NCBI RefSeq assembly: GCF_028693135.1
Contig: NZ_JAQUVZ010000018.1
Span: forward strand, 1 to 46,439
DNA: 46,439 nt
Origin: Methanosarcina sp.
Lineage (GTDB): Archaea > Halobacteriota > Methanosarcinia > Methanosarcinales > Methanosarcinaceae
Direction: 5' to 3'
The position numbers and the translations under genes are program-made. Of this stretch, positions 1 to 46,439 are shown in pieces (positions within the stretch are counted from its first letter, which is position 1; the number at the start of each line of letters is the position of its first letter). The notes below the pieces were generated by a model that had not been told where the DNA came from, did no database searches, and worked only from the letters and a program-made list of their open reading frames with translations.

Positions 1-118
1 ATTTTTCAATCTCAGATATATTCGGAAACAAAATTTCAGATAGTGTTAATGTTAAGAAAAAATGCAGGAGACTGAGTGCGAGGAGTACAACATTAGTTCA
101 GATGGTACAGATGACGCA

Positions 119-182
119 TTCCTCCCCCACCTGCCATTTCCGGCAAGCCGGAAATGTCGAGGAAGGGGTCTCCTGCTGAGGT
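119..182 (+). repeat. Hairpin end-element, copy b
   Basis: A run of C (cccccacctgcc), an internal palindrome (atttccgg/ccggaaat) and a closing gaggaagggg-tctcctgctgagg. The layout matches the hairpins at 1901 and 24737, and the cctgctgagg tail is shared with the next copy at 227. It probably derives from the end of an IS200/IS605-type element. It lies upstream of the DHH gene together with copy a. Confidence 0.6.
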
Positions 183-226
183 AAGATGAAAGGATACCTT
201 TAAACGGAAGATAATGGAATCAAAAC

Positions 227-273
227 GTCAACTACCCGCTAAATCCAAAGATTTAACGGGTTTCCTGCTGAGG
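227..273 (+). repeat. Hairpin end-element, copy a, directly before the DHH gene
   Basis: gtcaactaccc, then a stem-loop (gctaaatc/gatttaac with one mismatch, plus ccc/ggg), then tttcctgctgagg. The first bases equal the 5' boundary of the IscB omega-RNA region at 20517. The terminal gctgagg holds a Shine-Dalgarno-like gagg five bases before the ATG at 278, so this dispersed element appears to supply the ribosome binding site of the downstream gene. Confidence 0.7.
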
Positions 274-277
274 ATTT

Positions 278-1261
278 ATGAAAGAACTCCAGAACCCCCT
301 TAAAGCAAAAACCCTGATCCTGACCCATGGAGATTCTGATGGGATATGTTCGGGAGCAATTGCAAAAAGTGCCTACCCGGAAGCATATGTATACTTTACA
401 AGTCCGGTCAGCCTTCTCGATAAGTTAGATCTCATTGAGGACGTTGAGAATATTATAATCTGTGATATGGCAATCGAGGAAAGGCACTACTCTGAACTCC
501 ACTCAACACTTGAGAAATTTGCGGAGGAATGTAACCTTTATTACATAGACCACCATCCTCTTCCGGAAAGGTGGAAAAAAGAAGCCTGGTTTTATCACGA
601 TACGGGAGTATGTGCCTCCGAACTGACCTACAGGGTCTTTGAAGACCTCCTGAGTCAAGAAATGCGGAGGGTAGCAATCTATGGGGCTATAGGCGACTTC
701 TGTGACAACACGCCCTGTGTGAAGAGCTGGGTAAGAGACTGGGACAAAAGAAGCCTCTATTTCCAGGCTGGAGCCCTGATCCAGGCAATACTCCAGAAAG
801 GAAAAGAATACGAGTTCAAAAGAACCCTGCTTGAACCCCTATCAAAGGACGTAATCCCTTCAAATATCCCTGGCCTGCTCGAGCTTGCAAGGGAAGCTGC
901 AATTAACGAAGAGAAAATCCGGCTATTTGTTAAAGAACATGTGAAAGTCATGAAAAACAGTGCGTATATTGTAAATACGAATAACTCTATTTCAAAGGCA
1001 GCGATCTATGCAGCCTCCTACGGCCAGAGAGATGTGGGAATTGCAGCCGAGTACCGGGAGAGAAAAGGTGTGTATGATCTTAGCATACGTTCCCGCGGAA
1101 AGGTGGATATAAATCGTATCCTTCGCTCGGTTGCACCTAAGTTTGGAGGAAGCGGAGGCGGGCACCCTGTTGCAGCAGGAGCGCGCATCCCCGAAGAGTC
1201 GCTGGAGGTTTTCCTCCGGGCTTTCGATGCCAGACTCGGGGAAGCAAATGAGGTAAAATAA
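278..1261 (+). CDS. DHH-family phosphoesterase (RecJ/NrnA-like)
   Basis: A 327-residue cytoplasmic protein of the DHH/DHHA1 superfamily, which includes single-strand exonucleases (RecJ, GAN) and nanoRNA or cyclic-dinucleotide phosphodiesterases. Visible motifs are THGDSDGICSGA at residues 16-27 (motif I metal ligands), IICDMA near 60, the signature IDHHPLP with DHH at 91-93, and a C-terminal glycine-rich GGSGGGHPVAAGA loop near 295 typical of the DHHA1 substrate-binding domain. Both domains look complete. The ATG follows a gagg site provided by the hairpin element. The next gene starts one base after the stop, so the two are probably co-transcribed. The exact substrate (oligoribonucleotide, DNA end or cyclic dinucleotide) cannot be read from the sequence. 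Confidence 0.9.
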   Translation: MKELQNPLKAKTLILTHGDSDGICSGAIAKSAYPEAYVYFTSPVSLLDKLDLIEDVENIIICDMAIEERHYSELHSTLEKFAEECNLYYIDHHPLPERWKKEAWFYHDTGVCASELTYRVFEDLLSQEMRRVAIYGAIGDFCDNTPCVKSWVRDWDKRSLYFQAGALIQAILQKGKEYEFKRTLLEPLSKDVIPSNIPGLLELAREAAINEEKIRLFVKEHVKVMKNSAYIVNTNNSISKAAIYAASYGQRDVGIAAEYRERKGVYDLSIRSRGKVDINRILRSVAPKFGGSGGGHPVAAGARIPEESLEVFLRAFDARLGEANEVK

Positions 1262-1262
1262 A

Positions 1263-1892
1263 ATGGAAACCAGCAAGACTGCAGCTGAATGCGGCATAAA
1301 TATTGAAATTATCTTTGTAGGGCGCTCAAATGTGGGCAAGTCCTCCCTTCTCAGGGAGATCTTCGGAGCAAAAGTAAGGGTTGGAAGACGCCCAGGCGTT
1401 ACTCTGCGTCCCAGACACGCCCAGGAATCGGACCTTCTTATCACGGATATGCCGGGCTTCGGCTTCATGAGCGGAGTGAAAGACCGGAAGCAGGATATTG
1501 TAAAAGACCAGACAATCCGCTATCTCGAAAAGAATGCCGAAAGGATAAAAATCGGGGTCCTTGTAATAGACGGCCCTACTTTTCCGGAGGTAGTCGACCG
1601 CTGGGATGCAAGGAACCAGATTCCCATCGACGTTGAAATGTTTGATTTCATGAGGGAACTCGGGATTGACACTATTGTTGCTGCAAACAAGATGGACAAA
1701 GTAAAAGCAGACGAGTATGACCCTCTCCTTAACGAGATTTCAGTTCGCCTCGGACTTGAGCCTCCATGGCAGAACTGGAAGCATATCATTGCTCCGATAA
1801 GTGTTAAAAAAGATGATTTGAAAGCCTTAAAGGGACTTCTCCGGGACAGGCTGCACGAAATGAAAAGAGACGACCTGTTCAAGTATATTTGA
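1263..1892 (+). CDS. engB: EngB/YihA-type GTP-binding protein
   Basis: A 209-residue small GTPase of the TrmE-Era-EngA-EngB-Septin class. G1 is GRSNVGKSS (residues 20-28), the G2 threonine is in RRPGVTLRP (T47), G3 is DMPGFGFM (62-69) and G4 is NKMD (142-145), with a G5-like APISVKK near the C-terminus. Bacterial EngB acts in late large-subunit ribosome assembly; archaeal members are usually annotated by analogy. It begins one base after the DHH gene stop, so translation is probably coupled. The insert between G3 and G4 is longer than in typical bacterial EngB. Family assignment is secure; the ribosomal role in this organism is inferred. Confidence 0.92.
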   Translation: METSKTAAECGINIEIIFVGRSNVGKSSLLREIFGAKVRVGRRPGVTLRPRHAQESDLLITDMPGFGFMSGVKDRKQDIVKDQTIRYLEKNAERIKIGVLVIDGPTFPEVVDRWDARNQIPIDVEMFDFMRELGIDTIVAANKMDKVKADEYDPLLNEISVRLGLEPPWQNWKHIIAPISVKKDDLKALKGLLRDRLHEMKRDDLFKYI

Positions 1893-1900
1893 TCCATCCG

Positions 1901-1975
1901 TGAACTACCCCACCTGCCTTCTGATGAAGGCGAGGAAGGGGACTTCCCGCTGTGCCTCTGCGCTCCAGAGTTAAA
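1901..1975 (+). repeat. Composite hairpin/MITE-like remnant
   Basis: The first part (gaactaccccacctgcc, a ttctgatgaa loop, ggcgaggaagggg) matches the hairpin at 24737-24780. The second part (cgctgtgcctctgcgctcc followed by agttaaa) matches 25357-25384. Those two blocks flank the decayed TnpB gene at 24847-25322, so this looks like an internally deleted copy of that element with only its two ends joined. It lies between convergent engB and DNA ligase. Confidence 0.6.
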
Positions 1976-1987
1976 CAGGTAACATCG

Positions 1988-2058
1988 TTTTTATCCTTTT
2001 TACCCTTTTTTACCAGTTCTTTTTTAACTCAACAATTTTTGCTTCTTTAACTCATTTT
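1988..2058 (+). terminator. T-rich tract after engB
   Basis: Several runs of five to six T follow the hairpin element between the convergent engB and ligase genes. Archaeal RNA polymerase terminates at oligo-T tracts, so this is a plausible terminator for the DHH-engB transcript. This is inferred from composition only. Confidence 0.4.
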
Positions 2059-2102
2059 TAGAAATCTAGTAGAAGTAAACGTTTATGGTGGAAGTAAGCC
2101 TC

Positions 2103-3809
2103 TCAGAGCCTTTTCATCTGCTGGCTGTATACACGCCCGATCCGCTGGATCGTATCCGCTTCTTCGGGGTCTTTGTCGTCCCGGATACGGATGAAGCGAG
2201 GGAAACGCAATGCAAAGCCTGAGTTGTAGTTGGAGCTTTTCTGGATTTCCTCAAAGGCAATTTCCAGAACAACCTTCGGCCTTATGGCAAATACCCCTCC
2301 GGCTTCCCCTCCTTCCATTAACCCGGAGAGCATTTCAGTAAGTTCTTTTAGCTGCTCATCGGTAAGCCCTGTACCAACCTTGCCGACCTGCATGAAGCGA
2401 GATGTCTCTGGATCGTAGCAGGCAACCGAATACGAGCCTATCAGGTTTGCCCTGCGCCCAAAGCCCCATTCTGCCCCCACGACCACAAGGTCAAGGGTTT
2501 CCATAAGGGGTTTTTTCTTCAGCCAGTTTTTGCCACGCTTGCCAGGGGAATATAAGGAGTTCGGATTTTTGACCATGACGCCTTCGTGCCCGGCTCTTAA
2601 GGCTTCCCTGTAGATCTTTTCCACAATCTCGAGGTCTCCGGTTATCACCTGCTCGTCCACGCAAATGGATTTTGAGTCCTCAACTGAGCTCTCAACGCAG
2701 GATTCAAGCTCTTTTCGCCGCTCAACAAGTGGAAGGTCAATCAGGGTTCTGCCGTTCAGGTACATGATGTCAAAGAGGTTGAGCTGGATAGGGATTCCGA
2801 GCATTTTTTCTTCAACATCGTACTTGCGCCGGAAACGCTTAAGGATCTCCTGAAAGGCTTTCGGCCTCCCATCTTCGTCTACTGCAACAGCTTCCCCATC
2901 AAGGATTGCGGACTCAGCTTTTACATGTTTCCGGACTATTTCTACAAGGTCAGGGAGGGAATTTGTGACGTTTTCAAGCTTTCGTGAAAAAAGAGTTACC
3001 GAATTTCCACTCTTGTGAATCTGGACTCTTGCCCCGTCGAATTTCCATTCAATTGCAGCTTCCTTCATATCCCTTATATCGGCATTTATATCAGGGCTGA
3101 TCTGTGAAAGCATCATCTTTATGGGGCGATTAATTTCGATCCCGAGCGTCTTGAGGGCTTCTATCCCGCCTTGCTTGGCAGTTGCAGCCACTATCCCCAG
3201 GTCGTTTGTGACCATTAAGGCATGTTCTACTACATCTACAGGGACGGAAAAAGCTTTTGCAATGGCATCCCTTACAACTCCTTCCCCTACACCTATGCGG
3301 AGTTCCTCAAGGGCAAGCCTGGATATGTATTTTGCTTCCCTCGGGGTTGATGAAGTAAATAGAAACTGAAGGTTTCTGACCTTAACTTCCTGTGAGCCTT
3401 TTCCGGAAGCTTCGGATGCAGTCTTGAAACGCTGGAAAACCTCAGTTATTGAAAGTTCTGGCTGCTCTTCGAGGAAAGAAGAAAATGTCACCTGGTTTTT
3501 TCTTTTTTCTTTCAAAATAAGGAGTGCTGTGTCCCCAATGTCACCCGTAGTCCGGATAAGAGATTCTATACTTTGTATAGCCATGCCTGAGGCTTTGGAA
3601 AGAGAGACATAAAGCAGGCTTGTGCCAATCCCGAGCTGCTCCCCACTCCAGGCAGGAAAAACCTCACTCATAATAAAATGAGTTGCAAGAGGTAACTCTT
3701 CGACGTCAACCTTTTTGAGAAGGTCAGCAACCTTATTTGTAGTTTCTATAGTGCTCGATATCTTTTCAATCGCCTGGCAGGTTTCTGCAAATTCCCTGAA
3801 GCTTGTCAT
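2103..3809 (-). CDS. lig: ATP-dependent DNA ligase
   Basis: A 568-residue archaeal replicative-type DNA ligase that seals nicks through an enzyme-AMP intermediate. The adenylation motif I is [13 protein letters not shown], with nucleophilic Lys at 256. Further nucleotidyltransferase motifs are visible: the LDGEAVA segment, EGVMVKNP (motif IV) and the lysine-rich [10 protein letters not shown] (motif V). An OB-fold C-terminus contains the [18 protein letters not shown] segment. The N-terminal ~200 residues form the helical DNA-binding domain. Length fits the euryarchaeal family (about 550-570). It lies 69 bases downstream of homoserine dehydrogenase on the same strand and could be read through from that operon, though the functional link is not obvious. 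Confidence 0.96.
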
Positions 3810-3878
3810 GGTCCACGCAGCTTTTTCGTTTTATATTTTTTTCGGGTTCTGGTCTCCGAAGACCGATATTTCCAGTAA

Positions 3879-4877
3879 TTACCGATTTCCGTAAATTGCA
3901 ACCAGGTCACTGAGAACTGCGCTTGCTGTTTCGATCGGGCCTGCGCCTTTGCCTGTAACCGTAATTTCTCCTGCAAGCTCAGTGTCTATAGAAGCTACAT
4001 TGAGGGTACCTCTTACAGCGAGGGGATGGTTGATAGGTACAAGCCTTGGAGCAACATGTATTCTTTCCCTGCTGACCTCGCCTATAAGCTTGATAACATG
4101 CCCTCTTTCATAAGCCATTTCCAGGGCTTCAGGCGTGATCTTCGTGATTCCTGTAACATCAACGTCCCTGTATGTTGCATCACACCCGAAAATTGCATTG
4201 GCAAGAATTACCAGTTTGCAGGCCGTATCAATTCCTTCGACATCATATGTCGGGTCGGTTTCGGCAATTCCGAGTTCCATGGCCTCGGTAAGAATTTCCT
4301 TATAACTTGCCCTTTCCTCGAGCATTCTGGTGAGGATATAGTTACAGGTCCCGTTAAGAATTCCTTTGACGCTTCTTAGCCTATTTCCTGCAAGGACTTC
4401 ATTTGCCAGGTTAATAATGGGCATGGAGCCACCGACTGCAGCCTCGAACCTGAAGTTTGATCCGGCGGCTTTTGCAGCCTCCATCAGTTCTCTATACTTC
4501 AGGGTAAGAGGTCCTTTATTGGAGGTAATAACATCTTTACCGGTCTCGAAAGCTGCAAGCATGTTCTGAAGACCTGCTCCTCCAGTGACAATATTTGTAG
4601 GAGTGGTTTCTATTACCAGCTCATGGGCTACGGACCTTATGACCTCAACGCCTGTGAGCTTTTCTATGGCAACCGTGCCAATTTTCCTCTTGCGGGCAAG
4701 GCAGTCAGCCAGATCCACTCCTTCAGGGTTAACAGTAGCTCCTTTAGAATCAACAACAGCAACCACAAGAACTTCCAGCCCTATACTTTCCAGATACTCT
4801 TTTTTCATAAGGAGTACCTCGGCTACACCCTGTCCAATTGCACCAAATCCTAGAATAGAGCAGCACACTGTTTTCAT
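3879..4877 (-). CDS. hom: Homoserine dehydrogenase
   Basis: A 332-residue NAD(P)H-dependent oxidoreductase reducing aspartate semialdehyde to homoserine in threonine, methionine and isoleucine synthesis. The Rossmann loop is LGFGAIGQG (residues 9-17). ETTPTN is at 90-95, TSNKGPL at 118-124, the family signature GILNGTCNYIL at 172-182, and the substrate-site block DPTYDVEGID plus K221 at 208-221. There is no C-terminal ACT domain in this protein; instead a separate ACT protein is encoded 23 bases upstream on the same strand. This suggests that allosteric control by end product is provided in trans, or that the two regulate each other. The start is the first methionine of the ORF and leaves the nucleotide-binding loop at its usual distance from the N-terminus. 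Confidence 0.95.
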   Translation of the reverse strand: MKTVCCSILGFGAIGQGVAEVLLMKKEYLESIGLEVLVVAVVDSKGATVNPEGVDLADCLARKRKIGTVAIEKLTGVEVIRSVAHELVIETTPTNIVTGGAGLQNMLAAFETGKDVITSNKGPLTLKYRELMEAAKAAGSNFRFEAAVGGSMPIINLANEVLAGNRLRSVKGILNGTCNYILTRMLEERASYKEILTEAMELGIAETDPTYDVEGIDTACKLVILANAIFGCDATYRDVDVTGITKITPEALEMAYERGHVIKLIGEVSRERIHVAPRLVPINHPLAVRGTLNVASIDTELAGEITVTGKGAGPIETASAVLSDLVAIYGNR

Positions 4878-4900
4878 GTTTTCAAATCTCCTAAGTTTTT

Positions 4901-5416
4901 TCAGGCCTGGATGTCTATTGGGAGAACCATAAGCAGGTCTTTTCTTACCGAGACTTTTTTAAGGATGCCAAGCGCCTTTTGCAGATCCTCTTTACCCACA
5001 GCATCTATTCTGATCAGAGCTGAAGAAAGCAGGTTAATACCTGGCATGGATAGCGAAATATCAACTACCTCCGCAAATCCGGTCTTGTCAATCTCATCAA
5101 TCGTGTCCTGGATCCCTGTATGGACCACGTGGCCTATAAGGACTACATTTATGCTCTCTCTGAAACGGTGTTCTCCAACCCTTACGACTTTTATCCCGTT
5201 TTCCTCAAGCTTTGCTTTTATTGCTCCGATGTTCTCCGGCTTTATTTCAAGTACAAGCTGTACAGGCACTGTTTTTCTGGGGGTCCGCTTCTGATGGTGG
5301 TGTAAAACAGTTATCAGGTTAGCCTTAAATTCCGAAAGAGGCTGGAGGGCTAAAAGCATCTGCCCGGGCACATCTTTTAATTCAATGTCCATGGAAACTC
5401 GCATACTGTCCCTCAT
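4901..5416 (-). CDS. ACT-domain protein, probable amino-acid sensor for hom
   Basis: A 171-residue cytoplasmic protein with an N-terminal ACT-like fold (DIELKDVPGQMLLALQPLSE, about residues 10-30, the typical strand-loop-helix binding an amino acid) followed by a second alpha/beta repeat containing GINLLSSALIRIDAV. No catalytic domain is present. It is transcribed just upstream of homoserine dehydrogenase with a 23-base gap, and in methanogens such stand-alone ACT proteins are commonly paired with hom. Regulation of aspartate-family synthesis by threonine or a related ligand is inferred, not shown. Methionines at residues 1, 5 and 9 are all possible starts; the third lies closest to the conserved first strand. 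Homology to the ACT class is clear, the ligand is unknown. Confidence 0.8.
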   Translation of the reverse strand: MRDSMRVSMDIELKDVPGQMLLALQPLSEFKANLITVLHHHQKRTPRKTVPVQLVLEIKPENIGAIKAKLEENGIKVVRVGEHRFRESINVVLIGHVVHTGIQDTIDEIDKTGFAEVVDISLSMPGINLLSSALIRIDAVGKEDLQKALGILKKVSVRKDLLMVLPIDIQA

Positions 5417-5460
5417 GCAATTTATAATAATTCGATATGAAGTCTAAGTAATAATATATT

Positions 5461-5622
5461 AATTTAATAAATGTATCAATTTAATTAATGTATTAATTTA
5501 ATAAATGTATCAATTTAATTAATGTATTAATTTAATAAATGTATCAATTTAATTAATGTATTAATTTAATAAATGTATCAATTTAATTAATGTATTAATT
5601 TAATAAATGTATCAATTTAATT
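5461..5622. repeat. 34-bp tandem repeat, about 4.8 copies
   Basis: The unit aatttaataaatgtatcaa + tttaattaatgtatt is repeated without visible change four times and once partially. It is almost pure A+T and sits directly upstream of the ACT-hom operon. There are no unique spacers, so it is not a CRISPR array. It may act on promoter DNA bending or simply be a slippage product. Confidence 0.9.
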
Positions 5623-5710
5623 TTCAGTAATCTTATTCAGCCAGCTTATTGTCAAGGTTATAATAATATATCAGCATATGGATACCGGCTCAATTTCTAC
5701 TGTTTAAAAC

Positions 5711-5791
5711 TGATTTCATAAATTTGATTTCATAAATTTGATTTCATAAATTTGATTTCATAAATTTGATTTCATAAATTTGATTTCATAA
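5711..5791. repeat. 15-bp tandem repeat, about 5.4 copies
   Basis: The unit tgatttcataaattt is repeated head to tail with no visible variation. It abuts a minus-oriented hairpin element at 5794. No coding sense in either strand. Confidence 0.9.
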
Positions 5792-5793
5792 AA

Positions 5794-5840
5794 CCTCAGC
5801 AGGAAACCCCTGAGATTTAGCTCAGGGGGTAGTTGACAAC
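5794..5840 (-). repeat. Hairpin end-element, minus orientation
   Basis: Read on the minus strand it begins gtcaactacccc, has the stem-loop cctgag/ctcagg around ctaaat, and ends ggtttcctgctgagg. This is the same layout as the copy at 227-273 but with compensating stem changes. The remaining spacer to 6252 is AT-rich with no gene seen. Confidence 0.7.
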
Positions 5841-6252
5841 TTTATTATTAACTTGCTGCTGGTGAATCCTGTATTCTGAATTTAATTCCTGTATTATAAT
5901 TTGATTATTCTTTATTTTTATCCTGTAATTCGTTATTATGATCCGTAAGATCTTTGTCCTGACACAAAATTTCCATCAGCTTTATCTCTGGATATTTACC
6001 CTGATTTTTACCATGATAATTCAGTTTTCATTCAATAGCATTTTCTAGGATGTAGAGGGTAATTATATATAAATAAGCAAAAAGGATATCAAGAAATCTC
6101 ATGTGCCAGATCTTTCAAACTTTTATTAATCTTTCCTGCTGCTTAGTAGATGAATTCATTTATATAGTTTACTATTTACGGTGTTTGCTATTTACGATTT
6201 TTCAAAAAATGTAAGGTAAAGTCTCATTTTATTATGAAGTGCCATTTCCTCC

Positions 6253-7359
6253 TTAGTCCTTCCTGCTCTGGGATCCCGCCTGCTTGATTGCCTCTCCATC
6301 GGAAATTCGGATAATGTTTCCTCTACCCCTTTTAAACTTTTCAACCAATCCTCGTTCTTCAAGATCCGAAAGCATAAGGCTTACTTTGGATTCCGAATAC
6401 GGGGACTTTTTACGGAGTTCTCTCTGAGTAATTCGGTTTCCATTAGCTCGGATAAGATTCAGAATCTCTTTCAGATCGTCAGGGAGGTTTGTTTCAGGGC
6501 TTTCCAGATCATCAGGACTCAACGAATCAAACTCTTTTTCAGAGGGACTGATATCTTCAAGCGAGGGATTAACATCTTCAGGCGAGGGAATAACAGATAC
6601 CTTTAAGTCTTCTGGCAACTTTGCATTTTGCTGCACAGGTATCTCTGTCTCATATATGTTTCCGGTCTGTTCTTCAACGTTAAGAGGTGCAGGATGCTCA
6701 TCGTCGGTCTCTGAAACTCCAATAGAACCGGCTTTACCGGGTTCTGCGCGTCCCGAGGTCTCTACCTCTATTGTGAAATTTTCAGGTTCTGATTCTTTTA
6801 GAGATTCTGTTTTCCCCTGGGAATCGGTTGCCTTTTCAGGTGGTTTTCGTTCTCCCTTTTTTAAGAAATAACCAGCTATTAGCAGGATACAGAGTGCAAG
6901 TAAAGCAAAAGCTAAAACAGTATTTTGTGAGCTTACTTGAGATTTGGACTCTGTTTGAGATTGGGGATCTACTTGCTCAAAATTCAGGTCAACATTTTCG
7001 AAGTCCCCCTGATCGAGAAGATCTTCCTGGTATGTAGGGAAAAGCAGAAGGTCGTGAACGTAGTCCCCTTCGTCGGTAACTATAACTTCTTTTTTAGCCG
7101 TATAAACTAGAATATTCTCTTCAAAATAATTAGCAGTTATCAGGTAGGTTCCTTGAGTAAGGTTAAAAGAGTATTTCGCATCCTTTGCAACAATGGACTG
7201 CTCCGGAGTAGAGTTGATCTCAACTAATGAGTTGTTGATGGGTTTGAAACTGTCCCACTCATACACGGTTCCGTGAATCGTCGCCGCAAGTGCGTTCCCC
7301 TGAACACACATTAGGAACATGAATACAAAAGCAATCTTGCAGAGCTGTCTAAAATTCAC
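6253..7359 (-). CDS. Membrane-anchored winged-helix protein with extracytoplasmic domain
   Basis: 368 residues with an unusual order. A signal/anchor sequence lies at 1-26 (ends GNALAA). A small beta-sandwich at about 27-110 resembles carboxypeptidase regulatory-like or surface domains (IHGTVYEWDSF; Thr/Tyr-rich strands). An acidic linker follows, then one transmembrane helix at 146-166, a long charged Ser/Pro/Glu-rich linker, and a C-terminal winged helix-turn-helix at about 292-352 (ILNLIRANGNRITQREL, then SKVSLMLSDLEERGLV and a basic wing FKRGRGNIIRI). This suggests a one-component transmembrane regulator that senses an external cue and binds DNA from the membrane. It is divergent from the duplicated coiled-coil/lipoprotein units that begin at 7575, which makes them candidate targets; that is inference. 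No enzymatic motif is present. Confidence 0.75.
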   Translation of the reverse strand: MNFRQLCKIAFVFMFLMCVQGNALAATIHGTVYEWDSFKPINNSLVEINSTPEQSIVAKDAKYSFNLTQGTYLITANYFEENILVYTAKKEVIVTDEGDYVHDLLLFPTYQEDLLDQGDFENVDLNFEQVDPQSQTESKSQVSSQNTVLAFALLALCILLIAGYFLKKGERKPPEKATDSQGKTESLKESEPENFTIEVETSGRAEPGKAGSIGVSETDDEHPAPLNVEEQTGNIYETEIPVQQNAKLPEDLKVSVIPSPEDVNPSLEDISPSEKEFDSLSPDDLESPETNLPDDLKEILNLIRANGNRITQRELRKKSPYSESKVSLMLSDLEERGLVEKFKRGRGNIIRISDGEAIKQAGSQSRKD

Positions 7360-7508
7360 GAAGCCTTAAATGGGTTTTTAGCATAAATCTTTTACTTTTC
7401 TTTGCTACAAGTTCGTAGATACTGAAAGCAAATTAAAGTTTTATCAAGAAAATAAAGATCCTATCAAGCTTGGAAGCTCATATATTGTCATAAATTAGTT
7501 TTATTCCG

Positions 7509-7532
7509 AAAAGTATACTTATATGTCCCTAT
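7509..7532 (+). promoter_or_regulatory. Probable promoter of unit 1, conserved with unit 2
   Basis: cgaaaagtatacttatatg followed by tccct, about 50 bases before the ATG at 7575. The same block, with few changes, lies at 9689-9713 before the paralogous unit. The cttatat core is a plausible archaeal TATA box and the upstream gaaaagtat part could be BRE or an operator. Conservation between the paralogous spacers is the main support. Confidence 0.65.
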
Positions 7533-7574
7533 CCCAATATGACAGTATCTTAACTCGCCAAAGGAGGCGGTCAG

Positions 7575-8639
7575 ATGAAAAAATCAAGAATTGTCCGATA
7601 TCTGGCTTACGTTGCATTCATCTTAATGTTGTTTTGTGTTCTACCGGGAGGATCACTTGCTACCAAAGACTCGTCAGAGCATGGAAATGGGATCCAGTAT
7701 GCAGGTGAGAGTATTACAGGTTCCGAAAATGATGAAAAAAACAGTATAGAGAGTGCTAACGGCACTGAGAATTCCGATCCTGAAAATATGCAGGATCAAG
7801 ACAGAGTCCAAACAAAGGATCAAGATAAGATTTCTGCGTATAATCTTGAAAAAAAACAGATGAATGAAGCTCTCCAGCTACAGAAGAATGAATACAGAGG
7901 AGCAAAAGAGGATTTCCTGAAGGTAAGAAATCAAATTCAAATCGGAAAGCTTGACCCCAATTCTGAAGAAGCTGTAAATGCCACAAGAATCTATCTTAAC
8001 TCAAGTATTAATTATATGAGAATCCACCTGGTAAATGTAAAAACCAACATGTATTACTCAAATGTAAATGGAATAGAGGAAAGAATCGTTGCCATAGATG
8101 AAAATCTTAAACTGCTTGAAGCTGAACAGGCCAAAGTTGCAAATGCGTCCAGTCAGCAAGAATTTGTAGTTACGGTCAGGTCCTTGCGTGAAGTATGGAA
8201 TAATGCGCAGAAGATCAGCCTTAAAGGTGCAGGACAGACTGTTAGCCAGAAAATAGGGACATTCCTTGACAAATCAGAAAACCTGTCTGAAAAACTCGAG
8301 ACTGAAGTTGCGGGTCTTAACGAAACTGGTGTTCACACAGCTAGCCTTGAGACACGGCTTGACAGTTATAATTTATATCTAAAAGCTGCTCAGGGGAAAA
8401 AAGAAGCGGCAGATTCTATTTATGAAGATGAGAATGCTACCCTGGAAAACCTGGTAGTGGCAAATAATTACCTGCGTGAAGCTCTTAATAATGTCAATAA
8501 GGCAAACCAGATACTCAGAGTAATTTTCGAAGAACTGAAAGAATATAATCTCGAAGAAGTTTACGAAATTGGACTCGAAAATAGCATAGAAACCAAACTT
8601 AATAATACCATAAGTATAAACAATACTAATAATAATTAA
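7575..8639 (+). CDS. Secreted coiled-coil protein, unit 1
   Basis: A 354-residue protein I cannot name. A signal peptide is clear (basic MKKSRIVR, then a hydrophobic stretch to about 30, GGSLA cleavage-like site). The mature part is highly charged and helical, with long heptad-like segments (LNSSINYMRIHL, RIVAIDENLKLLEAEQ, SENLSEKLETEVAGL, NNYLREALNNVNKANQILRVIFEEL) and many N-glycosylation-type Asn-X-Ser/Thr sites; no cysteine is evident in the core. The start has a very strong ggaggcgg Shine-Dalgarno. It is paralogous along its length to the protein at 9781-10833, and each is followed by a small lipoprotein gene. An envelope or surface-structural role is likely, but function is unknown. Confidence 0.85.
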   Translation: MKKSRIVRYLAYVAFILMLFCVLPGGSLATKDSSEHGNGIQYAGESITGSENDEKNSIESANGTENSDPENMQDQDRVQTKDQDKISAYNLEKKQMNEALQLQKNEYRGAKEDFLKVRNQIQIGKLDPNSEEAVNATRIYLNSSINYMRIHLVNVKTNMYYSNVNGIEERIVAIDENLKLLEAEQAKVANASSQQEFVVTVRSLREVWNNAQKISLKGAGQTVSQKIGTFLDKSENLSEKLETEVAGLNETGVHTASLETRLDSYNLYLKAAQGKKEAADSIYEDENATLENLVVANNYLREALNNVNKANQILRVIFEELKEYNLEEVYEIGLENSIETKLNNTISINNTNNN

Positions 8640-8757
8640 TCTGTATAAATGGCACTTCTGTAAACAGGACAAAGCCTCTCCGGAAGGAGAAAAACAGTAG
8701 TTAATGAAGAACCGAAAATTTCTCTGGGATATATTGGAGAATTGAAGGAGGCAGAAA

Positions 8758-9012
8758 ATGGTTAAATTCGCTCACCTGCTTGTACTTTCAGCTTTATTTT
8801 TCTGGCTTGCAGGGTCCGGTTGCATCGGAAACAATGCATCTGAAGAGGAAATAGTCCCAAATGTTTCCGAACTAGGGAATGGGACACCAGGCGATCCGGG
8901 AATGGAACTTACCCCGGCTGAAGTTCAGGAACTTGACTCTGATATGGTCAAACTCGAGAGCCTTCTGGATAATGCAAGTCCTGAGGAAGAAATATTAATT
9001 GAAGAACTGTAA
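8758..9012 (+). CDS. Small lipoprotein, unit 1
   Basis: 84 residues. Basic start MVKF, hydrophobic segment, and a lipobox LAGSGC with the lipidated Cys at 22, so the protein should be anchored on the outer face of the membrane. The mature part is short, acidic and Thr/Ser/Asn-containing, ending in a helical acidic tail (ESLLDNAS, EEILIEEL). A ggaggc ribosome binding site lies just upstream. It is paralogous to the gene at 10846. The conserved pairing with the coiled-coil gene suggests that the lipoprotein tethers or chaperones that protein at the cell surface; this is inference. The 118-base gap to the upstream gene is longer than in unit 2 (12 bases). Confidence 0.85.
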   Translation: MVKFAHLLVLSALFFWLAGSGCIGNNASEEEIVPNVSELGNGTPGDPGMELTPAEVQELDSDMVKLESLLDNASPEEEILIEEL

Positions 9013-9120
9013 ATCTAAAGTGAATAAATGTGAAAGTAGCTGAAAACGGTGAGATGGGAAGAAAACATAATAAAGTAAAATAAGAGTAAGTTCGATTGAG
9101 AGATGGCTCTCACCTGAAAA

Positions 9121-9272
9121 ATATCTTATCTCACTCTCGTTTCCTCAAAATATCTTTTCTCACTCTCGTTTCCTCAAAATCATCTATTCAGGGATTAATA
9201 TCTTTGATCCAGTTTCTTTCATTAAGTTTCGCTCTTTTAGCTTTGTTCCTTTAGTTTCGCTCTTTTAGCTTC
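9121..9272. repeat. Two short direct repeats in the spacer between units 1 and 2
   Basis: A 29-bp pair (9121-9149, 9150-9178; core ctcactctcgtttcctcaaa) is followed by a 28-bp-period pair containing agtttcgctcttttagctt (9225 and 9253). The rest of the 9013-9688 spacer is AT-rich with no gene seen on either strand. Confidence 0.75.
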
Positions 9273-9688
9273 GTTTATCCCGTTTTTCGTTGTAAGTTTC
9301 ATCTGGTTTCACTCATCTTTTACTCGATACTTTTGCTTAGTTCACTGATAATCTTACTTTAATTTTTTTCTGTGTATATCTCATAACCTGCCCCAAAACT
9401 TTGTAATTTATTTATAATCTGCTCGGGACTAACCTTTACCGCGTTAATATTAGATGTGGTTAAAGATTCCATAAATTTGTTTCGTATACGAAAGAAAAAA
9501 AAGATAAAACAGGCTATCTTAATTAAATTTTTTGCTTATAGCTGATGGGAAACTTTGAGTCTACTATAAAAACTTTGCGCATATTTTTTATAATTAATTG
9601 GATATAAAGGATTTTAAAGCCTTATTATACAAATATAAAGCGTATAAAGCTTTAGATCATTATATATATCGATTAATTATCTCTTTTA

Positions 9689-9713
9689 CGAAAAGTATAG
9701 TTATATATTCCCT
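9689..9713 (+). promoter_or_regulatory. Probable promoter of unit 2
   Basis: cgaaaagtatagttatata followed by ttccct, matching the block at 7509-7532. The distance from the TATA-like core to the aligned start position is about 59 bases, against about 55 in unit 1, so the two spacers keep the same layout. Confidence 0.65.
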
Positions 9714-9780
9714 CTTCTTAATAATGTAACAATTAAATAATTTTGATGGAGGCGGTCATATAGGAAAATATGAGAAAGTA

Positions 9781-10833
9781 TTGCGCTATGCGTCTTGTCT
9801 TACTGTGATTCTTATGTTATTCAGTCTCATGTCGACAGCAGCTCTTGCAGGGAATGGAGCTGGGGCAAGTAATGATGCTAAGAATGGAAAGACAATTGAA
9901 ACTCTCCAGAAACAGGAATTGGTCAAGGAAAAAATTCAGGCCAGAAATCAAACCGAGTATGGAACTCTGGAACGAGAACAGCTGCGAGAAAAAGCTCAGG
10001 AAAGGACACAGTTGAAAGAACAACTCAAGGTCCAGAAAAGTAACTATCAAAGCTCGAAGAAAAATTTCCTTGCGATCCGAAAACAGCTCAGGTCAGGAGA
10101 TTACGGTGATAAAGAACTGGGAATCACAAGGGAATATCTGAACTCAAGCATTGACTATATGATAGCTCACCTTGAAAGAGTTCAGTATAACCTTGAACAA
10201 TCAAACGGTGACGGCACGGAAGCCAAAATTGCTGCTATTGAAGACCGGATAATCCAGCTGCAGGAAGAAAAGAATTCTATTGGAAAAGCCGAAGATCTTG
10301 AAGACTTTGCAAATGCAACAGAATCGGTACGTGGCGTCTGGAACAATGTTAAAAATCGCACCGCAGTGGATACCGGACAGACTGCCTGCGAGAGCCTGGA
10401 TAAATTCGTAAACAAATCCGAAGCTATTTCTCTAAAACTTGAAAATGAAATAGAAAGCCTGAACAAAACCGGTGTTGATACACCTGAACTTGAGGCAAAG
10501 CTTGCCAATTACAATGCCCTGATTGACTCCGCCAGGGAAAATAATGAGGCAGCACAAAAGATCTACAATAAAGAAGACGTCACTCAGGAAGAACTGCAAA
10601 ACGCAGACAACGACCTGCAAAGTGCTCTTAATGAAATAAAAGAGGCAAACAAAATCCTTAAAGAAATCTTCGGTGAGCTGAAACAGTATAGAAGTGAAGA
10701 GACAAACAGAATCAGGGCCCGAAATTCGGTGGGAACTGAATTTACTGATACAGAGACCTCTTCTGAAGGGGAAACAAATCGTAGCTCAGGGAACGAATCC
10801 GAAAATTCTTCTGAGGACGAATTGGAGAACTAA
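9781..10833 (+). CDS. Secreted coiled-coil protein, unit 2 (start uncertain)
   Basis: 350 residues from the TTG at 9781; paralogue of the protein at 7575 with matching blocks (REYLNSSIDYMIAHL, GVWNNVKN, LNKTGVDTPELEAKL, NEIKEANKILKEIFGELKQY). Hydrophobic signal segment, LAGN cleavage-like site, then a charged helical, heptad-rich, Asn-X-Ser/Thr-rich mature part with an acidic Ser-rich tail. The start is odd. In unit 1 the ATG lies 12 bases after the first G of ggaggcgg; at the same distance here (9760) the codon is ATA, and the reading frame continues open from it (IGKYEKVLRYAS, comparable with MKKSRIVRYLAY). Either AUA is used, or translation starts at TTG 9781 with no good ribosome binding site. 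Function unknown. Confidence 0.8.
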   Translation: MRYASCLTVILMLFSLMSTAALAGNGAGASNDAKNGKTIETLQKQELVKEKIQARNQTEYGTLEREQLREKAQERTQLKEQLKVQKSNYQSSKKNFLAIRKQLRSGDYGDKELGITREYLNSSIDYMIAHLERVQYNLEQSNGDGTEAKIAAIEDRIIQLQEEKNSIGKAEDLEDFANATESVRGVWNNVKNRTAVDTGQTACESLDKFVNKSEAISLKLENEIESLNKTGVDTPELEAKLANYNALIDSARENNEAAQKIYNKEDVTQEELQNADNDLQSALNEIKEANKILKEIFGELKQYRSEETNRIRARNSVGTEFTDTETSSEGETNRSSGNESENSSEDELEN

Positions 10834-10845
10834 GGGGGCAAAAAA

Positions 10846-11112
10846 ATGGTAAAATTCACATATGTGCTTGTACTGTCAATTTTAATTTTCTGGCTTGCAG
10901 GGTCCGGTTGCGTCGGAAATGATACATCTAAAGCGGAAGAAGCAGGTATAGCCCCAAATATTTCCGGAGCAGAGGAAAGTGCCGAAAATACCTCCGCTGA
11001 ACAGGAACTTACCGAAGCAGAAATTCAGGAGTTTGAAGAAAATATTACAGAACTTGAGAATCTGCTCAACAATTCAAGCCTTGAGGACGAAATAATTATT
11101 GAAGATCTGTAA
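10846..11112 (+). CDS. Small lipoprotein, unit 2
   Basis: 88 residues with the lipobox LAGSGC (Cys at 22) and an acidic helical tail. It is clearly the paralogue of the 8758 gene: MVKF start, GSGC(I/V)GN, and the endings LLDNASPEEEILIEEL and LLNNSSLEDEIIIEDL align. It begins 12 bases after the coiled-coil gene stop with a gggggc ribosome binding site, so the two are co-translated. The mature chain is rich in Glu and Asn and has no recognisable enzymatic motif. Likely membrane anchor or partner of the secreted coiled-coil protein. Confidence 0.87.
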   Translation: MVKFTYVLVLSILIFWLAGSGCVGNDTSKAEEAGIAPNISGAEESAENTSAEQELTEAEIQEFEENITELENLLNNSSLEDEIIIEDL

Positions 11113-11119
11113 AGAATAA

Positions 11120-11292
11120 AGAGCTGTAAAATAGAACTGTAAAATAGAGCTGTAAAATAGAGCTGTAAAATAGAGCTGTAAGAATAACTCCTCCTGCAAA
11201 ACAGAAAAAAGCAGGAAAAAACAGAAAAAAACAGAAAAAAGCAGGAAAAAGCAGGGGAAAGCAGGAAAAAGCAGGGGAAAGCAGGGGAAATA
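11120..11292. repeat. 13-bp tandem repeats and a caggaaaaa low-complexity tract
   Basis: agagctgtaaaat is repeated five times (11120-11184) starting just after the lipoprotein stop, and resembles the gene end itself (gatctgtaaag). A purine-rich tract of alternating cagaaaaaa, gcaggaaaaa and gcaggggaaa follows (about 11196-11292). Confidence 0.85.
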
Positions 11293-11321
11293 CAGCCAGT
11301 ATTAACCAGAAAAAGATGCTC

Positions 11322-11657
11322 TTATTTGAAGAACATCTTTTCTTTATTTTTCATTTTTTGGACTTCCTCCTCCAGCGTCTCTAACCTTGATTCGAGCTCA
11401 TGCATATCTTTTCTGGTAAAGAAATCTGCCTTTGAGGTAGCATCCTGAATCTTTTCAGATATTTTCTTTTCGAGGTCAACCCTCTGTTTCCTGCTCTCTT
11501 CAACAAGGTCCTGAACAACTTTTTTGCCTTCTTCCTTGCTGATATCTCCTGTGTCGACCAGGTCTTTTACAAACTCATTTACTTTTTCTTCGGTCATTGC
11601 CCACAGGCCAGCCCCTATGAGGCCAAGTTTTCTAACAGATTCTTTCATGTATAACAC
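11322..11657 (-). CDS. Phasin-like coiled-coil protein
   Basis: 111 residues, no signal peptide. The N-terminal helix (ESVRKLGLIGAGLWAMTEEKVNEFVKDLVDTGDISKEE, given in parts) followed by a long charged heptad coiled coil (LESRLETLEEEVQKMKNKE) resembles small phasin/PhaF-like granule-associated proteins. Members of that class bind polyhydroxyalkanoate granules in bacteria but are also found in organisms without such polymers, so the role here is open. Methionine at residue 4 is an equally good start. The gene is convergent with the lipoprotein unit. Confidence 0.7.
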   Translation of the reverse strand: MLYMKESVRKLGLIGAGLWAMTEEKVNEFVKDLVDTGDISKEEGKKVVQDLVEESRKQRVDLEKKISEKIQDATSKADFFTRKDMHELESRLETLEEEVQKMKNKEKMFFK

Positions 11658-11789
11658 TCACCCTGGATTATTAATCTGAAAATAATTAATTTGAAACGAT
11701 GTATGATGTATTAAAAACTGATAATATATTAAAGGTGATGACGTAGTGAACAGTTAATAGTTGTGGAGAACAGGAATCGTTTTTGGTTC

Positions 11790-12160
11790 CTTTGCAAACT
11801 CAGGCCCGGAAACTACATCTTGTGGTCACATCCTTAATTGGAAGAGGATTTTACAGACCATGGGTGCCCTCTTTACTTTCCGATAGACAAAAAAGAGACA
11901 GTTGAAGACTGCATCAGTGCCTCACTAGGGGAATATAAAGCCTATGCCGAAGCAATGCTAGCTTGCAGAGGCAAATGGACTTTTACCTACTCCCATGTGG
12001 GCTTCGAGCTTTAAGAAGCCTGAGACTGAGGCAGGGAAAATTGCTGGCAGCAGATACCTGAAGAATCCACACTATTGCCTGGTTACAAAGATATATACTG
12101 GGCTTGAATATGACCCGATTTTTCAAAAAACATCAGGGAATTTGCCTGCACCTTTGACAT
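11790..12160 (+). pseudogene. Degenerate coding remnant
   Basis: Three frames in turn give protein-like sequence. A segment near 11790-11900 contains ANSGPETTSCGHILNW; the next frame has HGCPLYFPIDKKETVEDC and GEYKAYAEAMLACRG ending HVGFEL-stop near 12014; a third frame gives KKPETEAGKIAGSRYLKNPH and ends near 12160. Frameshifts and stops separate them, so this looks like one decayed gene. The family was not recognised. The rest of the 11658-12443 spacer holds nothing else that I can see. Confidence 0.45.
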
Positions 12161-12443
12161 GAGTATTATAAACACAAAGTGAGTGTAGAAGTTGTAGAAC
12201 AGTCTTATCTTAATGCCAGAAAAAGAGTAATCACAAAATGATTTGGGCGGAGGTAATTTTTTAAGAGAATTTCTTAAACTTTTTTCGAACTTTTCCGTGG
12301 TACTCTGGAGATAAATATAAATACTAACCCTAAATTTCTTTTTTAATATATTCACTAACTTTGCTAAATCTTATATAGTTTCTTCTCTGTTTAAGATTTA
12401 TATATTCTATTTTAAGTTCCTTTTTAATTTAAAGTCTCTAGAG

Positions 12444-14657
12444 GTGTCCACAATAGATATCAGTAAAAAGGTTCTCATGATAACCCTCTTAATTTTTGCT
12501 GTCCTTACGGCTGCCTTCACGTTCACGCACAACATGCAGCTGTCAAACTTTTTAGAGCTTGAGCAGACTGACACAACCGGGAATGTGGAGCGTGTGCAAA
12601 ACGCTGTTGCCTCCAGACAGGGGTACATTGATTACAGCGTCCGGGACTGGGCCTGCTGGGACGATACCTACCAGTTTATCGAAGACCAGAACCAGGACTA
12701 TATCGATGTGAACATCCAGAAAGAGACCCTTTCCGTAATTAGAATCAATGTCATGCTTTTTGTTAATGAATCCGGGGGCCTGGTCTATGCAAAATCGGTT
12801 AATGTTGAGACTATGGAAGAAGAACCGGTTTCTGAGGGCCTTCGGAAAATGATCGAAGATGGAACTCTCCTCACAAAAGGGGAAAACGACAGGATCAGAG
12901 GTATTGTCTTGCTCGACGAAGGCCCGATGTTTATTTCATGCCACCCTATCCTTACGACAAAACAAAAAGGGCCTTCAAAGGGTACTCTCATTTTTGGGAG
13001 GTATTTTGACCCCGTTGTCCTCGATACTTTCAAAGACGTCACCTGCTATTCTCTGTCAATGCACAGGGTCGATGAAGAGATGCCCCCTGATTTTCAGGAA
13101 GAACTTACACAATTTTCACAAACACCGGATAAGATCCTGGTGGAACCTCTCAGTGAAGAGAATGTAGCAGGTTATTTTCAATTAAAGGACATCTCTGGTG
13201 AGCCTGCCCTCATTATCAGAGCCGATTTCCCCAGGGATCTTTATTTGCATGGCAAGAGTACCCTCAACTACATGTATTTCTTCTTACTTTTCACCGGGCT
13301 CTTGACTGGTCTCGGGGTCAAGTTTGCTCTTGACCGGCTGTTTATCTCAAGGTTGATAGAAATAGATGATTTCGTTACAAAAGTCCGGTCGGAAAAAGAC
13401 CTTTCAAAGAGGCTGGAGCTAAAAGACAGTGACGAGCTCTACCGTCTTTCAAAGGAAATAAACGGAATGTTAAACGAAATAGATCTGGCAGAGCAGGAAT
13501 TAAAAGCCCAGGAACGCGAAAAGAAGGTTCTGCTCGATTCACTCAACGAACTTGTTGTTTTTGTGAGCCATGAAATGAGAATAATATGGGCAAACAAGGC
13601 TGCCCTCAAATATATGCAAATGGATCTTGAAGGGGCACAGATGGTCTGCCTTAAAGACACTCTCGGCATCAGCAGCCCCTTATTTGAGTGCCAGCAACTT
13701 GAGCATATTTTTGAGACCGGCGATAAAATGTCCGGGGAATTTACTTCAAGGGATGGCAAAGCCTGGTTTCTCCAGGCAATTCCTGTGGCTGATGAAAATG
13801 GAAAGATTATAGGGATTCTGGAAACCTGCAGAGACATTACGGAAAGCAAGAAAACCGAGCAGCTTCTCCAGGAGAAACAGGTTGCAGAGGTCGCAAACCG
13901 CACGAAGAGCGAATTTCTGGCAAACATGAGCCACGAACTGAGGACCCCGCTTAACTCAATCATAGGCTTCTCCGACCTTCTGTATGAAAATGTTTACGGG
14001 GATCTTAATGTAAAACAGACCAAAGCCGTAGGGAATATTTCAAAGAGCGGAAAACACCTTCTGAATCTGATTAACGATATCCTTGATCTTTCTAAAGTGG
14101 AAGCCGGAAAGCTTGAACTCGATTATAAAGAGTTTGAGCTTGCCAGTAAACTTAATTCAATAAAAAATCTGCTATCTCCTATTGCAGACAGAAAAAAGAT
14201 TGAGGTTGAAATCCAGGTGGATAAAAACCTTGACCAAATCCGTGCTGATGAAGCTCGTTTTGCTCAGGTACTGTACAATCTGTTGGATAATGCTATAAAG
14301 TTCTCACACGAGAATGGATGTGTGAAGATAGAGGCTAAAAAGAAAGGGGATCTGGTAGAAGTAACGGTTAAGGACAATGGAATAGGGATCAAAGTTGAGG
14401 CTCAGAACAAGCTTTTCAAACCTTTCACTCAGGTAGATTCCTTTTACTCGAGATCGTTCCAGGGAACCGGGCTCGGACTTGCACTGGTTAAACAGCTTGT
14501 TAACCTGCATGGGGGATATGTCTGGTTCAACAGCAAAATAGGGGAGGGAAGCACCTTTGCCTTTACAATTCCGATAAACGGGGATGAAACAGGCGGGGGC
14601 AACGGTGAAGTAGAACCACTTAATAGCACAGAAACGACTGAAAACCCGGACTTTTAA
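12444..14657 (+). CDS. CHASE4-HAMP-PAS sensor histidine kinase, copy 1
   Basis: 737 residues from a GTG start. TM1 at about 8-28, an extracytoplasmic CHASE4-type sensor (VRDWACWDDTYQF, NVMLFVNESG, and GPMFISCHPI blocks) to about 270, TM2 near 273-293, HAMP linker, one PAS-like domain (about 360-460), then HisKA with phosphoacceptor His in ANMSHELRTPLNSIIGF and HATPase_c with N box (LLDNAIKFSHENG), DNGIGI and GTGLGLALVK. A complete membrane-bound two-component sensor; the ligand is unknown and no response regulator lies nearby. Its paralogue is at 16610. The GTG is chosen because the paralogue has a GTG at the aligned place. Confidence 0.93.
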   Translation: MSTIDISKKVLMITLLIFAVLTAAFTFTHNMQLSNFLELEQTDTTGNVERVQNAVASRQGYIDYSVRDWACWDDTYQFIEDQNQDYIDVNIQKETLSVIRINVMLFVNESGGLVYAKSVNVETMEEEPVSEGLRKMIEDGTLLTKGENDRIRGIVLLDEGPMFISCHPILTTKQKGPSKGTLIFGRYFDPVVLDTFKDVTCYSLSMHRVDEEMPPDFQEELTQFSQTPDKILVEPLSEENVAGYFQLKDISGEPALIIRADFPRDLYLHGKSTLNYMYFFLLFTGLLTGLGVKFALDRLFISRLIEIDDFVTKVRSEKDLSKRLELKDSDELYRLSKEINGMLNEIDLAEQELKAQEREKKVLLDSLNELVVFVSHEMRIIWANKAALKYMQMDLEGAQMVCLKDTLGISSPLFECQQLEHIFETGDKMSGEFTSRDGKAWFLQAIPVADENGKIIGILETCRDITESKKTEQLLQEKQVAEVANRTKSEFLANMSHELRTPLNSIIGFSDLLYENVYGDLNVKQTKAVGNISKSGKHLLNLINDILDLSKVEAGKLELDYKEFELASKLNSIKNLLSPIADRKKIEVEIQVDKNLDQIRADEARFAQVLYNLLDNAIKFSHENGCVKIEAKKKGDLVEVTVKDNGIGIKVEAQNKLFKPFTQVDSFYSRSFQGTGLGLALVKQLVNLHGGYVWFNSKIGEGSTFAFTIPINGDETGGGNGEVEPLNSTETTENPDF

Positions 14658-14689
14658 AGGGGAACCCAAAAGAAACTAAGTTAAAATTA

Positions 14690-14835
14690 AATAAATAAAA
14701 TTGATAAAATAAAACCTACTTTAATAAAATAAAACCTACTTTAATAAAATAAAACATGATTGAATAAAATAAAACCTACTTTAATAAAATAAAACCTACT
14801 TTAATAAAATAAAACATGATTGAATAAAATAAAAA
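14690..14835. repeat. Hierarchical tandem repeat (20-bp units in 60-bp blocks)
   Basis: Two copies of aaaataaaacctactttaat plus one variant ending acatgattgaat make a 60-bp block, and that block occurs twice in succession. It follows the kinase stop and has no coding sense. Confidence 0.88.
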
Positions 14836-14913
14836 TTAGTGAAGAGAGTTTGGTGACTGAAGAACGTTTGTTAATACTGGTTCATCCTTTAACCATAAAT
14901 TTTTCAGTCTCTG

Positions 14914-15645
14914 TTAAAAGTTAATCTCATCGATTTCTTGATAGAAATCAATACTTGTACCTGCTTTTTGTATCTTGTACATTTCTACATTATATGTTTT
15001 TATCTGATACGCTTCCACCGGATCTCTTTGGAGGCTCAAAAGTTCTTCCAGCGAAAAAACTGCGTACTGATTTTTTCCTTTTCTGCATTTTTTTAACTGG
15101 TCATAATCAAAATAAAGGTCATCGTAGCTTATTACATGATTGAACCATTCAACCGGGATGGGAAGACGGGACAAAAGGGGGATTGCAGATTCAAAATAGT
15201 TCCTGCAAACTTTTTTTCTTGATAACTGGCACCAGTTATCTATGACAAAATTTACCGTTCCGCTTTCAACCGTAAAAACAACAGGGTAGATTTTACACAT
15301 TATAGGTTTGAAATCACTGCATTCGCATGCTTCAGTTTCTTTGTTCAAAAAAGGGCATAATTCTCCAAGCTTTAATACATGGATAAGAGTTCCATCATCC
15401 ATTTTCAAAATATCCAGATACCTTAGTTTGAATTCGGAAACACTGATACCCATTTTTTTTGCCATATATTCTTCTTCTCCAGGTAGCAGAGTTCCTATTT
15501 TATTGTACTCGCAGGCTCCTCCGCATTTCTTGCAGATCTCAAAAGTATTATGGTTACTTCCACTAAATATCTTGTGAAAGTTTTCGTACATATTAATGGG
15601 TATTTTGTTAAATTTCAATATAAAAACCTCAGCCATGTAAAACAA
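14914..15645 (-). CDS. YkgJ-family cysteine-cluster protein
   Basis: 243 residues, soluble. The Cys pattern CKKCGGACEY (about residues 38-47) with CPFLNKETEACEC and IMCKIYP further on is typical of the YkgJ/UPF0153 family, thought to bind zinc or an Fe-S cluster; function is not established. The rest is alpha/beta with a Lys-rich C-terminal part. The ORF opens with MFYMAEVF; the second methionine (15636) is an alternative start. It sits between the two CHASE4 kinases on the opposite strand, which may be chance. Confidence 0.8.
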   Translation of the reverse strand: MFYMAEVFILKFNKIPINMYENFHKIFSGSNHNTFEICKKCGGACEYNKIGTLLPGEEEYMAKKMGISVSEFKLRYLDILKMDDGTLIHVLKLGELCPFLNKETEACECSDFKPIMCKIYPVVFTVESGTVNFVIDNWCQLSRKKVCRNYFESAIPLLSRLPIPVEWFNHVISYDDLYFDYDQLKKCRKGKNQYAVFSLEELLSLQRDPVEAYQIKTYNVEMYKIQKAGTSIDFYQEIDEINF

Positions 15646-15951
15646 GTATATTGTTATATTTTTATTAAGTCATATTTACTTCTATGCCTTGAGAAGCTTT
15701 TTTTGTCAGGCTTATAAAATAAAATAATAAGTTTAACTTGCAAAGAAAAGTATTAATATATTTGCAGTTTCCAAAATAGAAATTAGGTATAAAAAATTTA
15801 CCTGGATGACCGAAATTTTTTGTAGTTTAAACGGCAATTAATAAAAAAAGACATATATCGAATACTTGAGGCGGTGGGCCTAGAGCACTATATTGATTAT
15901 TTTAGATAACTCCAAGGCAGTTTATTATTTTTGTTTTATCTTACATTATAA

Positions 15952-16061
15952 GCATAGGTGGACAGTTTACGGCTTCAGTATTGTCTCGGAAAAATTATGC
16001 ACTTACGCATAGGTGGACAGTTTACGGCTTCAGCATTGTCTCGGAAAAATTATGCACTTAC
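15952..16061 (+). repeat. Two adjacent 55-bp direct repeats
   Basis: Copies at 15952-16006 and 16007-16061 differ at one base (cagta/cagca). Each starts gcataggtggacagtttac and ends aaaattatgcacttac. The rest of the 15646-16609 spacer is AT-rich (an attta run at 16165-16198 and TATA-like boxes near 16472 and 16492 that could serve the next kinase) with no gene supported. Confidence 0.9.
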
Positions 16062-16609
16062 GGATCCTGCCCGACCTCATAATATTTTCTCAAAACATTA
16101 TGAATAATATTAGCATTTTTATATATATCTGAGATTTCGGCAGTTAGGGCGGAGAGTTATATATAATTAATAATTTAATTTAATTTAATTTAATTTAAAA
16201 GTGTGGATATCTACATATAAGATCTGCGGGGTCTAAAACACATTTATTCTATTGAAACACAAAAGTGATGTCAATGAACTCATCCCAAAACCAATTTTAT
16301 TCGCAGATCAGTAAAGTTTCAGAATTAGTTTTCATGATCAAAAACTCAATTGATTTCTCATAATATGAAATTTAGAGACACGATTTTGTGTTTTGTAATC
16401 AGCACAATAACTGTACTGGTTCTGAGTATCTACCTGAATTATACAGAAATTTTGGTTCTACTTAACAACCTTTATATAATTTTTCATACTATTTATATAA
16501 AGGGTTTCATTTTATTTAGTTAAAATATATCGTGTTTTAGCTTTTTACAGGGGCAAATCTTTATGCTACCCGATTGCAAGTATTTGGTTCCGCTTCTGGC
16601 AGCTCTTTG

Positions 16610-18754
16610 GTGACGTGTATGGATGTAAGTAAAAAAATAGTAATAGTTATTTTCACGATGTTTGCTTTGTTAACTGTGCTTTTAATAGTCGCATCCTATA
16701 CCATCCTGTTATCGAGTTTCTCTAATCTTGAAGCCGAGGATACCACCAAGAATACGGAGAAAATCGAACAGGCAATTGCCTGGGAGGCTTTGTCTATCGA
16801 CAGAACTGCAAGGGATTGGGCTTACTGGGACGATACGTATGATTTCGTAAATACATTAAGTCCTGAATACATAGAGTCGAACCTGGAAGAAAATACCCTT
16901 TACGACCTGGACCTCAATGTTATGCTTTTTGTAAACAAATCGGGGGTCATGGTCCATTCAATGTCTGTAGATCTGGTAAACGAAACAAATGTTCCGGTTC
17001 CGACAGGGCTTCTGGAGCAGATTGACAGTAGGCTTCTCACGAACGGGAAAAATACGGATTATATACAGGGAGTCATACTGCTTGAAAAGGGACCGATGCT
17101 TATCGTCGGCCGCCCTATTTTGCCAGGTTTCGAAGACGGCCCTTCTGCGGGAACTCTAATTCTTGGAAAATATATAGACAGTTTTTACATTTCCCTTCTT
17201 GAAGAGCGTACCCAATCTTCCCTATCTCTCTATACTTTAAACGAGGAAATGCCCCAGGATTTTCAGGACGCGCTTGATGAGGCTGTCAGCGAAGATCGAA
17301 GTAAAAGTCCTGTTGAAATTCTTGAAAATAATAAGGTAGCCGGGTATTTCATAATGAGAGATCCTGCCGGGAACCCTGTAGCTCTCATGAGATCTGAGTA
17401 TCCCCGTGAACTCTACGCACAGGGTAAAAAGACCCTGATTTATATTTACGGTTTCCTGCTGCTCAGCGGAATAGTTATAGGAACTGCGACCAAGTTCAGC
17501 CTGGATCGTCTCCTTGTATCAAGGCTAATTGCTATTGATAGTTTTCTTGAAAAAGTAAAAAGAGAAAATGATACCTCAAAGCAACTTGAAGTGGAGGGAG
17601 ACGATGAAATTCACAGGCTTTCAAAAGGTATCAATGAAATGCTTTCCAGCATCAGGATTGCCGAGCAGGAGCTTAAATCCAGGGAGTATGAAAAAAAATT
17701 TATTCTCGATTCCCTTGAAGAAATAGTGGTGCTCAGGGACCCGAACTTAAATATTCTCTGGGCAAACCAGGCTGCCCTCAAAAACAAGGACTTGCTAACG
17801 GTTGAGGCTAAAGAGCCGGCATCTGATAGCCCTTCAGCTGCAGATAAAGGCGTTATCCAGAAATCCCGTTGTCCTCAGTCTTCCAATTGGACGGATCAGG
17901 AGTTTACTTCTTCAGAAGGAAAGACCTGGATTATAAGGTCAAAACCCGTTTGTGACGAAAAAGGAGATACCTTTGCAATTCTGGAAACAGGGGTGGAAAT
18001 AACGGAACGGAAGAACTATGAAATTGAACTCTTCCATGCAAAACAGGATGCAGAAGTCGCAAACCATACCAAGAGCGAGTTCCTTGCAAACATGAGCCAC
18101 GAACTGAGGACCCCGCTTAACTCAATCATAGGCTTCTCCGACCTTCTGTATGAAAAGGTTTACGGGGAACTTAATGTAAAACAGCTCAAAGCTGTAGGGA
18201 ATATCTCCAGTAGCGGAAAAAACCTTCTGAACCTGATTAATGAGATCCTTGACCTTTCAAAAGTAGAATCAGGGAGCTTTGAACTTCATTACAGTACTTT
18301 CTGGATTGCGGAATTATTTGCTGAAGTTCGGGATATGTTATTTCCATTTGCTTCGAGCAAAGGAATAAAAATGGAATTAGAGATTGAAAATAACCTGCCC
18401 AGAGTTTCGGCAGACAGAGAGAGAATCATGCAGGTTCTCAGCAACCTGATGACAAATGCAGTCAAATTTTCAAATGAAAACGGGTGTGTAAGAGTTAAAG
18501 CAACACAAAACAACGACTTTATACAGATAGCCGTATCTGATGAAGGAATAGGTATTGCAGCAGCTGACCATGACAAACTCTTCAAGCCTTTTAGCCAGCT
18601 AGACTCTTCCTCTTCTAAAAAATATCCGGGAACCGGACTTGGGCTTGCCCTGGTAAAAGAAATTGTACAGCTCCACAATGGAAGCATCTGGTTTGAAAGT
18701 GAAGCCGGAAAAGGGAGTACCTTTGTTTTTTCCATCCCTCTCAAACAGGAGTGA
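16610..18754 (+). CDS. CHASE4-HAMP-PAS sensor histidine kinase, copy 2
   Basis: About 714 residues from GTG 16610, which aligns with the GTG of copy 1 (both continue to D-V/I-S-K-K); the frame stays open upstream to 16574, and ATG 16619 is an alternative. Order: TM1, CHASE4 ectodomain (ARDWAYWDDTYDF, NVMLFVNKSG, GPMLIVGRPI), TM2 (IYIYGFLLLSGIVIGTA), HAMP, a short PAS with a Ser/Ala-rich insert, HisKA (ANMSHELRTPLNSIIGF) and HATPase_c (NLMTNAVKFSNENG, DEGIGI, GTGLGLALVK). All catalytic boxes are present. A 71-base stretch around the H box is identical to copy 1 although the flanks differ, suggesting gene conversion. No response regulator is adjacent. Confidence 0.92.
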   Translation: MTCMDVSKKIVIVIFTMFALLTVLLIVASYTILLSSFSNLEAEDTTKNTEKIEQAIAWEALSIDRTARDWAYWDDTYDFVNTLSPEYIESNLEENTLYDLDLNVMLFVNKSGVMVHSMSVDLVNETNVPVPTGLLEQIDSRLLTNGKNTDYIQGVILLEKGPMLIVGRPILPGFEDGPSAGTLILGKYIDSFYISLLEERTQSSLSLYTLNEEMPQDFQDALDEAVSEDRSKSPVEILENNKVAGYFIMRDPAGNPVALMRSEYPRELYAQGKKTLIYIYGFLLLSGIVIGTATKFSLDRLLVSRLIAIDSFLEKVKRENDTSKQLEVEGDDEIHRLSKGINEMLSSIRIAEQELKSREYEKKFILDSLEEIVVLRDPNLNILWANQAALKNKDLLTVEAKEPASDSPSAADKGVIQKSRCPQSSNWTDQEFTSSEGKTWIIRSKPVCDEKGDTFAILETGVEITERKNYEIELFHAKQDAEVANHTKSEFLANMSHELRTPLNSIIGFSDLLYEKVYGELNVKQLKAVGNISSSGKNLLNLINEILDLSKVESGSFELHYSTFWIAELFAEVRDMLFPFASSKGIKMELEIENNLPRVSADRERIMQVLSNLMTNAVKFSNENGCVRVKATQNNDFIQIAVSDEGIGIAAADHDKLFKPFSQLDSSSSKKYPGTGLGLALVKEIVQLHNGSIWFESEAGKGSTFVFSIPLKQE

Positions 18755-18770
18755 ATAAATCTGAGCTCTA

Positions 18771-18811
18771 GTGAAATACCCACTAAATCTAAAGATTTAA
18801 CGGGCTTCCTG
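18771..18811 (+). repeat. Hairpin end-element
   Basis: gaaatacccactaaatct-aaagatttaacggg-cttcctg, a near copy of the element at 227-273 with the same ctaaat..atttaacggg stem. It lies 17 bases after the kinase stop. Confidence 0.65.
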
Positions 18812-18929
18812 TGTCATCCTTCTGACTATTGTCCACAAGTCAAGCAGGCTCTACCCCGTGCCCGGTAAAAATATGTACTTGAGCTTCCTTTCGGATTCCA
18901 GTTTTCGCTGGCACAGTCTCTAACCCTTA

Positions 18930-19140
18930 GAAAGTGAGTATGATCGTTAAGTTTGCCCTGTTAACCAACTTGCGAGAATTGCATTGTGGTGACAGCAAAA
19001 TACCTATACCCGTGCCTGGGAATCGTTTTGGGATTTCAGCACAGGGTAATAGACTTCAAAATCGAAATAAGTTTGCAGAATCAATAACAAGAAAACTTAA
19101 GGAAGTTGGTGCTTATATTCCATGAATAAAGATTTCATGG
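18930..19140 (+). pseudogene. Possible mobile-element gene tail plus hairpin
   Basis: An open stretch ends at 19125 with SITRKLKEVGAYIP-stop and contains IPIPVPGNRFGISAQGNR. It lacks a convincing start or ribosome binding site. A perfect 7-bp hairpin (ccatgaa/ttcatgg, 19120-19140) overlaps its end, and a family hairpin lies upstream at 18771. I suspect the C-terminal tail of a lost IS200/IS605-type gene, but no diagnostic motif is present. The block 18812-18929 holds nothing recognisable. Confidence 0.3.
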
Positions 19141-19166
19141 GTTTTACGCTTCTTCCTATAAATAAC

Positions 19167-20336
19167 TTAATTCCCTATAATATACTCCTTCAAATCCGAT
19201 TTCAGAATCCTTTCGATCTCTCCCCAGTTACTGTCCCTGGTTTCCGTAAACATATACCCGAAGAACCCATATTCCTCATGGTTGACTTTCCTGAGTTCCA
19301 GGGGGTTTTCAAAGTCCGAAAGCAGTTTTTCGTAATCAAAAGCCTTGACGTCTTTCAAATTCAAATCTACCGGCCTGTTCAGCATAACGAGGCAGAAGTT
19401 CTTTCCTTCTCTGCCTTTGAGAAGCCTGTCCCAGTCCGGCTCAAGCTGCTCAAGGAAGTACCTGTAAGTGTTAATCCCATAGGCAAAATGCGCGATATCC
19501 GTTGTACACCAGCCGGCAAAGCGCATGGGGTTCACCTCGATGGGCTGGATTCTCCTATCGTTACCTATCCGCAATTCGATATGTAGAGGAAAATTCTTAA
19601 GCCCTGCCAGTTTTCCGATTTCCTTCAAAAGGTCTTCAACAGCTTCCCTGCAGGTTTCCATAACGGCTTTTGAGGTAAAGTACACCCGGTCGCTGACATC
19701 GTTTTCTGAAGAAAATATATGCTTTAAGATATTGAGGACTACCGGTTTTCCTGCTCTGTTGAAGTAAGCATCAACTGCAAATTCTTCCCCTTCGATATTT
19801 TCTTCGATAATGAACTTTCCGGCATCAAGAACCTGCACCGGATAGATTCCCCTGATTTCCTCTAATTCGGTTTTTATGCTCCTCAAAACCGAATCCCATT
19901 CCTCATTGGTGGAAACCTTATGCACCCCAAGGCTGAAAAATCCAACCGCAGGCTTTATGATAAAAGGTTTTTTTATCTCCTCAACCCGGATCTCGTCCAG
20001 CTTTTCAAACTCAACGCCCTGGAAATAGAAGTCGGGGTAAATCCTTTCCAGCAGTTCTCTGAATTTGATTTTGTTCTTGAAAAGTTCAATTTTCTCAGGC
20101 AGCCCTGTAAAACCCAGATTTTCCGAAATCCAGCCAAGGGAATTTTCAGAATTGGAATAAAGGGAGAATTTACCCTTTTCTTTTATTAATTCTATAAACT
20201 CGGCTTTCTCAAGGAGCCTGAGCTTTTTTTCCGTGCTTATTTCGGCTGCCATTTCATTTTTTAAAACAGGAATCTGCATCTCTGCAGCAGTATCTATTAA
20301 AAATTCAGAGACGTAGGGGTGGTCGAGAATTATCAT
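19167..20336 (-). CDS. ATP-grasp domain protein
   Basis: 389 residues, soluble. The ATP-grasp fold is indicated by KPFIIKPAVGFFSLGVHKV (about residues 126-144, the lysine and glycine-rich small-domain loop), the acidic FIIEENIEGEEFAVDAYF block (about 174-191), the FPLHIELRIGNDRRIQPIEVNPMRFAGW metal-binding strand (given here in family terms: E and N ligands near 250-262) and a helical C-terminus. The family ligates a carboxylate to an amine or thiol through an acyl phosphate. Substrate unknown; resembles carboxylate-amine ligases rather than purine enzymes. It is monocistronic, between a hairpin-rich region and the IscB element. Confidence 0.82.
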   Translation of the reverse strand: MIILDHPYVSEFLIDTAAEMQIPVLKNEMAAEISTEKKLRLLEKAEFIELIKEKGKFSLYSNSENSLGWISENLGFTGLPEKIELFKNKIKFRELLERIYPDFYFQGVEFEKLDEIRVEEIKKPFIIKPAVGFFSLGVHKVSTNEEWDSVLRSIKTELEEIRGIYPVQVLDAGKFIIEENIEGEEFAVDAYFNRAGKPVVLNILKHIFSSENDVSDRVYFTSKAVMETCREAVEDLLKEIGKLAGLKNFPLHIELRIGNDRRIQPIEVNPMRFAGWCTTDIAHFAYGINTYRYFLEQLEPDWDRLLKGREGKNFCLVMLNRPVDLNLKDVKAFDYEKLLSDFENPLELRKVNHEEYGFFGYMFTETRDSNWGEIERILKSDLKEYIIGN

Positions 20337-20499
20337 TTTTCTAACCTTTTTTTGGGCGTTCAGCTTGTAAACCTGAAGTCAGATAATAAAATAGGTTAGT
20401 AATATTTGTTGTGGAGCCATTTCAAAGTTTGATGCAACCTGCAACCACTGCCTTGTAATTCAATCATAACGATTCAGATGAGTAATTCTCAGACATGTC

Positions 20500-20776
20500 A
20501 GATAAGTCCGATGAATGTCAACTACCCGCCAATAAATTGGCAGGCATGTAATAGTGCTTCGGTTGACCAGCTTAAGTATTAATTTACTACGTTGGATTTG
20601 TCAAAACACCTACAGGTGCTTCCTCAGCTTGTAGCTCTGTTGTATAATATTAAAAGTTCTGTAGGGTAGGAACGGTGTATTATGCTTAACAAGCATTTCC
20701 AACATTAGCGAGAGGAGACACGAAAGTGCGTTACCGGAAGCAGGATTCATCTTACTTCTGAGATCGGAGAAATCCA
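20500..20776 (+). ncRNA. Probable omega-RNA of IscB with 5' guide
   Basis: In known IscB loci the guide RNA is encoded directly upstream of the nuclease with the guide at its 5' end. Here the scaffold appears to begin at 20517. An outer stem gtcaac (20517-20522)/gttgac (20562-20567) encloses the hairpin gccaa-taaa-ttggc (20528-20541). Later stems are cacc-taca-ggtg (20607-20618), atgctt-aac-aagcat (20682-20696) and cac-gaaa-gtg (20719-20728). The guide would be the roughly 16-18 bases before 20517 (gataagtccgatgaat), that is, flanking chromosomal DNA. Exact ends and the pseudoknot cannot be set by eye. Confidence 0.7.
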
Positions 20777-20779
20777 ATT

Positions 20780-22096
20780 ATGATCTTCGTATTAAACAAA
20801 AACAAACAACCGTTAAGCCCCTGTCATTCAGCAGTTGCCAGAAAATTGCTGAGAACAGGAAAAGCGGTTATCCATAAAAAATATCCATTTACAATACGGC
20901 TCAAAGAGTTGAAAAACTCTGAAAACAAAGCTGAATACAGATTAAAAATAGATTATGGAAGCCGACATACAGGTTTAGCTATCTTAAATGGTTCTAAAGT
21001 AATTGGGCTTGCTCAAATCCATCACAAAACCAGTATTAAAAGCAATATGGATAGCCGCAGAGAAATGCGGAGAACTCGACGAAATAGAACAACCAGGTAT
21101 AGAAAACCCAGATTCAACAACAGAAAACGAAAAGAAGGTTTGCTTCCCCCATCTCTGCTAAGCAGGGTAGACAACATCCAAAATTGGGTTAATAGACTGC
21201 AAAAACTGTGTCCGTTGACTCATATTTCATATGAAAATGTTAAGTTTGACACTCAGCTAATGCAAAATCCTGAAATTTCAGGGATTGAATATCAGCAAGG
21301 AGAACTTCAGGGGTATGAAGTCCGAGAGTATCTCCTTGAAAAATGGAATAGAAAATGTGCATATTGCGGAGCAGAAAATGTTCCGCTTGAAATAGAACAC
21401 ATCATACCAAAAGCAAGACATGGAACGAGCAGAGTTTCCAATTTAACATTAGCTTGCAGAATTTGCAATGAAGCAAAAGGGACTAAGACAGCAGAAGAAT
21501 TTGGGTATCCTGATATTCAAAAACAAGCAAGAATACCACTGAGGGATGCTACACTTGTTACAGCTACTCGATGGAAAGTCTACAATGTTCTTGAAAAAAC
21601 AGGACTTGAAGTTGAATGTGGAACAGGTGCGAGAACTAAGATGAATAGAATCAGGTTGAATCTACCCAAAGATCATCATTTTGATGCAATTTGTGTTGGT
21701 GCTTCAACACCAGATAAAATAATATTCAAAACAAACCAGGTTCTACACATAAAAGCAAAAGGTAGAGGATCACATTGCAGAACCAATCTTGATAAGTACG
21801 GATTTCCTAGAGGGTATCTGAGTAGACAAAAGAGTTTCTTTGGATTCCAGACAGGAGATATTGTTAAAGCGGTTGTTCCGAAAGGAAAATACAAAGGAAT
21901 TCTTTTTGGTGCTGTAGCTTGTAGAAAAACAGGTTATTTTGATATTAAAAATAAAGAAGGTATTAGGATAGGGCAGGGAATTAATCATAAAGATTGCAAT
22001 ATTTTGAGTAGAGCAGATGGATACGAATATGCCACAGAGAATTTGGAAGTTGACGGAATTCCTACTACCACTAAAGTCATAGGCATCCTTCCTTAA
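20780..22096 (+). CDS. iscB: IscB RNA-guided HNH/RuvC endonuclease
   Basis: 438 residues, the usual IscB size and order. An N-terminal PLMP/RRXRR-type segment (FVLNKNKQPLSPCHSAVARK) is followed by RuvC-I LKIDYGSRHTGLAIL (D58), an Arg-rich bridge helix at 92-118 (RREMRRTRRNRTTRYRKPR), RuvC-II ISYENVKFD (E152), the HNH domain with CAYCG (193-197), EIEHIIP (H207), N221 and CRICN (226-230), RuvC-III DHHFDAICVG (H300, D302), and a C-terminal SH3-like PLMP/TAM-interacting part. All catalytic and zinc residues are present, so it looks active. IscB is the ancestor group of Cas9 and cuts DNA guided by an omega-RNA. No TnpA transposase is adjacent, so mobility would need one in trans. The ggag site is 14 bases before the ATG. 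Confidence 0.93.
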   Translation: MIFVLNKNKQPLSPCHSAVARKLLRTGKAVIHKKYPFTIRLKELKNSENKAEYRLKIDYGSRHTGLAILNGSKVIGLAQIHHKTSIKSNMDSRREMRRTRRNRTTRYRKPRFNNRKRKEGLLPPSLLSRVDNIQNWVNRLQKLCPLTHISYENVKFDTQLMQNPEISGIEYQQGELQGYEVREYLLEKWNRKCAYCGAENVPLEIEHIIPKARHGTSRVSNLTLACRICNEAKGTKTAEEFGYPDIQKQARIPLRDATLVTATRWKVYNVLEKTGLEVECGTGARTKMNRIRLNLPKDHHFDAICVGASTPDKIIFKTNQVLHIKAKGRGSHCRTNLDKYGFPRGYLSRQKSFFGFQTGDIVKAVVPKGKYKGILFGAVACRKTGYFDIKNKEGIRIGQGINHKDCNILSRADGYEYATENLEVDGIPTTTKVIGILP

Positions 22097-22183
22097 TTTA
22101 TCGTGAAAATGAATACATTTGTCGCACCTGCGGAAAGGCAGTTTCAGGGTTACATGCATATCTTTTTATCACAAAAGCCTGAA
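22097..22183 (+). pseudogene. Small zinc-finger-like coding remnant after iscB
   Basis: Read in one frame the bases just after the iscB stop give YRENEYICRTCGKAVSGLHA followed by YLFITKA and a stop near 22184. The Cys-X2-Cys pattern looks like real protein sequence without a start. It may be the 3' end of a gene cut by the IscB element, or part of that element. Confidence 0.35.
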
Positions 22184-22224
22184 AACTCTTAATAAATTTC
22201 CAAAAATATAGGAAGACTAATATC

Positions 22225-22246
22225 AGAGTATACCTATATAAATGAT
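22225..22246 (+). promoter_or_regulatory. TATA-type promoter of the 22302 gene
   Basis: gtatacctatataaatga about 65 bases before the ATG is a good match to an archaeal BRE/TATA element, and it is the only such box in the spacer. Confidence 0.5.
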
Positions 22247-22301
22247 TTAATTCTTAAAACCGGTCTCTTTTAATAGTATTTGACTGGAAAGGGGTTTTAA
22301 T

Positions 22302-23066
22302 ATGTTCTCAGTGAACGAACAAAAAGCTATTGAACTTGGAGAATCTGGAGAAAAGGCAGTAAGGGAACAGAACGAATACGATGCACTCCAATATATTGAA
22401 TACCTCCGAGAACTCGGGGAAGAACTTCTCAGAGTAGATCGGCCCGAGGCAGATTTTGAGAAAGATTTAAAGAGAGTTGCGATTTCACTCCGAAATATCG
22501 GCAACAAAGCTGTTCAGAAACAGATTCAAACTGTTGCATCCAATGCAGTAGAGGTTATTGGCACTCTTGCGGAACCTTCCATAGAAAAAGACTTCTCTAA
22601 CGCCCTCTGGTCTTTCTCAAAGGCTGTGCAGGAAATCGGAAAAGGAGCCGCACAGGCGGAGATGCTTGAAACTGGAGGAAGTGCTGTTAAGACCCTCGAA
22701 ATGATCGGGAAAGGGGCCGTTGCAAAAAAGATGGAGGTTGTAACCCTCTGGACAACCATGTCCCTAGAAGAAATTGGCTACCTTGCAGGCAAAAAACAAC
22801 TTCTAGATCTGAGCAATGCAGCAAAAACTGCCAGGGAGGGAATTATAAAAGCTTCCGAAGATAATGGGTTCGTTACCAGGGAGCAGATTGTAATATACCC
22901 TCAACTTATCTCCCAGACAATAAGCGAATTCTCAGACATGCAGAATCTTCAACCAGCAGGCTATGAGGGCAGCAGACCCAATGAGGAATTCACAGAAGAG
23001 GAATTCTTCGAAGAAGAGGCTGAGGAAGAAGAACCTGAAACCGGGACTTCAGGAAAAGAAAAATAA
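22302..23066 (+). CDS. Helical-repeat protein with acidic tail
   Basis: 254 residues, soluble, no signal. Successive amphipathic helices repeat a loose pattern of about 30 residues (AVEVIGTLAEPS, SKAVQEIGKGAAQ, AVKTLEMIGKGAVAK, SLEEIGYLAGKKQ), suggesting an all-helical solenoid of HEAT/ARM style. The last 30 residues are strongly acidic (EEFTEEEFFEEEAEEEEP). I do not recognise a named family. A ribosome binding site (ggaaagggg) and a TATA box precede it. Possible scaffold or partner-binding protein; no enzymatic residues seen. Confidence 0.8.
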   Translation: MFSVNEQKAIELGESGEKAVREQNEYDALQYIEYLRELGEELLRVDRPEADFEKDLKRVAISLRNIGNKAVQKQIQTVASNAVEVIGTLAEPSIEKDFSNALWSFSKAVQEIGKGAAQAEMLETGGSAVKTLEMIGKGAVAKKMEVVTLWTTMSLEEIGYLAGKKQLLDLSNAAKTAREGIIKASEDNGFVTREQIVIYPQLISQTISEFSDMQNLQPAGYEGSRPNEEFTEEEFFEEEAEEEEPETGTSGKEK

Positions 23067-23075
23067 TTCATTCAG

Positions 23076-23112
23076 TCGAATACCCCGCAGCTTGCTGCGG
23101 GGATGGATAACT
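23076..23112 (+). repeat. Short GC-rich hairpin after the helical-repeat gene
   Basis: ccccgcagc-tt-gctgcgggg is a perfect 9-bp stem preceded by gaata, like the gaactacccc start of the family hairpins. It may serve as a 3'-end structure for the preceding transcript. Confidence 0.55.
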
Positions 23113-23196
23113 TCCCCGAGAACCGTTGTTAACTATACGAGTTATATTCTTAGCTACCTTTTTGTAAATGAAACAACGGCATGCAAACCAGTGTAT

Positions 23197-23314
23197 CTGT
23201 GAACTACTTTTCCCTAAAATCTTTTCCTGATGGTTCAGATTTTTGAGAAAGGGGTTTCCTGCTTCGGGGTATGAAGCAGGAAACAACGATGCCTTAGCTA
23301 TTGGTAGTTCACAG
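23197..23314. repeat. Head-to-head pair of hairpin end-elements
   Basis: The outer inverted repeat ctgtgaactac (23197-23207)/gtagttcacag (23304-23314) encloses the perfect 11-bp stem tttcctgcttc (23255-23265)/gaagcaggaaa (23273-23283). This is what two family hairpins in opposite orientation would give: gaactac..tttcctgc and its reverse complement. Confidence 0.7.
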
Positions 23315-23445
23315 GAATTAACCTGATAATTAATTGAGTTCTCTCTAATTAACACTAAAACTGGTCGAGTCGCAGTAAAAAATCCCTTACCTGTCCCCGG
23401 GAGATCTCAGCTCTGTTTTAACCAATGCAAGAAGGAGGAGCTTGA

Positions 23446-23901
23446 TTGGACAAACATAATTTGAATAATATAGCCATTTTTTTCGTGCTTTTGATAGCAT
23501 TATTGATTTTTGCATCACAGCTTAATACCCGTCCTTCAGGACCTGATAGTCTGGCTGTTTTTGAGGATGTTACTGTTGAAGAAGCAAAGAAAATGATTGA
23601 AGAAGAAGATGTATTCGTGCTTGATGTCCGTACCCCTGGTGAGTTTAACTCTTCACATATAGAAGGGGCAACCCTTATACCTTTTACAAATTCCGCCGGG
23701 TCAAATTTGAGTCCTGATCAGCTGCTTGAGGCCCGAATTAACGAAGTCCCCAAAGAACGAAAAATACTTGTTTACTGCAGGACAGGGCGCAGAAGTGCTG
23801 TTGCAAGCAAAATTCTGGTAGCTGCCGGATACACTCAGGTCTATAATATGCAGGGCGGGATCACCGCATGGACAGGCGCAGGGTATCCTGTTGTAAGTTA
23901 A
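23446..23901 (+). CDS. Membrane-anchored rhodanese-like protein
   Basis: 151 residues from a TTG start chosen because ggaggag lies at a suitable distance. One N-terminal transmembrane helix (about 8-26) is followed by a single rhodanese domain: VFVLDVRTPGEFNSSHIEGA (57-76) and the active loop VYCRTGRRSA with Cys at 111. Rhodaneses transfer sulfane sulfur or handle redox of thiols; the anchor suggests the domain faces the outside, which is inferred from the short basic N-terminus. All active-site loop residues are present. Standing alone, without an obvious partner gene. Confidence 0.9.
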   Translation: MDKHNLNNIAIFFVLLIALLIFASQLNTRPSGPDSLAVFEDVTVEEAKKMIEEEDVFVLDVRTPGEFNSSHIEGATLIPFTNSAGSNLSPDQLLEARINEVPKERKILVYCRTGRRSAVASKILVAAGYTQVYNMQGGITAWTGAGYPVVS

Positions 23902-24042
23902 GCAGTCCGGGAAATTGATAGTTTATCTGCGGCTGTCTTGATGGTTTGTTTTTTGAAATTCAGAAAGATCCTGTGAGTTTCTCTCTGGGTTAATTTCAAA
24001 TTTAGAAAAGTAGAAAAGGAATTACTTTAATTATAAAAGTAA

Positions 24043-24702
24043 ATGGCAAGACAAAGAAATAGAACGGAAGATTGGATCAGCTGGGTTATAAGCATCTTTA
24101 TGCTTTTGCCGGCGGCTGCAGTCTGGATGATTACGGACGAGAGGTGGAGCTCTTTAAACCATCTGCCGTTCTATGTTTATGCAGGAATCCTTGTATTCTA
24201 CCTGCGGGCAGAAAAATTCGCATACAAAGGCACGGGCCTTTCAGGAAGACAGTTTCATAAATGGACTAACCACCTGCTCTTATTCTTCTGGTGGCTACTT
24301 TTAATTGTCCCGGCTCTTGAATACAGCCTTTTTTCACGGTACAATTTTGCCGTTATAGTTATAGGAGCAATGCTGACAGTATTTGGAACGGTCCTCCGGG
24401 CATGGGGTGTATGGACACTGGGTGAATACTTCTCTGCCCATATAGAGATCAAGGACAACCATAAGCTTATCGAAAACGGTCCATACAAATTCATCAGGCA
24501 TCCGGCTTATGCGGGAAACATAATACAGGTTGTCGGCATTCCTCTTATTCTCAATGCTTACTATTCCCTCGGCATATCGGTAGTGCTGATCTTCCTGTTC
24601 TTATACAGGTTGAAGCTCGAAGAAGACGCCTTAATCCGGGAAGTGAAAGGGTACAGGGATTATGTAAAAAGAACGTACAGGTTGATCCCGAAGGTATGGT
24701 AG
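24043..24702 (+). CDS. ICMT/PEMT-like integral membrane methyltransferase
   Basis: 219 residues with about five hydrophobic helices. The C-terminal signature of the isoprenylcysteine carboxyl methyltransferase/phospholipid methyltransferase superfamily is clear: ENGPYKFIRHPAYAGNI (about 151-167), then a hydrophobic helix, and RLKLEEDALIREVKGYRDYVKRTYRLIP at the end with the conserved E and Y-x-x-Y-x-x-R-x-R/L-x-P pattern. The family methylates lipids or prenyl groups with S-adenosylmethionine. The true substrate in archaea is unknown. The ribosome binding site is weak (aaaggaattac), so the ATG is chosen mainly because it is the first in frame. Confidence 0.87.
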   Translation: MARQRNRTEDWISWVISIFMLLPAAAVWMITDERWSSLNHLPFYVYAGILVFYLRAEKFAYKGTGLSGRQFHKWTNHLLLFFWWLLLIVPALEYSLFSRYNFAVIVIGAMLTVFGTVLRAWGVWTLGEYFSAHIEIKDNHKLIENGPYKFIRHPAYAGNIIQVVGIPLILNAYYSLGISVVLIFLFLYRLKLEEDALIREVKGYRDYVKRTYRLIPKVW

Positions 24703-24736
24703 ATTCAAAAAATATGGTGGACTAAAAGATCACATG

Positions 24737-24790
24737 TGTGAACTACCCCACCTGCCTTCTGCTGAAGGCGAGGAAGGGGCTTCCTGGTTC
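24737..24790 (-). repeat. Hairpin end (right end) of the TnpB remnant
   Basis: On the minus strand, downstream of the TnpB remnant: ccaggaagccccttcctcg, cttcagcagaag loop, then gcaggtggggtagttcac. In IS605-type elements this end carries the 3' part of the TnpB guide RNA with the guide just outside, so the guide would follow gtagttcac on the minus strand. Confidence 0.6.
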
Positions 24791-24846
24791 ATCCCTTTCT
24801 TTTTTGTGAACAAGTACCCAGGCCTATCCCCTACGTTCCGCAGGTG

Positions 24847-25322
24847 TCAGATAACTATCAGATTTTGATCTTGAAGTGAGAATTTTTTGAGATTAATAGC
24901 GGCATTTATGTCCCTATCATATTTTGTTTTGCAGTCCGGACATTCCCATTCCCTAACATCAAGAGTCAGATTAGAATTGTGATAACCACAAACATTACAC
25001 AACTTAGAAGAAGGCTCAAATCTTCCGATTCTTAGAAGAGTTTTTCCTAACCATTCCACTTTATATTCCAGTTTGGTTACAAAGCTGCTCATGATGCATC
25101 TGAAATCGCTTGAGCTAAACAATGATTCTTTCGCATCCCTTTAACATTCAAAGTTTCCAACGCTATTGCCTGGTTCTTGCTAATCAGTCTAAAGTTAGCA
25201 GGCTTAACTTCTCTAACAATAATTTTCTGTAAGTCAAACCTTGATATTGATTTCCCAGTTTGTTCGACTGTTATAATTATTAAGTTATATACTACTGTGC
25301 GAAGCTGCGCTTTCACTTCCAA
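24847..25322 (-). pseudogene. tnpB: TnpB remnant (IS200/IS605-type), truncated and frameshifted
   Basis: Two overlapping minus-strand frames together give TnpB sequence. The upstream one (25322-25089) contains IALETLNVKGMRKNHCLAQAISDAS, here cited as ALETLNVKGMRKNHCLA, and then stops. A one-frame shift leads into SSFVTKLEYKVEWLGKTLL and the classical C-terminal zinc finger with SSKLCNVCGYHNSNLTL and WECPDCKTKYDRDINAAIN. The N-terminal half of the RuvC domain is missing, so the protein cannot be active. Flanked by element ends at 24737 and 25330-25385; the 25386-25784 spacer holds no further feature. Confidence 0.85.
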
Positions 25323-25329
25323 CCTGTCG

Positions 25330-25385
25330 CTTTGCTCCGAGGGAGGGGGACTTCTCGCTGTGCCTCTGCGCTCCCAAAGTTAAAA
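25330..25385 (-). repeat. Other end of the TnpB remnant
   Basis: gagggagggggacttctcgc then tgtgcctctgcgctccc and aaagttaaaaa. The same tgtgcctctgcgctcc-agttaaa block closes the composite remnant at 1901-1975, which supports its being an element end. Confidence 0.55.
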
Positions 25386-25784
25386 ACATGAGATCCAGAG
25401 AAGCAAATTTTGAGTTTTGGAATCGGCTCATTAATATTTTATGAATGAACTGCTATAACTAAATAGGAGTAAACTTACGATTACGTACGTTTTAAAAACA
25501 AATAAATGCACCTTGTTCAATGTATAAAATGTTGATTTTTGCTGCGGGATTTAGAACATGCAAAACAGGACTGTTGGAGCGATTCTTGATTAAATCTGAA
25601 TAACGAGCACACCACGTGTTTGGAAAAAAGTAGAGATATTCTTACGCTTACGGTTTTCAGTAATTAATTCCCCGAACACCAAAATATCCAGGAGTCAAAA
25701 TTGTGAAAAATAGAGATGTGGATGCCTTATACGTGGGGCAAAGAAATTTTTTCCTTTACATACTCAAGTCGGAGAAGGTGTGAA

Positions 25785-28700
25785 ATGGTAGAAAGCCTGA
25801 GAAAATCTGGTATTGATGTTATTGGGGATATACCCTGGGGGACACATTTCTGCCAGTTCTACCAGACAAAAGAAGATTTGATGGACATACTGGTCCCCTA
25901 TTTCAGAGCCGGGTTGGAAAATAACGAATTTTGTATGTGGGTCGTATCACAACTCTCGGAAGTAGAAGAGGCAAAAGAGGGCCTTAGAGGGGCAATTCCT
26001 GATTTATATACTTATCTGGAGAATGGGCAAATAGAATTCATTCCCTTCACGCACTGGTATTTGAAAGAGGATAATTTCGATTCGGAAAGTATCTCAAATG
26101 TTCTGGTTGAAAAATTTAACCAGGCACTGGCTAATGGCTACGATGGTATGAGGTTGGGAAATTCTTTCCGGCTGGAAAAAAAGGATCGTGAGGATTTCGT
26201 TAATTATGAGATCAGAGTGGATTCTGTAATAGGCAAACACCCCACAATATCTCTATGCACTTATTCCCTCGATATGTGCAGTGCAACCGAAATCATCGAC
26301 ATTGTCGCAGGTCATCAATTTGTTTTGTCCAGGAAAAAAGGAATATGGAAACGAATAGAAAATTCAGGGTGGAAGAATACCGCAGAGTTCAAGCAGGCTG
26401 AAAAGGCACTGAGTGAGAGCGAGGAGAAGTATCAAACCCTGTTTAATTCCATTGACGAAGGTTTTTGCATCATCGAGATGATTTTTGATGCAAACGGCAA
26501 GCCGGTTGATTATCGATTCTTGGAGACAAATTCAGCGTTCGAAAAGCAAACAGGGTTACATGAAGCTACAGGGAAAACGATGCTGGAGCTTGTTCCGAAT
26601 CATGAAGAATACTGGTTTGAAACGTATGGCAACATCGTCCTGACTGGTGAGCCAAAGCGCTTTATTAACGAAGCGAAGCCGCTTATGGGCGGCTGGTTCG
26701 ACGTCTGCGCATTTCAGTTCGGAGGGCGGGAAAGTAACAGAGTCGCCATTCTTTTCAATGACGTCACCGAGCGCAAAAAAGCAGACGTTGCCCTTCAAAA
26801 AACATGCGACAATTTAGAAGAAAAAGTTAAAAAACGCACATTTGAACTTGATAAATCTTATAATTCGTTACTGGAAAATGACATAAGACTCAATGAAGCT
26901 CAAAAAATAGCCCACATTGGAAATTGGGATTGGAATCTGTTGACTAATCGAGTATTCTGGTCTGACGAATTGTATCGTATTTTTGGACGCGATCCTCGAG
27001 AACCAGGCGCATCTTTCGATGAACTTTTAAATTATATACACTCCGACGATCGAGACTATGTGAGTAATGTCGTTAAAGAAGCCTTAAGCGGAAAACCCCT
27101 TAACATTGATTCCAGGCTTATCTTAGCTAATGGAGAAAAGTGCATAATCCATTTACAGGGAGAATTTATTTTTAATGAAGAAAATGCCCCTGTTCGGATG
27201 AGAGGGACAATCCAGGATATAACCGAGAGTAAAAAAGCAGAAGAGAAAATTCAGAATATGGCGACTGTTGTGGAATCATCAAACGACGCCATAATAACCG
27301 AGTCTCTTGATGGCATCATTACCACCTGGAATAAAGGTGCAGAGCAAATTTATGGTTATTCGGCTAAAGAAGTTGTGGGAAAGCCCATATCTATTCTGGA
27401 GCCCTCCACATTAACTGAAGAAACAAAAGAATTAGCTGAGCTGATTACACAGGGAGATAGAATCCACCATTATGAGACTTTAAGGTTAAGAAAAAATGGC
27501 AAGATAATAAATGTCTCACTAACTATTTCTCCGATTTTTGATGCCTCTGAAAAGCTGATCAGTATCTTAGTTATTGCCAGAGATATAACCCGAAGTAAAA
27601 TAGCAGAAGAAAATCTTCGGAAAAACGAGGAAAGATACAGGATTGCCACAGAGCAGACAGGACAGGTGATATATGAGTATGATTTGAGAACAGATAAGAG
27701 CACCTGGGCAGGCGCCATAGAAGAGGTTACAGGGTATAGTTTTGAAGAAATCCAGAAGCTTGGCAAGGAAATCTGGCTTAAAAATATCCATTTCACAGAT
27801 ATGGATCGTGGGGAGGTAAAATATCAGAGTGTGAGAAAGACCGGAGGCCGATTTAAGGAAGAATTAAGATTGAGAAAAAAAGATGGAACCTGTATTTATA
27901 TAGAAAACAGGGGGATCTGGCTTACAGATTATGAGGGTAAGCCTTACGGGGCTGTAGGAGTACTGAAAGATATTTCAGAGATAAAATTTGCGATAAAAAA
28001 TCTGGAAGATGGTGAAAGGAAATACCGCTCTTTCATACATAATTTTTATGGGATTGCTTTCCAGCTGGATGAAAACTTTGTTCCTGTATTTCTACATGGT
28101 GCTGTTGAAGAGATCACAGGATATAGCGAAGAGGAATTTATGTCCCGGATTAAGTGGGAAGACATAATCCATCCGGATGACCTGTCTCTCGTTCTTAAAG
28201 AAGAGGAAAAGAGTCGAAGTTCTCCAGCCGCCAGTTACAAAGAAATCGAATATCGTATAAAGCACAGGGACGGAAGAATCAGATGGGTCAATGAAATTTA
28301 CCAGAAAATTCAGAGAGAGGATGGAAAGCCGGAATTCTACCAGGGTACGATTTACGATACGACCGAAAAAAAAGAGACCGAAAATTTCCTTGCAAATATC
28401 GAAACTGCCCGTAAAAAAGAAATCCACCACAGGATCAAAAATAACCTGCAGGTAATCTCCTCCCTGCTGGACCTGCAGGCTGAAAAATTTAATAACAGAG
28501 AATTTATTAAGGATTCGGAAATCCTTGAAGCCTTCAGGGAAAGTCAGGATAGAGTAATATCCATGGCTCTTATCCATGAGGAACTGTACAAAGGTGAAGG
28601 GTTCGATACACTGAACTTTTCGTTGTATGTTGAGAAACTCGTTGAGAACCTTTTCCAGACATACAGGCTTGAAAACACCGATATCAGATTGGATCTGGAC

Positions 28701-29090
28701 CTGGAGGTAAACATTTTCCTTGATATGGATACTGCAGTCCCATTAGGTATAATAATCAACGAACTTGTTTCAAACTCTCTCAAACATGCATTTGTAGATA
28801 GAGATAATGGTAAAATTCAAATCAAGCTTTGTAAGGAAAACTCCCTGGAGGAAGACTCCAAGGAAAGCAAAGACAATAGAGCAGGAAGCAATAATGAGGG
28901 CTTAAAATACACCAATTATATTATGACAGTATTAGATAATGGGGTAGGTGTGCCTGAAGGTTTTGATCTGGAAAATCCTGACGATCTTGGGATACAACTG
29001 GTAACCACTCTTGTAGACCAGTTAGAAGGCAGAATTGAACTAAAAAGAGATAACGGGACAGAATTCATTATAAGGTTTACAGCAGCGTAA
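25785..29090 (+). CDS. MEDS-PAS multi-domain histidine kinase (HisKA_2)
   Basis: About 1101 residues from ATG 25785, which has a ggagaaggtg ribosome binding site; the frame is open back to 25716 but those 23 residues lack support. An N-terminal MEDS (DcmR-type) sensor (GDIPWGTHFCQFYQTKEDLM, EFCMWVVSQ, GMRLGNSFRL) is followed by five PAS domains, each ending in a DxT/S-E-x-K PAC junction (FNDVTERKKA, IQDITESKKA, ARDITRSKIA, LKDISEIKFA, YDTTEKKETE). A HisKA_2 helix carries the phosphoacceptor in EIHHRIKNNLQVISSLLDLQ, and HATPase_c has NELVSNSLKHAF and DNGVGVP. No transmembrane segment, so it is a cytosolic sensor. MEDS and PAS suggest redox or small-molecule sensing; ligand unknown. Confidence 0.93.
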   Translation: MVESLRKSGIDVIGDIPWGTHFCQFYQTKEDLMDILVPYFRAGLENNEFCMWVVSQLSEVEEAKEGLRGAIPDLYTYLENGQIEFIPFTHWYLKEDNFDSESISNVLVEKFNQALANGYDGMRLGNSFRLEKKDREDFVNYEIRVDSVIGKHPTISLCTYSLDMCSATEIIDIVAGHQFVLSRKKGIWKRIENSGWKNTAEFKQAEKALSESEEKYQTLFNSIDEGFCIIEMIFDANGKPVDYRFLETNSAFEKQTGLHEATGKTMLELVPNHEEYWFETYGNIVLTGEPKRFINEAKPLMGGWFDVCAFQFGGRESNRVAILFNDVTERKKADVALQKTCDNLEEKVKKRTFELDKSYNSLLENDIRLNEAQKIAHIGNWDWNLLTNRVFWSDELYRIFGRDPREPGASFDELLNYIHSDDRDYVSNVVKEALSGKPLNIDSRLILANGEKCIIHLQGEFIFNEENAPVRMRGTIQDITESKKAEEKIQNMATVVESSNDAIITESLDGIITTWNKGAEQIYGYSAKEVVGKPISILEPSTLTEETKELAELITQGDRIHHYETLRLRKNGKIINVSLTISPIFDASEKLISILVIARDITRSKIAEENLRKNEERYRIATEQTGQVIYEYDLRTDKSTWAGAIEEVTGYSFEEIQKLGKEIWLKNIHFTDMDRGEVKYQSVRKTGGRFKEELRLRKKDGTCIYIENRGIWLTDYEGKPYGAVGVLKDISEIKFAIKNLEDGERKYRSFIHNFYGIAFQLDENFVPVFLHGAVEEITGYSEEEFMSRIKWEDIIHPDDLSLVLKEEEKSRSSPAASYKEIEYRIKHRDGRIRWVNEIYQKIQREDGKPEFYQGTIYDTTEKKETENFLANIETARKKEIHHRIKNNLQVISSLLDLQAEKFNNREFIKDSEILEAFRESQDRVISMALIHEELYKGEGFDTLNFSLYVEKLVENLFQTYRLENTDIRLDLDLEVNIFLDMDTAVPLGIIINELVSNSLKHAFVDRDNGKIQIKLCKENSLEEDSKESKDNRAGSNNEGLKYTNYIMTVLDNGVGVPEGFDLENPDDLGIQLVTTLVDQLEGRIELKRDNGTEFIIRFTAA

Positions 29091-29477
29091 AAAAGCAAGG
29101 ATAATAACCATTTCAAGAGTCGTTCCCGGATGACCTTCTTAAGTTTCAGGTTTTTTTCCACTCTCTTTACAGCGACTTTCAGGATTGGGGTTTTCCTTAA
29201 CAAAAGGTCAATAGAAAAAGGAAACTAAAGAGAAGTAAATTCTCCCTGCTTCTCAAAGCAACCAAAATTCCTTCATCCGGCAGCCCCCATAAACCGTTTT
29301 TAATATCAGTTTCAGGCACCGGCACTCTCACCGGCCGCGAAGCGGACGGCTTTTTCCAAAAACAGAAAAAGAGAAAATTAAACACAAACACAGCACCTTC
29401 TTAAATTTAAAATCCAATCATACGAAGGTCATGTTGGTAACTTAAAAAAATATTTGAATAACCTTTGAAGGATACTT

Positions 29478-29577
29478 CTATGACTAAAAAGAACATTCCC
29501 GTGACTAAAAAGAACAGATCGATGACTGAAAAGAACAGATCGATGACTGAAAAGAACAGATCGATGACTGAAAAGAT
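29478..29577. repeat. 21-bp tandem repeat
   Basis: gatgactgaaaagaacagatc repeated about three times, preceded by two diverged units (gactaaaaagaaca). It gives a repetitive ORF in both directions, which I treat as non-coding. The 29091-29477 spacer shows no supported gene. Confidence 0.85.
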
Positions 29578-29585
29578 TGTATCAT

Positions 29586-29948
29586 TCACCCTTTTTTTGA
29601 GTGTTCCACATATTCTATTACCGACCCGTCCGGATGCCTTACTGTCATATTCCTCCCGGTCGGAACCTTATCCGGCCCCCGGATAATTTCTGCTCCTTTT
29701 TCTTCCAGATAAGCCCTGAACTCATCGAGAGAATCAACAAGAAATGTAGCCCGAGTACTTCTGAATGGTTTCATAGCTTCTTCTGAGCCGGCTATTAGCA
29801 AAATGTCTCCTATCTGAGCCAGTTCCAGGCCGATTTGCGGGATTTCGAAGCGCATGGCTGCGGGAGTGCCTGAGAGTTCTTCGTAGAATTCGAGGACGGA
29901 GTTCAGGTCGGGAATGTAGAGGCGGGAGAGGGTTTGAAGGACTTTCAT
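29586..29948 (-). CDS. Glyoxalase/VOC-superfamily protein
   Basis: 120 residues, one VOC module pair of beta-alpha-beta-beta-beta. Recognisable are SRLYIPDLNSVLEFYEELSG at the N-terminus (the typical strand and helix entering the fold), the central EIPQIGLELAQIGDILLIAG, and the C-terminal GRNMTVRHPDGSVIEYVEH, whose final Glu is a usual metal ligand. The family includes glyoxalases, dioxygenases and antibiotic-resistance proteins, so the substrate cannot be named. A broken near-identical copy lies at 32330-32600, beyond the glycosidase gene, in the same orientation. Confidence 0.85.
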   Translation of the reverse strand: MKVLQTLSRLYIPDLNSVLEFYEELSGTPAAMRFEIPQIGLELAQIGDILLIAGSEEAMKPFRSTRATFLVDSLDEFRAYLEEKGAEIIRGPDKVPTGRNMTVRHPDGSVIEYVEHSKKG

Positions 29949-30188
29949 ATTATTGGACTCTTTTTAATCTCATTTGAAATTTTCGAAGTCTTTACGTTCT
30001 CTATTCCAAAATAACCTGACATTCTGTGCAGGTTTATTTCAATCCTATCTTATCCTTAAATTAATAATCTTCAATTAAAGGATTTTTTGAATTCTACGTT
30101 ATAAAGAGAAATATTTAAAACTTAAAGGCGGTGTTTGATTATTTACATTTGGATTTTTATAACTAAGAGATGAAAAGGAAATAAATAA

Positions 30189-32222
30189 ATGAACAATAGG
30201 AATAAATTGATTTCAGTGGTCTTAGTTTCAACTGTTCTGGTTTTATTTTTACTCCTTGTATCGTCTACAGCATTGGAAAATAAGGACTCAAGAGAACTGA
30301 GCACTCCAAATAAGGGGATCAAACTGGAACCGATTTATGGAGCAGAATACTCGGACATTGAAATCCCGGCAGAACTAACTTCAAGCTCAATGTGTTCTGC
30401 AAATCTTACGGTAAAAAACACGGGTACGGACACATGGATTAAAGATGGGAAAGAGCCGGTTTGTATATCTTATCACTGGAATAACACAAATGGAACCGTT
30501 ATTTATGACGGACTCAGGACATTTCTTCCATATAATGTAAGCCCTGGAGACACAATAAATTCCGAAGTCCTGATAAAAACCCCTGACCAGGAAGGAAATT
30601 ATACGCTTGTCATAGACCTGGTTAAGGAGGGAGTTACCTGGTTTGAGGTACAGGGTACCAACCCCCTTGAAAAAGAAGTTGAGATCTCAAAACGAGTTCT
30701 GGAACAACAGGGGAAACTCGAGTACAGGACAGACTATCCGGAAATTAATAAACTACAGGCTCTTATAGTAAACACAACAAATTCTTCTGCAACTGTTTTT
30801 GTAGATAATGGAAAACCGATTCTTGGATTTTATGCAGGTTCAGGTTATCCGCAAATATGGGTCCGTGATAGTGCAACTGTTATTCAAACAGGAAGATATC
30901 TTTTCCCGGAGACATTCTTTAGTTCTTGGATCGAAGCATTTTGTGAGAACCAGATGGAAAACGGTTCAATTCCTGATTATATTTCTCCATATGGCAGTGA
31001 TAAGAATACAGTTGAAACCGATCAGGAAGCGAGTCTTGTTCACTCTGCATATTTATACTATAAAATGACTGGAAATACTTCCTGGCTTGAAAAAACGGTA
31101 CGAGGGGAAAGAATTATTGATCGGCTGGATGATTCTCTGATGTGGGTATTAACTAACCGGTATAACAATAATTACGGGCTAATAAGCGGGGCTTACACTG
31201 CAGACTGGGGGGATGTCCAGTTTGAAGACACTCCCGGAACCCACGTTTCAGAAAAAACACACTGGACATGCGATATTTATGATAATTCGTTCTTTTTTCA
31301 GGCATGTAATGAACTTTCTTTAATGCAGACGGATCTTGAAGAGAATGAAAGGGCAATTTTCTGGGCTGATACTGCACATTCAATCAAAGAAAACGTAAAC
31401 AAATATCTCTGGCAGCAGAAGAAAGGATACTATAAGATGCATGTCCGGATCTCACCAGTTAACTTAGATTTTAATGAGGAAGAGATGTTTCCAATGGGTG
31501 GAAACGTGATTGCTATACAGTCCGGTCTTGCAAATCATACTCAGGCAGAGCAAATCTTTGAAATCGCCAGAGAAAGAAAAATACAGGTTAACTCAAGCAC
31601 AATTGGCTGTGTACTTATCCCTGCTTATCCTTCAAGTTTTTTTGCAAATACTATTATGGACGAGGAGTACGAGTATCAAAATGGTGGCCAATGGGACTGG
31701 TTTGCAGGCAGATTGGTTCTTGAAGAATTTATTAATGGTCGTAATGAAGATGCAGTTGTTCACTTAAGAGAAATTGCAAATCAGGATAATAATGTGGGAG
31801 GTCTGTACGAATGGTATACCCTGAACGGTACAGGCAAAGGCAGTCCAATGTATTTAGGAAGTGCAGGCGTACTGGGGCAATGTGTGATAGAAGGATATTT
31901 CGGTGTTGATCTCTCAAATAATAGTCTGGTAATTACGCCAGGACTCGGGACAGATAACGGTTCTATATCTCTTTACGAACCCACTTCAGATACCCGGTTC
32001 TCATACAATTACACCGCGTTTCAGAATAATACAATACTATTTGATTATGAGACAAATTACCCCGGAGAAATCAGATTTAACTTCTTAGTCCCTGAAAATA
32101 AAAGAGCTTACATAGACTCGGACATTCTTCCCGAAAGTACTTACAATAAAAATGAAAATGGGAAATATCTTACATTTAGTAGCGAGAGCAACAGATCAGT
32201 TTACAAAATTGTTTACTACTAA
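30189..32222 (+). CDS. Secreted (alpha/alpha)6-barrel glycosidase
   Basis: 677 residues. A signal or anchor sequence at about 1-29 (SVVLVSTVLVLFLLLVSS) and many Asn-X-Ser/Thr sites point to export. An immunoglobulin-like module at about 45-160 (CSANLTVKNTGTDTW, TPDQEGNYTLVIDLV) precedes a catalytic six-hairpin barrel with YPQIWVRDSATVIQ (an acidic active-site segment), QMENGSIPDYISPYG, ETDQEASLVHSAYLYYKMTG, and NGGQWDWFAGRLVLEEF. A beta domain closes the chain. The architecture fits the GH15/GH63/debranching-like clan of alpha-glucan or trehalose hydrolases; the exact family is not certain. It could act on extracellular or envelope polysaccharide. The weak start aaaggaaataaataaATG is the only one that retains the signal peptide. 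Confidence 0.83.
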   Translation: MNNRNKLISVVLVSTVLVLFLLLVSSTALENKDSRELSTPNKGIKLEPIYGAEYSDIEIPAELTSSSMCSANLTVKNTGTDTWIKDGKEPVCISYHWNNTNGTVIYDGLRTFLPYNVSPGDTINSEVLIKTPDQEGNYTLVIDLVKEGVTWFEVQGTNPLEKEVEISKRVLEQQGKLEYRTDYPEINKLQALIVNTTNSSATVFVDNGKPILGFYAGSGYPQIWVRDSATVIQTGRYLFPETFFSSWIEAFCENQMENGSIPDYISPYGSDKNTVETDQEASLVHSAYLYYKMTGNTSWLEKTVRGERIIDRLDDSLMWVLTNRYNNNYGLISGAYTADWGDVQFEDTPGTHVSEKTHWTCDIYDNSFFFQACNELSLMQTDLEENERAIFWADTAHSIKENVNKYLWQQKKGYYKMHVRISPVNLDFNEEEMFPMGGNVIAIQSGLANHTQAEQIFEIARERKIQVNSSTIGCVLIPAYPSSFFANTIMDEEYEYQNGGQWDWFAGRLVLEEFINGRNEDAVVHLREIANQDNNVGGLYEWYTLNGTGKGSPMYLGSAGVLGQCVIEGYFGVDLSNNSLVITPGLGTDNGSISLYEPTSDTRFSYNYTAFQNNTILFDYETNYPGEIRFNFLVPENKRAYIDSDILPESTYNKNENGKYLTFSSESNRSVYKIVYY

Positions 32223-32329
32223 GCTGTGAGTATACAGTGTCATAAATGCCGGGAAGCTGGGTAAATTTGAAATGGGGTTTTCCTCATTTCTTTTTTATTG
32301 AATGTTTTGTAATTATTCAGATCCCAAAT

Positions 32330-32600
32330 CAGGTGAGATTAGGCCCCCGGATGCTTTCTCTACTTTTTCTTCCAGAAAAGCCCTGAACTCATCGAGAGAA
32401 TCAACAAGAAATGTAGCCTGCATGCTTCGGAATGGTTTCAGAGCTTCATCCGAGCTGGCTATTAGCAAAAGGTCTCCTACCTGAGCCAGTTCCAGGCCGA
32501 TTTGTGGGATTTCAAAACACATGGCTGCGGAGGTTCCGAAGAGTTCTTCATAGAATTCGAGGGCGGAGTTAAGGTCGGGAATATAGATTCTACCATCTGT
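32330..32600 (-). pseudogene. Truncated duplicate of the VOC gene
   Basis: The minus-strand frame reads YIPDLNSALEFYEELFG, EIPQIGLELAQVGDLLLIA and SMQATFLVDSLDEFRAFLEE, close to the intact copy at 29586-29948, then loses the frame and the metal-binding C-terminus. The N-terminal codons are also missing. DNA similarity is high (long identical blocks such as ctgaactcatcgagagaatc), so the duplication is fairly recent. Confidence 0.85.
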
Positions 32601-32859
32601 ATTTCGTTAAAATCTTTGAATCTGCCAGCCCCACGTTATGGCTTTTACATTTGAGATTGAATCGGCAGAGGGTTCCAATAAAAAGCCGCCGGTATCAAAA
32701 AACCATTCTTTTGACCAGACCCGGCCTGTGCCTGAAGAGAAATTTTCAGCCTGTCCGGACAGCTTTAATTTTCATCAATTTCATGGTATAGTCCCCCACT
32801 TGCAATACCTAACTTATTGCTGGATTCAAATTTATGCAATATCTTTACATTTTATCCAC

Positions 32860-33035
32860 AAGTGAGGAATGGCTTCAGGATAAGTTCAAAAATAAAGTTA
32901 TATCCTTTTGTCGCATTTGAAGCACTATTCTTGATCTTGGTGAAAAAAACGTTTATTTGCAGCTGCAGAACCGCTTAGCCCTGGCAAATGCAATATCAGC
33001 ATATAAAGGGGACTTAACTAAAATTCAAACGTAAA
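32860..33035 (+). other. Spacer with a possible short coding remnant
   Basis: One frame gives LGEKNVYLQLQNRLALANA followed by ISAYKGDLTKIQT and a stop near 33034, with no start or ribosome binding site. It may be the end of a lost gene. No other gene is supported between 32601 and 33217. Confidence 0.25.
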
Positions 33036-33217
33036 GAGAAAAAAGGAGATATAAAAAGAAAATATTGAATATTTAACTCCGGTAAGCAGAAAAAAGATTT
33101 TTTGCGCTTTCCGGCGTTTTGTCCAGCTGGAGGCTTGATTAATGTATTTTTACACTTTCAACCTCATTTTCAACCTCATTTAACAGAGTTTTTTCGTTCC
33201 CGATCCGCTATTCTTTT

Positions 33218-33391
33218 TTAATACCTTGTTGCTTCGGTTTTTTTCGAATTGGAACTTTTATTTGGCCTGAAAGCCCGCTCCGGGCATTTCTTGGAATCGG
33301 TTTTCCCGCGTACTTCAAATCCGAGGCTGAAACATTCGCCCTTTAAATCATCTATAACCGTATAAAATCTGCAGTCTTGGCATGTAGGCAT
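33218..33391 (-). CDS. Small cysteine-rich protein
   Basis: A 57-residue gene below the usual ORF cut-off. It starts MPTCQDCRFYTVIDDLKGEC, continues with the Cys/Pro/Glu motif KKCPERAF near residue 35, and ends in a Lys/Ser-rich tail. The C-x2-C-R-F-Y ... K-G-x-C ... C-P-x-R arrangement resembles the small zinc or Fe-S partner subunits and stand-alone proteins seen beside radical or corrinoid enzymes, but none of those lies here. A strong ggaggt ribosome binding site precedes the ATG, which supports its being real. Function unknown; probably metal binding. Confidence 0.65.
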   Translation of the reverse strand: MPTCQDCRFYTVIDDLKGECFSLGFEVRGKTDSKKCPERAFRPNKSSNSKKTEATRY

Positions 33392-33759
33392 TAGGATTAC
33401 TACCTCCAGATACGTGAAGGCTATCTGGTTCTTGAGTTCCAGATACGTTTCCCGGATACAACCTTGAAGCTAAAGCCGCCTCCCTTTAAATGAAGGTACA
33501 GGGTGTATCCCATAATAAATAATGTGCATCTGTAAATAAAATGTTTTTGGTAGGGAATAAGGCAGGCAGCAAGCGGGTTCAGGAGCTAAATTGCTGCCCC
33601 CTCAAGCTTTATATTGAAAAAAAAGGAAAGGTTGTTCCGGAGAATAACGCAGGGATATTAGTTTGATGTTACCCGGACATATCTCTGAATAATAACTGTA
33701 TGTTGCAGGGAGATGCATTCATATCATGTTTTTTATCATGCCTTAATTCTGTGATCTTC

Positions 33760-34155
33760 TCAAAACTCCTCGTCCTCTTCGAATTCTACATCAAGGACAG
33801 GAAGTTCCCTGATATTTCCTTCCCTGTCGTAGCAGGTCCAGCTCTCCCTGTCGTATGGGCGGCCCGCTATAATATGGCAGTTTCCGGTTTTTGAAAACAT
33901 GTGCAGGTCAGCTTTTGAGGGCCTTCGTTTTGGTCCGGGATGGCTGTGGACCGAGCCTGCGGCTTTTACATTTGGCATCATGAAAAGCCTGAGGACTGCA
34001 TTTGAGTCGCTTGACTCGGTTCCGGGCAGGATAAGCACCTCAGTTATTATTCCATCCTTCTCCTGCAAAAGCCCGGCAAACTCTTCAGGAGCCATTGACC
34101 TGCTAGCTTCAAGGATAAAATCAAGAGTATCACGGGCAATTCCTTTAATCTGCAT
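33760..34155 (-). CDS. JAMM/MPN-domain metalloprotease-like protein
   Basis: 131 residues, soluble. The catalytic JAMM motif is complete: E25 in PEEFAGLL, then H70-S-H72-P-G followed by PSKAD with S80 and D83 (H-x-H-x7-S-x2-D). Archaeal single-domain JAMM proteins remove SAMP/ubiquitin-like modifiers or act in sulfur-carrier processing; the target here is unknown. The C-terminus ends in a short acidic run (EFEEDEEF). An aggaga ribosome binding site precedes the ATG. No SAMP or E1-like gene is in the window. Confidence 0.9.
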   Translation of the reverse strand: MQIKGIARDTLDFILEASRSMAPEEFAGLLQEKDGIITEVLILPGTESSDSNAVLRLFMMPNVKAAGSVHSHPGPKRRPSKADLHMFSKTGNCHIIAGRPYDRESWTCYDREGNIRELPVLDVEFEEDEEF

Positions 34156-34444
34156 ACAGGGTAATTCTCCTGAAATGGTATATCTCTTTCTGGAAAGCGA
34201 GATCTAAAAACTGAGGAATCACTGGAAAGAAAAAAAGAAAAAAATCATGGGTCATTTTCTTCCATCGGGTTTATCTATTATTTATACAAATATTTATACA
34301 AATAATTAAATAACATAATATATCTTACACGCGGTTTTTCCGGAGGTTAACTATCCGGACACAGGGTTTGGTGTAGCACAGGGGGTTTTCGGAATAAAAG
34401 ACGTTCATTCGGTTTCAGGTTCGGGAAGAGCTCCGGAAGAAAAT

Positions 34445-35716
34445 ATGGAGAAAAAATCTGAAAGAGATTCTCAAAAGGACTCCGGAAAAGGTATGGAAAA
34501 GAATAGCGACACTCACGCTTCATTATATCAGGAATCGCTTGCAATGCACAGGAGGCTTGAGGGTGTACTTGAAGTTGCAAGCAAGGTCCGCCTCCGTACA
34601 ATCCACGACCTCAGCGTTGCCTATACGCCCGGAGTTGCTGAGCCCTGCCGGAAAATAAGTGATAACCACAATCTGGTCTACCTTTACACCCTTAAGAAAA
34701 ATACAGTTGCTGTCGTAACGGACGGGTCAGCAGTGCTAGGGCTTGGGAACATAGGGCCGTATGCGGCTCTGCCGGTTATGGAAGGAAAAGCAATTATCTT
34801 CAAGGAATTTGCCGGCATAGACGCTTTTCCGATCTGCCTTGACACCCAGGATACCGAAGAGGTGATAAAAGCGGTAAAATACCTGGCTCCGGTTTTCGGA
34901 GGCATCAACCTTGAAGACATCAGTGCACCCCGCTGTTTTGAAATCGAGACAAGACTCCGGGAAGAGCTTGACCTTCCTGTTATCCATGACGATCAGCACG
35001 GGACAGCCATTGTCGTATTTGCCGGGCTTCTGAATGCCCTTAAAATAGTGAAAAAGGAGCTGGGGGAGTTAAAAATAGTTATCTCAGGGCTTGGGGCTGC
35101 AGGGGTTGCAATTTTCAGGTTCCTGGTCCGGGCAGGTGCAGATCCTGCAAAAATTCTTGCCTGTGATAGTAAGGGACTTTTGTACGAGGGGCGAGAAGAA
35201 GGCATGAACTATATAAAAGAGGAAATTGCAAAGCTTACAAACCCTGAAAAAATAAAAGGTGGTCTCAAAGAAGCTTTCCCATGGGCTGACCTTTTTATAG
35301 GGGTTTCAGTCGGAGGGATCGTGACCGAGGATATGGTCCGCTCGATGGCAAAAGACGCTATTGTAATGGCAATGGCAAACCCTGTCCCTGAAATCATTCC
35401 CGATGCTGCAAAGCGGGCAGGGGCAAGAATTGTTGCTACCGGCAGGTCGGATTTTCCAAACCAGCTCAATAACTGCCTGAGTTTCCCGGGGCTTTTCAAA
35501 GGAGCTCTTGGCACCTGTGCGAGGAGGATAACGCCTGAAATGGAAATGGCAGCAGCCTATGCCCTTGCAAATGTTGTGACTGTGGGCGAGCTCTCGGAAG
35601 ACTACATAATCCCGGAGCCTCTTGATAAGCACGTTGTGCCTGCCGTTGCAAAAGCTGTTGCCAGTGCGTCACTTGAAAGCTGTGCTGCAAGAAAAAACCT
35701 TGAAGACAGTATCTGA
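34445..35716 (+). CDS. maeB: NAD(P)-dependent malic enzyme
   Basis: 423 residues, the short form lacking the phosphotransacetylase-like domain of bacterial MaeB. It decarboxylates malate to pyruvate with reduction of NAD(P). Motifs: LSVAYTPGVAEPC, VTDGSAVLGLGNIG, the metal and substrate block IHDDQHGTAIVVFAGLLNAL, the Rossmann loop VISGLGAAGVAIFRFL, and VSVGGIVTEDMV followed by AMANPVPEI. In methanogens it may supply NADPH or balance the oxaloacetate/pyruvate pools. The first ~25 residues are Lys/Glu/Ser-rich and poorly conserved-looking, so a later start near residue 17-34 is possible. A TATA-like aataatatat lies near 34313. Confidence 0.93.
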   Translation: MEKKSERDSQKDSGKGMEKNSDTHASLYQESLAMHRRLEGVLEVASKVRLRTIHDLSVAYTPGVAEPCRKISDNHNLVYLYTLKKNTVAVVTDGSAVLGLGNIGPYAALPVMEGKAIIFKEFAGIDAFPICLDTQDTEEVIKAVKYLAPVFGGINLEDISAPRCFEIETRLREELDLPVIHDDQHGTAIVVFAGLLNALKIVKKELGELKIVISGLGAAGVAIFRFLVRAGADPAKILACDSKGLLYEGREEGMNYIKEEIAKLTNPEKIKGGLKEAFPWADLFIGVSVGGIVTEDMVRSMAKDAIVMAMANPVPEIIPDAAKRAGARIVATGRSDFPNQLNNCLSFPGLFKGALGTCARRITPEMEMAAAYALANVVTVGELSEDYIIPEPLDKHVVPAVAKAVASASLESCAARKNLEDSI

Positions 35717-35756
35717 AAGACTCAAACAGTATCTGAAAGACTCAAACAGTATCTGA
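35707..35756. repeat. 20-bp tandem repeat including the maeB stop
   Basis: cagtatctgaaagactcaaa occurs about 2.5 times. The first copy covers the last two codons and the stop of the malic enzyme gene, so the repeat has grown from the gene end. Confidence 0.88.
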
Positions 35757-35880
35757 GATTCCAAAATTTCGGCTGAAAAAGCTCTGTTCACATATCAGAA
35801 TACTATCGAAGTCCCGGAAAAAAACAGTTGAAAATATCAAAGCAGTTCTTAAAACCAAAAAAGAAAGTGTCAATTGGAGT

Positions 35881-36129
35881 TTATTCGGCTTTGTTTTTTT
35901 TAATTTCTTCCAATATTTTCTTCTGTGTCTCTGCGATCTCTTTTAATGTTGCATTGATCTCTGTCAGAATCTCCATCGTGTTTTGTGTAGTGATGGTTTC
36001 CTGGATTTCTACCAGGCACGTCTCAGTTTCCTCCATTTCTTCCCTTTGTAGTTCTCGAAGAACATCTCCCAACACGCCAAATTCACGGCTCTTTTCATCG
36101 GTTACTGTCTCTTCATCTTCAAGATTCAT
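35881..36129 (-). CDS. Small acidic coiled-coil protein
   Basis: 82 residues, no signal. Acidic N-terminus (EDEETVTDEKS), then heptad-rich helices (VLRELQREEMEETETCLVEI, INATLKEIAETQKKILEEIK). No family recognised. The frame is clean with normal codon use for this region, but the ribosome binding site is not strong, so the support is moderate. Possible oligomerising partner or regulator protein. Confidence 0.55.
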   Translation of the reverse strand: MNLEDEETVTDEKSREFGVLGDVLRELQREEMEETETCLVEIQETITTQNTMEILTEINATLKEIAETQKKILEEIKKNKAE

Positions 36130-36263
36130 GCTTCTAACATTGCTGCGAGATATAAATAGATTAGTTTTTTAGTTTTTTAGCTTTAGAGGGAATTTATCAA
36201 AATGAGCTTTAAGATATTGAAAACAAATGTAGGATACGGGAAACAGGCCAATAATGAATTAAT

Positions 36264-37402
36264 TAGGAGTTACGCAGTTGGGCCTCAACATATCGTTTTT
36301 AACAATCTCACTCCGACCTTAATTAATTTAATGTGTATAGAGGGTCATTTAAGTATGCTGTCACTGCCACTCTTCTAATTTTCATGGCACTTTCAAACCA
36401 TGAGATTCCACTTTTGACTCTCTGTAATTCCAATCTTAGAAAAGCTCTTAATGAGAACATTATATGTGCTCTTTGCGACTCTTCCTTTCTTGCCTGACAT
36501 TTTTCGACCCCACAGAATTGCTTAATCCCTCTATGATATTCTTCAATTTTCCATGACTTCTTTGCCAAATCTTCACGTTTTGATTCATCCATATCCTGCA
36601 CATCTGTAACCCAGTGTTGCGTGTCTCCATCTTTTGAAACTATCCGAAACACCTTTACAAATCCATATGCTTTGAGGTGAACCACAAGTCCTTTTGGAGG
36701 AATATCTACTGTTTCAAGTGGCACGTTTCCCTTGTTGTCAGGATTTACCAAACGATTAATCTTTAACCTTGTAAGAAAGTGCCATTCTTTCTTCCTTATG
36801 GCTTTAAGGTTTTTCACACTTGCATACCATGTATCAAACAAAACAAATTCTGGATTAAAACTACGTTCTTCGGCTTTGTCAAGCATATCGAGGAAATGGT
36901 CATTCTTTGTTTTGTCGTCTTCATCGATGTTATAAATTCTAAAATCGACAGGTATAACGGTTGTACCGTCTGTCCAAACTAAGGTAACCAGACCTATTCC
37001 TTTTACAGTACGATGATGTTTTCCACTCCACATACGACGAACAAAAGCCATTTCTTTTGCATATGGTTTATCTAATGTTGAATCGTCAACAATTAGAAAG
37101 CCTTCCTTAGGCTTGACATAATTTTTTACCTCCTCCCATAGCGCTTCTGTATCTGGAGTTTGTCTTTGAAGTAAGCGAGTAAAAGAGTCATGAGCAGGAG
37201 CATTATCTACGATTGGATAACATCTAGCGGCTTCAGTACAACTAAAAACGTTAGAAGCCGCAATGAGAAAATTAATGTATTCAAAGTCGTTACACTTGGG
37301 TGGATTTATGTCCATAACTCCGTACGTTTTTGGGGAATTACTATAATATAATTATATTTTAAATGAAATTAACTTTTCGGCATTTCAAGTGCGTAAGTCC
37401 TA
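36264..37402 (-). mobile_element. Complete insertion sequence with terminal inverted repeats
   Basis: About 1139 bp. Terminal inverted repeats are taggagttacgcagttg (36264-36280) and, reversed, taggacttacgcacttg (37386-37402), 17 bp with two mismatches. Both ends are flanked by ttaat (36259-36263 and 37403-37407), a likely 5-bp target duplication, although the site is AT-rich. It carries one transposase gene. Confidence 0.82.
36323..37315 (-). CDS. DDE transposase, IS4/IS701-like
   Basis: 330 residues with the RNase H-like catalytic triad D77 (LIVDDSTLDK), D161 (LFDTWYA) and E258/E259 (WKIEEYHRGIKQFCG, where Y-x2-R follows the IS4-superfamily signature). The order and spacing are normal and no stop or shift is present, so the transposase may be active. 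Which of IS4, IS701 or a relative cannot be settled by eye. The gene fills the element between the terminal repeats. The N-terminus carries a DNA-binding helical part (FLIAASNVFSCTEAARCYP). Confidence 0.88.
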   Translation of the reverse strand: MDINPPKCNDFEYINFLIAASNVFSCTEAARCYPIVDNAPAHDSFTRLLQRQTPDTEALWEEVKNYVKPKEGFLIVDDSTLDKPYAKEMAFVRRMWSGKHHRTVKGIGLVTLVWTDGTTVIPVDFRIYNIDEDDKTKNDHFLDMLDKAEERSFNPEFVLFDTWYASVKNLKAIRKKEWHFLTRLKINRLVNPDNKGNVPLETVDIPPKGLVVHLKAYGFVKVFRIVSKDGDTQHWVTDVQDMDESKREDLAKKSWKIEEYHRGIKQFCGVEKCQARKEESQRAHIMFSLRAFLRLELQRVKSGISWFESAMKIRRVAVTAYLNDPLYTLN

Positions 37403-37517
37403 TTAATTATATGCAGAACAAAGATGTATGCAGTAAAAAGGAAAAATGCAGGACAAGGCATATGCATTAAGAAGGTAAAGAAGCCCCCTTCCTGGGTGCT
37501 AAAACCTGGTGGAAAAA

Positions 37518-38207
37518 ATGAGCGAAATTCAACGAAAGTTTGATGCTATTTCAAAAAAGTATGATGAACAGAGAAGAAAGTTTATACCCTGCTTCGATGA
37601 CTTTTATGGAGCAGCGGTATCCGTGGCGTCAGTAGATTCTGAAAATCCATGTATCCTGGACATAGGTGCCGGAACAGGCCTTTTATCGGCATTTCTGATG
37701 AAAAGATATCCAGAAGCATCATTTACGCTTATTGATATCTCAGAAAAGATGCTGGATATGGCAAAAGACAGGTTTGGAAATAAATCAAACGTAAAATACA
37801 TTGCAGCAGACTATTCAAAATATGATTTCACGGAAAAATACGATCTGGTGGTGTCAGCCGTATCTATCCATCACCTGGAAGACGAAGAAAAAAAGGAGCT
37901 TTATAAAAAGAGTTACTCCATACTCAAAGAAAAAGGAGTTTTTATTAACGCCGATCAGGTACATGGGGAAACCCCTTTCATAGAAAACCTGAATAAGACG
38001 ACCTGGAAACAGCATGTCGAAAGCAGCGGCTTACCCGAAGAAGAAATACTGGCAGGTTATGAAAGAGTTAAGCTTGATAAGGATACATGCCTGGACAAGC
38101 AGCTTGATTGGCTTAAAGAAGCAGGTTTTTGTGATGTTAGCTGTATATATAAGTACTACCAGTTTGCAGTGATGTTTGGGAGAAAACCGGATCTAAATTA
38201 TAGTTAA
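37518..38207 (+). CDS. Class I SAM-dependent methyltransferase
   Basis: 229 residues from ATG 37518, preferred because ggtgg lies eight bases upstream; an in-frame GTG at 37509 overlaps that site. Rossmann methyltransferase motif I is LDIGAGTGLLSAFL, followed by motif II FTLIDISEKMLDMA and the post-I acidic YIAADYSKYDF, then DLVVSAVSIHHL, typical of Ubi/COQ5-like or uncharacterised methyltransferases. The C-terminal third (GLPEEEILAGYERVKLDKDT) may cap the substrate. No partner gene. Substrate unknown. Confidence 0.87.
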   Translation: MSEIQRKFDAISKKYDEQRRKFIPCFDDFYGAAVSVASVDSENPCILDIGAGTGLLSAFLMKRYPEASFTLIDISEKMLDMAKDRFGNKSNVKYIAADYSKYDFTEKYDLVVSAVSIHHLEDEEKKELYKKSYSILKEKGVFINADQVHGETPFIENLNKTTWKQHVESSGLPEEEILAGYERVKLDKDTCLDKQLDWLKEAGFCDVSCIYKYYQFAVMFGRKPDLNYS

Positions 38208-38679
38208 AGAAGTTAAGGGAATTGGGGGAGTTGAAGACATTGAAGACGTTGAGGGTTCGATAAAACCAAAATATCATATAAAAAGCAAATCTTCTTTTCA
38301 TTTTCATGAGTGTAATTTAAATACAACTGTTGCATTATATTAGATAGGTGGTGGGAAAATATCGTATTGTAAAGGGATCTCTATGAATTGGATGAACATC
38401 TTTCATGATCCCCACCCCCTAAAATTACTTTTCTGGAGTTCTTTCAGATTTTATTAGAAACTTAAAACTTAACGGACAGTTTTCTTTATTCTGGCTTTTT
38501 TGAGCATGCGGAGGTGCGGTTCCTGGAGCCCGGACGGTCGCGCCATTATGGCAATCTCACAGACTTGCATGTAATTGATTTTGTATCTATGCTCGGGGGA
38601 TTTATCCTCGGAAAATATGCTTGAATCAGGCTGTTATAGTTTAATAACAGCTTTAATTACTTTATGTCTTAAACGCTGG

Positions 38680-38851
38680 TTAAGATGGAGGCTTCAGAAA
38701 GAAGCTGGAAATAGACCCGGAAAATACTGATTATTACGCCATCGAGGAGCGATATATAGCAATTCTTGAGCACATGCTCGAATTTAAAAAGAAAAATGTA
38801 TCGATTAAACAGATTGTGGATTGGGTGAAGGAGAATTCTGTTTTGATTTAA
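38680..38851 (+). pseudogene. Short coding remnant
   Basis: One frame reads DGGFRKKLEIDPENTDYYAI then EERYIAILEHMLEFKKK and NVSIKQIVDWVKENSVLI-stop, with a stop instead of a start upstream. It looks like the C-terminal half of a small helical protein. The block 38208-38679 shows no other gene. Confidence 0.4.
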
Positions 38852-38854
38852 TTA

Positions 38855-38910
38855 AATAACAAGATATGCCAGCTAATTTTGATTTTCGCAATTTTTCTTA
38901 TTCTTTCAGG
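38855..38910 (+). repeat. Degenerate direct repeat, left copy
   Basis: aataacaagatatgccagc-taattttgattttcgcaat-ttttctta matches 40007-40062 with a few differences. The two copies flank the antitoxin-toxin pair at a distance of about 1.15 kb. Confidence 0.75.
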
Positions 38911-39054
38911 AAGGGAAGGTATTATCACTATGTACTCTATGACTTAAATCGAATGATTATAAGCATATTGGTGTGTTGCTCGTGCAGCAAAAATATATAA
39001 GCCTGGCATAGAATATACAATTATATAAGTTGCAATCTTATCGAGGGTAATATT

Positions 39055-39201
39055 ATGGCAAAACCCATTGAATTCGGGCTTGTTCTCGAAGGCGAGGACG
39101 CAAAAGAATTCTTAGAGAATGATAAAAATCCTGTAGTAACCGATGAAATGATAGAGATGTTCAAGAAGGCTAGAGAAATATATGAAAGAAACAGGTTTTA
39201 A
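39055..39201 (+). CDS. Probable antitoxin of a GNAT toxin-antitoxin pair
   Basis: A 48-residue gene below the usual ORF cut-off: MAKPIEFGLVLEGEDAKEF, a loop (ENDKNPVVTDE) and a terminal helix (MIEMFKKAREIYERNRF). A gaggg ribosome binding site lies before the ATG and a TATA-like box (aaaaatatataag) upstream. It ends two bases before the TTG of the GNAT gene. The size, charge and tight coupling fit an antitoxin, but it is not a typical ribbon-helix-helix or DUF1778 protein. The role is inferred from context. Confidence 0.7.
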   Translation: MAKPIEFGLVLEGEDAKEFLENDKNPVVTDEMIEMFKKAREIYERNRF

Positions 39202-39203
39202 AC

Positions 39204-39746
39204 TTGCCTTCGATTATTTCAAATTTTGAACTTATTATCGTTCCTTTGGACGAAAATTACGACATTTCTTCTTTTAGTTGCGCAAATTCGGAATTAAACG
39301 ATTTTTTGAAAGACGATGCTTTAAATGACCAGACAAACCTGATCAGTAGAACAAGTTTGTGTTTCTGGAAAGGTGAACTGGTTGGGTATGTTACTTTAGC
39401 AGTAGATACGATCGGAACTAAAGAAGTATATGTAACAGATGGGCTCGAGTGTTACAGGTACAACAGGTATCCGGGAATTAAAATTGCAAGATTTGCTGTA
39501 GATTCCAGATTCGAAAGGAGAGGAATAGGTACCCATTTACTGTTTGCTGCAATAGGTAAAGTGTTATCGATTTGCGATAGTGTGGGATGCAGATACATTC
39601 TTGTAGATTCGAAAAAAGAATCAACCGGATTCTATGAAAAATATGGATTCAAAATCGCAGAGAGAAATAAGAAAAGAGATTTCGTTCCAATGTATCTCAA
39701 TATGCAGCCGATCGTTGCTAAAATGAACCTTAAGAGTATAGACTGA
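39204..39746 (+). CDS. GNAT-family acetyltransferase, probable toxin
   Basis: 180 residues from TTG 39204. The N-terminal FSCANSELNDFLKDDAL pattern (24-40) and the acetyl-CoA loop FERRGIGTHLL (103-113, R-R-G-I-G-T) with FYEKYGF (143-149; Y144 the usual catalytic Tyr) are those of TacT/AtaT-type toxins, which acetylate charged tRNA and stop translation. Many single GNAT enzymes share these motifs, so the toxin role rests on the coupled 48-residue partner gene. The pair lies inside a degenerate direct repeat, consistent with an acquired module. Confidence 0.8.
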   Translation: MPSIISNFELIIVPLDENYDISSFSCANSELNDFLKDDALNDQTNLISRTSLCFWKGELVGYVTLAVDTIGTKEVYVTDGLECYRYNRYPGIKIARFAVDSRFERRGIGTHLLFAAIGKVLSICDSVGCRYILVDSKKESTGFYEKYGFKIAERNKKRDFVPMYLNMQPIVAKMNLKSID

Positions 39747-39767
39747 GTGAAGTAAAATCCCTCTTGA

Positions 39768-39824
39768 ATATTTGCTATAAAAGAAGTATTTGCTATAAAA
39801 GAAATTTGCTATAAAAGAAATGCT
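39768..39824. repeat. Short tandem repeat after the GNAT gene
   Basis: atttgctataaaagaa occurs three times with small spacing changes. No coding sense. Confidence 0.75.
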
Positions 39825-40006
39825 AGGGGTGTGCACAGCACATTTTGACTTTTTTGAAATTTAGAACTTTTTTCTTAATTCTGGCCATTTGATTTGCTGC
39901 TTATTCTTCATGCTTGCGAAGTCATTCTCCAGCCGGCTAAAAATTTGAATACCTTTTTTCAATCGGTAACTATTATCCGAAGAATATGTTCATATTTGGT
40001 TTAAAA

Positions 40007-40062
40007 AATAACAAGATGTACCAGTTAATATTGATTTTCGCAATTTTTCTTCTATTTTCAAG
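40007..40062 (+). repeat. Degenerate direct repeat, right copy
   Basis: aataacaagatgtaccagt-taatattgattttcgcaat-ttttcttc; see the left copy at 38855. Similarity extends weakly upstream (gaagaat..ttcatatttgg), as if this copy once included the end of the same lost gene. Confidence 0.75.
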
Positions 40063-40248
40063 CAGGTAAGATTTCATTATTATTGAATCCGAGATCGGTA
40101 TCAAGTTCTGCAGTGCCCACAGGTTAAAATGGCATCATCAGAACAATATCACAGACTAAATAAAGCTTAAAGTCGATGATTAGAAACTATTAAATATTTT
40201 GCACACAGTATAAGTAATAATTCAATTAAATCTGTAGGGGGGATTTGT

Positions 40249-40413
40249 ATGGCAAAGAACACCGGTGAAGGTAGACGGGCTGGTGCCGTTAAGGGTAGAT
40301 CTCAAGCGTATAACCCAAAAACCGATAAATGGGTTCAATTTGATGAGAATCACAAAATAATGACCAGCACCGACAACCCGCGAAAAGGGGTTAAAGGAAA
40401 AGGGAAAAAATAA
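40249..40413 (+). CDS. Small basic conserved protein
   Basis: 54 residues. MAKNTGEGRRAGAVKGRSQA then YNPKTDKWVQFDE and a Lys/Gly-rich end (RKGVKGKGKK). The G-E-G-R-R-x-G-A-V-K-x-R-S-Q-x-Y-N-P pattern recalls a widely spread small protein family of unknown function that I have seen in bacteria and archaea. A very strong ggggggat ribosome binding site precedes the ATG. Function unknown, nucleic-acid binding possible from the charge. Confidence 0.72.
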   Translation: MAKNTGEGRRAGAVKGRSQAYNPKTDKWVQFDENHKIMTSTDNPRKGVKGKGKK

Positions 40414-40594
40414 TTTGATATATATAAATATGCAAATGTTAAAGAACGATAGTGCTTTAAAACGGTTTTTATTTCTCTTTTTAGATTTCATCGAGTTTCT
40501 GGTGTCTTTATAGAATGAAAATAGAACACGCCTACCCTCTACTCAATATATACTGCTGAGGATAGGCTTTACTAACTGCCTTTAATAAACATTT

Positions 40595-40765
40595 TTATGT
40601 TGTTAACTTCTTTCTATTCACTGCGAAGATTTCCCATTTTTGTACTATCACTACTGAGCAATCATGGATTTCGGGCAACCTGCAATCCACACAAAATAGT
40701 TCTCCACAACGTTTGCACTTAAAAGCCATGATTTCAATCTGTTCACCGCAACATTGACATTTCAA
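40595..40765 (-). CDS. AN1-type zinc-finger protein
   Basis: A 56-residue gene below the usual ORF cut-off with a TTG start and a nearby gggggaa ribosome binding site. The spacing C3-x2-C6-x10-C17-x2-C20-x4-C25-x2-C28-x5-H34-x-C36 is that of an AN1 zinc finger, with Cys where the sixth ligand is often His (KCQCCGEQIEIMAFKCKRCG, ELFCVDCRLPEIHDC). Small archaeal AN1 proteins are common, of unknown function; in eukaryotes AN1 domains occur in ubiquitin-linked stress proteins. The 40766-41276 spacer holds no gene, only AT-rich sequence probably including the ior promoter. Confidence 0.8.
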   Translation of the reverse strand: MKCQCCGEQIEIMAFKCKRCGELFCVDCRLPEIHDCSVVIVQKWEIFAVNRKKLTT

Positions 40766-41276
40766 AAATTTTCCCCCGCTTTAAATAATACCCTTATTGG
40801 CCATATAAGTAACTGTTTTTTGAATTAAAATTATATGTGATTATTAAGTTAGTAATCTTTAGTATCAATGAAAGAAACGGCTCGTAGTAGCTTCAACTGA
40901 TATTAAAACTGATGTCATCGTTTTTTCTGTTTTGAATGTGTAAATTGTGGGATATGGTATTTTTAACTCTTCTCAAACAAACCGACTCTGTTTACGTGTA
41001 AACCAATACCCATCCCGAACCTCATAAAACAAAAACTTTATATTCGAATTTTACGTACTTCTTCCCGCAGTGTTGTACATAGATGTGCGTCGCATTCCAG
41101 TAACGTAAAAAAAACGGCGAAATATCCTAAAATATATTTTTTCGAATTCTCAAAAATAATTTTATCAGATTCTTTGGGAATTCAGGTTCGTTTTCAACCT
41201 CATTTCATTCTCTTTGAGGCTTGTCAAAATTTATCCAATTCATTAAATTATTACCCGCGATCCGAGATGAGTTTAT

Positions 41277-43172
41277 TTGACTGAAAAAAAACTGTTAATG
41301 GGTAATGAAGCCATTGCACTTGGAGCTATAGAAGCCGGAGTCCAGGTAGTTACCGGGTATCCGGGAACCCCTTCGACCGAAGCTCTTGAGACAATTCTCA
41401 GGTATGCTGACAGGTGCGGGATTTATACCGAGTGGTCGAGCAACGAAAAGGTTGCACTTGAAACGGCTGTGGGAGCGGCTTATTCCGGGGCAAAGGTGCT
41501 TGTTACCATGAAACAGGTAGGGTTAAACGTTGCATCCGACCCCCTTATGAGCCTGACCTACATCGGCGTAAAAGGGGCTCTTGTCCTGCTTGTAGCCGAC
41601 GATCCGGGCCCTCATTCCTCTCAGACCGAGCAGGATACCAGGGCTTTCGGGCATTTTGCAAATATCCCTGTCCTTGACCCTGCAAACCCGCAGGAAGCGT
41701 ATGAGCTTACAAAGCTGGCTTTTGAGCTTTCACATGAATTCGAAATTCCGGTCATCCTCAGGACTACCACAAGGGTTTCCCACAGTTGCGGGGATGTTGA
41801 GCTCGCAATCGCAGAACCTGCGGCTGTTGAAGCTTCCTGTGAAGGCTTTACAAAGGACAGGCGCTGGACGATATTTCCAAGGCTTACTGCCGAGAGGCAC
41901 CCCTGGCTTGAAAACGTGCAGGTGCAGCTTTCCGAGCGCTTTTCGGGGTTTCCTTACAATTCCATTTCGGGAAGCGGAAAAATAGGGATAATAGCCTCAG
42001 GAGTTTCCGCTCTCTACGTAAAAGAGGCTGTAAAGGGTTTTGAAGAGCTTTTCACCCTCTTTAGGGTCGGGACAGTGTATCCGTTTCCGGAAAAGGCAGC
42101 CCTTTCCTTCTTAAAGGGGATCGAAAAACTGATCGTGATCGAGGAACTTGACCCTTACCTCGAAGAACAGGCTCTCCAGCTTACCGGAAGGGCTCACCTG
42201 CCTGTTGACATCTATGGGAAAAAGAATGGGTTCTTCCCGGTGAGCGGGGAATATAATGTTGATATTGTTATTGACGGCGTCAACAAAGTGCTTGCGGACC
42301 TCGGAGAAACTTCTCGCATTTCCCATGCTTCCCCTGCAATTCTGAGAGGAGAACTTCCGCCCCTGCCGGTCCGGGCTCCTACCCTCTGTGCAGGCTGCAT
42401 GCACAGGACCGTTTTTTATGCATTTAAGCAGGCTGCAAAACAGCTTAAAAAGGACTCTCAGATTGAGACTATTTTTTCCGGGGATATAGGCTGTTATACC
42501 CTTGGAAACGCATACCCTCTCAACATGGTTGACACCTGCCTCTGCATGGGAGCAGGGCTGAGTATTGCCGCCGGGCTTTCCCGCACAAATCCTGAAGTAA
42601 AGCAGGTAGCTTTTATCGGGGACTCGACCTTTTTCCATTCCGGCATTCCAGCTGTGGTAAATGCTGTTTACAACGGAGCCGATGTTACCCTTGCCATCCT
42701 TGACAACCGCACAACTGCCATGACAGGACACCAGCCCCATCCCGGAATAGGAGTGACTGCCCTTGGAAATCCCTCAAAAGCCATTGACATTGCCAGTGTG
42801 GTCCGGAGCTGTGGAGTTGAGTTTGTAAGAACCGTGGAAACAGGCAGCCCGGAAAACAGCCTGGAAAATAGCCTGGAAAATAGCCTGGAAAACTGCATTG
42901 AGGCGGCAAAGGAAGCAATGGAATTCAAAGGTCCCTCTGCAATTGTGTTTAAAGGAAAATGTGTAGGGATTACAAAATCAGGGACACGACTTACAATTGA
43001 TCCTGAAATCTGCACAGGCTGCGGGTTCTGCGTAAAGCAGCTCGGCTGCCCTGCAATATTCCTCCCGCCGGGAGAAGACAAACCTGTCATCCAGGACAGC
43101 TGCAGCGGCTGTGGGCTCTGTGCACAGATCTGCCCTTCAGGAGCCATAAGCGAAGGTGGGGTGAAGAAATGA
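41277..43172 (+). CDS. iorA: Indolepyruvate:ferredoxin oxidoreductase, alpha subunit
   Basis: 631 residues from TTG, after a gagatgag site. Catalyses CoA- and thiamine-diphosphate-dependent oxidative decarboxylation of aryl pyruvates, or the reverse carboxylation of arylacetyl-CoA. N-terminal TGYPGTPSTEA (PP-like), TPP motif FSGDIGCYTLG with FIGDSTFFHSGIPAVVNA, and two C-terminal [4Fe-4S] sites CTGCGFCVKQLGCP and CSGCGLCAQICPSGA. A 15-bp tandem repeat gives SLEN copies near residue 530-540 without breaking the frame. The start codon of iorB overlaps the stop. Confidence 0.96.
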   Translation: MTEKKLLMGNEAIALGAIEAGVQVVTGYPGTPSTEALETILRYADRCGIYTEWSSNEKVALETAVGAAYSGAKVLVTMKQVGLNVASDPLMSLTYIGVKGALVLLVADDPGPHSSQTEQDTRAFGHFANIPVLDPANPQEAYELTKLAFELSHEFEIPVILRTTTRVSHSCGDVELAIAEPAAVEASCEGFTKDRRWTIFPRLTAERHPWLENVQVQLSERFSGFPYNSISGSGKIGIIASGVSALYVKEAVKGFEELFTLFRVGTVYPFPEKAALSFLKGIEKLIVIEELDPYLEEQALQLTGRAHLPVDIYGKKNGFFPVSGEYNVDIVIDGVNKVLADLGETSRISHASPAILRGELPPLPVRAPTLCAGCMHRTVFYAFKQAAKQLKKDSQIETIFSGDIGCYTLGNAYPLNMVDTCLCMGAGLSIAAGLSRTNPEVKQVAFIGDSTFFHSGIPAVVNAVYNGADVTLAILDNRTTAMTGHQPHPGIGVTALGNPSKAIDIASVVRSCGVEFVRTVETGSPENSLENSLENSLENCIEAAKEAMEFKGPSAIVFKGKCVGITKSGTRLTIDPEICTGCGFCVKQLGCPAIFLPPGEDKPVIQDSCSGCGLCAQICPSGAISEGGVKK

Positions 43173-43861
43173 AATCCGAAGGAGCAAAACCTGAAGGAGC
43201 AAAACCTGAAGGGACAAAACTTCAGGGAATGAAGTATGACATTCTGATTGCAGGCGTTGGAGGGCAGGGTGTGGTACTTGCTTCCCGCATGCTTGCGCTT
43301 GCTGCAATGAAAGCCGGGTTCCGGATGAGCACTGCCGAAACCATAGGCATGTCCCAGAGGGAAGGTTCGGTAAGCAGCCATATAAGGATCGGAGATGAGA
43401 TCCAGGGTTCCCTTATCCCTGCAGGGCAGGCAGACCTGCTTATAGGGCTTGAACCTGCAGAAACCATAAGAAATCTGCCTTTCCTGAAAAAAGGCGGAAA
43501 AATCATAGTGAACTCTCATTCCATCCCTCCTGCATCAAAGCCCCCTGGAAGTCCTGAATACGACCCTGCAGCTTTGCTGACTTTTCTGGAAGCCCACGTT
43601 CCGGGTATACTTTGCCTCGATTTTACACAGCTTGCAGAAGAAGCAGGCACATACCGGGCTGCGAATGTTGCAATGCTGGGAGCGGCTGTAGGCACGGATA
43701 TGCTGCCTTTTTCAAAAGAAATTATTCTGGCAGTACTTGAAACCGAAATCCCTGAAAAACACAGGGCTGTAAACAGGGCTGCGTTTGAAGGTGCAATCGA
43801 AAGAATTAAGCTAATCCCCGGGCACCCAGACGGGGAACAGAAGGTGAAATCAAATGTATGA
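43169..43861 (+). CDS. iorB: Indolepyruvate:ferredoxin oxidoreductase, beta subunit
   Basis: 230 residues, the small subunit carrying the gamma-type domain. Core motif DILIAGVGGQGVVLASRMLA, MSQREGSVSSHIRIG and PAGQADLLIGLEPAE are family-typical. The first 20 residues are made of an 18-bp repeat (GAKPEGAKPEGTK) and are absent from the usual fold, which begins MKYDILIAG; either the ATG at 43169 (overlapping iorA, ATGA) is used and the tail is an expansion, or translation starts at the later ATG 43229. The downstream ligase overlaps by eight bases. Confidence 0.95.
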   Translation: MKSEGAKPEGAKPEGTKLQGMKYDILIAGVGGQGVVLASRMLALAAMKAGFRMSTAETIGMSQREGSVSSHIRIGDEIQGSLIPAGQADLLIGLEPAETIRNLPFLKKGGKIIVNSHSIPPASKPPGSPEYDPAALLTFLEAHVPGILCLDFTQLAEEAGTYRAANVAMLGAAVGTDMLPFSKEIILAVLETEIPEKHRAVNRAAFEGAIERIKLIPGHPDGEQKVKSNV

Positions 43862-45161
43862 AGCATCCTTGAAGTCTGAGCTCGATCCGGAGGTCCAGCT
43901 CTACCACCCCAAACTCTCAGAAGAAGATACCCTTGAAAAACTGAAGGGACTGCTTAAACGTGTGGTTGAAGGAAGCCCATTTTACCAGAAAAAGTTCAAA
44001 GAAGCAAACGTAGATATCGAGAAAATCAGGTCACTTGAAGACCTGAAACTCCTGCCTTTCACACACAAAGAGGAACTCAGGGATGCCTATCCCCTCGGGC
44101 TGCAGGCAGTGCCTGATTCCTTCGTCGTAAGGATCCATTCTTCCTCCGGAACAACCGGCAAGCCTGTCATTATCCCCTATACCCGTAAGGATGTCGATGT
44201 CTGGGCAGAACTGATGATGCGCTGCTACATGCTGGCAGGTCTTACCAACCAGGACAGGATTCAGATAACCCCCGGATACGGGCTCTGGACTGCAGGGATC
44301 GGGTTTCAGCTCGGAGCCGAGCGCCTTGGAGCAATGGCAATACCCACAGGCCCTGGAAACACCGAAAAACAGCTTGAGCTGCTTACCGACCTCAAGACCA
44401 CAGCCCTTGCAAGTACATCTTCATATGCACTTTTGCTTGCCGAAGAGATTGAAAAGCGCGGCTTAAAGGACCAGATCAACCTCCGGGTAGGAGTTATCGG
44501 TTCCGAACGCTGGAGCGAGAAGATGCGCAGCAGGATCGAAACCGAACTCGGGATCGAGACCTTCGACATCTACGGACTGACCGAAATCTATGGTCCCGGA
44601 ATTGCCCTTGACTGTTCCTTCCACGAAGGGATGCACTACTGGTCCGATCACCTGCTTTTTGAGATCATCGACCCTATCACTGGCGAGCAACTTCCTGAAG
44701 GCACCCTCGGAGAACTTGTAATTACCACCCTCACAAAGGAAGGAGCACCCCTGATCCGCTACAGGACAAGAGACCTGACGCGTATAATCCCCGGACTCTG
44801 TAAATGCGGCTGCCCTTTCCCAAGGATTGACAGGATCCTCGGAAGGTCTGACGACCGCATAAAGTTCAAGGCAGTAAATATCTACCCGGGCCAGATCGAG
44901 GATATTGTCCACAGGGTTCCCGGAGTAAGCAGTGAGTATCAGATCCTCCTTACGCGTAAAGACGGCAGAGACAGCATGATTTTCAGAGTTGAAATTGAAG
45001 GGGCAGAAGATCCTTTAAAGAAAGAAAAAACTGAAAAGGCCCTGGGAAAAGCGTTCAAGGACTTTATCGGCGTAAGCGTGGATATTGTGGGCGTAAAGCT
45101 CGGGGAACTGCCAAGAAGCATGAAAAAGACAAAAAGAGTGATCGATGAAAGGGAACTTTAA
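43854..45161 (+). CDS. Arylacetate (phenylacetate)-CoA ligase
   Basis: 435 residues of the PaaK adenylate-forming family. AMP-binding motif HSSSGTTGKPVIIPYT, then YGLTEIYGPG and LIRYRTRDLTRI, with the C-terminal PaaK-type GRSDDRIKFKAVNIYPGQIE and a final lid with KKTKR. Activates phenylacetate or indoleacetate to the CoA ester with ATP. Coupled to iorAB, it would feed arylacetyl-CoA into reductive carboxylation by IOR to make aryl pyruvates, a known route in methanogens for aromatic amino acids. This pairing is established for the families; the direction here is inferred. Confidence 0.93.
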   Translation: MYEASLKSELDPEVQLYHPKLSEEDTLEKLKGLLKRVVEGSPFYQKKFKEANVDIEKIRSLEDLKLLPFTHKEELRDAYPLGLQAVPDSFVVRIHSSSGTTGKPVIIPYTRKDVDVWAELMMRCYMLAGLTNQDRIQITPGYGLWTAGIGFQLGAERLGAMAIPTGPGNTEKQLELLTDLKTTALASTSSYALLLAEEIEKRGLKDQINLRVGVIGSERWSEKMRSRIETELGIETFDIYGLTEIYGPGIALDCSFHEGMHYWSDHLLFEIIDPITGEQLPEGTLGELVITTLTKEGAPLIRYRTRDLTRIIPGLCKCGCPFPRIDRILGRSDDRIKFKAVNIYPGQIEDIVHRVPGVSSEYQILLTRKDGRDSMIFRVEIEGAEDPLKKEKTEKALGKAFKDFIGVSVDIVGVKLGELPRSMKKTKRVIDEREL

Positions 45162-45214
45162 AATCCTTTCATCATTTTAGCTCCCTTTCATTAAACATTT
45201 GATCGACTTTTAAT

Positions 45215-45325
45215 CGACCTGTTTTATTACCCTGTTTTATTACCCTGTTTTATTACCCAGTCTTATTACCCAGTCTTATTACCCTGTTTTATTGACCTGT
45301 CTTATTACCCAGTCTTATTGCTCTG
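45215..45325. repeat. 15-bp tandem repeat between the ligase and mscS
   Basis: Units of attaccctgtttt and attacccagtctt, about seven copies with variants such as ttgacctgtctt, run into the mscS stop region. The last units overlap the end of the mscS coding sequence. Confidence 0.85.
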
Positions 45326-46388
45326 TTTCATCATCTGTTCTATCGTCAATATCAGTTAGCCTGCTCCTTGGAGCATATTTCATTTTACTTTTTTCTGCTG
45401 AGGCGGATTTTTCAGGAGACTTTTCCTTCTGAATATCTGTCTTGTACACGATAGTCCTGTAAGGATACGGAATTTCGATACCTTCACTGTCAAAGCGCCT
45501 TTTAATTGCTTCCCTTAATTCACACCCTGAACTGTATGCATCGCTCCTGTCCTTAAACCAGACCAGCAGGCGAAGATTTACGGCAAAATCTCCAAGCTCT
45601 GTCACGTATACATTAACCTCTCCTCTGTCCCTGAAATCCGGGTCTACATTACGGAGCACGGAAAGGTTCTTGAATCCATTTGCAAAGGTCTCAGGTTTCA
45701 GGAAACTGGGCTTTACAATACTGTACTCCATTTTCTGGAGAGGCATGACCAGGGGATGTTTTCTGGCTTCTTCAATCATGATTTTTTTTGCCAGGCTAAT
45801 ATCAGAATCATAGCTAATTCCAACATTTACCGGCCAGATAACCGCAGGGTCTTCTATGGTCCAGTTGATTACTGCCTCATTGCTGATTACTGAGTTAGGG
45901 ATGATCAGGCGCCTGTTATCCCAGGTTATAATTACCGTATGCCTGAGGTTGAGGTCCGTAACCTTTCCGTATTCATTCATAATATTCAGCCTGTCTCCAA
46001 CCCTGAAAGGTTGAAAAAGAGCAAGGGAGATGCCTGCAATAATGTTGCTTAGCGTGCTCTGGGCTGCAAAACCGATAACGATACCGGCAAGCCCTGCCCC
46101 TGTAAAGAGGGCTACAGAAAGACTACGCAGGTCAGGAATACTGAATATTATAACAATCAGACCTAAAAAATAGATTGATGCAACAATAACATGCCTGAAC
46201 ATCCGGAAAGACGTGGTGTCCATGTGCAGTTTGCCGCTTGCTTTTGTGAAGTAATTCTCCATAAGGTGGTTTACAGTCCTTGCGATAAGGATGGTGCCAA
46301 TACCTATGAAAATGATGAATAAGAAGGTACCGAAGTTAGCCGAGAACCAGGTGAATGTTTTATCTAATATTTTGTCAAGGTAAGACAT
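45315..46388 (-). CDS. MscS-family mechanosensitive channel
   Basis: 357 residues. Three N-terminal transmembrane helices (FGTFLFIIFIGIGTILIA; HVIVASIYFLGLIVIIF; the pore-lining TM3 ALFTGAGLAGIVIGFAAQST with NIIAGISLALFQPFRVGD) are followed by a cytoplasmic beta/alpha vestibule and a charged C-terminus. Gly/Ala-rich TM3 is the family hallmark; it opens under membrane tension to release solutes. It is separated from the convergent ior operon by the tandem repeat, and its start lies near the window edge with a ggaggg-like site upstream. Confidence 0.93.
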   Translation of the reverse strand: MSYLDKILDKTFTWFSANFGTFLFIIFIGIGTILIARTVNHLMENYFTKASGKLHMDTTSFRMFRHVIVASIYFLGLIVIIFSIPDLRSLSVALFTGAGLAGIVIGFAAQSTLSNIIAGISLALFQPFRVGDRLNIMNEYGKVTDLNLRHTVIITWDNRRLIIPNSVISNEAVINWTIEDPAVIWPVNVGISYDSDISLAKKIMIEEARKHPLVMPLQKMEYSIVKPSFLKPETFANGFKNLSVLRNVDPDFRDRGEVNVYVTELGDFAVNLRLLVWFKDRSDAYSSGCELREAIKRRFDSEGIEIPYPYRTIVYKTDIQKEKSPEKSASAEKSKMKYAPRSRLTDIDDRTDDETEQ

Positions 46389-46439
46389 ATTTACTGCAAA
46401 AGAGGAGGGGGTATCCAGGGGCGTATTTGGGGTAGAATT

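What the first reader, a model, noticed from the sequence alone, without database searches (positions are those of the whole stretch)
20500..22096. Intact IscB nuclease with an upstream omega-RNA region in a methanogen
The protein keeps RuvC-I Asp, bridge helix, RuvC-II Glu, a full HNH domain with two CxxC pairs and RuvC-III His/Asp. The upstream 260 bases fold into at least four perfect small stems and begin with a 6-bp stem (gtcaac/gttgac). The bases before 20517 would be the guide. With no TnpA nearby it may be a domesticated or trans-mobilised RNA-guided nuclease.
Basis: partly seen in the sequence, partly recalled or inferred. Interest (0 to 1): 0.8.

Follow-up and report, generated by a model that had tools for sequence, protein, structure and literature searches.

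The report
Jumping gene with RNA-guided scissors
The window holds an intact mobile DNA element from a Methanosarcina archaeon that carries IscB, the small RNA-guided DNA cutter related to Cas9, and its guide RNA; it belongs to a known family, but the same genome also carries 33 stripped-down copies that keep only the guide RNA, and many of these have evidently jumped too.

Summary
20780-22096 encodes an intact IscB (NCBIfam NF040563, 432.8 bits; catalytic D58, E152, H207, H299, D302). 20517-20721 is an IscB omega-RNA: Rfam HEARO RF02033, 139.7 bits against a cut-off of 83. The guide is the host flank ending at 20516. The element is 20517-22102, followed by GTGA, and the same 1,586-bp architecture recurs in other copies. 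Sites without an insertion in related genomes show clean insertion between guide and GTGA/ATGA without target duplication, the signature of IS200/IS605 elements moved by a Y1 transposase, here supplied from elsewhere.

"Domesticated" is not supported: the family is multicopy and mobile, and the window's site in a relative carries only a 58-bp element-end remnant. dN/dS is about 0.15.

The unexpected part lies outside the window. The genome has 45 HEARO RNAs, 33 of them in ORF-less 335-572-bp elements with intact ends and distinct flanks; at least 13 have insertion-free sites in related genomes. They look like non-autonomous elements that carry their own guide and could borrow IscB in trans; that use is inferred. 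ORF-less IS605 derivatives (PATEs) are known, so this is a strong example of a known kind. No transcription data were available.

The parts
20497..20516 (+). guide: host flank directly 5' of the omega-RNA scaffold (gtcagataagtccgatgaat)
   Evidence: The left boundary is GTCAA[C/T] in all but one of the 45 genome copies (C31 is aberrant) while the bases before it differ in every copy. Guide length of about 16-20 nt is inferred from the ~17-bp heteroduplex of OgeuIscB (PMC9640706).
20517..22102 (+). complete IscB/HEARO mobile element, 1586 bp, no transposase gene
   Evidence: Same 1586-bp length and ends in G000 copies C67 and C88 and in nine G008 copies; C67 and C88 have insertion-free sites in G010/G011.
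20517..20721 (+). omega-RNA scaffold (Rfam HEARO RF02033)
   Evidence: 139.7 bits, gathering score 83. Structure holds in 88% of pair cells among 24 relatives against 31-40% when partners are slid by 1-3 columns; 16 pairs show double changes.
20780..22096 (+). iscB, 438 aa RNA-guided nuclease with RuvC and HNH domains
   Evidence: NF040563 432.8 bits; PDB sequence hits to TbaIscB, HfmIscB and OgeuIscB; dN/dS median 0.15 over 91 pairs.
22047..22102 (+). right terminal segment (56 nt) shared with solo elements
   Evidence: Solo elements of G008 align to element positions 1-219/267 and 1531-1586 only.
22103..22106 (+). GTGA: target tetranucleotide and predicted target-adjacent motif (TAM)
   Evidence: GTGA follows 23 of 24 elements of this scaffold class (one GGGA); ATGA follows 19 of 19 of the other class.

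Best explanation
An IS200/IS605-type mobile element that carries IscB and its omega-RNA and is mobilised in trans. Shown: exact ends, no target duplication, insertion directly 5' of GTGA, intact conserved nuclease under purifying selection, conserved RNA scaffold. Inferred: a Y1 transposase encoded elsewhere peels the element out as a single strand and pastes it next to GTGA. A transcript starting in the left flank carries about 16-20 flank bases as guide. IscB loaded with it cuts the copy from which the element has left (guide plus GTGA, reunited on excision), so that repair from an occupied chromosome copy restores the element. The occupied site is immune because the element separates guide match and GTGA. 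The 33 ORF-less HEARO elements in the genome are internal-deletion or related derivatives that move with the same kind of ends and could use IscB in trans for the same retention.
For: HEARO and IscB models. Element ends and unique flanks in the copies. Insertion-free sites for 18 elements (13 solo, 5 with iscB, two of them of the window's own family) in genomes of the same genus; six of 20 such sites still carry a perfect 14-nt seed plus GTGA/ATGA, i.e. would be cut by the predicted rule. dN/dS 0.15. Structure kept across copies. 33 solo, 10 iscB-bearing and 2 contig-truncated HEARO in G000; 52 of 53 scored HEARO in G008 have no iscB within 400 nt. The left end of the HEARO (GTCAACTACCCC) is the reverse complement, bar one base, of the right end of local tnpB elements (GGGGTAGTTCAC), consistent with a shared transposase specificity. 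Seed, TAM side and 5' guide as in OgeuIscB (PMC9640706).
Against: No expression or cleavage data. No transposase in cis and no proof which tnpA acts; one of three in the genome is interrupted. No positioned archaeal TATA signal in the left flanks, so how the 5' guide is transcribed is open. Within solo families the RNA part is not clearly more conserved than the rest, so solo RNA function is not shown by selection. The window's own orthologous site in G008 is not a clean one.
Confidence: 0.8

Rival explanations
1. Domesticated IscB: immobile, kept by the host for a cellular role (defence or regulation) with a fixed guide.
For: Intact ORF and strong purifying selection; no tnpA in the element.
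Against: Ends are intact and identical to those of sister copies that moved; multicopy family with different guides; the orthologous locus in G008 has only a 58-bp end remnant. Purifying selection is equally expected for a selfish nuclease.
Confidence: 0.06
2. Passenger without guided cutting: the element moves or moved as a simple IS605-type element; IscB and the RNAs do not act as a guided nuclease here, and the solo elements keep the HEARO only because it holds the end hairpin that the transposase needs.
For: RNA part of solos not clearly more conserved than the rest of the element; terminal-only IS605 derivatives (PATEs) are common in archaea (PMC3119063).
Against: dN/dS 0.15 and invariant catalytic residues in iscB; 205 nt of structured scaffold retained where a short end hairpin would do; covariation across families.
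Confidence: 0.12

Closest known systems
IscB-omega-RNA (HEARO) OMEGA systems, e.g. OgeuIscB, TbaIscB
   Same: RuvC/HNH nuclease with bridge helix; HEARO-type RNA directly upstream; 5' guide from the flank; motif on the 3' side of the target.
   Different: Archaeal; predicted motif GTGA rather than the NNRR of OgeuIscB (GTGA would satisfy NNRR); 438 aa; many additional RNAs without iscB in the same genome.
IS200/IS605 (IS605/IS1341) tnpB elements
   Same: Near-terminal hairpin ends, insertion next to a fixed tetranucleotide, no target duplication, transposase often absent; nearly the same end sequence as local tnpB elements.
   Different: Nuclease is IscB; the guide lies 5' of the RNA, not 3'.
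PATEs (palindrome-associated transposable elements) of Haloquadratum and Halanaerobium
   Same: ORF-less, no target duplication, derived from IS605-type elements by core deletion, thought to be moved in trans (PMC3119063, PMC7290912).
   Different: The solo elements here keep a complete omega-RNA and so a site-specific guide; the passages read in those papers do not mention this.

Membership tests
IscB (RNA-guided endonuclease, NF040563) | Full-length match above the curated cut-off | tested here: met
   432.8 bits against 175, profile 1-314 of 314
IscB (RNA-guided endonuclease, NF040563) | Complete RuvC and HNH catalytic residues, RRXRR bridge helix | tested here: met
   D58, E152, H207, H299, D302 invariant; PF14239 232 bits
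IscB (RNA-guided endonuclease, NF040563) | Fold of solved IscB, with C-terminal WED/TI domains | tested here: inconclusive
   Model confidence low (mean pLDDT 57.9); the best ten Foldseek hits are IscB/IsrB but TM-scores by query length are only 0.31-0.39
IscB (RNA-guided endonuclease, NF040563) | RNA-guided DNA cleavage | not testable with these tools
   Needs biochemistry
HEARO / omega-RNA (RF02033) | Score above gathering threshold, directly upstream of iscB | tested here: met
   139.7 against 83 bits, 58 nt before the start codon
HEARO / omega-RNA (RF02033) | Covarying base pairs across relatives | tested here: met
   16 pairs with double changes, 88% of cells paired
HEARO / omega-RNA (RF02033) | Transcribed with flank-derived 5' guide | not testable with these tools
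   No RNA data held
IS200/IS605-type element | Insertion at a fixed tetranucleotide without target duplication | tested here: met
   Insertion-free sites; GTGA/ATGA
IS200/IS605-type element | Y1 HUH transposase tnpA in cis | tested here: not met
   None in the element; three over the cut-off elsewhere in the genome, one of them interrupted. Many IS1341-type and iscB elements lack it, so the claim is limited to 'trans-mobilised, IS605-like'

The most novel reading that the evidence does not exclude
In this lineage omega-RNA-only mini-elements have outnumbered the nuclease genes and act as RNA-guided non-autonomous transposons: each carries the address of its own site and borrows IscB in trans to force its re-copying into the many chromosome copies of a polyploid archaeon, a homing drive of MITE-like elements. 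One class inserts preferentially at ATGA start codons, bringing its own ribosome-binding-like sequence.
Probability: 0.4. Interest if true: 0.7.

Novelty: new member of a known kind. Interest (0 to 1): 0.5.

Why it matters
It gives a natural set of dozens of independent insertions, insertion-free sites and guides for IscB in one archaeal genus, so the idea that these nucleases exist to keep their elements in place can be tested by comparing occupied and unoccupied sites. It also predicts two IscB classes with different target motifs (GTGA and ATGA). The excess of RNA-only elements makes trans use of IscB testable in a genus for which genetic tools exist (M. mazei, PMC3177094).

Tried and rejected
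Plain RNA folding: not significant (z -1.06), so not used as evidence. A positioned TATA box in the left flanks that would transcribe the guide: none seen. Extra conservation of the RNA part within solo families: not clearly found. A cis tnpA: none inside the element. TnpA count against HEARO count: no relation (G010 has 72 TnpA and 9 HEARO, G000 3 and 45). AlphaFold model: low confidence with a shallow alignment, used only as a weak hint. Key papers (Altae-Tran 2021, Weinberg 2009) are not in the held library, nor was Meers 2023 found there; statements about them rest on memory. From memory only: standalone omega-RNAs have been noted in Ktedonobacter, and ORF-less IS605-type elements in Geobacillus.

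Full report
What is there. The ORF at 20780-22096(+) is an intact IscB of 438 aa: NCBIfam guided_IscB 432.8 bits over the whole profile, Pfam RRXRR and HNH, sequence hits to solved IscB proteins. The catalytic set D58, E152, H207, H299, D302 and both CxxC pairs are present and invariant in an alignment with relatives at 51-79% identity. Rfam finds one RNA family in the whole 46-kb window: HEARO, the IscB omega-RNA, at 20517-20721(+), complete, 139.7 bits against a threshold of 83. A plain fold of the region is not unusual (z -1.06); the case rests on the covariance model and on covariation. Among 24 related copies the Rfam structure is formed in 88% of pair cells, against 31-40% when partners are slid, with 16 pairs changed on both sides.

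Ends and guide. The genome (4.22 Mb, 89 contigs) has 45 HEARO above threshold and 13 IscB matches. Oriented on the RNA, all but one copy start with GTCAA[C/T] (C31 is aberrant), and what precedes is different at every site. The right ends stop just before GTGA or ATGA. For the window this gives an element of 1,586 bp, 20517-22102, followed by GTGA at 22103-22106. The same length and ends recur in two more copies of this genome and nine copies of the related genome G008. The guide is therefore the last 16-20 bases before 20517; OgeuIscB uses a ~17-bp heteroduplex and a motif on the 3' side of the target (PMC9640706).

Mobility. I joined 60 bp of left flank to 60 bp of right flank for 43 elements and searched six genomes of the genus. 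Twenty stretches from G008, G010 and G011, covering 18 elements (13 solo, 5 with iscB), were aligned base by base. The join is exact at the predicted junction, without target duplication; small indels in a few cases lie in diverged flank. Two of the 18 elements (C67, C88) belong to the window's family. At the window's own site G008 has a 58-bp remnant that starts GTTGACGCATTCC and ends CTCCTGCTT just before ATGA. It looks like a terminal-only leftover of an element of the other class, as described for IS605-type elements in Haloquadratum (PMC3119063); how it relates to the present copy is not resolved. In six of the 20 unoccupied sites the 14-nt seed and the motif are both still perfect, so a loaded IscB would be predicted to cut them.

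Selection and transposase. Among 14 full-length family members the median dN/dS is 0.15 (91 pairs), so the protein is under use, whether by the element or the host. The element has no tnpA. Three Y1 transposases over the cut-off lie elsewhere in the genome, one interrupted. Local tnpB elements, including the remnant at about 24737-25280 in this window, end in GGGGTAGTTCAC, which is the reverse complement of the HEARO start bar one base; this fits a shared transposase but does not prove it. A domesticated role is unlikely, because the family is multicopy, has mobile ends, and this copy is not conserved in place.

RNA-only elements. Of the 45 HEARO, 33 sit in elements of 335-572 bp without an ORF of more than 72 codons, 10 carry iscB or its remains, and 2 are cut by contig ends. 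Type B solos align to positions 1-219/267 and 1531-1586 of the iscB element, i.e. they look like internal deletions. In G008, 52 of the 53 scored HEARO lack iscB within 400 nt; only 53 of 157 candidates were scored there, so this is not a ratio for the whole genome. Some other genomes of the class have one iscB per HEARO (G038 8 of 8, G119 4 of 4), while G156, of another genus, has 4 of 18. Scaffold class and motif go together: GTGA after 23 of 24 elements of the window's class, ATGA after 19 of 19 of the other. These elements have moved and keep a full scaffold plus a site-specific flank, so use of IscB in trans is the natural reading. It is inference: within solo families the RNA part is not clearly more conserved than the rest, and no RNA data are held.

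A side result. Seven of 19 ATGA insertions in this genome lie exactly at the start codon of an ORF of at least 162 codons, where 7.3% would be expected from the share of start codons among non-coding ATGA in the window (p 2.5e-4; expectation, based on a hand-made gene list). In G008 it is 4 of 19. Six of the seven elements end CTGAGG-N4 before ATG, which resembles a ribosome-binding site.

What is known. IscB/HEARO systems and their sparse association with TnpA are published (PMC9755519). ORF-less IS605-type derivatives are published as PATEs (PMC3119063, PMC7290912). A TnpB-based drive has been reported on plasmids (PMC11870625). Methanosarcina can have many chromosome copies (M. acetivorans up to 17, cited in PMC3177094), which would favour such a drive; that link is mine. 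I therefore file the window element as a new member of a known kind and the RNA-only expansion as the part worth following.

Noticed in passing
genome G000, 33 loci such as C23:90543-90748 (L017) and C58:253064-253292 (L045): HEARO omega-RNAs in ORF-less 335-572-bp elements, more numerous than iscB genes; similar in G008 and, in another genus, G156.
   Followed up: yes
L037, L042, L043, L045, L052, L056, L057 (right ends of ATGA-class elements): Insertions exactly in front of the ATG of long ORFs (e.g. thymidylate-kinase-like, LeuD-like), the element end offering a GAGG sequence at Shine-Dalgarno distance in six of seven.
   Followed up: partly
window 24737-25280 (-): Remnant of a tnpB element (TNB domain, 91-aa ORF) whose right end GGGGTAGTTCAC is nearly the reverse complement of the HEARO start.
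   Followed up: partly
L126 about 950-1010 (G008:C1:2806950-2807010): 58-bp end remnant of a different element class at the site orthologous to the window insertion; two classes may have used the same site.
   Followed up: partly
L133 908-1297 (G000:C47): tnpA of a tnpA+tnpB element interrupted by a TAA just before the segment expected to hold the catalytic tyrosine.
   Followed up: no
window 36323-37315 (-): IS701-family transposase (NF049921, 392 bits), apparently intact.
   Followed up: no
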